DNA of 37,506 bases from Pseudomonadota bacterium (GTDB taxonomy: Bacteria > Myxococcota_A > Polyangia > Polyangiales > JAKSBK01): positions 1-37,506 of the forward strand of contig JAKSBK010000336.1 of the NCBI GenBank assembly GCA_022361155.1, in the 5' to 3' direction. This document shows positions 1 to 37,506 of this stretch, piece by piece. A program made the translations under genes and the position numbers. Below the pieces are notes generated by a model that searched no databases, had not been told where the DNA came from, and saw nothing but the letters and a program-made list of their open reading frames with translations. Every line of letters starts with the position of its first letter. The first letter of the stretch is position 1.

Positions 1-1787
1 AAGTTGCGGCTCAGGCTTACGGTCAAGTCCAGCACGTCGAGCGCCGGCGGCTGGCAACGACCCGCCACGCAGCTCTCGCCCACGCCGCAGCAGGTCGAGC
101 CGCAGGTTTGGTACTGGCAGACGCAGCGGTGCATGCTGTTACAGGTTTCCAGGGCGCCGCAGCTGCCGCAGCTGCCCGAGCAGCCGTCGTTGCCGCACTC
201 GGCGCCCCCGCGGCAGTCTGGCTGACACACGCAACTTCCGCCCACGCAAGCCTGCTGCCCGATGCAAGCGACGCCGCAGCCGCCGCAGTTGGCGTCGTCG
301 CTTGTGAGTTCGATTTCACAGCCGTTGGTGCTGCTGCCGTCGCAGTCTGCAAACCCCCCGACACAGGCTCCGAAGCTGCAACTACCCCCGGAGCAGGTTG
401 CGCTAGCGTTCGGAAACGCACAGCCCACGCCGCAGCTGCCGCAATCCGAGGTGGTGGTGAGCGAGGTCTCGCAGCCGTTGCCCGTGTTGCCGTCGCAGTC
501 GCCGAAGTCCGCGTTGCAGCCTGCGAAGCTGCAGCTGCCGCTGTCGCACGACGCGCCGGCGTTGGGGAAACCGCACGCCACTGCGCAGGCGCCGCAGTTT
601 TGGAGCGTCGCGAGCGAGGTTTCGCAGCCGTTGCCCGTGTTGCCGTCGCAATCGCCAAACCCGGGATCGCAGGCTTCGAAGCTGCAGGTGCCATCGGGAC
701 ACGACTCGCCCGCGTTCGCCAGATCGCACGCGAGGCCGCAGCCCCCGCAGTTTTGGAGCGTCGCGAGCGAGGTTTCGCAGCCGTTGCCCGTATTGCCGTC
801 GCAGTCGCCGAGTCCGGCCTGGCAGCTCGACGGCTCGCAGGTTCCCGTTGCGCAGGACTCGCCGGCTCCGGGAATGTCGCAGACCACGCCACAGGCGCCG
901 CAGTTTTCGAGCGTCGTCAGAGGCGTTTCGCAGCCGCTTGTCGGATCGTTGTCGCAGTCGCCCCACTTGGCATCGCAGGCCCCGAGCCTGCACACGCCTG
1001 TGTCGCAGGTTTCCGAGGCGTTCGGGTAGTCACAGGCGGCGCCGCAACCCCCGCAGCTTGCCAGCCGGTTGAGCTCGGTCTCGCAACCGTTCGCGAGCTC
1101 GCCGTCGCAGTCGCCCCAGCCTGGGTCGCAGGCCGCGAGCTCACAGACGCCCGCGTCGCAGGCTGCGCTCGCATGCGCGAGCGCGCACAGCGTGCCGCAG
1201 CCCCCGCAGTCGCTCGCTGTATGGATGTCCGTTTCGCAGCCGTTGCTGGCGTCCATGTCGCAGTCGTGGAATCCGGCCTCGCAGCCAGTGAACATGCAGC
1301 TGCCCGCCTCGCAGGATTCGCCGGCGTGCGCGAGCTCGCAAACGATCTTGCAGCCGCCGCAGTTTTCGAGCGTGTTCAGGGGAGTCTCGCATCGGCTGGC
1401 CGGGTCTGCATCGCAGTCGGCCGTGCCGGGGGGGCACGAGATCATGCCACCGGCGCCGCTCGAGCCGGCTGCACCCGCCATGCCTCCGCTCCCCGAGGCT
1501 CCCGTACTGCCCCCTGCGCCGGCGCCTCCACCCGTCGCACCGGAGCCCGCGGCGCCCGCCTGGCCGGCGCCTCCCGCTGTTCCTGCACCGCCGGCGCCGC
1601 TTCCCCCTTCGCCCGCGGCACCCACCATGCCTCCTCCCGGGCCAGCATCACCGGGCCCTGCGTCGCCCGCATGAGGCCCACGTCGTTCATCGTAGTAGGC
1701 GTCGATGTCGTGTCTGCAGCCTGCCGCCAGCACGAAAAGCGCCAGCAGCCAGGCCGCATCAAGCTGTGGTACACGTTGGGCCTTCAC
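1..1787 (-). CDS. Cys-rich 51-residue-repeat lipoprotein, 3' end outside window
   Basis: Predicted exported lipoprotein, about 595 codons visible with no stop before the left edge. The GTG start follows the stop of the upstream TPR gene by 5 bp, with a GAAGGGAG ribosome site inside that gene's end. The N-terminus is a type II signal peptide (hydrophobic WLLALFVLAAG, then the lipobox Cys at about residue 24). A Gly/Ala/Ser linker of about 90 residues follows. Then come seven complete repeats of 51 residues and one shorter one, each with eight cysteines and a core like DCDGNTGNGCETSL followed by NCGGCG; a second Cys-rich tail follows (QPDC, GCSGSCGSCG, TCCGVGESC). Such repeats are common in Myxococcota lipoproteins and are sometimes misnamed in databases; no enzyme function is supported. 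Likely surface-exposed and disulfide-stabilised (inference). Long open frames on the other strand and frames are by-products of the GC-rich repeats. Confidence 0.85.
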   Translation of the reverse strand, partial: MKAQRVPQLDAAWLLALFVLAAGCRHDIDAYYDERRGPHAGDAGPGDAGPGGGMVGAAGEGGSGAGGAGTAGGAGQAGAAGSGATGGGAGAGGSTGASGSGGMAGAAGSSGAGGMISCPPGTADCDADPASRCETPLNTLENCGGCKIVCELAHAGESCEAGSCMFTGCEAGFHDCDMDASNGCETDIHTASDCGGCGTLCALAHASAACDAGVCELAACDPGWGDCDGELANGCETELNRLASCGGCGAACDYPNASETCDTGVCRLGACDAKWGDCDNDPTSGCETPLTTLENCGACGVVCDIPGAGESCATGTCEPSSCQAGLGDCDGNTGNGCETSLATLQNCGGCGLACDLANAGESCPDGTCSFEACDPGFGDCDGNTGNGCETSLATLQNCGACAVACGFPNAGASCDSGSCSFAGCNADFGDCDGNTGNGCETSLTTTSDCGSCGVGCAFPNASATCSGGSCSFGACVGGFADCDGSSTNGCEIELTSDDANCGGCGVACIGQQACVGGSCVCQPDCRGGAECGNDGCSGSCGSCGALETCNSMHRCVCQYQTCGSTCCGVGESCVAGRCQPPALDVLDLTVSLSRN

Positions 1788-1792
1788 CTGGA

Positions 1793-2749
1793 TCAGAAGC
1801 TCCCTTCAACCTGCAAACCCCACGGGTAGGCTAGAGCGCGCAGGGCCGGCCGCTCGCTCTCGTGTGCCTGGCCCTCGAGCACGAACAGCGCCACCGTGGC
1901 TCCCATCGACAGTGCCGAGAGGCCGAGCGACACATTCGTCAACGCGTCGCTTGTCCGCACGCCCGAGGTGTCGACTTCGTGTTTGAGCTGTTGGTCGTTG
2001 CAGCTGCCTGCGGGCAGGCAGGTCTTGTTCAGTCGTTCGTACTGGGAACCGCCCTTCAACCAGAACAACAGCGCCGCGCCCCCGAATACGCCGGTGCTGC
2101 CCGCAGCAACCCAAGTCCAAAGGTACTTGCGACGCGCAGCCTCGGGTTTGTGTGACGTAGCGATCGGGAGCGCGGTCTGTGTCTCGGCTTGCTGCACCGG
2201 CTGCGCGGCTGTAGCTGGCAACGCGTGTTGCGTGGAGGGATCGGGCACGCGTACAGCTGAGCCGCCCCTTGCATCGACTGCATCGACTGCAACGGCCGCA
2301 TCGGTCGCATCGGCCGTGAGAGGTTGCGCCGGGGCCTGCTGCGCGCCCGTTTCGGGCGTTGCCGGCGTAGGGGGAAGGGCAGCTTGTGCCGCCTGCAGCG
2401 ATTGCCGCAGAACCCGGATGCGTGCTTCGGTACCCGCGCGGTTGGGCGCGTCCGGCTGCTCCCGCAAGTACTGCTCGAAGGCTGCCAAGGCCTCGGCATC
2501 GCGACGCAGGCGGTCCAGGCTCGAGGCGATGTTGTACAGCAGCAACGGGCGCGGGCTCAGCTCGTAGGCCTGCCGGAAGTAACCGAGCGCCTGCTCGAAA
2601 CGGCCGGCCTCGAAGGCGATTCGTCCTGCTTGAAAGAGACTGCGAGCCTGCAGGTCGAGCCCGCTTTGTGCCGGTGGGTCCGACTGTGCCATCACGGGCG
2701 TGCACAGGGCGCTCGACAAGAGCACGATCAGGAAGAGCCTTGGAGCCAT
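1793..2749 (-). CDS. Secreted TPR protein with C-terminal two-helix module
   Basis: 318 residues from the ATG at 2749; the frame stays open upstream, but this start gives a clean signal peptide (LFLIVLLSSALCTPVMA, then QSDPP). Residues about 33-105 are tetratricopeptide-like (AGRIAFEAGRFEQALGYF; LYNIASSLDRLRRDAEALAAFEQYL). A Pro/Ala-rich spacer follows. The C-terminal third has a transmembrane helix (WTWVAAGSTGVFGGAALLFWL), a soluble loop with two cysteines (CLPAGSC), a second helix (LGLSALSMGATVALFVL), and a last strand ending in Phe. The architecture is typical of myxobacterial envelope proteins of unknown function. It is probably co-transcribed with the Cys-repeat lipoprotein 5 bp downstream. 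The same C-terminal layout recurs in the PEGA protein at 15607-16857. Confidence 0.8.
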   Translation of the reverse strand: MAPRLFLIVLLSSALCTPVMAQSDPPAQSGLDLQARSLFQAGRIAFEAGRFEQALGYFRQAYELSPRPLLLYNIASSLDRLRRDAEALAAFEQYLREQPDAPNRAGTEARIRVLRQSLQAAQAALPPTPATPETGAQQAPAQPLTADATDAAVAVDAVDARGGSAVRVPDPSTQHALPATAAQPVQQAETQTALPIATSHKPEAARRKYLWTWVAAGSTGVFGGAALLFWLKGGSQYERLNKTCLPAGSCNDQQLKHEVDTSGVRTSDALTNVSLGLSALSMGATVALFVLEGQAHESERPALRALAYPWGLQVEGSF

Positions 2750-2868
2750 TATTCTCGAGTGGGTGCCAATAGCGTTGGTTGTGCGCAGCGGCCTGACTCG
2801 CATGGTGGAGCCCGTACAAGCGAGTTGTCGGCGACACCGGTCAGGGGAGACCGCACAGCCTCTCATTC

Positions 2869-2897
2869 ATTTTCGATGTAGAGCCGCGTTTTTTCAA
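2869..2897 (-). promoter_or_regulatory. Possible sigma-70-like promoter for the TPR/lipoprotein pair
   Basis: On the minus strand a TTGAAA box (2892-2897) is separated by 17 bp from GAAAAT (2869-2874). It lies about 120 bp upstream of the ATG at 2749, in the 270-bp gap 2750-3019. The -10 match is only partial and no other signal was seen in this gap, so this is a weak call. Confidence 0.25.
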
Positions 2898-3019
2898 GAA
2901 GCACCGGCAACGTTCAAACCAGCGCGGGCATCGTGTGCTCCAGGCATTACTCGGGCTGACACCAGGGTCTGCGGCGTCCCATGTCGGGAGGCCGACCACC
3001 CGAACCAGGCGGCGCCCGT

Positions 3020-4480
3020 TCAGCGATCGCGTTCGGGCAGCTCGGGCCGCAAGCCGAATTTCTCGATGCGATAGCGGATCTGGTCGCGGTTCAAGCCGAG
3101 AAGCGCGGCGGCACGCGTCTGGTTGCCTTTGGTGCGCGCCAGAGCCTGGACCACGAGGTCCTGTTCAAGCTGGTGCAGGTTGACGCCACCGGGCGGCAGG
3201 CGAAAACGCTGCGAAGCCATCGTGTCGGAAGGGTTGGGAAAGCAGGCGCTGAAATCCTGGGGGCCCAGCGCCTGCTGGTCCGTCAGCAGCACGGCGCGCT
3301 CGATCGCGTTCTTGAGCTCGCGCACGTTGCCGGGCCAGCCGTAGCCCTCGAGCAGCGTCATTGCGTCACGGCGAATGCCGTTGACCCGCTTGTGGAACTC
3401 ACGATTGAAGCGATCGACGAAGCATTTGGCGAGCAACTCGATGTCGTGGTCGCGCTCGCGTAGCGGTGGGAGATGCACGTGCAGGACGGTGAGGCGGTAG
3501 TAGAGATCTTCGCGAAAGGTGCCGAGGCGCACTGCCTCACGTAGGTCGCGGTTGGTGGCCGCAACGACGCGCACGTCCGGGCGTACCTCGTCGATGCCAC
3601 CGAGGCGCCTGAAGGCCTTGTCCTCCAAAAACCGCAGCAGTTTTGCCTGAAGCGCCAGGGACATCTCTCCGATCTCGTCAAGGAACACGCTGCCGCGGTC
3701 CGCCTGCTCGAGCAGTCCCTTCTTCTGTTGCTTCGCGTCCGTAAACGCACCCCTTTCGTGGCCAAAAAGCTCGCTCTCTAGCAACGTCTCGGGCAAGGCC
3801 GAGCAGGTGATGTTCATGAACGGGTGCGCCGAGCGCGCGCTACGTGAGTGAAGGCAACGCGCCGCGACGTCCTTGCCCGTTCCGCTCTCTCCGGTGAGCA
3901 AGACGGTCGAGGCCGGGCTGTGAGCGATCTTATCCAGGAGGATCTTCACGCCGCGCAGGGCCTCGGATTCGCCCACCATGTCTTCGAACACGGGTGCCTG
4001 GCCACCGCCGGCTACGATACCTCTGACCTCACGAGCCAGGCGCGTCGCATCCAAGGCGCGTTCGACGATCATGGCGATCTTGTCGGCGTCGCAGGGCTTG
4101 GTCACGTAGTCGAACGCCCCTCGTTTCATTGCGTCGACAGCCATCTCGACCGTGGAGTGACCCGTCAGCAGCACGACCGGCGTATCCGGCTGTGTGGCCT
4201 TCAGCTCCCGGAGCAGACTGATGCCGTCGGCGTCCGGCAGCCGGTAATCGAGCAGGACCGCGTCCAAACGCTCCCGAAAGGCCGCGCGTGCTTCGTCGCC
4301 GGTCCGAGCTTCGACAATGGAGTAACCCAGGCTCTCCAAGCGGGGACGCACCGTCAGGCGCAACAGGTTGTCGTCGTCCACCAACAACACTGCGGCGGAT
4401 CCTTTGGTCGGCGATCGAGGAGTCGACGATCGAGGAGCCGGCGATCGAGCGCCGGCTTGCGGGCGGACGGGCGGGGACAT
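3020..4480 (-). CDS. NtrC-family sigma-54-dependent response regulator
   Basis: 486 residues from ATG 4480 (a GTG one codon upstream is possible; GAGG lies about 11 bp before). Domains: a poorly structured basic N-terminus of about 28 residues; a receiver domain (acidic pair near D35/D36, phospho-acceptor D78 in LLDYRLPD, T106, K128); an AAA+ sigma-54 interaction domain (Walker A GESGTGKD at about 197-204, sigma-54 loop GAFTDA at 244-249, Walker B VFLDEIGE, arginine-rich sensor region, WPGNVREL); and a C-terminal Fis-type helix-turn-helix (NQTRAAALLGLNRDQIRYRI). The usual loop is GAFTGA; the GAFTDA variant occurs in other functional activators. It should activate sigma-54 promoters when phosphorylated. 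No partner kinase is adjacent; the hybrid kinase at 7441 is on the other strand and has its own receiver domain. Target genes are unknown. Confidence 0.95.
   Translation of the reverse strand: MSPPVRPQAGARSPAPRSSTPRSPTKGSAAVLLVDDDNLLRLTVRPRLESLGYSIVEARTGDEARAAFRERLDAVLLDYRLPDADGISLLRELKATQPDTPVVLLTGHSTVEMAVDAMKRGAFDYVTKPCDADKIAMIVERALDATRLAREVRGIVAGGGQAPVFEDMVGESEALRGVKILLDKIAHSPASTVLLTGESGTGKDVAARCLHSRSARSAHPFMNITCSALPETLLESELFGHERGAFTDAKQQKKGLLEQADRGSVFLDEIGEMSLALQAKLLRFLEDKAFRRLGGIDEVRPDVRVVAATNRDLREAVRLGTFREDLYYRLTVLHVHLPPLRERDHDIELLAKCFVDRFNREFHKRVNGIRRDAMTLLEGYGWPGNVRELKNAIERAVLLTDQQALGPQDFSACFPNPSDTMASQRFRLPPGGVNLHQLEQDLVVQALARTKGNQTRAAALLGLNRDQIRYRIEKFGLRPELPERDR
4410..4454. repeat. 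Three tandem 15-bp units at the 5' end of the NtrC-type gene
   Basis: Three consecutive 15-bp units sharing the core CGATCGAG (4410-4424, 4425-4439, 4440-4454; the third diverges after the core). They encode the Arg/Ser/Pro-rich stretch before the receiver domain. As 15 is a multiple of three, gain or loss of units would keep the frame. Confidence 0.7.
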
Positions 4481-4532
4481 CACACGGAGCCTCGCTGCGC
4501 CACAAGAGCGTGCGCAGCGTAACCTGTTTAGG

Positions 4533-5372
4533 CTAGTACCTGCGCTGCCTCGACGCCACTGCGCCGGCGATGCGCGGGAGCCAATCGCCGGCTCGGCCCT
4601 CGATGAAGAGTCCCCTGGGACTCGCGGACACCAGGTCGGTAAGCTGATTGGGCTCGAGGTTCACCGCCAACAACGGCACGCCGCGTCTCGCGACGTGCGA
4701 CGTCAGCAGAAAAGGCAATGTGGTTTCACCCGTCGTGCCCAGCACGACCAGCAGCTCGGCGGCGCTCGCGGCTGCCATGGAGCTCTCGTAGCGGAACAGC
4801 GGCTCGTCGTAGGTCTCATCGAACCACAGAACGTGGGGTCGGGCCTGCCCCTGGCAACGGGGACACAGCAGCAGCTTCTGCTCCGCGGTGGTCAAGGCGC
4901 GTCCCTTCTCCCAGCTCCGATCGATCTGCTCCGGCACTTCGAACAGATCGGAGCAGCAGCCATCTGCGCAGCGCATGAAGTCGATGTTGCCGTGGATCTG
5001 GTAGGTCCGCTCCAGGCTGTTGCCGGCTCTCAGGTGCAGACCGTCGACGTTCTGGGTGACCAAGAAGAAGCGTCGCCGCGCGGCTTCCAGCTTGGCGAGG
5101 GCCAAGTGCGCGGGATTCGGACGTGCCGCCAGGCATACGGAGCGCCGGTAAAGATACCAAGCCCAGACCTCCCAGGGCATCTGCGAAAAGGCCCTGTAGG
5201 TAGCGAGCTCTTGGGGATGGTAGTTGCGGGAACCGACACGCCAGTATCCATCGGCACCTCGAAACGTGGGAATACCGCTTTCGGCCGAGACACCCGCGCC
5301 GGTCAAAGCCACGACCAGGCTTTCGGCATCGAGCGGAGCCAGCAGCTCGTCCAGTGCAGTCGCTTCGGTCAT
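4533..5372 (-). CDS. Sir2-family NAD-dependent protein deacylase (class III-like)
   Basis: 279 residues, the usual length for a bacterial sirtuin. It removes acyl groups from protein lysines using NAD+. Visible motifs: NAD-binding GAGVSAESGIPTFRG (25-39), TQNVDG (106-111), catalytic His127 in IHGN, and zinc-ligand cysteines around C135/C139-C140 and C170/C173. The segment WYLYRR carries Tyr73 and Arg76 in the Y-x-x-R spacing that, in SIRT5 and CobB, binds the carboxylate of succinyl- or malonyl-lysine. Desuccinylase/demalonylase activity is therefore the better guess than plain deacetylase (inference from family knowledge). It is transcribed in the same direction as the NtrC-type gene, with about 52 bp between them, so may share a transcript. 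The 5373-5543 gap to the divergent DUF1302 gene must hold promoters for both; I see no clear box there. Confidence 0.93.
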   Translation of the reverse strand: MTEATALDELLAPLDAESLVVALTGAGVSAESGIPTFRGADGYWRVGSRNYHPQELATYRAFSQMPWEVWAWYLYRRSVCLAARPNPAHLALAKLEAARRRFFLVTQNVDGLHLRAGNSLERTYQIHGNIDFMRCADGCCSDLFEVPEQIDRSWEKGRALTTAEQKLLLCPRCQGQARPHVLWFDETYDEPLFRYESSMAAASAAELLVVLGTTGETTLPFLLTSHVARRGVPLLAVNLEPNQLTDLVSASPRGLFIEGRAGDWLPRIAGAVASRQRRY

Positions 5373-5543
5373 TGACGGCTGTCCATCGCACGATCGTCGA
5401 CGCTCATCGCTTGGACGTCAAGCCACCACCGCGGCAACGACGGGAAGACTGGGTAGCGGCTTGTTGACCATTGCCAAGGGGGATGGCAACAAGGGTGCGG
5501 TGCACACGATACGGGGCGAGCGCCCCAGAGCGTTACCCCACCC

Positions 5544-7178
5544 ATGGCCGCCATCCCGCACTGGTCACCCACTTCGAGCCCGATCCGTCGAGGCGACGCG
5601 TGCGCCGCATCCGGTAGCCTCGCTTTCGGCGCGCTCGCGTTGTTCGGCGGGCTCATCCCGCATGCGCTCCTGCGTGCCCAACCGAAACCTCCCGCAGCAC
5701 ACGATTCTCGGGAGGCGGAGGAGGATGGCTGGGGCGACGCGAGCGACGAGCTCGGTTTTGCGGCACCGGAAGCGGAACAGACTTCGACCGAACCGGCCCT
5801 GTCCACGGCGACGACCGCAGGCGGCGGCTGGTACACCACGGGTTTCGCCCGGAGTCAGTGGGGCGTGTGGATGGAACGACTAACCGAGGCATCGGGCCCA
5901 TCGCTTCCGGGAGGCAACCGCAATCCCTTTGCCAAGGGCCGGCAAAGCCTCGATCTCGAAACACGCTACAGCGGCCGGACGATCCGGGCGGTTGCATCGC
6001 TGCATGCGGAGTACGACGTGGCCTACTGGGTGAAGCGAGGGCGCTACGATCAGCCTACGCTCGACGCCTACCGGTCCCTGGTGTACCTGGGCGAGACCTA
6101 TGTCTCCAAGGATGTGGGGCCGTTGCGGCTGAGCATCGGGCGCCAGATCGTGGCCTGGGGTCAAGGGGAGGCGGTGAGCCTGGTGGACGTGGTCAATCCA
6201 CGTGACCTGCGCGAGCCCGGGCTGGCGGACTTGGACGACTCGCGGCTGCCGGTGCTGGCCACGCGCGCAGCAGTGTTCGCGGGGTTTCAACGCGCCGAGC
6301 TCATGGTCGTCCACGAAGCGTTTTTCGGCTACCGTACCCCGCCCCGAGGTCCCTTCAGCTCGCTGCCGGCGCTGCTCGCCATGAGCCCCATGGCGGCGGC
6401 GTTGCTGCCCGGCGAGCTCGAAATGGCCTTTGAAGACAGACCCGGGCGATTCGGGTTGGACACGCAGCAATGGCTGCTGCGTTGGACTTACGAAGGGCCG
6501 TGCCTGGATGCGGGGCTGTACCTGGCGTCGGTGCTGGACCAGCAGGTGCTGCTCGACCGGTTTCGCATCGTGTCGATCACGCGAGCCGATCTCGGCACGA
6601 TTCCCGATCCTGGCGCGTCACGCCATAGGTTGGTTGTCGAGCTCACGCACCCGCGCTACACGCTGCTCGGCTATTCCGGTGCGCTGCCGTTTCGCGATCT
6701 GGTCTTCAAGTGGGAGGCGTATGCGGCGCTGGGACGACGCTACAACGTTGCCGGCCCGGCAGGCGGCCCGCTGCCAAGCTTCGCCATCGCAAAGACCACC
6801 GAGGTCGGTCACCTGTGGGCCGTGACCTATTCGGGCATAACCGACACGCAGCTAAGCCTCGAGCTCGCCAAGCGCTGGCTCGGCCACGAGGTCGAGGGGC
6901 TGGTCTTTCCCGTGCGACAACCCGTGTGGGCGCTGCGCGCCACGCATAGTACGCTGCGGCAAGATCTGCAGCTGGTGTGCGCCGTCAGCGGCTTCGGTTG
7001 GACAGCAGGCTACGGTTGGCTTGGTCGAGCCGAGGTCACCTACGCGCTACGCGATGGATTGAAAATCGCAGTCGGCGCGATCAGCTACCAACCGGGCGAC
7101 CGATTCGGCTTCCTCGCCGGCCTGCGCGCACACGACCGCGTTTTTGCGCGACTGCGCTACGATTTCGCGCTCGAGTAG
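5544..7178 (+). CDS. DUF1302-type outer-membrane beta-barrel protein
   Basis: 544 residues. The N-terminus has a basic segment and hydrophobic stretch (GSLAFGALALFGGLIPHALLRA, then Q), consistent with a signal peptide. An acidic low-complexity spacer (about 45-95) follows. The rest alternates aromatic and polar residues as in a beta-barrel and ends in a strand RYDFALE. The stretch GRQIVAWGQGEAVSLVDVVNP (about 205-225) matches the conserved GRQ-x-WG...VNP region I associate with DUF1302 and alginate-export-like porins. Family members sit in the outer membrane and often accompany lipid or sterol use genes; substrate unknown here. Start chosen at the first ATG of the frame; no convincing ribosome site. 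The stop is 74 bp upstream of the inverted-repeat element at 7253. Confidence 0.72.
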   Translation: MAAIPHWSPTSSPIRRGDACAASGSLAFGALALFGGLIPHALLRAQPKPPAAHDSREAEEDGWGDASDELGFAAPEAEQTSTEPALSTATTAGGGWYTTGFARSQWGVWMERLTEASGPSLPGGNRNPFAKGRQSLDLETRYSGRTIRAVASLHAEYDVAYWVKRGRYDQPTLDAYRSLVYLGETYVSKDVGPLRLSIGRQIVAWGQGEAVSLVDVVNPRDLREPGLADLDDSRLPVLATRAAVFAGFQRAELMVVHEAFFGYRTPPRGPFSSLPALLAMSPMAAALLPGELEMAFEDRPGRFGLDTQQWLLRWTYEGPCLDAGLYLASVLDQQVLLDRFRIVSITRADLGTIPDPGASRHRLVVELTHPRYTLLGYSGALPFRDLVFKWEAYAALGRRYNVAGPAGGPLPSFAIAKTTEVGHLWAVTYSGITDTQLSLELAKRWLGHEVEGLVFPVRQPVWALRATHSTLRQDLQLVCAVSGFGWTAGYGWLGRAEVTYALRDGLKIAVGAISYQPGDRFGFLAGLRAHDRVFARLRYDFALE

Positions 7179-7252
7179 TCGCCACCGGGCCTGCGCCAGG
7201 AATCGGGTTCCCCAGCGCCTCGCCGACTATCCAAGACGGGCTCTGTCTGCTA

Positions 7253-7410
7253 AGGACCCGCCACACAATAACCTGCCCACCTCGCAGGCCCCAAAACGCC
7301 GCTGGCCGTGTTGCTCCTCCTCGAAATACCCGCAGTATCCCTCGTCGTCGCGTCTTGCCGGCGTCGTCCGGTCCTGTGGGATCTGCACAGGTTATTGTGT
7401 GGCGGGTCCT
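7253..7410. mobile_element. MITE-like inverted-repeat element, copy A
   Basis: 158-bp non-coding unit with a perfect 23-bp inverted repeat at its ends (7253-7275 and 7388-7410; the left end begins AGGACCCGCCACAC). The interior is the reverse complement of copy B at 33704-33848, with about 11-13 extra bases in the middle. Next to the right arm is a sub-terminal palindrome (CCTGTG...CACAGG, 7373-7390). No coding capacity and no obvious target duplication. It ends 30 bp before the GTG start of the sensor kinase (12 bp before an alternative ATG). The structure suggests a non-autonomous transposable element; no transposase for it is present in the window. Confidence 0.8.
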
Positions 7411-7440
7411 AACCGCGGGCCGATGAACGAGGAGGACGAT

Positions 7441-9348
7441 GTGGCGGAGCGGGGCCAGGGTCTTTCGCGAGCCGACCTCGAGTGGGTGCTCCAGGGTGCA
7501 CAGGTCGGGGTCTGGACCTGGCAGATTGCGCGAGACGAGCTGCTTTGGTCTTCCGAGCTGGGCCGAATCTTCGGTCTGAGCGAAGACCGGTACCCGCGAA
7601 CCCTGTCGGAGTTCCAAGAGCTCGTACATCCCGGCGACCGCCAGGCGCTCGCGCAGCGCATGCGACAAGCGCTCGCGCAGCGCGAGCCACACTATGTCAT
7701 GGAACACCGAGTAGTGCGTCCCGACGGTGCTGTGCGTTGGATACGTGGCGGCGGTCGCCTGGAGCTGGATGCGCGGGGTGCACCTGTGCGACTGGGAGGT
7801 GCGGCCATCGACATCACCGAGCACAAGGAGGCAGAGGCGGCGCTGCGTGCGCGAGAGGACGAGCTGCGTCTCTTTTCGGAGTTGGCTTCCGATTACGTCT
7901 ACGTCGCCGACGTGACGGGCGCGCCTCTAGCTCCCACCATCGTCGCCGGCTCGTTCTCGCGCGTGACCGGATACACGCCGCAGCAGATCGCGGATAGGGG
8001 CGGATGGTTCCACATCATGCACCCCGACGACCGCGGCGACTACGACGAGCTGTTTGGCGAGCTCAAGAAGGGCATACCGTTCGTCAGCGAGTACCGGATT
8101 CACACCGCCGACGGAGGCATCCGTTGGCTACGGGATCACGTGCGACCGGTGTTGAAGGGCGGAGTCCTGGTACAGATCGTGGGAGGGGTCCAGGACATCA
8201 CCGAACGCAAAGAACTCGAGCAGCGGCTGCAGCACGCGCAGCGCCTCGAGGCTCTAGCGCGCATGGCGGGCGGGGTGGCTCACGACTTCAACAACATCGT
8301 TTTCGTCATCACCGGCTCGCTTGCGCTGATGCGCAAGGAAGTCAACGATCGTCCCGAAGCGCTGGAGTACTTGAGCGACATCCAGGCCGCATGCGAGCGC
8401 GCTACCGATTTGACGCGGTCGCTGTTGGCATTCGGTCGCAAGCACGTTGCCGCACCCAAAGTCCTGAGCTTGCCGCGGCTCGTCCTGAACACGCGCAGCA
8501 TGCTGCAGCGTGCAGCCGGCGAGCGTGTGGAGCTCCAAATCGACATCGAGCCCGGCTGTGGCCTCGTGGAGCTCGACAAGAGCCTGTTTCAGCTGGTCCT
8601 GCTCAACCTGACGGTCAACGCACGGGCGGCGATGCCGCGAGGCGGCCGCTTGTGCATCCGCGTCCGGCCCGGTACCAACTGCAACGGCGAGCTGCCCGAG
8701 ATCCAAGCCCAGCGCACAGCCGTGGTGGAGGTCAGCGACACAGGGGAAGGCATCGCCCCGGAGGTCCTGCCGCGCATCTTCGAGCCGTTTTTCACCACGC
8801 GTCCCTCCGGAGCAGGGACCGGCCTGGGGCTGGCCACCAGCCACGGTATCGTGGCGGAAGCTGGAGGGACCATGCGGGCCCGGACCAAAGTCGGCGAGGG
8901 CTCGACGTTTTTCATCCACCTGCCTGCGGTCGAGGCTCCACCGGCCCATGTTCAAGGCACAAGGACACACGTTACCATGGGCGGAACGGAGCGCATTCTG
9001 GTCGTCGAAGACGACGCTTCCGTGAGAAGCGTGACCGTCCGCATGCTGGAGGCTCACGGCTACAGCGTGGTGGCCACCCAGAGCCTGCAGCAGGCACGGG
9101 CTGCCGTGGAGACCGAAACGTTCGAGCTGCTGCTCTCGGATGTGCGGTTGCCCGACGGCAATGGCGTGGCCCTGGCAAAGCTGTTGCGAAAGCGCAATCC
9201 CAAGCTCCCCGTGCTGCTCATCTCCGGCTACGTCGATGACGAGTCGCGCAAGCTCCTCGAGCCGAGCGACTTCACGCTGTTGGCGAAGCCGCTAAGCGCC
9301 GACGCTCTGGCTCGTGCCGTGCGCCGCGCCCTCGATCCTGTAGCTTGA
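7441..9348 (+). CDS. Hybrid sensor histidine kinase (PAS-PAS-HisKA-HATPase-REC)
   Basis: 635 residues from the GTG at 7441, chosen because a strong GAGGAGG lies about 6 bp upstream; an in-frame ATG at 7423 is possible but lacks a ribosome site. Domains: PAS/PAC 1 (about 5-125, ending ITEHKEAE), PAS/PAC 2 (about 130-260, ending ITERKELE), HisKA with H281 in GGVAHDFNNI, HATPase (N box LLNLTVNARAAMP, G1 VSDTGEGI, G2 GAGTGLGLA), and a C-terminal receiver with D567 in LLSDVRLPDG. There are no transmembrane segments, so it is a cytoplasmic sensor. The C-terminal receiver suggests either phosphorelay or autoregulation. The open frame extends upstream through the inverted-repeat element, but that part looks non-coding. 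Partner unknown. Confidence 0.93.
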   Translation: MAERGQGLSRADLEWVLQGAQVGVWTWQIARDELLWSSELGRIFGLSEDRYPRTLSEFQELVHPGDRQALAQRMRQALAQREPHYVMEHRVVRPDGAVRWIRGGGRLELDARGAPVRLGGAAIDITEHKEAEAALRAREDELRLFSELASDYVYVADVTGAPLAPTIVAGSFSRVTGYTPQQIADRGGWFHIMHPDDRGDYDELFGELKKGIPFVSEYRIHTADGGIRWLRDHVRPVLKGGVLVQIVGGVQDITERKELEQRLQHAQRLEALARMAGGVAHDFNNIVFVITGSLALMRKEVNDRPEALEYLSDIQAACERATDLTRSLLAFGRKHVAAPKVLSLPRLVLNTRSMLQRAAGERVELQIDIEPGCGLVELDKSLFQLVLLNLTVNARAAMPRGGRLCIRVRPGTNCNGELPEIQAQRTAVVEVSDTGEGIAPEVLPRIFEPFFTTRPSGAGTGLGLATSHGIVAEAGGTMRARTKVGEGSTFFIHLPAVEAPPAHVQGTRTHVTMGGTERILVVEDDASVRSVTVRMLEAHGYSVVATQSLQQARAAVETETFELLLSDVRLPDGNGVALAKLLRKRNPKLPVLLISGYVDDESRKLLEPSDFTLLAKPLSADALARAVRRALDPVA

Positions 9349-9551
9349 CCCCCTCCTACCGCTACTTCGTCATGGGGCAAGTATGTATCGCCAAGCCGTT
9401 TCGTGGCCGCGGTGTTCTGGCCGGCATATATGCAACGACGCACGAGCCCTACGGCTCGCGCCACGACTTCGTGCTCACGGAAGTCGCGGCTCGAAACACG
9501 CGGTCGGTACGAGCCCACGAAAAGGTAGGATTCCGCCGCTCGCATCGCTAA
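9346..9551 (+). pseudogene. GNAT acetyltransferase fragment
   Basis: A stretch of about 65 residues reads YRYFVMGQVCIAKPFRGRGV and then TEVAARNTRSVRAHEKVGF. This matches the acetyl-CoA-binding (R-G-x-G) and C-terminal half of GNAT N-acetyltransferases, which are usually about 150-180 residues. The N-terminal half is missing: the fragment starts at the stop of the sensor kinase with only a TTG. The C-terminus ends abruptly after VGFRR, where a different truncated gene begins on the other strand. It is almost certainly a remnant. Confidence 0.65.
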
Positions 9552-9790
9552 CCGCCCGGGCCGCGGGAATCTGGACCCTGGTCCCAGTCGATCCCGAGCC
9601 AGCGCAGATCGGAGAGCATGGCATCGAGCGCCCCCGATTTGGCGCGAGCCGCGTCGAGGTCCTCGGCGCGCAGCAGCAGCTGGCCGCCCTGGGAGCGGGC
9701 ACGAAGCCACGCGATCAGCGCCGTCCGTGCAGTGCCAAAGTGAATCGGCCCCGTGGGTGAAGGCGCCAGGCGTCCGCGGTATTGCGCCAC
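9548..9790 (-). pseudogene. N-terminal fragment of glutamyl-Q tRNA(Asp) synthetase / GluRS-like protein
   Basis: 80 residues starting with GTG: YRGRLAPSPTGPIHFG, then RTALIAWLRAR, LLLRAEDLD and LRWLGIDWDQGPD. This is the start of the class I glutamyl-tRNA synthetase fold, with the nucleotide-binding HIGH region present as HFGT. Length and wording fit GluQ (about 300 residues). Everything after about residue 75 is missing, including the zinc-binding and KMSKS regions, so the product cannot be an active synthetase. Its truncation point coincides with the end of the GNAT fragment, which suggests one recombination or deletion scar near 9545. Confidence 0.75.
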
Positions 9791-9979
9791 CCACCAAATA
9801 TATGCTCTGCTCCGGTAGATGCCCGGTGCCGGCTACGACGAGCTGCCTCAGCCACCGACCCCGTGGTCCAGGTAGTGCGAGGCGCACTCGATCGCGTCTG
9901 CGGCTGTTTTCCTACGGGGCGGCACTACCCGGGGATCGCCGACCGGATCGCAACCAGCGTCGCCCACGTCGACGGGTTG

Positions 9980-10639
9980 GTGTCCGAGCTGGATCCTTCG
10001 AGCCGCTGGAGTGACGCGCCGCTCGTGGCTATCGATTTCGAGACGACCGGATTGCAGCCCGAGTCGGACCGCGTCATCGAAGTGGGTGCCGCGTGCTTTG
10101 ATCACGGGACACTGAGCCGGCTACGGCAGTGGCTGGTCAATCCCGGCGTTCCGGTCTCGGAGGAAGCACGCAAGGTGCACCAGATCGGTGACGACGAACT
10201 GACCCAAGCGCCGCCCTTCGGGCACGTGTTGGCCGAGCTCGTGCCGCTGCTCGAAGGTCGTGTGCCTGTGGCCTACAACGCCGCGTTCGACCGGAAGTTC
10301 TTGCAGGCCGAGTGCCGGCGCGCGGGGTTCGCGCTCGCGCAGCCCCCGCCTGCGCTAAGGAGCGACGTCGTTTGGATCGATCCCCTGGTCTGGGTGCGCG
10401 AGCTCGAGCGGGATCAAGCGGGTAATCGGCTGACCGAGGTGTGCGAACGCATGGGGATCACGCTCGAGCAGGCTCATCGAGCCGCGGGAGACGCCGAGGC
10501 TGCCGGCCGGGTGCTGCTCGGCTTGGCAAACCGCATGCCCGCCCGCTACGGCGAGTTGATTCGACTTCAGGGCCAGTACGCAGTCCGCCAAGATGTAGAC
10601 TTCACGGCCGCCAGAACACGGCCCAAGGCGCGTTCGTGA
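9980..10639 (+). CDS. DEDDh 3'-5' exonuclease, DNA polymerase III epsilon-like
   Basis: About 219 residues from a GTG at 9980. The start is uncertain because the frame stays open to 9782 and several GTGs lie upstream. Exonuclease motifs are complete: ExoI VAIDFETTGL, ExoII AYNAAFDRKFL, and ExoIII-epsilon HRAAGDAEAAGRVL, giving the four acidic residues plus His. It lacks the C-terminal polymerase-alpha-binding region of a classical DnaQ, so it is more likely a stand-alone repair or turnover exonuclease. Its TGA overlaps the ATG of the patatin gene by one base (TGATG), suggesting coupled translation. The 9791-9979 stretch between the GluQ fragment and this start holds nothing I can name. Confidence 0.88.
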   Translation: MSELDPSSRWSDAPLVAIDFETTGLQPESDRVIEVGAACFDHGTLSRLRQWLVNPGVPVSEEARKVHQIGDDELTQAPPFGHVLAELVPLLEGRVPVAYNAAFDRKFLQAECRRAGFALAQPPPALRSDVVWIDPLVWVRELERDQAGNRLTEVCERMGITLEQAHRAAGDAEAAGRVLLGLANRMPARYGELIRLQGQYAVRQDVDFTAARTRPKARS

Positions 10640-11919
10640 TGCAAGCCAGCGAATCCATCCCGCCGGCCCCAACGCGAGCGCGCACCGCACTGGTGCTGTC
10701 CGGCGGCGGCGCGCGGGGCGCCTACGAGGCCGGGCTCGTCGCAGGAATCGTGGAAGCCCTCAAGGACCGCAAGCAAGCTCGATGTCCCTTCGACATCTTC
10801 TGCGGCACCTCCGTGGGCGCGCTGAACGCAGCCTATCTGGCGGCGCACGCGCATTTGCCCGACATGGCAGTCTCGGGGATGATCGAGAGCTGGCAGTCCC
10901 TCGAGCTCGGCAAGCATCTGAAGATCGACCTGCGAGGTCTGTTGGGCTGGAAGCGGGACTGGTCCAAGCTCACGATCGCGAATCCGAACAGTGCGCGGGC
11001 GCGTCGGCTCGGGCGCTCGTTGCTCGATCCGCGGGCGCTTGACGAGCTGGCGCGCTCCAGGGTGCCCTGGGATCGGTTGCACCACAACATCGGGCGCGGC
11101 GTGGTTCGAGCCCTCATCTGTGCGGCGCTGCAGGTCGGCTCGGGCAGGACCACGATCTTCGCCGAGCTGGCTCCTAACGCCCACCTGCCGGCGTCCCGCG
11201 ATCCTCGCCGTGAAACCCGCAAGGGAGCGATCGGTCCCGATCACATCCTGGCGTCTGCGGCGATTCCCGTGTTCTTCCCTGCTCGACGCATCGGCGAGGA
11301 CTTCTACTGCGACGGGGGTATTCGCTTCAATACGCCGCTCGCTCCGGCCATCCGGGCGGGAGCAGAGCGGCTGGTCGTGGTGTCGCTGCTGTCGCCCACC
11401 CGTCCGGGCGCAAGACCCGAGGATGCAGAGCGCGCCTTCCCCAGTCCGCTGTTCCTGATCGGCAAGGTCCTGAACGCCCTGCTGCTCGACCCCATCAACT
11501 ACGATCTGCACGTGCTCGAACGCTTCAACATCCTGCTCGAGACCCTGGAGGAAACCGTGGGCGCCGACAAGCTCGAGGAGGTTCAGCACGTAGTGCGCGG
11601 CCACCGGGGCCTGACCTACCGGCGCCTTGACACGCTCGTCTTTCATCCCTCGGAAGACATCGGCCACCTCGCTTGCGAGGTCGAAACACAGATCCTGACC
11701 GACCGCTTCTCGTCGTGGCTGTTGGCGCATGCGGCAGCGCTAGGTAGCGTCTGGGAGTCCGACCTGCTGTCGTTCATCTTGTTCGACGGCGAATTCGCCA
11801 AACGGCTCATCGAGCTCGGGCGCAAGGATGCGCTCGCACGCCGAGACGAAATCGTCCGCTTCTTCTCGGAGCTGCAGCCGCTCGACGGCCCGGCCGGCAA
11901 CGGACGTCCACCTGCTTGA
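10639..11919 (+). CDS. Patatin-like phospholipase
   Basis: 426 residues. Hydrolyses acyl ester bonds of lipids by a Ser-Asp dyad. Visible: oxyanion loop GGGARG (22-27), nucleophile elbow GTSVG with Ser58, and Asp225 in YCDGGI. The segment after residue 230 is an alpha-helical extension of about 190 residues seen in larger bacterial patatins. No signal peptide, so cytoplasmic or peripheral to the membrane. The start is fixed by the TGATG overlap with the exonuclease gene. Its stop is one base from the stop of the convergent glycosyltransferase gene, leaving no room for an independent terminator. Confidence 0.92.
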   Translation: MQASESIPPAPTRARTALVLSGGGARGAYEAGLVAGIVEALKDRKQARCPFDIFCGTSVGALNAAYLAAHAHLPDMAVSGMIESWQSLELGKHLKIDLRGLLGWKRDWSKLTIANPNSARARRLGRSLLDPRALDELARSRVPWDRLHHNIGRGVVRALICAALQVGSGRTTIFAELAPNAHLPASRDPRRETRKGAIGPDHILASAAIPVFFPARRIGEDFYCDGGIRFNTPLAPAIRAGAERLVVVSLLSPTRPGARPEDAERAFPSPLFLIGKVLNALLLDPINYDLHVLERFNILLETLEETVGADKLEEVQHVVRGHRGLTYRRLDTLVFHPSEDIGHLACEVETQILTDRFSSWLLAHAAALGSVWESDLLSFILFDGEFAKRLIELGRKDALARRDEIVRFFSELQPLDGPAGNGRPPA

Positions 11920-11920
11920 G

Positions 11921-12937
11921 CTACCTTCTGCGGATCGCCCACTGCCGCTCGACGGCCCGGCGGCCGGTCTGTTGCAGCCGGGTCACGTGCGCACGTGCGC
12001 GCACCGATTGCCCGATCGCTCGCGCCAGGCGCGGCACGGCCTTGGGGCCCTCGAGCCAGAACAAGCTCGCCACATCCCACAACGTACGCGACAGGCTGCG
12101 GAGCAGGAAACGCTTGGACGCGTTCTTGATCAAGGAGCGCAGGCGGTTGGTGCGTGTCTGAATTCGCAGGAAGCTCGGGCCGTGGCGCTGCGAGCTCGTT
12201 TGAAAGCCGTGTCGCACACGCGCCTCCGGCGCGTAGGTGGCGTGCCAGCCCGCAATACGACAGCGCCAGCCAAGGTCCACATCCTCGAAGTACATGAAAT
12301 AGTCGCGGTCGAAGAATCCTGCGGGCAGTCGAGTCTGCTCCAGCATCGAGCGTCGGTACAGTGCTGCCCCCGCCGTCGGGCAGAAGACCTCCGCTTCGTG
12401 TTCGCATTCCGCAACATGCAGCCCAACGTCCCTGTCGCGTGCGAGCCCGTTGTCAAACAGCACGATCCCGGTGGAGTTCAGGAGCGCCGGACGATCCTTG
12501 AACACCATTTGGACCTGGATCATACCCGTCAAGGGGCTCGTGCAGCGGATTCGCTCGCGCAAAACGGCGAGGAGGTTCGGATCAGCCACCGTGTCGTTGT
12601 TGAGCGTGAGAAGCCACGGCTGCGTTGCGGCTTCGATGCCGCGGTTGCAGCCTTCGGCGAAACCGAGGTTGCTACCTGTTTCGATCAACATGACGTCGGG
12701 AAACTCTTCAAGTGCAGCCTTGGCGGAGCCGTCGTGCGAGCCGTTATCCACGACGATGACTTCGAAATCAGGGTCGGTTTGAGCCCTTAGTGAACGAAGG
12801 CACTCGACCAGATCCTCGCGGCCGTTCCAGTTGACGATCACAACAGAAACGCCCGAGCAGGCTCCGGGGCGCGTTTGGTCGTTCTTTTTGCCGCGCGCGC
12901 TCCCAGCCCGCGGGCGCGCGTCGCCGGCAGGGGTCAC
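11921..12937 (-). CDS. Family 2 glycosyltransferase
   Basis: 338 residues from a GTG that overlaps the flippase stop (GTGA); a GAAGGAGG ribosome site lies about 5 bp upstream. GT-A fold motifs: VSVVIVNWNGREDLV, VVDNGSHDGS, LLTLNNDTV in the metal-binding position, and EDVDLGWR (the E-D motif of rhamnosyl- and related transferases). The C-terminal basic region RLRSLIKNASKRFLL followed by a hydrophobic stretch suggests membrane association. Together with the flippase it probably builds and exports a surface polysaccharide repeat unit. Donor and acceptor cannot be read from sequence. Confidence 0.92.
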   Translation of the reverse strand: MTPAGDARPRAGSARGKKNDQTRPGACSGVSVVIVNWNGREDLVECLRSLRAQTDPDFEVIVVDNGSHDGSAKAALEEFPDVMLIETGSNLGFAEGCNRGIEAATQPWLLTLNNDTVADPNLLAVLRERIRCTSPLTGMIQVQMVFKDRPALLNSTGIVLFDNGLARDRDVGLHVAECEHEAEVFCPTAGAALYRRSMLEQTRLPAGFFDRDYFMYFEDVDLGWRCRIAGWHATYAPEARVRHGFQTSSQRHGPSFLRIQTRTNRLRSLIKNASKRFLLRSLSRTLWDVASLFWLEGPKAVPRLARAIGQSVRARAHVTRLQQTGRRAVERQWAIRRR

Positions 12938-14448
12938 CGGCCTCCTTCGGCGGCCGACGTCTCCTTGCCGCCAGACCCGGGACCGCGTCGCTGCTGCAGC
13001 CACGTCACGGCTTCCAGTGTGCCGCGCCGATCCACCAAAGCGATTACGACCGTGAAAACGACCAGCATGGCTGCGATCGTTGCCACCAGTGTTGCGACTC
13101 CGGATACCCAAGGCCGCAGTACATAGTAGCCCGCGGCAGCGGTCGCTATGGATGCCAGCACCGGAGCCAGCTGGCGCCGGGGAACGTCGAGACCGGGCAG
13201 ATAGCGACGTACCACGATCACCGCGATGAGGTTGCCCACCACCGTGTGCACGATGTTGCCGTAGACGAACCCCATGAGTCCGGCGATGTGCGTCGAAATC
13301 GGCACGACGATCCAGTTGAGCGCGGTCCAACCCAGCGAAAGCCTGGCAAAGACATGCGGCCTGCCCATGGCGTCAAGCGCGGCCGCTAGCAGAGGCGACA
13401 GAAACGCGATCGCGAAGGCCGCCGAGTACACGTGCAGGATGGGCACTGCAGGCAGCCACTTCGCGGTGAAGACAATCTGCACGAGATCCGCGCCCAATCC
13501 GAACAGCAAAGCCCCGAAGAAAAACACGCCCAATGCGCACACTTGGATCCCGCGACCGAGTGCTCGTGTCAGTTGCTTCGGATCGCTCTGGAGGCGGCTG
13601 AACACCGGGAAGGACACGCGAACGACGACTTCTACGAGCCGCAGTGGGAACCAGGCCGTGTGATGGCCCCACTGAATGAGCCCGAAGTTGTGGATGCCGA
13701 GCTTTGCGCCTGCGTACAGCGGCGTGATCGCACCGTTGACGAACCCAGCCAGGTTCTTGAGCTGGTAGTTGAGTCCGAACCGAAGCAGCGGCACCAGCGT
13801 GCCCCAGTCGGCTTTGAGCCGTATGCGCCAGGGCGACAGCATCATGGCAAGCAGCGAGCCCGTACCGGTTTGCGCTACCAGTGCGACCCCAAGCGACCAG
13901 GATCCCAAGCCGCCAAGAGCCAGGGACACAGCCGTGATGTAAAAGGAAAGCGTGGCAACCACGTCGATCAGCGCCAAACGCCCGAAGTGCAGCTCGCGCT
14001 CGAGACGTATGCTGGCGACGACCCGCAGCGCGCTCAGCAGCCCGCTGAACGCCACTGCTCGCAGCAACCAAGGGGTGGAAGCGGGCAGCCCACGCCACAC
14101 GAGCAGCAGGGTATCGGCAGCCAGCCACGCCAGCCCCACCATGGCCAAACCCGCCAGCAGGTGAAACGTGAACACGGTCGCCAGCTCCCTGTCCGAGGGC
14201 TCGTCCCGTTGCTGGATCAAGGCGGCTCCGACGCCCGCATCGCCGAACAGATGCAACAGGCCCGAAGCGAAAACGACCACGCCGTAGACACCGAAATCCG
14301 AGGGCTCGAGCAGCCTGGCGAGCTGAATCCGACCAGCAAGAACGACAAGCTGGATCACGACCGTTCGGGCGGACATGGTCACGATGCCGCGACGTGCGCC
14401 CCGTCGGATGGCCGCGAACGTCGACTCGGATGATGGCTCGTTGGCCAC
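12934..14448 (-). CDS. Wzx-like polysaccharide flippase (MOP superfamily)
   Basis: 504 residues with about 12 hydrophobic helices, the usual size for WzxC-type lipopolysaccharide/exopolysaccharide exporters. Typical N-terminal signature: ARTVVIQLVVLAGRIQLARLL, then PSDFGVYGVV and GVGAALIQQ. It moves undecaprenyl-linked oligosaccharide across the inner membrane (family knowledge). GTG start. Its end overlaps the glycosyltransferase start by 4 bp, so the two are translationally coupled. The 175 bp between it and the glyoxalase II gene (14449-14623) show no gene or clear promoter. Confidence 0.92.
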   Translation of the reverse strand: MANEPSSESTFAAIRRGARRGIVTMSARTVVIQLVVLAGRIQLARLLEPSDFGVYGVVVFASGLLHLFGDAGVGAALIQQRDEPSDRELATVFTFHLLAGLAMVGLAWLAADTLLLVWRGLPASTPWLLRAVAFSGLLSALRVVASIRLERELHFGRLALIDVVATLSFYITAVSLALGGLGSWSLGVALVAQTGTGSLLAMMLSPWRIRLKADWGTLVPLLRFGLNYQLKNLAGFVNGAITPLYAGAKLGIHNFGLIQWGHHTAWFPLRLVEVVVRVSFPVFSRLQSDPKQLTRALGRGIQVCALGVFFFGALLFGLGADLVQIVFTAKWLPAVPILHVYSAAFAIAFLSPLLAAALDAMGRPHVFARLSLGWTALNWIVVPISTHIAGLMGFVYGNIVHTVVGNLIAVIVVRRYLPGLDVPRRQLAPVLASIATAAAGYYVLRPWVSGVATLVATIAAMLVVFTVVIALVDRRGTLEAVTWLQQRRGPGSGGKETSAAEGGR

Positions 14449-14623
14449 TACTGACCAGCCCGCTCGCCTGCGCCACCAGCCATGCCCGGGACACGCTCGG
14501 CAGCCCGCTTTGCCGCAACGACGATACCGTTGCCCCTCCGGTGAGTCTCATCCCGATGGAACGTCAACGGGTCCGCCGAGAGCAGTCCGGACGGCTCGGC
14601 GCGCAGTGCAATGGTTGGCGCAT

Positions 14624-15445
14624 CTAAAAGCGGTCCTTGGCCTGCCGGATGACGCCGAGGACGTCGCTGGGAGCCTCGGCTCGGGCGTCCAAGCGACGAG
14701 CGGACGCTACCACCGGTGCACACTCGCAGCGTAGAAACGGGTTGGTGGCAAGCTCATCGGCCAGACGCCCAGGGACCGTGGCTTCGCCGGCGCGCAGACG
14801 GGCCTGGGCCCACTTCATCCGCTGCGTGATCGCGGCGTTGTCGGGTTCGACGACCGCTGCAAAACGCAGGTTGTCGAGGGTGTATTCGTGACCGCAGTAG
14901 ATACGGGTGTCTGGGGGCAGGCTGCGCACCTTGAGCAAGGAGCGGTACATGAGCTCGGGCGTGCCTTCGAACAGGCGGCCACAGCCGGCCAGAAACAGCG
15001 TGTCTCCCGTGAAAAGGCAGCCGTCCACGTAGTAGGCCAATGCACCCAGCGTGTGGCCCGGAAGCTCGAGCAACGACACGGGCAGGCCTGAAAACATGAG
15101 CCGGTCACCTTCGGCGACGCCTCGCGTCTGGTGTTCGATTCGACCGGCAGCCAGATCGTAGGTGCTGCCCACGACATCGATTGCACCGTAACGCGCCCGC
15201 AATCGAGCGACGCCACCCACGTGATCCCAGTGGTGGTGGGTCAGCCAGATCGCTCCTGGCTTGGCTCCGTGCCGCTGCAAAGCGCGCTCTACCGGTTCGG
15301 CTTCCGACGGATCGACTACGGCGGCATCCCCCTTCTCGCCCAGCAGGAGGTAGGCGTAGTTGTCCCTCAAACAAGCGACGGGCTCGACATGCAGCGAACT
15401 GGGCTTGCTTTGCACCACGTCACCTTGCTCGTCTTGCCACCGCAT
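14624..15445 (-). CDS. gloB: Hydroxyacylglutathione hydrolase (glyoxalase II)-type metallo-beta-lactamase
   Basis: 273 residues from ATG 15445, with GGAG about 6 bp upstream; a GTG at 15415 after AAGGTGAC is an alternative that would match the short N-terminus of known enzymes. Binuclear metal site: THHHWDH (69-75), a His in ELPGHTLG, Asp in FTGDTLF, and His in IYCGHEYT. The C-terminal part with NLRFAAVVEPDN and NPFLRCE is the glyoxalase II substrate domain. It hydrolyses S-lactoylglutathione or a similar thioester in methylglyoxal detoxification. The frame stays open upstream through the repeat end at 15523-15567, which is not part of the gene. Confidence 0.9.
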   Translation of the reverse strand: MRWQDEQGDVVQSKPSSLHVEPVACLRDNYAYLLLGEKGDAAVVDPSEAEPVERALQRHGAKPGAIWLTHHHWDHVGGVARLRARYGAIDVVGSTYDLAAGRIEHQTRGVAEGDRLMFSGLPVSLLELPGHTLGALAYYVDGCLFTGDTLFLAGCGRLFEGTPELMYRSLLKVRSLPPDTRIYCGHEYTLDNLRFAAVVEPDNAAITQRMKWAQARLRAGEATVPGRLADELATNPFLRCECAPVVASARRLDARAEAPSDVLGVIRQAKDRF

Positions 15446-15522
15446 CGTGCGCTCCGGAGCGCACCGATTGCTCCCGAGCGCACCAGTGCGCACCATGCCA
15501 CAACTGGGCACCGAGTCCAGGT

Positions 15523-15567
15523 AGGGACCCGCCACACACCGACCTGTGCAGATCGCACAGGACCGGG
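15523..15567. mobile_element. Decayed end of the MITE-like element, copy C
   Basis: 45 bp matching the left end of copy B (33704 onward): the arm GGGACCCGCCACACACCGAC instead of the intact arm, then the sub-terminal palindrome CCTGTGCAGATCGCACAGG and GACCGGG. The rest of the element and the right arm are absent. It lies 39 bp upstream of the PEGA gene start, in the divergent gap 15446-15606. A short inverted repeat CTGGT-tgc-ACCAG follows at 15568-15580. Confidence 0.7.
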
Positions 15568-15606
15568 CTGGTTGCACCAGCGATCGCCCACGGTATAACC
15601 CTGGCC

Positions 15607-16857
15607 ATGACAGGGTTGCTTGCCTGCCTCCCGACGGGCGCGCGCCAGCTGCGGCGGGCCCTCGTGGGGTCTCTTGTCGCCATGAGTCTGCTATTCCCCG
15701 CGGTGCTTGAGGCTCAGCCAAGACTGGTGGTCTTGGGACTTCGGTCGCTGGAGGGCGACGACGAGTTCGCCCTCGCCCTGAGCAAGGCGCTGAGGCGCCG
15801 GGCGCGCACCGAGCAACGCTGGCGCGTGAGCTCCCGGGCACCCTCGCTGGCGCAGATGGCGCTGGCCTATGGCTGCGATGACCCGGATCCCTCTTGTTTG
15901 ACCGACATCGCCCTTGCTCTCAGAGCCGACAAGTTGATCTACGGCACGGTCGAGCGCGAAGGAAGCGACTCGAGGATCCGGGTCAATGTGGATCTGTTCG
16001 ACCAGGACAGCGGTGGCGTCGATGCCAGTGCGAAGATCGTCGCCGACGCGAAGCGCTACGACGATGCCAGCATGAGGACCCTGGCGCGCCAGACACTGGA
16101 CACCCTCACGGGCAGACGGGCAAGCAAACCGGTCGAGACCACACCGCCGCCGGAGCCCGAGGCGCCGCCACCAGTGGCAACCGGAGCCGTGCTGGTAGAA
16201 GCCAACGTGATGGCCGCGCTGGTGAGCGTGGATGGTGAAGAAGCCGGCCAGATGCAGGGAGGCCGCTTGCTGCTGCAGGAGGTCAGCCCCGGATCGCATT
16301 CGATAGAGGTCACTGCGCCGGGATACGAGCCGATGCGTACGACCGTTACCGTGACAGCGCAGAGACACACACCCGTGAGGCTGACCCTGAGGGAGCTGCC
16401 CAGCGGGCAGCCCATGGGATGGCCTCGCACCAAGATGTGGGTCGGCATGTCGCTCGTTGCGGGGGCTGCCGCGCTCGTGGGGGCGACGGCGTTCACCTGG
16501 ATGCGGATCGCGAAGCTCAACGACGACCGGCGTCTGCTCAACTACCGTCGCGCTGCGGGCGCGCAGCCTATGCGCTCGGCGAACGTGTGCGACGCCGCCG
16601 AGGCCGGCACGAGCTTCGGGGTGTCGCCCTCGGACTTGAGGCACGTTCAGGATGTGTGCGCGAGAGCGAGTACGCTGGAAACCCTGCAGTACATACTGAT
16701 AGCGGCTTCAGCCATTGGCGGTGGGGTGGGCGCCTACTTGCTTGTGACAGGCGATCGGGAGGCTCGGGCCACAGCGGCTTCCCGCTCGCGCGCCGTGAGT
16801 CTCGTTCCTCGCTTGAGCCGCGACACCGCCATGCTGAACGCGGCGATCGCGTTCTGA
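15607..16857 (+). CDS. PEGA-domain envelope protein with two-helix C-terminal module
   Basis: 416 residues. Signal peptide: basic start, then RRALVGSLVAMSLLFPAVLEAQ. Residues about 38-170 form a mixed domain (LVVLGLRSLEGDDEFALALSKAL ... DKLIYGTVEREG) resembling periplasmic domains of other myxobacterial PEGA proteins. A Pro/Glu spacer follows, then one PEGA repeat (about 195-260: VDGEEAGQ, EVSPGSHSIEVTAPGYEP). The C-terminus has a helix (MWVGMSLVAGAAALVGATAFTW), a cysteine-containing loop, a second helix (YILIAASAIGGGVGAYLLV) and a last segment ending in Phe. Function unknown. The layout parallels the TPR protein at 1793-2749. Confidence 0.82.
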   Translation: MTGLLACLPTGARQLRRALVGSLVAMSLLFPAVLEAQPRLVVLGLRSLEGDDEFALALSKALRRRARTEQRWRVSSRAPSLAQMALAYGCDDPDPSCLTDIALALRADKLIYGTVEREGSDSRIRVNVDLFDQDSGGVDASAKIVADAKRYDDASMRTLARQTLDTLTGRRASKPVETTPPPEPEAPPPVATGAVLVEANVMAALVSVDGEEAGQMQGGRLLLQEVSPGSHSIEVTAPGYEPMRTTVTVTAQRHTPVRLTLRELPSGQPMGWPRTKMWVGMSLVAGAAALVGATAFTWMRIAKLNDDRRLLNYRRAAGAQPMRSANVCDAAEAGTSFGVSPSDLRHVQDVCARASTLETLQYILIAASAIGGGVGAYLLVTGDREARATAASRSRAVSLVPRLSRDTAMLNAAIAF

Positions 16858-16909
16858 GCCCGCCCTGGTCATATATGTAGTCATCTATTGTTGGCTGGCA
16901 GGGTAGAGG

Positions 16910-17500
16910 ATGCGGATCGTTGGCGGCAAGCTGCGAGGCCGACGCATTCGGCAGCCTTCGGGCAGCCCTGCGCGGCCTACCACCGAACGCGCGAGGGAAG
17001 GCGTGGCGTCCGCGCTCGACGCTCGCGGAGCGCTCGCGGATGCGTACGTCCTGGAGCTCTTTGCGGGGACCGGAGCGCTCAGCTTCGAAGCGCTCTCGCG
17101 CGGAGCCAGCGCTGCGCTCTTGGTCGAGCTCGACGCCCGCATGCGCCGGCTGATCCGTAGGACGGCACATGAGCTCGGGCTCGCCACGCTTATCCGGCTC
17201 CTGGCCCTTGATCTTCTCGGCCCGGCCGATCGCGTCGCTGCGCGGATCGGCGCTGTCGCCCAGCGCCCCTTCGATCTGGTGTTCGTGGACGCTCCGTACG
17301 CCCGGCAAGGGTCCGTCGCTGCGCTTCTCGAGGCGCTAGCCGCGGGCAAGACGCTGGCCAGCTCGGCGACCGTAGTGATAGAGTACAGTCGCCGTGGTTC
17401 GCTGAAGCTGGTGAACTTTGTTACGCTGGCTTCGTATCGCTACGGAGACACCAGCGTGCTTTTTGCTCGTCCGCCGGGCGCCAGCGCAACCAAGCGATGA
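16910..17500 (+). CDS. rsmD: 16S rRNA (guanine966-N2)-methyltransferase RsmD
   Basis: 196 residues. Methylates G966 of 16S rRNA with S-adenosylmethionine. The start MRIVGGKLRGRRI and PTTERAREG are characteristic of RsmD; motif I is LELFAGTGALSFEALSRGA (FAGTG at 51-55). The catalytic motif IV, normally DPPY or DPPF, reads DAPY (127-130), which is unusual. Its TGA overlaps the coaD ATG by 4 bp, the common rsmD-coaD arrangement, which strengthens both calls. Confidence 0.93.
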   Translation: MRIVGGKLRGRRIRQPSGSPARPTTERAREGVASALDARGALADAYVLELFAGTGALSFEALSRGASAALLVELDARMRRLIRRTAHELGLATLIRLLALDLLGPADRVAARIGAVAQRPFDLVFVDAPYARQGSVAALLEALAAGKTLASSATVVIEYSRRGSLKLVNFVTLASYRYGDTSVLFARPPGASATKR

Positions 17501-17973
17501 CGACAGCGATCTACGCAGGCTCGTTTGACCCGCTGACCAACGGTCATGTCAGTGTCGTTCGTGGCGGCTTGGTGGCCTTCAAGCGCATCACGGTGGCCGT
17601 GGCGCGCAATCCAAAAAAGACGCCTCTGTTCAGCGTGGAGGAGCGCCTCGCGATGCTGCGCGAAGAGCTGGGCAGCGAGCCGAGAACGCGTATCGACGAC
17701 TTTGATGGGTTGCTGGTCGACTACGCGCGCGAGCAGGGAGTGCGTGTGGTCCTGCGAGGCCTCAGAGCGGTCGCCGACTTCGAGCACGAATGGCAGATGG
17801 CCAACGTCAACCGCCACATGTACCCCGAGCTGGAAACGGTGTTCATCATGGCCACGGACTACTTCTACGTAAGCTCCAGCTTCGTCAAAGAGGCCGCTTC
17901 GCTGGGGGGGGATGTGCAGGGTATGGTGCCCCAAGGGGTGGCGCGCAGGCTACGCTCCAAGTTCGGCCGGTAG
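17497..17973 (+). CDS. coaD: Phosphopantetheine adenylyltransferase
   Basis: 158 residues, full family length. Transfers AMP from ATP to 4'-phosphopantetheine, the penultimate step of coenzyme A synthesis. Signature GSFDPLTNGH (8-17), then VVLRGLRAVADFEHE and YVSSSFVKE, all conserved in CoaD. Translationally coupled to rsmD (ATGA overlap). Its last 109 bp overlap the 3' end of the DUF1704 gene on the opposite strand. Confidence 0.97.
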   Translation: MTTAIYAGSFDPLTNGHVSVVRGGLVAFKRITVAVARNPKKTPLFSVEERLAMLREELGSEPRTRIDDFDGLLVDYAREQGVRVVLRGLRAVADFEHEWQMANVNRHMYPELETVFIMATDYFYVSSSFVKEAASLGGDVQGMVPQGVARRLRSKFGR

Positions 17974-19094
17974 ACTGGGGGCCGCACCCAGCCCCTATCC
18001 GCGAGCTCGCGAAGCGCGGGGATAGCTGCGAGGCTGACTCTGCCGGCGCGTAGCTCGTCCAAGCTGGCTCGCCCCTTGCGCAGCGCATCTCGCACGCGCA
18101 ACCAGCCCAGCAAGTACGCTGCGTCGCGAGCCACGCCCCCCCCGCGGTAGACGCGCTCGCTGATCACGATCGCGTCCGTCGCGGGGAAGTGCTCCTCACG
18201 ATGCAACCTTTGGGCTGTATCACCGAAGCAGGCGCCGGCGTGCATCCAATCGGTGGCCAGCACGCGCGCGGCCAGCGTGCGCAGACGCCGCGAGTCGATC
18301 AGCCCGGCAGCCTCTTCGCAGCACAAGGCAACGCCTTCCTGGTCGGTGAAGGATCCCGCCGTACCGATCTCCAGCAACCTCATGGTCTGCGCCCGACCGT
18401 TGGCAGCGGCAACCAGATGACCAAACACCTCGTGGACGGCGATGCGCAGCGCCTCGCGGGGCTCAAACGCCCGCGAGCCCACGTAGATGACCCCGTTGCC
18501 GGTCGCTGCGCCAGCGGCCAGGCGCGGCTCCATGCGCACTTGTACCGCCAGCCCGGCAACGCGCGCCAACTCCCGCACCGCGGCCGCCACGGACACCGTG
18601 GCCGCCCTCGCTCCGCCCGAGGAGCTTGACCGCGATGCAACGGGAACCTCGTCGAGCAGTCTGCGTGCCAGCGTGGCGAGCGAGATGGGCCCCGCGACCG
18701 TGTTGACCTGCTCGGCTCCGGTTCCGAACCGCCGCGCCGCTAGGCGACGCACGCGCCGCCCGTCGCCGATGGCATCGACCAACGCGAGCTCGAGCTCGAG
18801 CTCGTCCAGCTTGTCCAGGTAAAGCTGCGCGCCGGGAAGGGCTCTCGCCTCGTGCCGCGCCCGATCCAGTGTCCGAAATGCACCGTGTGTGCCCCGTCTC
18901 TCGAGCTGCCAGCTCGGCACGGGCTTGCGTCCCGAGCGCAGATCGCACAACAGCCTCTGCCGCTCCTCGACGGCGTTCTTGGGTGTCAGCCGTGCCAACA
19001 ACCCGATGGAGCTCGCGAGTCGCGCCAAGTCGGTGTCGCAGCGCCTCAGCGCTTCCTGCGGTGTACGGACCACGAGCCCTTTGGATGCTGCCAA
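17865..19094 (-). CDS. DUF1704 (MATCAP/QEGLA-type) zinc metallopeptidase
   Basis: 409 residues from a TTG at 19094; an in-frame GTG at 19073 is equally possible. The zinc-binding helix is HEVFGH (221-226), followed by TDQEGVALCCEE, a variant of the T-x-EGLA-x-x-x-E motif that defines DUF1704 ('QEGLA' proteins, related to the mammalian MATCAP/KIAA0895 tyrosine carboxypeptidases). The pattern HExxxH with a downstream Glu fits a metallopeptidase; its substrate in bacteria is unknown. The last ~36 codons lie antisense to coaD. Upstream, an inverted repeat (19122-19147) sits in the divergent 258-bp gap to prkA. Confidence 0.83.
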   Translation of the reverse strand: MAASKGLVVRTPQEALRRCDTDLARLASSIGLLARLTPKNAVEERQRLLCDLRSGRKPVPSWQLERRGTHGAFRTLDRARHEARALPGAQLYLDKLDELELELALVDAIGDGRRVRRLAARRFGTGAEQVNTVAGPISLATLARRLLDEVPVASRSSSSGGARAATVSVAAAVRELARVAGLAVQVRMEPRLAAGAATGNGVIYVGSRAFEPREALRIAVHEVFGHLVAAANGRAQTMRLLEIGTAGSFTDQEGVALCCEEAAGLIDSRRLRTLAARVLATDWMHAGACFGDTAQRLHREEHFPATDAIVISERVYRGGGVARDAAYLLGWLRVRDALRKGRASLDELRAGRVSLAAIPALRELADRGWVRPPVYRPNLERSLRATPWGTIPCTSPPSEAASLTKLELT

Positions 19095-19121
19095 ACCGCC
19101 GTCGCGTCAACGTTTTCGGAA

Positions 19122-19147
19122 ACGCTTGAGCCCCGAAAGGCAAGCGT
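19122..19147. repeat. 7-bp inverted repeat in the DUF1704/prkA divergent gap
   Basis: ACGCTTG (19122-19128) and CAAGCGT (19141-19147) with a 12-nt loop, 28 bp upstream of the DUF1704 start. It could be an operator or a 5' leader hairpin; nothing else supports either. Confidence 0.3.
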
Positions 19148-19352
19148 GGCCGCCAATCCCGCACGAGTCAGCTCGCCTGCTCCCTCCTACGCCCTCCTGC
19201 CACATCAACCCCTCCAGATTCAGGCGGCGCGCAAGACAACTGCTTCAAGCGAAGAACCCTCGTGAAGGGCTACCTCCGCGTTACAGCTGCCACCTTTGGT
19301 GCTAGCCTTGGAAGGCAATGGATGCCGCAAAACTGAAGGGGTCGTAGACAAA

Positions 19353-21425
<2,073 letters not shown>

Positions 21426-21444
21426 GTAACTAGCACTAGAAACA

Positions 21445-23112
21445 CTACCCCATGGGAGGGGGGATGCTCAGCCTCCGAAACCCGTTGTCGTAGCTGAACA
21501 GCGGCTGCGCCACGACGACGTCCTCGTCCACGCCGTCGATCCGCGAAATGCTCACTATGCGGTGGACCCGTTGGCCGGGAGGTCCCTGCCGCTCGACCTG
21601 GATCGCGTACCGAATCGCCTGGGCGATTAGCGATGCCGCGGCCGCCCGGGACCCACCCAGGCTGTTCTGGACAAAGATATCGAGGGCCGCCAACGCGGCC
21701 GAAACCGAGCCCGCATGGACGCCCAACAGACTCCCCGGGGTCTGGGTGGCGGCCAATAGCGCCGAGCCGGCGTCATGGACCCCGATATCGTCCATGATCA
21801 GGCGATCGGCACGCAGGCGCGCAGCAGCGGCAAAGAGCGCTTCCAGCCCGTACTGCGTCGCATCCCGGCGCAACCGGATGATCCCTTCCGGAGCCGCACA
21901 GGAGCTTGGGCGTGCCTCCAAGGCGACTACCCGCTCCGTACCGGCAGCACCGCCCCCGAGCGCTGCCAGCAGCGTGCTCACGCCGGAACCCGGTCCGCCG
22001 CTGACCAGGATCGACTTGCGCTCCGATACGGCGGAAGCAAGCAGCGCGTGCATGTCCTGCGAGAGCGTTCCGTTCTCCGTCAGTTGCGAGAGCGTGGGCG
22101 CCTGGGTCGCGACGCGCTGCACGGTCACCAGCGGGCCCTCGGGCGCAACCGGAGGCAGCAGAATCTGGACCTGGGAACCATCCTCGAGCTCCGCGGCCTG
22201 GATAGCCTGTTCGGGGTCGAACTCGCTTCCCGTACGTTCGACGAGCCGTGTCGTCACAGCGAGCAGGGCGTCGCGCGATGACAAGAACGCCCCGGCGCGC
22301 TCCAAGCCGCCGCCGGTGTCGGTGAACAGGTTTTGCGGACCATCGATCACGATCTCGCGCGTCCGATCATCGGCCAGCATTCGGTCGAGCGGACCCAGAC
22401 CGATCGCCTCCCTGGTAGCGGCCTCGATGACGAAATCGCAGTCGAGCTGGCTTGATAGGACCCCCAACTCCTGCAGCTCCCGCACCCGGCGCTCCAGGTG
22501 GCTGCGGCTGGAGTCCGCCAAGACCTCCTGCTCTCTTCCCACGACGTCCATCTGACGGGCCAAGTGCTCCATGGTGTCGCCAAGCGCTTGCTTCAGGCGT
22601 TCGGGCGGGCTCAGGGTGCCCGGTTCGACGGGAGGAGGCGGCGGAGGCGCCGCAGCTGCAGGGATCGGCGCTGCGGGACTCGCGCCAGGCACTGTTGGAT
22701 CCCCGCCCGCCATGGGCGGTGGCGGCGGCACGGTGGGCTGCGCCATGGGTGCCGCCGAGGGCAGCGATTCGGGTTGTGGGGGCTCGGTTGGCGGCGTCTC
22801 GGAGGGGATCGCGGCCGCTTCGGCCTCGGTCTCTAGCTGGACGAAGAAATCGCCCAGCTGAATCCGGTCGCCAGGCTGCACGATTACGGGCGAGCTGATC
22901 TTGCGCCCGTTTACGTAGGTTCCGTTGGTGCTTTGCAGGTCGAACAGGACGTAGCCCTGTTCCTTGAGCATCAGACGCGCATGCCGTTTGGACACGTTGT
23001 CCTTGGGAAGCATCACGTCGTTGCTATCGAGACGCCCAAAGCTGATCTCCGGCTTATGGAACTCGAGCCTGCTCGGGTTGCCGCTGCGTTCTCTAACCAA
23101 AACACTAAACAT
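21445..23112 (-). CDS. FHA-CpaF fusion with degenerate ATPase motifs
   Basis: 555 residues. An FHA domain (about 1-95) binds phosphothreonine: ISFGRLDSNDVMLP, VSKRHARLML, LQSTNGTYVNGRKI. A Pro/Ala-rich linker (about 95-170) follows. The rest matches CpaF/TadA-type secretion ATPases: N-terminal ...GLGPLDRMLADDRTREIVIDGP, ALEARPSS, LRADRLIMDD, LLGVHAGS. The P-loop reads GGPGSGVST, with Val378 where the ATP-binding Lys should be, and the Walker B/Glu region reads MDDIGVHD instead of GE-R. It is therefore probably unable to hydrolyse ATP, and more likely a regulatory scaffold (inference). No Tad pilin or secretion genes are adjacent. Its stop lies 19 bp from the prkA stop. Confidence 0.85.
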   Translation of the reverse strand: MFSVLVRERSGNPSRLEFHKPEISFGRLDSNDVMLPKDNVSKRHARLMLKEQGYVLFDLQSTNGTYVNGRKISSPVIVQPGDRIQLGDFFVQLETEAEAAAIPSETPPTEPPQPESLPSAAPMAQPTVPPPPPMAGGDPTVPGASPAAPIPAAAAPPPPPPVEPGTLSPPERLKQALGDTMEHLARQMDVVGREQEVLADSSRSHLERRVRELQELGVLSSQLDCDFVIEAATREAIGLGPLDRMLADDRTREIVIDGPQNLFTDTGGGLERAGAFLSSRDALLAVTTRLVERTGSEFDPEQAIQAAELEDGSQVQILLPPVAPEGPLVTVQRVATQAPTLSQLTENGTLSQDMHALLASAVSERKSILVSGGPGSGVSTLLAALGGGAAGTERVVALEARPSSCAAPEGIIRLRRDATQYGLEALFAAAARLRADRLIMDDIGVHDAGSALLAATQTPGSLLGVHAGSVSAALAALDIFVQNSLGGSRAAAASLIAQAIRYAIQVERQGPPGQRVHRIVSISRIDGVDEDVVVAQPLFSYDNGFRRLSIPPPMG

Positions 23113-23169
23113 CCGTCACCCTCTTGACCTGCGTTGCACTGTTTCCGTGCTGGACCATGCAGTGGCGCA

Positions 23170-23213
23170 TTGAAATGGACGCTCCAGGTTAGAGTCAAGC
23201 GCCGGCGTGTCAA
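23170..23213 (-). promoter_or_regulatory. Weak promoter-like boxes upstream of the FHA-CpaF gene
   Basis: On the minus strand two TTGAC-type boxes, TTGACA (23208-23213) and TTGACT (23193-23198), lie in the 107-bp gap 23113-23219. The second has a TTCAAT 18 bp downstream (23169-23174). The -10 matches are poor. Confidence 0.2.
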
Positions 23214-23219
23214 TTCCGC

Positions 23220-24218
23220 TCATTCGGGGCCTTGGGATCGAAGCTGTGCTCGTGCGACCTCAGCGATACCCTCGGCGTCGAGCCCAAAGCGACGGTACAG
23301 GTCGGCCTGAGGTCCGCTCTCGCCGAAAACATCCAAGATTCCATGGCGGTGGACCCGCGTGCCCGGGGCCCCCGTAAGGGCCTCGGACACGGCACTGCCG
23401 AGCCCGCCGATCACCGTGTGATCCTCGACGGTCACCATCAGCCCATGCGACCGGGCGAGCTCCCGCACGCCTGAGTCGTCGAAGGGCTTGATCGACGGGA
23501 CGTTGACCACGGACGCGTCGATTCCATCGGCGCGCAAGAGCTCGGATGCACGCAGCGCATGCGCTACCACGCCGCCGCTCGCCAGCAGTGCGAGCTCGGC
23601 ACCCCTATGCAACACGTCCAAACGACCTGGGCGAAAACGATACTCGGCGCTGTGTACGGCGGACAGATTTTGGCGAGTCAGGCGCAGATAGGCCGGGCCC
23701 GCAGTAGCCAAGAGGTGCGCCACGATCCGTCGCGTCTCTACGCCGTCAGCCGGTTGATAGACCTGCATGCCGGGCAATGCTCGCATCAGCGCCAGATCTT
23801 CGAGGCCCATCTGGGAGTAGCCGTCTTCCCCCGTGCCGAGCCCCGCGTGGGTGCCTGCGATCTTCACGTTGGCGCGATTGTAGGCCACCGAGATCTTGAT
23901 CGTCTCGAAGCGACCGGCGATGAAGCACGCGAACGAGCAGCAGAACACCGTCTTGCCACAAAGCGCGAGGCCCGCGGCCACCCCAGCCATGTTCTGTTCG
24001 GCGATACCCATCTGAAAAAAGCGCTCCGGGTAGCTCTTGGCGAACAGGGAGCACTTGGTAGAGCAAGAGAGGTCGGCGTCCAGCACCAGCAGTTCGGGAT
24101 GATCGGCACCAAGCTCCGTCAGGGCCTCACCGAACGCCTGGCGCGTCGCGATCGGGCCGGCCTGCGCTGGCGCGTTGATTCGAGCATGCGCGCCCGCCTG
24201 TAAACGCGCTTGGCTCAT
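23220..24218 (-). CDS. Transketolase, C-terminal (pyrimidine-binding) subunit
   Basis: 332 residues. It holds the Pyr domain (GPIATRQAFGEALTEL, DADLSCST, FQMGIAEQNMAGVAAGLAL, with the catalytic Glu in GIAEQN) and the C-terminal transketolase domain (VVTVEDHTVIGGLGSAV). It needs the N-terminal subunit encoded immediately upstream, with which it overlaps by 4 bp (ATGA). Together they interconvert sugar phosphates of the pentose phosphate pathway using thiamine diphosphate. Such two-gene transketolases occur in archaea and many bacteria; a role in a particular sugar pathway cannot be excluded. Confidence 0.94.
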   Translation of the reverse strand: MSQARLQAGAHARINAPAQAGPIATRQAFGEALTELGADHPELLVLDADLSCSTKCSLFAKSYPERFFQMGIAEQNMAGVAAGLALCGKTVFCCSFACFIAGRFETIKISVAYNRANVKIAGTHAGLGTGEDGYSQMGLEDLALMRALPGMQVYQPADGVETRRIVAHLLATAGPAYLRLTRQNLSAVHSAEYRFRPGRLDVLHRGAELALLASGGVVAHALRASELLRADGIDASVVNVPSIKPFDDSGVRELARSHGLMVTVEDHTVIGGLGSAVSEALTGAPGTRVHRHGILDVFGESGPQADLYRRFGLDAEGIAEVARAQLRSQGPE

Positions 24219-25063
24219 GCTGGCACCGCCGATTCGATCTCACGGATGGCTTGCGCGGCCTGCTCGGCATTCGGCGCCACGCCATGCCAGGCGTTGTTGT
24301 CTTCCATGAACGAGACTCCCTTGCCCTTGACCGTGTCGGCGACGATAACCTTGGGCTTGCTGCGACGCTCGCCTGCCCAGTCGTAGGCATCCAGAATCTG
24401 GTCGTGATCGTGGCCATCGATACGCTTGGTGTCCCAGCCGAAGGCCTGCCACTTGGCCTCGATGGGCTCGATGGGCATGATCTCACGTACAAACCCATCC
24501 AATTGAGCCCGGTTGTTGTCCACGATGGTGATCAAGTTATCCAGCCCGAACTTGGCTGCGCTCATGGCGGCCTCCCAGATCTGACCCTCTTGGATCTCTC
24601 CATCCCCGACCAAGCAATAAACGCTGTAGTCACGCGCATCGAGGCGGGCTGCCAACGCCATTCCCTGAGCGATCGACAGCCCCTGTCCGAGCGAGCCGCT
24701 GCTGCTTTCGATACCGGGCACGCTGTCGCGGACGGGATGACCCTGAAGGCGTGACCCCGCCGCACGCAGGCTGCCGAGCTCGGCTTCATCGAAGTAGCCA
24801 TGACGTGCCAGCGTGACGTACAAGGCGGGCACGCCATGCCCCTTCGACAGCACGAAACGATCGCGTTCCGGCCAGCTCGGACGCGAAGGATCATGACGCA
24901 GCTTGCACTGGTACAAGGAGGCGACAAGGTCGATCATGCTAAGCGAGCCACCGGGATGGCCGCTGCCCGAATGCTCGAGCATTTGGATAATCTGCACGCG
25001 CAGCTTGGCGCACTGCGCGACCAAAGCCGCGACCTGCTCCCCACGAACCGCCGCCCTGTGCAT
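24215..25063 (-). CDS. Transketolase, N-terminal (ThDP-binding) subunit
   Basis: 282 residues from ATG 25063, chosen over longer starts because GGAGG lies 6 bp upstream. The thiamine diphosphate/Mg domain is intact: SGSGHPGGSLS, VLSKGHGVPALYV, GSLGQGLSIAQGMA, and the GDGEIQEGQIWEA...NN motif. It pairs with the downstream C-terminal subunit, translationally coupled by ATGA. The gap 25064-25202 to the divergent phosphatase gene contains no recognisable gene. Confidence 0.95.
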   Translation of the reverse strand: MHRAAVRGEQVAALVAQCAKLRVQIIQMLEHSGSGHPGGSLSMIDLVASLYQCKLRHDPSRPSWPERDRFVLSKGHGVPALYVTLARHGYFDEAELGSLRAAGSRLQGHPVRDSVPGIESSSGSLGQGLSIAQGMALAARLDARDYSVYCLVGDGEIQEGQIWEAAMSAAKFGLDNLITIVDNNRAQLDGFVREIMPIEPIEAKWQAFGWDTKRIDGHDHDQILDAYDWAGERRSKPKVIVADTVKGKGVSFMEDNNAWHGVAPNAEQAAQAIREIESAVPA

Positions 25064-25202
25064 CGCTACCTCCGCAACGTTGGTCCTCAAGCGGGCGCGT
25101 CTGTAGCACGTTCCTGCGCGACTGCACACCCGAAGCCGGAGTCGCTTGCGTAGCGCCGGTGCTGCTCGACACCCCGGGCTCGCGGTACTACGGTGCGCGC
25201 AC

Positions 25203-26021
25203 ATGCTGGAGCGAGAGCTGAGGGAAGCCACCAGCCTGGCGCGAGAGGCCGGGCGTATCTTGTTGGAGCTCTATCACACAGACGTTGTCGTGGATTTCAA
25301 GGGTCGCAGCGATCCGGTAACCGAGGCGGACAAGCGCGCCAACACCTACATCGTCAACGGGCTGCGCGCGCGTTTCCAAGACGGCGTCGTGGCGGAGGAG
25401 ACGGAAGACACCAGCGACGCGCTCCGCAAGGGTCGCTGCTGGTACGTCGACCCGCTGGATGGAACCAAGGAGTTCCTCGCAAGGAACGGCGAGTTTTCGG
25501 TGATGATCGGCCTTGCCATAGATGGGCGAGCTCAGCTCGGCGTCGTGTACCAGCCGGTAACCGACAAACTGTACCGTGGTGTCGTAGGCGAGCGCGCTAG
25601 TCTTCACTACCAGGGCCGCGAGACGCACCTGTGCGTCAGCGAGCTGGCCGAGCCATCCGAGCTGGCCTTGATCATGTCGCGCTCCCACGGCTCCATCCAC
25701 ATCGACCAGCTCGTCGAGCGGCTGGCCATCAAGCGCACGGCCAAGAGCGGTTCCGTCGGCCTGAAGATCGGACAGATTGCGGAGCGCAAAGCGGACCTTT
25801 ACGTGCTCTTCTCCGATCGATCCTGCGCGTGGGACGCGTGCGCGCCCGAGGCGGTGTTGCGGGCCGCGGGCGGGCAGCTCACCGACCTGGCGGCGCAGCC
25901 GCTGCACTACGGGGGAACGGATGTCCGCAACCGCAGAGGTCTGCTCGCGTGCAACGCGGCTGCTTTCGACGCAGTCCGGCCGGTGGTGGCCGCCCTCGGC
26001 AGCGAGCACGGCCTTGTTTGA
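25203..26021 (+). CDS. cysQ: Inositol monophosphatase-family phosphatase, CysQ-like
   Basis: 272 residues from ATG 25203. Mg-dependent Li-sensitive phosphatase fold: SDPVTEADK, VVAEET, DPLDGTKEFL (metal-binding Asp residues) and WDACAPEAVLRAAGG. The KEF after DGT and overall wording fit 3'(2'),5'-bisphosphate nucleotidase (CysQ), which recycles pAp from sulfate assimilation, better than inositol monophosphatase. No sulfate genes adjoin; otsA starts 33 bp downstream, so it probably shares their transcript. The ribosome site is weak. Confidence 0.85.
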   Translation: MLERELREATSLAREAGRILLELYHTDVVVDFKGRSDPVTEADKRANTYIVNGLRARFQDGVVAEETEDTSDALRKGRCWYVDPLDGTKEFLARNGEFSVMIGLAIDGRAQLGVVYQPVTDKLYRGVVGERASLHYQGRETHLCVSELAEPSELALIMSRSHGSIHIDQLVERLAIKRTAKSGSVGLKIGQIAERKADLYVLFSDRSCAWDACAPEAVLRAAGGQLTDLAAQPLHYGGTDVRNRRGLLACNAAAFDAVRPVVAALGSEHGLV

Positions 26022-26054
26022 GCACCCGAAACGCAGAGCGCGCCGACGCGAGCC

Positions 26055-27446
26055 ATGACCCGCAGCCGCGGCAGACTGGTCGTCGTAGCCAACCGTGGAC
26101 CCTACCGCATGGCCACGCAGGGCAGCGCCGTCCGGCTCATGCGGGCTGCAGGGGGTCTCGTCACGGCCTTGGACCCGGTGCTGCGCGATCACGGTGGTGT
26201 GTGGGTCAGCGGCGACGAGATCCAGATGAACGGGGCGGAACGCGGCCAGGTGGGCTACGATCTCGCACACGTCTCGATGACCGCCTCGCAACGGGAGGGT
26301 TTCTATCAGGGCGTATCCAACGCCGTGCTGTGGCCCACCCTCCACAGCTTCCCGCCCACCATCCGCATCGGAGAGGCGCCATGGCACGACTACGTGCATG
26401 CGAACGACATGTTCGCGCAAAGTATCTGCCACTCGAGCCGACCCGGCGACCTCGTATGGGTGCAGGACTACCACCTGATGCTCGTACCCGCGATACTGCG
26501 GCGCAGGCGGCCCCGTGCACGCATCGGCTGGTTCTGTCATGTGCCGTGGCCAGGGCCGGATCTGTTTGCGATGCTACCGTGGCGCGGCGAGATTCTCGAA
26601 GGGCTGCTGGGGGCGGACGTCATCGGCTTTCATTGCGACTCGTACGCGATGAACTTCCTGGCTTGTGCGGAGCGTGTCACGGATCTGCGCGTCGACCCGG
26701 CACGCATGACGGTGCGCGCGGGGCGACGCACGGTCAGGGTCACGGTTGCACCCATCGGTGTACCGGTGGACGACATCCAGACGCTGGCTTCGGGCCCCCG
26801 CGTGGCAGCGCACGTGGAACGCATTCACCACGCGTTGGGCAATCGCCGTATCGTGCTGGGCGTGGACCGGCTGGACTACACCAAGGGAATTCCCGAGCGC
26901 ATTCTCGCATACGAGCAGTTTCTTCGCTCCGACCGCTCCATTCGCAATCGCTATGTCTTCGTACAGGTGATGGTTCCCAGTCGGACGGATGTACGCGCAT
27001 ACGCGGAGCTCAAAGCCGAGATCGATCGACTGGTCGGCAGCGTGAACGGCCAGTACAGCTCCACCGGCAGGGTCGCTGTGCACTACCTGTACCGCAACCT
27101 CGATCAACACGCGCTCTACGCCCATTACATGGCCGCGGACGTGGCGTTCATCACACCCTTGCGGGACGGTATGAATCTCGTTGCCCAAGAGTACGTGGTT
27201 TGTCACATGAACTGCGATGGTGTGCTGGTTCTGAGCGAGTTTGCCGGGGCCGCGGACTACTTGACCGACGCGCTGACGGTCAATCCCCACGACATCGATG
27301 CGCTCGCAGGAGTGCTCAAGCGAGCGCTCAGCATGCCCCACGACGAGGTGCGGCAACGCATGACCAACCTTCGAAACGTCGTGCACAAGCTTGATGTGCA
27401 CCGCTGGGCCGACACCTTCCTGTCCAACATCGAGCGACCGCTCTAG
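26055..27446 (+). CDS. otsA: Trehalose-6-phosphate synthase
   Basis: 463 residues, typical for OtsA (GT20). Joins glucose from UDP-glucose to glucose-6-phosphate. Motifs: VVVANRGPYR at the N-terminus, VWVQDYHLMLVP, HVPWPGPDLF, the donor-binding GVDRLDYTKGIPERI, and TPLRDGMNLVAQEYV. Cytoplasmic. otsB follows after 38 bp, so the two trehalose steps are co-encoded; in desiccation-tolerant soil bacteria this serves osmoprotection or differentiation (inference). Confidence 0.96.
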   Translation: MTRSRGRLVVVANRGPYRMATQGSAVRLMRAAGGLVTALDPVLRDHGGVWVSGDEIQMNGAERGQVGYDLAHVSMTASQREGFYQGVSNAVLWPTLHSFPPTIRIGEAPWHDYVHANDMFAQSICHSSRPGDLVWVQDYHLMLVPAILRRRRPRARIGWFCHVPWPGPDLFAMLPWRGEILEGLLGADVIGFHCDSYAMNFLACAERVTDLRVDPARMTVRAGRRTVRVTVAPIGVPVDDIQTLASGPRVAAHVERIHHALGNRRIVLGVDRLDYTKGIPERILAYEQFLRSDRSIRNRYVFVQVMVPSRTDVRAYAELKAEIDRLVGSVNGQYSSTGRVAVHYLYRNLDQHALYAHYMAADVAFITPLRDGMNLVAQEYVVCHMNCDGVLVLSEFAGAADYLTDALTVNPHDIDALAGVLKRALSMPHDEVRQRMTNLRNVVHKLDVHRWADTFLSNIERPL

Positions 27447-27484
27447 GGGAGCTCCGGTCCGATCGGCGCTCTGGGTTCGTCAAA

Positions 27485-28294
27485 ATGCAGCCCACACCAG
27501 CACAATTGGCGCGCCAGGTGCTCTCGCTACCGAAGCCGATCCTGCTGGCGTTCGACGTGGACGGCACGTTGGCTCCTATTGTCTCCGATCCCCGCAGCTC
27601 GAGGGTACCCCCGGCCACGGTGAGCGCCTTGACACGGCTGGCGGCGGCAAAGGGGCTGCGGGTTGCGCTGGTCACCGGCCGTGACGCCGCATCCCTGGAC
27701 CGCGTCGTACGCATCCGCAGTGCCTGGCGTGCCGTGGAGCATGGTGCGCTCGTTATCCCGCCGAGAAGGGAGCCTCGGCGCCCGGAGCTTTCCAGCGACG
27801 CGCAGCGGCGCCTCGCCGGGTTTGCTTCGTGGGTGCACAGCGAGCTCGTTGGCAAAGGCGCGACCATCGAACGCAAGCCCCGCGCCCTTGCCGTGCATGT
27901 GCGCGACCTGGCGCAGTCGGCACCCGGCAAGGCAGATAGACTCCTGATGCGAGCGAGCTCGGCGGCCGCGCGCCAAGGCCTCTCCGTGCGTCACGGCCGC
28001 TGCGTGCTCGAGGCCGAAATCGCCCCCGGAGACAAGGGCCGTGCCCTGGCCGCCGTCGCGAGGCGCTGTCGCGCGCGCGGCGTGCTGTATGTGGGCGACG
28101 ACCTCACCGACCTGCCCGCGATCCGCCTGGCTGCCGCTCGAGGCGGTTTCGGCGTGTTCGTGCGTTCCGAGGAGCGGCCGCGCGCCCCAGGCGGCGCCAG
28201 TGCCTCGCTTTCAGGTACGTCCGAAGTGCATACACTGGTTGACCTTCTTTGCAGCACGATCGAAGAACGAGCCGTGCCGCGCAGCTCAAGATAA
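27485..28294 (+). CDS. otsB: Trehalose-6-phosphate phosphatase
   Basis: 269 residues. HAD-superfamily phosphatase: motif I AFDVDGTLAPI (nucleophile Asp), motif II VALVTGRD, conserved ERKPRALAVHVR, and motif IV YVGDDLTDLPA. Removes phosphate from trehalose-6-phosphate made by the preceding OtsA. It is followed after 44 bp by the convergent holA gene; I see no clear terminator in 28295-28338. Confidence 0.94.
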   Translation: MQPTPAQLARQVLSLPKPILLAFDVDGTLAPIVSDPRSSRVPPATVSALTRLAAAKGLRVALVTGRDAASLDRVVRIRSAWRAVEHGALVIPPRREPRRPELSSDAQRRLAGFASWVHSELVGKGATIERKPRALAVHVRDLAQSAPGKADRLLMRASSAAARQGLSVRHGRCVLEAEIAPGDKGRALAAVARRCRARGVLYVGDDLTDLPAIRLAAARGGFGVFVRSEERPRAPGGASASLSGTSEVHTLVDLLCSTIEERAVPRSSR

Positions 28295-28338
28295 CTCGTG
28301 TGTTTCGGCGAGGACCGGGCGCCGCTGGCGAGGCGCGA

Positions 28339-29328
28339 CTACTCGCACAACCTGAGCACGGCACCCTCGAGCACGGTGCTGGGCGCCTGCCGGGTGTTCT
28401 TGAGCTTCCGGTCGGTCTGCGCAAGCACGCAAAATGCGCGTCGCAGATCCGCGGCGCCGAAGCGCCGGCTCGCCTGAGCCAGCTCGCGAGCCTTGAAGGC
28501 AGGAGCACCCGCCTGCTGGGCTGCCTGCTGCGGCAACGCCCCCCCCCTCAGCGCGCTCCGCATGCGCGCGAGCATCCGAAACTGGCGGGCCAAGAGCGCC
28601 AAGATGCGCAGCGCCGGCTCGCGATCGGCAAGCAGGGAAGCGACCGATCGCAGCGCCGTTGCTGCGTCTCGCTGGCTCACCGCGTCAACGAGGGTCCAGA
28701 CCGATTCCACGCGCAGGTGCGACACGCACTGCTGCACCGCCTCCACGCCGACGCTCGCTCGAGGGCCCACGAACAGCGACAACCTCTCGATGGCGTCGTC
28801 GATCCCCGCCAGATCGTTGCCGGTGGCTTCGAGCAGCGCGGCGGCAGCCTCCGGCGAAAGCTGGTGCCCCCGGGCCGCGGCTTCGCTGCGTGCAAAAGCG
28901 GAAAGCTGTCCCGGCCGCAGGGGTGCCACGTCGACCCACAACCCGAGCTTCTTGGCTGCCCGGCTGAGCCGCGTGCCCCCGTGCAGCTTCTCAGCGGTCA
29001 GCACCAGGCACGTGGTCGGGCTTGGCTCCTTGAAGTACGCGACCAGGGGTTCGAGCTTCGCCGTGTCCGCGGACTCCAGGCCGCGGACGAGCACGAACCG
29101 CCTGCTGCTCATCATGGGCAGCGTGCGGGCTGCCTCCACGATCTGCGTTGCCGTAGATGCCTGGGCGTCGAAACGGTCTTCGTTCAAGCCCGCGAGGCCT
29201 TCGCCCAACACGGCCTTGCGCAGCCTCGCTACCGCCCGCTCTATCAGGAAGCGCTCGGTCCCAACCAACAGGTGAACCGCGCCAGCCTCACCCGAGGAGG
29301 CGCGCCGCAGGAGCTCTTCGATCGTCAT
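28339..29328 (-). CDS. holA: DNA polymerase III delta subunit
   Basis: 329 residues from ATG 29328 (a GTG at 29337 is possible). Clamp-loader subunit that opens the beta clamp. Recognised by an N-terminal RecA-like fold without a P-loop (AVHLLVGTERFLIERAVARL, RRFVLVRG), a middle region FARSEAAARGHQLSPEAAAALLEATGNDLAGIDDAIERL, and a C-terminal helical domain (ALRILALLARQFRMLARM, KARELAQASRRF), all typical of HolA. It diverges from the ClpA-like gene with a 140-bp gap. Confidence 0.93.
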   Translation of the reverse strand: MTIEELLRRASSGEAGAVHLLVGTERFLIERAVARLRKAVLGEGLAGLNEDRFDAQASTATQIVEAARTLPMMSSRRFVLVRGLESADTAKLEPLVAYFKEPSPTTCLVLTAEKLHGGTRLSRAAKKLGLWVDVAPLRPGQLSAFARSEAAARGHQLSPEAAAALLEATGNDLAGIDDAIERLSLFVGPRASVGVEAVQQCVSHLRVESVWTLVDAVSQRDAATALRSVASLLADREPALRILALLARQFRMLARMRSALRGGALPQQAAQQAGAPAFKARELAQASRRFGAADLRRAFCVLAQTDRKLKNTRQAPSTVLEGAVLRLCE

Positions 29329-29468
29329 GGCCGGCACTGGCAGTGCCTAGAGCTTGGCGGGTGCCGCGGGCGGCCGCAATGGCTCAAGGCGGGTCCCACG
29401 CTTCCGGGGGTGCAGAAAACTTGGCCGCCCGCAGCCGAGGCGGTATCCGAGGAATGTGAGGACGGGCC

Positions 29469-31952
29469 ATGGCCGGTAAACTGTCCAGCTTGTTGGCGAA
29501 GGCCAGGCGCGAGGCTCAGCTCAGGGGCCAGCGGGTCTCGACGGCTCATGTGCTATTGTCCCTTTGGCAGCACGATGCCACCGCCTGCGCACTGCTGTCG
29601 CGACGCGGTGTCAGCGAAATCGAGCTGTTGCAGACGTTGCGCTCGATGCAGGAGGAACCCGAGAGCGCGATCGAGCTGGTCGTGGAGCGCGCTCACAAGT
29701 TGGCGGCGTCGCACAGTACTGTGCCCGGCGCCGCCCACCTGCTGGCAGCGCTAGCCCGAGAACCACGCTCGGCAGCCCGCCGCTGCCTGGATCGTCTTGG
29801 GTGTGAGGCCGCTGCGTTGAGAGAAGAAGTCCTGTCGCGTTTGGCACGGCCGGACCCTGCGGGTCCGAGCGACGCAACGGCGACACCCAAGCCGCGAGCC
29901 CGCCGCCGACTGCACGGATCGGGGGCGAGCCAAGGCCGCACGATCCCCCCCCGCCAGCGCGTGCTGCCTCTGCCCAAGCCTCGCCGACCGAGCTCCGGCG
30001 AGCGCCCCCTCCGGACCGAGGACCGCCCCACCCCGGCATCGGGCGCAATGGCGGCACGATCCGCCAGGCAGCGCGCTCCAGTCGGACGCGGTTCGGAAGC
30101 AGCCCAACGCGGTTCGGAAGCGGCACCACGCGAGCCTTTCGAGCTTGACCCCGACGAATTCCCGGCGCTCAGCGCGTTGGGGCGGAATCTAAGCGCCCTG
30201 GCCGCCGCTGGGCAGATCGATCCTGTGATAGGTCGGGACGCGGAGGTGGAGCAGCTGCTCGACGTCTTGGCTCGCCGCAGGTCGAACAACCCGCTGCTGG
30301 TAGGACCTCCGGGCGTTGGCAAGACCGCGATCGTGGAGGGGCTGGCCCTAAAGCTCGCCACCCGGGCGGCGGGCACGGCCGGATTGAACGAAACGCGCAT
30401 CGTCGAGTTGTCGGCCGGCGCGTTGGTGGCTGGTTCGGGGGTGCGGGGAGCGCTCGCCGAGCGGCTTGCGTCCATCAAGGCCGAGGCCGCAAAGGGAGCA
30501 GGCCGTTTGTGGCTGTTTCTGGACGAAATCCACGCCCTGATCGGGGCGCCCGCGGGTCCGGACGACGTGGCCAACGAGCTCAAGTCGGCGCTGGCACGCG
30601 GGAGCATGCCCTGCATCGGGGCCACGACCGAAACCGAGTATCGGCGCATCTTTGAACGCGACGCCGCGCTGGCGCGTCGCTTCACCCGCATCGACATAGC
30701 CGAGCCCAGCGCCGCGGACGCCGAGCGGATCTTGACGGGGCTGGCTCAAAGGTACGAATCGCACCACGGCGTTCGGTACGCTCCCGGGGCTCTGGCTGCC
30801 GCGGTGCAGCTGTCCGTGCGCTATCTGCAGGGCCGGCAGCTGCCTGACAAGGCGATCGGGGTGATGGATCAGGCGGCGGCGCGCGTGCGACGCAGGGGTG
30901 GCAAGACCGTGGAGCTGGCCTCCGTGGCCCGAGTCATCGCCGAGCAGGCCAAGGTGCCCGTCGAGCGTCTCCTCATGCAGGACACGGACAAGCTCATGAG
31001 CCTCGAAGCGGAGCTCGGCGCACGGGTCGTCGGTCAGGCGCGTGCCGTGGCTGCCGTGGCCGCCACCCTGCGCAAGACGGCGGCGGGATTTTGTGGCGGT
31101 AAGCCTCTGGCGACTTTTCTGTTCCTGGGCCCCACCGGTGTGGGCAAGACGGCTCTGGCAAAGGCCGTGAGCGAGGCGATCTTCCCGGCCGGTCGCATGA
31201 CGCGCCTCGACATGAGCGAATACAGCGAGGCACATGCGGTGGCGCGCCTGCTGGGTGCGCCTCCCGGCTACGTCGGGCATGAGGATGGCGGGCTGTTGAC
31301 CGAGGCCGTGCGCATGAGCCCCTACCAGCTGGTTCTTTTCGATGAGATCGAAAAGGCCCATCCCGAGGTGCTGCTCTCGCTGCTGGCCCTCCTCGACGAA
31401 GGCTCGCTGACCGATTCGCGCGGCCGGAAGGTGGATTTCAGCCATACCGTCATCGTCATGACCTCGAATCTGGGCAGCAAGAGCGCCGCGACGCCTGCTC
31501 GCATCGGCTTCGGTGCACCGCGGCGCGATGACGATGATCCCGGCAGCGGCCGCGTTGCCGGCAGCCGGGACGCGCTGGCCGGGGTGCGCGCTGCGCTGCC
31601 GCCCGAGTTATGGAACCGGATCGACGAACCTCTTTGGTTCGAGCCGCTGGGGCGCGAGCAGGTGGCCGCGATTGCCGGGCGCCTGGTGCGTCGGGCCTGC
31701 GACGTGGCGCTCAAGAAGCACGGAGTGACCGTCCGCGTCGAGGCATCCGCCATCGACGCGTTGATGCGTTGCGGCGGCTTCGATCCCGAGCTTGGTGCCC
31801 GACCGATGCGCCGGACGGTCGGCCGTCTGATCGAGGCGCCCCTCGCGGCGCGGATCCTCGAAGGTCAGCTGGGGCGCGGGGACCAGGTGCTAATCAGCGC
31901 CGAGGGCGGCCGATTGCAGCTGAATGTTACCCGCGGCAGCGAGCGCAGCTGA
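29469..31952 (+). CDS. ClpA-like AAA+ protease ATP-binding subunit
   Basis: 827 residues. N domain (about 1-115, Clp repeat type: STAHVLLSLWQHD and PGAAHLLAALAREP), then an unusually long Arg/Pro/Ser-rich linker (about 125-225). D1 AAA domain: GPPGVGKT, LFLDEIHALIGA. No ClpB/ClpC middle coiled coil, so ClpA-type. D2 AAA domain: GPTGVGKT, PGYVGHEDGG, VLFDEIEKAHPEV, and ARPMRRTV at the end. After VMTSNLGS the loop ARIGFG carries an IGF tripeptide where ClpA/ClpX dock on ClpP. It probably unfolds proteins for ClpP; neither ClpP nor ClpS is in the window. The linker has a small DNA duplication (GGTTCGGAAGC twice near 30090-30120). Its last 63 bp overlap the amidase gene. Confidence 0.92.
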   Translation: MAGKLSSLLAKARREAQLRGQRVSTAHVLLSLWQHDATACALLSRRGVSEIELLQTLRSMQEEPESAIELVVERAHKLAASHSTVPGAAHLLAALAREPRSAARRCLDRLGCEAAALREEVLSRLARPDPAGPSDATATPKPRARRRLHGSGASQGRTIPPRQRVLPLPKPRRPSSGERPLRTEDRPTPASGAMAARSARQRAPVGRGSEAAQRGSEAAPREPFELDPDEFPALSALGRNLSALAAAGQIDPVIGRDAEVEQLLDVLARRRSNNPLLVGPPGVGKTAIVEGLALKLATRAAGTAGLNETRIVELSAGALVAGSGVRGALAERLASIKAEAAKGAGRLWLFLDEIHALIGAPAGPDDVANELKSALARGSMPCIGATTETEYRRIFERDAALARRFTRIDIAEPSAADAERILTGLAQRYESHHGVRYAPGALAAAVQLSVRYLQGRQLPDKAIGVMDQAAARVRRRGGKTVELASVARVIAEQAKVPVERLLMQDTDKLMSLEAELGARVVGQARAVAAVAATLRKTAAGFCGGKPLATFLFLGPTGVGKTALAKAVSEAIFPAGRMTRLDMSEYSEAHAVARLLGAPPGYVGHEDGGLLTEAVRMSPYQLVLFDEIEKAHPEVLLSLLALLDEGSLTDSRGRKVDFSHTVIVMTSNLGSKSAATPARIGFGAPRRDDDDPGSGRVAGSRDALAGVRAALPPELWNRIDEPLWFEPLGREQVAAIAGRLVRRACDVALKKHGVTVRVEASAIDALMRCGGFDPELGARPMRRTVGRLIEAPLAARILEGQLGRGDQVLISAEGGRLQLNVTRGSERS

Positions 31953-33620
31953 GGGCTGTATCAGGCGTTGGTAGTCCCCAGGCACCCGCCGTTCTACCTG
32001 TTGTTCGGCGGCGCAGGCGATCCGCAACAGCAGCGCTTCGTTCCAGTGTCGGGCCATCGCCTGCATTCCGATGGGGAGCCCTGCTTCAGTGTATCCAGCG
32101 GGGAAGCTGATGGCGGGCAAACCCGCGAGGTTGGCCGGCACCACGAAGCGCATGATTTCCGTCACGCTTCCCATATCAGACCAGCCCGTGGGAGTCGCGC
32201 CGCGCCGGATAACCGGTGCAGTCACTGCGGTCGTGGGCGTGATCACCGCGTCCACCTGCTCGAAGATCGCGGCGAAGGTGCGCATGGCGAGCGTGCGCAC
32301 CTGCTGTGCCCGAATGTAGTCACGGGCGCCGAAGGATCGCCCCAGTGCGAGATTCACCTGGACCGCAGGAGCGTGCGATCGGAACGATCCGGCGTGCGGC
32401 TGCATGGCCGCGGCGATCTCCGACAGAATGGTGATCCCGTGCGCAATGCGCATCAGATCGAGGCCTGGAATCTCGATGACCTGCACTGTGGCGCCTGAAG
32501 CCTCGAACCCGGCAACGAGCTCGTCGCAGCGCGTGACGATTTCCGTCTCCGCATGCTCGAACCAAGGCCGGAATACGCCTAGACGCACGCCGCGCAGATC
32601 GCCGTCTGCGTGGTGCCCCAGCGCGACGGGCGGTTGAGCCAGGGTGGTCGGATCAAGCTCGTCGGGGCCCGCTGCGATCCGATAGGCGAGGGCCACGTCC
32701 TGCACGGTCGCCCCGATGGGGCCCACGTGAGCCAGGCTCCAGCAAAGGGGCGCTGCGCCGTGCTCGCTGAAGCGGCCGTAGGTTGCCTTCAGGCCCACGA
32801 CTCCGCACATGGCGGCGGGCACGCGAATCGAGCCTCCGCCGTCGGCACCGATCGCCAGGGGACACAGGCCGGCAGCTACTGCGGCCGCCGGACCGCTCGA
32901 GCTCCCGCCCGCCTGGCGGGCCCGGTTGTACGGATTGCGAACCGTGCCGTGGTGCATGTTGTGGCTTTCGGGGCTCACCCCGATCTCGTACATATTGGCC
33001 TTGCCAACCAGCAGAGCGCCCGCCTCACGCAGGCGTGCCACCACGGTCGCGTCTTGGGAGGCTGGCTCCCGGCCCAGGAACGCGGTCCCCACGCTGGTCG
33101 GGTAACCCGCCACGTGCAGCTCGTCCTTGATGACCACCGGCACGCCGTCGAGCGGCCCCCTGGCGCCACCATTGCGGTAGCGTGCGGCCGCGTCACGGGC
33201 TTGTGCGCGCAGGTCTTGCGGGTCGTGGGCCAACATGACCCGAAGCGGGGGGCTGGCGCTGGCGTCGGCAGCGATCGCCTGCAGCAGCGACTCGGCTACC
33301 TCCTGTGGACTCGCACGGCCTTCGGTGTACGCGCGCACGAAGTCACGAGCCGACAGCACATCTGATACGCTCGACGCTGGCGAGGCATCGCTTGCTCCCT
33401 CGTGCATGTCGCGCTCCCCCTCGCGGGGCCGCACCAGCGGCATAAACGTCGGTGGGACATCGAGCTGTGCGCCCTGCAGCTTTGGGACTCCTGCCGCCGC
33501 CAGCAGCTGCTTGATGATCGGCTCGCCGGTGACACGTGACGTCGCCAGTCGTGCAAACGCCCTCAACGCTGGGCCGGACAAGACCGGAAGCCGCAGTCGT
33601 GTTAGGTCGTAGCTGCCCAC
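31890..33620 (-). CDS. Amidase-signature family hydrolase
   Basis: 576 residues from a GTG. The Ser-cisSer-Lys triad can be placed: Lys165 in VVIKDELHVAG, cis-Ser240 in GGSSSG, nucleophile Ser264 in GADGGGSIRVPA. The spacings (24 and 99 residues) equal those of fatty acid amide hydrolase. Residues 1-90 are an extra N-terminal segment not part of the amidase core (LRAFARLATSRVTGEPIIKQLL). No GatB/GatC neighbours, so not the tRNA amidotransferase subunit; substrate unknown. The 3' end overlaps the ClpA-like gene. Confidence 0.92.
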   Translation of the reverse strand: MGSYDLTRLRLPVLSGPALRAFARLATSRVTGEPIIKQLLAAAGVPKLQGAQLDVPPTFMPLVRPREGERDMHEGASDASPASSVSDVLSARDFVRAYTEGRASPQEVAESLLQAIAADASASPPLRVMLAHDPQDLRAQARDAAARYRNGGARGPLDGVPVVIKDELHVAGYPTSVGTAFLGREPASQDATVVARLREAGALLVGKANMYEIGVSPESHNMHHGTVRNPYNRARQAGGSSSGPAAAVAAGLCPLAIGADGGGSIRVPAAMCGVVGLKATYGRFSEHGAAPLCWSLAHVGPIGATVQDVALAYRIAAGPDELDPTTLAQPPVALGHHADGDLRGVRLGVFRPWFEHAETEIVTRCDELVAGFEASGATVQVIEIPGLDLMRIAHGITILSEIAAAMQPHAGSFRSHAPAVQVNLALGRSFGARDYIRAQQVRTLAMRTFAAIFEQVDAVITPTTAVTAPVIRRGATPTGWSDMGSVTEIMRFVVPANLAGLPAISFPAGYTEAGLPIGMQAMARHWNEALLLRIACAAEQQVERRVPGDYQRLIQPSAALAAAGNIQLQSAALGAD

Positions 33621-33703
33621 GGCTCCTGTCTAGCCGAATGCCGCCTTCTCCGCCATGTGTCCGGCGTGGCACCTCAGAGCGAACGCCCTAGCAGGCCATG
33701 CGA

Positions 33704-33848
33704 AGGACCGGCCACACAATAACCTGTGCAGATCGCAGGGGACCGGGAGTCGCTAGCAAGGCGCGACGACGAGGAATTTCGAGGAGGGGCAACACAGCCA
33801 GCGGCGTTTGGAGCCTGGGAGTGGGCAGGTTATTTTGTGGCGGGTCCT
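33704..33848. mobile_element. MITE-like inverted-repeat element, copy B
   Basis: 145-bp non-coding unit with 23-bp terminal inverted repeats (33704-33726 and 33826-33848, two mismatches between arms). The interior aligns to the reverse complement of copy A along its length (shared GCGACGACGAGG, TTTCGAGGAGG, GCCAGCGGCGTTT) but is 13 bp shorter. It ends 11 bp before the ATG at 33860. Both full copies are followed on the right by AAC. It occupies most of the 239-bp gap 33621-33859. Confidence 0.8.
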
Positions 33849-33859
33849 AACTTGCCGCT

Positions 33860-34522
33860 ATGCTAGCTTCGCACGAGAATGCAATGCCAGTGGGACCGAA
33901 GGCCAATCTGGGTTGGTCCGCGTTCGCGACGGTTGCCGTGGCGGCGTGCTTGCTTGTTCAGGACTTGGTACCGGTGCGAGCGCAGACGGTGCGCCCGTCA
34001 GCACAGCACCGGGTGGCAGCCGCCAGAGCATACGACCGCGGAACCGCCCTGTATCTCGCCGGGGAGTACGCTGGCGCGGCTCAATGGTTCGAGACGGCCG
34101 ATCGCATGGCGCCGGCCGCTCCGGCCCTGCTGCAAGCGATACGGGCGCACCAGCGAGCTGGCAACGCGCTGAGGGCTGCCAGCTTGTCGCTCCGGTTGCT
34201 GTACGAGTATCCGAAGGAAAGAAAGGTGGCGCGCTACGCGAGGAGCATCCTAGCCAAGACGCGCGGCCAGTTCCTGCGGGTGGAGGCCAGGTGCGTAGGG
34301 GCATGGCTTCTCATCAATCCCGAGCAGAACGTGCTCGCGCGGGAGGATTGCACCATCGAGCTGGACGGGATACTGCAGGAGCACCCTTCGTTTTTCGTTG
34401 CGCCCGGCGCTACGCATCGCATCGTAGCGCACTTCAGGACGGGAGACGTGGCCAAGGCCGTGTCCGGCAAGAAGGGTGATTCGATCGTGGTCGAGTTCCG
34501 CGTGCCGCTCAAGAAGCCCTAG
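33860..34522 (+). CDS. Secreted TPR-like protein
   Basis: 220 residues (an ATG at 33884 would give 212). Signal peptide: FATVAVAACLLVQDLVPVRA, then QTV. Residues about 50-135 are helical and TPR-like (AYDRGTALYLAGEYAGAAQWFETADRMAP). The C-terminal ~85 residues are a beta-rich region with two cysteines (ARCVGAWLLINPE, REDCTIELDG), somewhat like a PEGA-type carrier domain but not recognised with confidence. No ribosome site precedes the first ATG because the inverted-repeat element ends 11 bp upstream. The stop is 15 bp from that of the convergent TonB-like lipoprotein gene. Confidence 0.72.
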   Translation: MLASHENAMPVGPKANLGWSAFATVAVAACLLVQDLVPVRAQTVRPSAQHRVAAARAYDRGTALYLAGEYAGAAQWFETADRMAPAAPALLQAIRAHQRAGNALRAASLSLRLLYEYPKERKVARYARSILAKTRGQFLRVEARCVGAWLLINPEQNVLAREDCTIELDGILQEHPSFFVAPGATHRIVAHFRTGDVAKAVSGKKGDSIVVEFRVPLKKP

Positions 34523-34537
34523 GAACAGGTAGTCTCG

Positions 34538-35224
34538 CTAGTACGAAGAATAGAACTGGAAGTTGAGCTTGACCCGCTCGCACGCTCGGGCAACCGGCTT
34601 GCCGTTGTATGTTGGGGGCTTGTACCGCCACTTGCTCAAGGCCTCCGCCGCTGCATCTTCGAACATGCCCGGGGGCTCGGCGCCGACAACGACAATGTCT
34701 TTGACGCTGCCCTGCGCCGTCACGGTGAATGCGGCGTCGATCCAACCCTCGACCCCGTATCCAACGGCCTTGCGCGGATAGGCGGGACGAACGCGGGTCG
34801 TGGGAACGAGGGCCGTGTCTTCTTTTTGGTCTACCTTGGGACGGCGGGAGCCGCCTTCGAGTCTCGCCAGCTCTGCATGGCCTCCCGGCGCCAGCCCGCG
34901 TTTTAGCTGAACGCGCAGCATCTCGATGGCGCTGTTCGTATAGCCGAGCTTGGCCACGCACAGCGCGCTTGCAAGGTTCACGCGCGCTGAAAGACAGGCG
35001 TCGAGCTCTTCCCAAGACTTTCCGTGGTCGTTGACTCGCTGCAGGTAATTGACACAGTTGCCGTCCTGGTTGAGCGCCATGGCTTCGCTGTACGTGGCTG
35101 GAAGCTTGCTGCTCCGTATCACGTACGAGGGCTTCTCCTCGGGGGCCGGGGTCTTTGCGCCACCGCACGCAACGAGCAGGGCCGCCAGCCCAAAGGCTCC
35201 ACCGGCTTTGTGCATGCTCGTCAT
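34538..35224 (-). CDS. Lipoprotein with TonB C-terminal domain
   Basis: 228 residues. Type II signal peptide: AFGLAALLVAC with lipidated Cys20. Residues about 45-125 are helical with paired cysteines. The last ~90 residues read RVRPAYPRKAVGYGVEGWIDAAFTV, VKDIVVVGAEP, AAAEALSKWRYKPP, which is the classical TonB_C (energy transducer) fold. TonB itself is anchored by an inner-membrane helix and has a Pro-rich spacer; both are lacking here, so it is unlikely to transduce energy and more probably a periplasmic or outer-membrane adaptor (inference). Confidence 0.82.
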   Translation of the reverse strand: MTSMHKAGGAFGLAALLVACGGAKTPAPEEKPSYVIRSSKLPATYSEAMALNQDGNCVNYLQRVNDHGKSWEELDACLSARVNLASALCVAKLGYTNSAIEMLRVQLKRGLAPGGHAELARLEGGSRRPKVDQKEDTALVPTTRVRPAYPRKAVGYGVEGWIDAAFTVTAQGSVKDIVVVGAEPPGMFEDAAAEALSKWRYKPPTYNGKPVARACERVKLNFQFYSSY

Positions 35225-35331
35225 CGTGCCACGTCAGGTCCGTCCCAATCTGTCAATTCCTCCACGATCTGCCCCGCTTCGTCAACTCATCGGGCATCGA
35301 GCCATGCTCGCTAGAGCGGAAAAACGAGACG

Positions 35332-35361
35332 TTGTAAGCTCCAGTGGGCTCGGGATACACT
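35332..35361 (+). promoter_or_regulatory. Possible promoter for the Gly-rich lipoprotein gene
   Basis: TTGTAA (35332-35337), 18-bp spacer, TACACT (35356-35361). Transcription would start about at the ATG (35369), giving a leaderless or nearly leaderless message. Both boxes match consensus only 4/6. Confidence 0.2.
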
Positions 35362-35368
35362 GTCATTG

Positions 35369-35548
35369 ATGCCAAGAGCACGCAGCGTGGCCGTGGCCGT
35401 CCTGGGACTCAGCCTTGTCCATTGCGGCGGCAACCAGCCAGCGGGCGCAGGCGGCTTTGGCGGCCTCGTGCGGGGCTCTGGTGGCGCTGGCGGCTTTGGC
35501 GGTTTTGGCGCTCCGGGTGGCTTCAACCCCAATCCGAGCATCTCCTAG
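35369..35548 (+). CDS. Small glycine-rich lipoprotein
   Basis: 59 residues. Signal peptide MPRARSVAVAVLGLSLVHC with a lipobox Cys at residue 19. The mature part is about 40 residues, over a third Gly (GAGGFGGLVRGSGG, GGFGGFGAPGGF), ending NPNPSIS. No catalytic or known domain. The stop is 19 bp before the acyl-CoA dehydrogenase start. It could be a spurious frame in GC-rich DNA, but the signal peptide and lipobox argue for a real gene. Confidence 0.55.
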   Translation: MPRARSVAVAVLGLSLVHCGGNQPAGAGGFGGLVRGSGGAGGFGGFGAPGGFNPNPSIS

Positions 35549-35567
35549 AGCACGACGAGCGTTCGCC

Positions 35568-37355
35568 ATGGCCGAGTACAAGGCACCCCTCAGAGACGTG
35601 CGGTTCCTGCTTGACGAAGTCTTCAGGGCGCAGGAACTCTGGGCTTCCGTGCCGGCGCTTCGGGCGACGGTAGACCCGGACACGGCTGCAGCGATCCTGG
35701 AGGAGGCGGCCAAGATCACCACGGGGGTCATCGCGCCTTTGAACCGAGTGGGTGACGAGGAGGGGTCGACTTGGCTCGACGGTCAGGTCTCGACCGCGAC
35801 TGGCTTTCGGGAGGCCTACCGAACCTATGCGGACGGCGGCTGGAACGCGTTGACGGGCAGGCCCGAGCACGGGGGCATGGGGATGCCCAAGCTCTTGGTA
35901 AGCCAGGTCGAGGAGATGCTGCAGGGTGCTTGCATGTCGTTCGGGCTGGCCCCGATGCTGACCAGCGGCGCGGCCTTGTTGATAGATGCGCACGCCGACG
36001 ACGCGATCAAGAGAAAGTACCTGCCCAACATGTACGCGGGTATCTGGGCCGGAACCATGGACATGACCGAGCCTCACGCGGGCACCGACCTCGGCATCAT
36101 ACGCACCAAGGCCGAGCCGCGCGGCGACGGCAGCTACAGCATCACGGGCACCAAGATCTTCATCACGTGGGGCGAGCACGACATGGCCGAGAACATCCTG
36201 CACCTGGTGCTGGCCAGACTGCCGGATGCGCCCGAGGGCACGAAGGGTATCAGTCTTTTTCTGGTACCCAAGTTCATCGTCGCCGACGATGGCTCGCTCG
36301 CCGAGCGCAACACCCTCTCGTGCGGTTCCCTAGAGAAGAAGATGGGAATCAAAGCCTCCCCCACTTGCGTCATGGACTACGACGGCGCGCAGGGCTGGCT
36401 GATCGGCGAGCCACACCGCGGACTTGCCCACATGTTCACCATGATGAACTACGAGCGCGTGGCCGTGGGCGTTCAAGGCGTTGGCGCGGGAGAGGCTTCG
36501 TACCAGAACGCGGTGCAGTACGCGCGCGAGCGCTTGCAGAGCCGAAGTCCGCGGGGCCCGCAGTTTCCGAACCAGGAAGCCGACCCGATCATCGTGCATC
36601 CAGACGTGCGCCGCATGTTGCTCTCCATGCGTGCGTACACCGAAGGCGGACGCGCGTTTTCGAGCTACGTGGCGCTGTGGCTTGACCTGGCCAAGCACGG
36701 CGCTGATGCAGCACAGAAACGCAAAGCCGAAGACCTGGTCGCGCTCTTGACTCCTGTGGCCAAGGCTTTCTTGACCGACAAGGGGCTCGAAACCGCGGTG
36801 ATGGGCCAGCAGGTGTTCGGCGGTCACGGGTTCATCCGCGAGTCCGGCCAGGAGCAGCTGGTCCGCGATGTCAGGATCACGCAGATCTACGAAGGCACCA
36901 ACGGCGTTCAGGCGATGGACCTGATGGGTCGCAAGACCGTGGCCAACGAGGGACGACTGCTGAAGGTGTTTGAAGCCGACGCGCGCGCTTTCATCGAGGA
37001 GAACCGGGGGCACAGCGTGCTCGCCGAGTTCCTTGAACCGCTCGCCGCCGAACTGCAGAACCTGAACGAGGTCACCGCGCAGCTCGTCGCCCAGGCCAAG
37101 GAAGACCCCGCCGCGATCGGCGCTGCCGCCAACGACTACACGCATTTGTTCGGTTACGTAGCGTTCGCGTTCATGTGGGCTCGGATTGCCGCGGCCGCCC
37201 TGCCCAAGGTCAATGGGAGCGACGGCTTCTATGCCGGCAAGGTGGCGGTGGCGCGTTTCTTTTTCCGGCGTCTGCTTCCGCAGACCAAGGCGCTGACGGC
37301 TCAGCTGCTCGCAGGACCCGCGAGCCTGATGGAGCCGGACGCGGACCTGTTCTAG
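35568..37355 (+). CDS. Long-type acyl-CoA dehydrogenase (FadE5/DmdC-like)
   Basis: 595 residues, about 200 longer than short acyl-CoA dehydrogenases. Start at ATG 35568 with MAEYKAPLRDVRFLL, as in long family members. FAD/acyl domains: MDMTEPHAGTDLG, TGTKIFITWGEHD, VFGGHGFIRESGQEQLVRD, and catalytic Glu442 in QIYEGTNGVQAMDL. The C-terminal ~100 residues are the extra helical domain typical of FadE5- and DmdC-type enzymes. It would oxidise an acyl-CoA (fatty acyl or 3-methylmercaptopropionyl) with electron transfer flavoprotein as acceptor; the exact substrate cannot be told. Confidence 0.94.
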   Translation: MAEYKAPLRDVRFLLDEVFRAQELWASVPALRATVDPDTAAAILEEAAKITTGVIAPLNRVGDEEGSTWLDGQVSTATGFREAYRTYADGGWNALTGRPEHGGMGMPKLLVSQVEEMLQGACMSFGLAPMLTSGAALLIDAHADDAIKRKYLPNMYAGIWAGTMDMTEPHAGTDLGIIRTKAEPRGDGSYSITGTKIFITWGEHDMAENILHLVLARLPDAPEGTKGISLFLVPKFIVADDGSLAERNTLSCGSLEKKMGIKASPTCVMDYDGAQGWLIGEPHRGLAHMFTMMNYERVAVGVQGVGAGEASYQNAVQYARERLQSRSPRGPQFPNQEADPIIVHPDVRRMLLSMRAYTEGGRAFSSYVALWLDLAKHGADAAQKRKAEDLVALLTPVAKAFLTDKGLETAVMGQQVFGGHGFIRESGQEQLVRDVRITQIYEGTNGVQAMDLMGRKTVANEGRLLKVFEADARAFIEENRGHSVLAEFLEPLAAELQNLNEVTAQLVAQAKEDPAAIGAAANDYTHLFGYVAFAFMWARIAAAALPKVNGSDGFYAGKVAVARFFFRRLLPQTKALTAQLLAGPASLMEPDADLF

Positions 37356-37420
37356 CCCGCATCGGTCACCAGCCTCCGGCCGCTGCAGGCGAGCTACGAG
37401 GGAGCCGGCAGCCATGCATG

Positions 37421-37436
37421 AAGGATGTCCTTTTTT
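37421..37436 (+). terminator. Weak terminator-like stem and T-run
   Basis: AAGG-atgt-CCTT followed by TTTTTT, 66 bp after the acyl-CoA dehydrogenase stop. The stem is only four base pairs, so this is doubtful as an intrinsic terminator. Confidence 0.25.
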
Positions 37437-37454
37437 GTCTCCCCTCGGGGATGG

Positions 37455-37506
37455 GTGAAAACCCTCGCCTTTAGGCGAAGCCTTCAGGAGGCGTAGCCGA
37501 AGCGGA
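37455..37506. mobile_element. Possible end of an IS200/IS605-superfamily element (cut by window edge)
   Basis: Immediately after a GTGA (37455-37458) the sequence folds into successive hairpins: CGCC-ttta-GGCG (37466-37477) and GCCT-tcagg-AGGC (37480-37492), then GTAGCCGAAGC. Small sub-terminal hairpins with a TTTA loop next to AACCCTCGCC are typical of IS200/IS605-type ends and of related guide-RNA-bearing elements. No transposase or nuclease gene is in view because the window ends at 37506. Confidence 0.35.

Follow-up and report, generated by a model that had tools for sequence, protein, structure and literature searches.

The window analysed here, the whole stretch of 37,506 nucleotides of contig JAKSBK010000336.1 (assembly GCA_022361155.1, Pseudomonadota bacterium), contains a short palindromic sequence that raises two questions: whether it is a transposon that has been mobilised, and what its interior does. 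The initial annotation had described a 158-bp non-coding unit with perfect 23-bp ends and had read it as a mobilised non-autonomous transposon. The unit is real, although its exact size is 156 bp and its terminal inverted repeats (TIRs) are 22 bp long, because the A at 7253 and the T at 7410, counted as the 23rd pair, are part of a TAA target duplication. We have found that positions 7254-7409 are a copy of a dispersed, mobilised non-autonomous MITE-like family. As a MITE the element is ordinary, and the surprising part is the structured core that it shares with other elements.

This first copy (7254-7409, minus strand) is non-coding and consists of a single long imperfect palindrome with the termini GGACCC...GGGTCC, each strand of which folds to one long hairpin (-88.8 kcal/mol and z -8.3 for the minus strand, z -7.8 for the other). 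Its left TIR (7254-7275, plus strand) reads GGACCCGCCACACAATAACCTG, and the right one (7388-7409, minus strand) is the exact complement. Outside them lie the two TAA copies of the target-site duplication, at 7251-7253, assigned from the sequence and from the statistics of the whole family, and at 7410-7412, assigned from the sequence. The conserved structured core occupies 7297-7364 on the minus strand (73.8 bits and E 3.9e-15 with model R2, together with the covariation and the mismatch ladder described below), and its strands, CAAGRCGCGACGACGA and GAGGAGGAGCAACRC, flank the hairpin GGRATAC-N5-GTATTTC.

With up to three mismatches allowed, the 22-bp arm is found five times in the window, against 0.00 expected in shuffles. 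The interior had been said to recur inverted at 33704-33848, and we were able to delimit there a full second copy at 33705-33847, which lies in the inverse orientation with its GA strand on the plus strand, is 82% identical to the first along its full length, has one mismatch per arm and is flanked by GAA and TAA. Its core (33750-33806, plus strand) scores 58.4 bits, and the copy measures only 143 bp, its apical, central hairpin lacking 11 model positions. Both copies of that earlier listing are thus real, but a third, one-armed fragment was overlooked at 15525-15567 (plus strand), a truncated copy with one arm and ∼20 bp of subterminal sequence that has lost the core. Elsewhere in the window, eight repeats with 153-bp spacing (62-72% alike) lie at 264-1438 within an open frame, probably encoding a surface protein in which Cys-rich units are repeated.

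Mobility is best judged in the genome as a whole, a 5.4-Mb MAG assembly of 608 contigs. BLASTN of the element detected further copies, with at least 51 matches when 40 of 183 candidates were scored, and a covariance model of the interior gave at least 133 matches with 150 of 2,085 candidates scored. In the assembly, 43 matches to the arm GGACCC... were counted and 21 to its variant GGCTCC..., these two sets overlapping, while a third variant, GGGCCCGCGGAAGAATAACTCGT, is much commoner (172 matches). Among the 75 copies in which both ends and flanks are present, 66 are exactly 155 bp long, and the 3-bp flanks are identical in 43, against 17.6 expected and a maximum of 28 in 2,000 random re-pairings; identity over 4 bp is found in none of the 75. 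The left flanks of these copies are TTA (29), TAA (22), TCA (3) and TGA (2), plus CAA and TTG, and the targets overall are foremost TTA and TAA, then CAA, TTG, TCA and TGA. Copies occur in both orientations and are intergenic with respect to predicted genes in 72 of the 80 with enough flank. The point of insertion is often 1-4 bp away from where a predicted gene ends, seemingly within or next to a stop codon that the duplication restores; such a position is expected of TNA targets in a GC-rich genome. The family therefore combines TIRs, a short uniform non-coding unit, target-site duplication and dispersed multicopy occurrence, as MITEs do, and its dispersal, fixed length, conserved TIRs and 3-bp duplications support the initial reading of a transposon family that was formerly mobile.

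No autonomous element with the same arms was found in the 608-contig assembly. Its four PF01609 transposase genes are not flanked by the arms of the element, the DUF4096 (PF13340) transposase has no match in this genome, though a partner may lie elsewhere, and the unpaired single arms of this genome and of a second genome all lead into truncated MITEs. An all-against-all comparison of the ORFs around core loci yielded only common families (kinases, ABC ATPases and Cys-rich proteins) and no transposase. The missing partner is weak evidence, since multi-copy ISs collapse in short-read MAGs and their contigs may be absent. Insertion with a 3-bp TNA duplication is the rule for the IS1031 type of the IS5 family, and CTAG or TA flanks are the rule for the IS630 type. 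As this family has the 3-bp TNA duplication, its mobiliser could, judged by the target-site duplication, be of the IS5/IS1031 type.

According to the initial annotation the interior of the element recurs among copies, which is correct, but a structured core common to unrelated MITE families in other phyla had gone unnoticed. Read on the GA strand, this core is ...CAAGG-C-GC-GA-C-GA-C-GA-[GGAATAC N5 GTATTTC]-GA-G-GA-G-GA-GC-AA-C-GCAG..., that is, a 7-bp hairpin atop three tandem G.A/A.G mismatch steps with single C-G pairs between them. Below these come a GC/AA mismatch step and more conserved loop strands, and the long palindromic stem encloses the whole. The conserved internal-loop strands are CAAGGCGCGA and GAGCAACGCAG. 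Among 52 distinct rows, GA stands exactly opposite GA in 28, 34 and 32 at the three ladder steps, and GC opposite AA in 31 at the next step. In the founding R1 alignment 94.9% of pairs are standard and six pairs are changed on both sides, a result matched by none of 500 shuffles. The wider set of model hits, whose alignment A2 was built with a model already holding the structure and includes some founding loci, have 95.8% standard pairs, double changes at all 12 pairs and 91 double-changed cells against 16.6 shuffled, and the signal is abolished by sliding the partners. One hairpin pair is kept as G-U in 44 of the 52 rows, which speaks for RNA, or for single-stranded DNA in which a G-T is tolerated, rather than for a double-stranded site. 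Only one strand would be meaningful, because the complementary strand would show C/T mismatches. Conservation and covariation together show the interior to be a conserved structured core, predicted to act on one strand only. Rfam gave no match at the gathering score and no relevant one at E<=5, and a literature search on the core sequences and on MITEs of myxobacteria or Desulfobacter, with subscription journals and ISfinder outside it, found no description.

The core extends well beyond this genome. Query positions 58-123 match genomes of further families in its order, where this stretch sits in palindromes whose ends are quite unlike those seen here, and a scan of 84,980 genomes with the exact core pattern returned 36 stretches, including three protein-coding coincidences (loci L103, L109 and L118), which were dropped because they look protein-coding. 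The myxobacterial stretches belong to Sandaracinaceae, Polyangiaceae, Kofleriaceae and other records, and those beyond to Desulfobacteraceae and other deltaproteobacterial MAGs, one Acidobacteria MAG and one Clostridia MAG; as the cross-phylum records are mostly MAGs, some of these assignments could be binning errors. Covariance models with strict filters detected the core in 44 of 284 genomes of its own phylum, Myxococcota, and in 33 of 198 of the phylum of the Desulfobacteraceae record. Single MAGs hold at least 145, at least 78, at least 10 (Clostridia) and at least 9 (Acidobacteria) core copies, and exact matches were absent from viral contigs (IMG/VR) and plasmids (PLSDB). In the Proteobacteria KR11 genome (at least 145 copies in 4.5 Mb), where the ends are GAGCCACTATCAAA, many contigs break within the element. 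At another locus (L023:814-1610) two cores stand in tandem, back to back (GAGGAGGAAAAGGCGCGACGACGAGG), as if elements had nested or recombined.

The recurrence of the core in unrelated mobile sequences across phyla suggests that the fold itself may help them to spread. A rather doubtful alternative is that we are looking at one ancient element, transferred horizontally between phyla, whose ends have diverged and whose core is conserved through binding a single transposition or host factor, so that no independent module would exist. The loop strands are indeed strongly similar across phyla, and two end classes recur, one with GGG(C/T)(C/T)CG ends and TNA triplets at its flanks, the other with AGTG-type ends lying in or near CTAG. 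But over the 20-nt arms of 18 end types mean identity is 34%, near random, against 64% for the core strands, and in one genome the same core is enclosed by two end types that are unrelated and differ in their flanks. In the case of the present genome, the core lies inside MITEs of three further end types; those ending in GGCTCGAGTTCAGCAC / GGCTCGAGTTCAGCACTTTT (L303, L302 and L211:2248-2315) have the same core strands with a different apical hairpin, and one copy with GGCTCGAGTTCAGCAC ends (L303) is flanked by CTA and TAG. At L211:1501 onward and L213:161 onward, elements with GGGCCC ends (GGGCCCGCGGAAG) have a different interior, in which the core-like hairpin is no more than weak (20.6 bits). 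TIRs that are unrelated and target rules that apparently differ, all around one core, point to an independent module that would be kept while the ends are exchanged. It is scarcely credible that the core is tolerated filler, a mismatch-rich centre that only protects a 155-bp palindrome from loss by cruciform or hairpin cleavage and whose similarity is incidental: every family is a long palindrome with an interrupted centre, yet a plain interruption would not keep ∼30 specific unpaired nucleotides conserved from phylum to phylum.

What the core is selected for could also be sought in the host or in a protein. It might be a host-beneficial RNA element (a terminator, an mRNA stabiliser or an attenuator), the MITE being its vehicle and copies being retained for regulation, and the conserved structure with its G-U pair, the mostly intergenic copies that often abut stop codons and the action of other MITEs (NEMIS and ERIC) on mRNA (PMC2229807) would fit such a role. 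We consider it unlikely, because orientation relative to the flanking genes has no clear bias (15 same-sense tandem, 23 antisense tandem, 15 convergent and 19 divergent) and no recurrent gene was found beside copies among the core loci compared. Moreover, in 50 copies of the GGGCCC subfamily the core diverges from the consensus by 0.059 and the element overall by 0.070, and in 17 GGACCC/GGCTCC copies these values are 0.063 and 0.082, core and arms both being biased towards conservation since the copies were found via them; within the genome the core evolves no slower than the rest, and it is not clearly better kept after insertion. Even decay, roughly even orientation and the lack of a recurrent neighbour suggest that the core matters in the multiplication of the element and not to the host. 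Very improbable is a coding remnant of an ancestral transposase left by internal deletion, for which the motif DDEEYxxYFEEE in one frame, a frame open across the core in this genome and in the Clostridia copies, and the three short-pattern hits that look protein-coding in other genomes could be adduced. We rejected it on the covariation, as paired substitutions (TAC..GTA to TGC..GCA) preserve the helix while altering the residues, and on the stop codons that stand right after the core in several families; in addition, the hairpin is swapped wholesale with the loop strands unchanged, and the core is situated in a long palindrome.

We favour, with a probability of about 0.7, a high-copy ∼155-bp palindromic MITE family that is mobilised in trans and carries an independent structured core selected during multiplication. 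A trans-acting transposase would recognise the 22-bp TIRs and, duplicating 3 bp, insert the element at TNA trinucleotides, which are often stop codons in this GC-rich genome; this mobiliser would be a DDE transposase, perhaps one of the IS5/IS1031 type. Since the search brought up neither an autonomous element nor a transposase bearing these ends, we infer both the mobiliser and the role of the core, which would serve the spread of the element as a single-stranded structure and not the host. The core would be kept as a separate module during the exchange of element ends, and most likely it is selected while elements multiply, in cis, as a transcript or as unwound DNA. A transposition enhancer, a strand-specific hairpin recognised in replication-linked transposition and a cis-acting transcript are candidates for its mode of action. 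More tentatively, this RNA or ssDNA module, hitherto undescribed, could be an independent selfish component, passed between or kept by transposon families that differ in their ends and in their transposases, across several bacterial phyla, and required in cis for their proliferation.

It is poorly understood how bacterial MITEs reach copy numbers in the hundreds when no partner is visible. If one folded core were needed by MITEs of different transposase types, this would point to a common factor, which might be a protein that binds tandem G-A helices, a transcript or an ssDNA step linked to replication, and the covariance model could then be used to annotate repeats still without a name in Myxococcota, Desulfobacterota and other phyla.

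Among known systems, derivatives of the IS5 family (IS1031 type) share the 3-bp TNA duplication, and those of the IS630 type the CTAG/TA flanks of the AGTG-end class; unlike both, the present family has no partner transposase that we could find, nor is there a DUF4096 match in its genome. To the best of our knowledge, such a core has not been described for the IS5/IS1031 or IS630 families. REP/REPIN sequences (RAYT) and CGTC-tagged REPs are likewise high-copy palindromes in several phyla, no transposase is known for CGTC-REPs either, and some REP dimers lie within larger palindromes (Di Nocera et al. 2013, PMC3733652). In contrast to their 20-40 bp and tetranucleotide tag, the family described here has 155 bp with TIRs, a 3-bp duplication and conserved internal-loop strands. 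Membership among the GTAG REP/REPINs is not supported, as the consensus strands carry no GTAG tag, and membership among the CGTC-tagged REPs, which have a stem beginning with AT and a CCA tail (PMC3733652), was ruled out because the stem does not start with AT and there is no CCA tail. There is a general likeness to the bacterial MITEs Correia/NEMIS, ERIC, RUP, Nezha and Chunjie, which are non-coding, 70-300 bp long and dispersed in intergenic copies with TIRs and target-site duplications, and whose transcripts would also fold into long hairpins; but each of these belongs to one genus or lineage and has one TIR type, whereas here the core is common to many TIR types in several phyla. The Correia element contains an IHF site, as cited in PMC2229807, and so resembles our family in being a 155-bp MITE with a functional motif at its centre, although that site is double-stranded and the core described in this work is predicted to be a single-strand structure.
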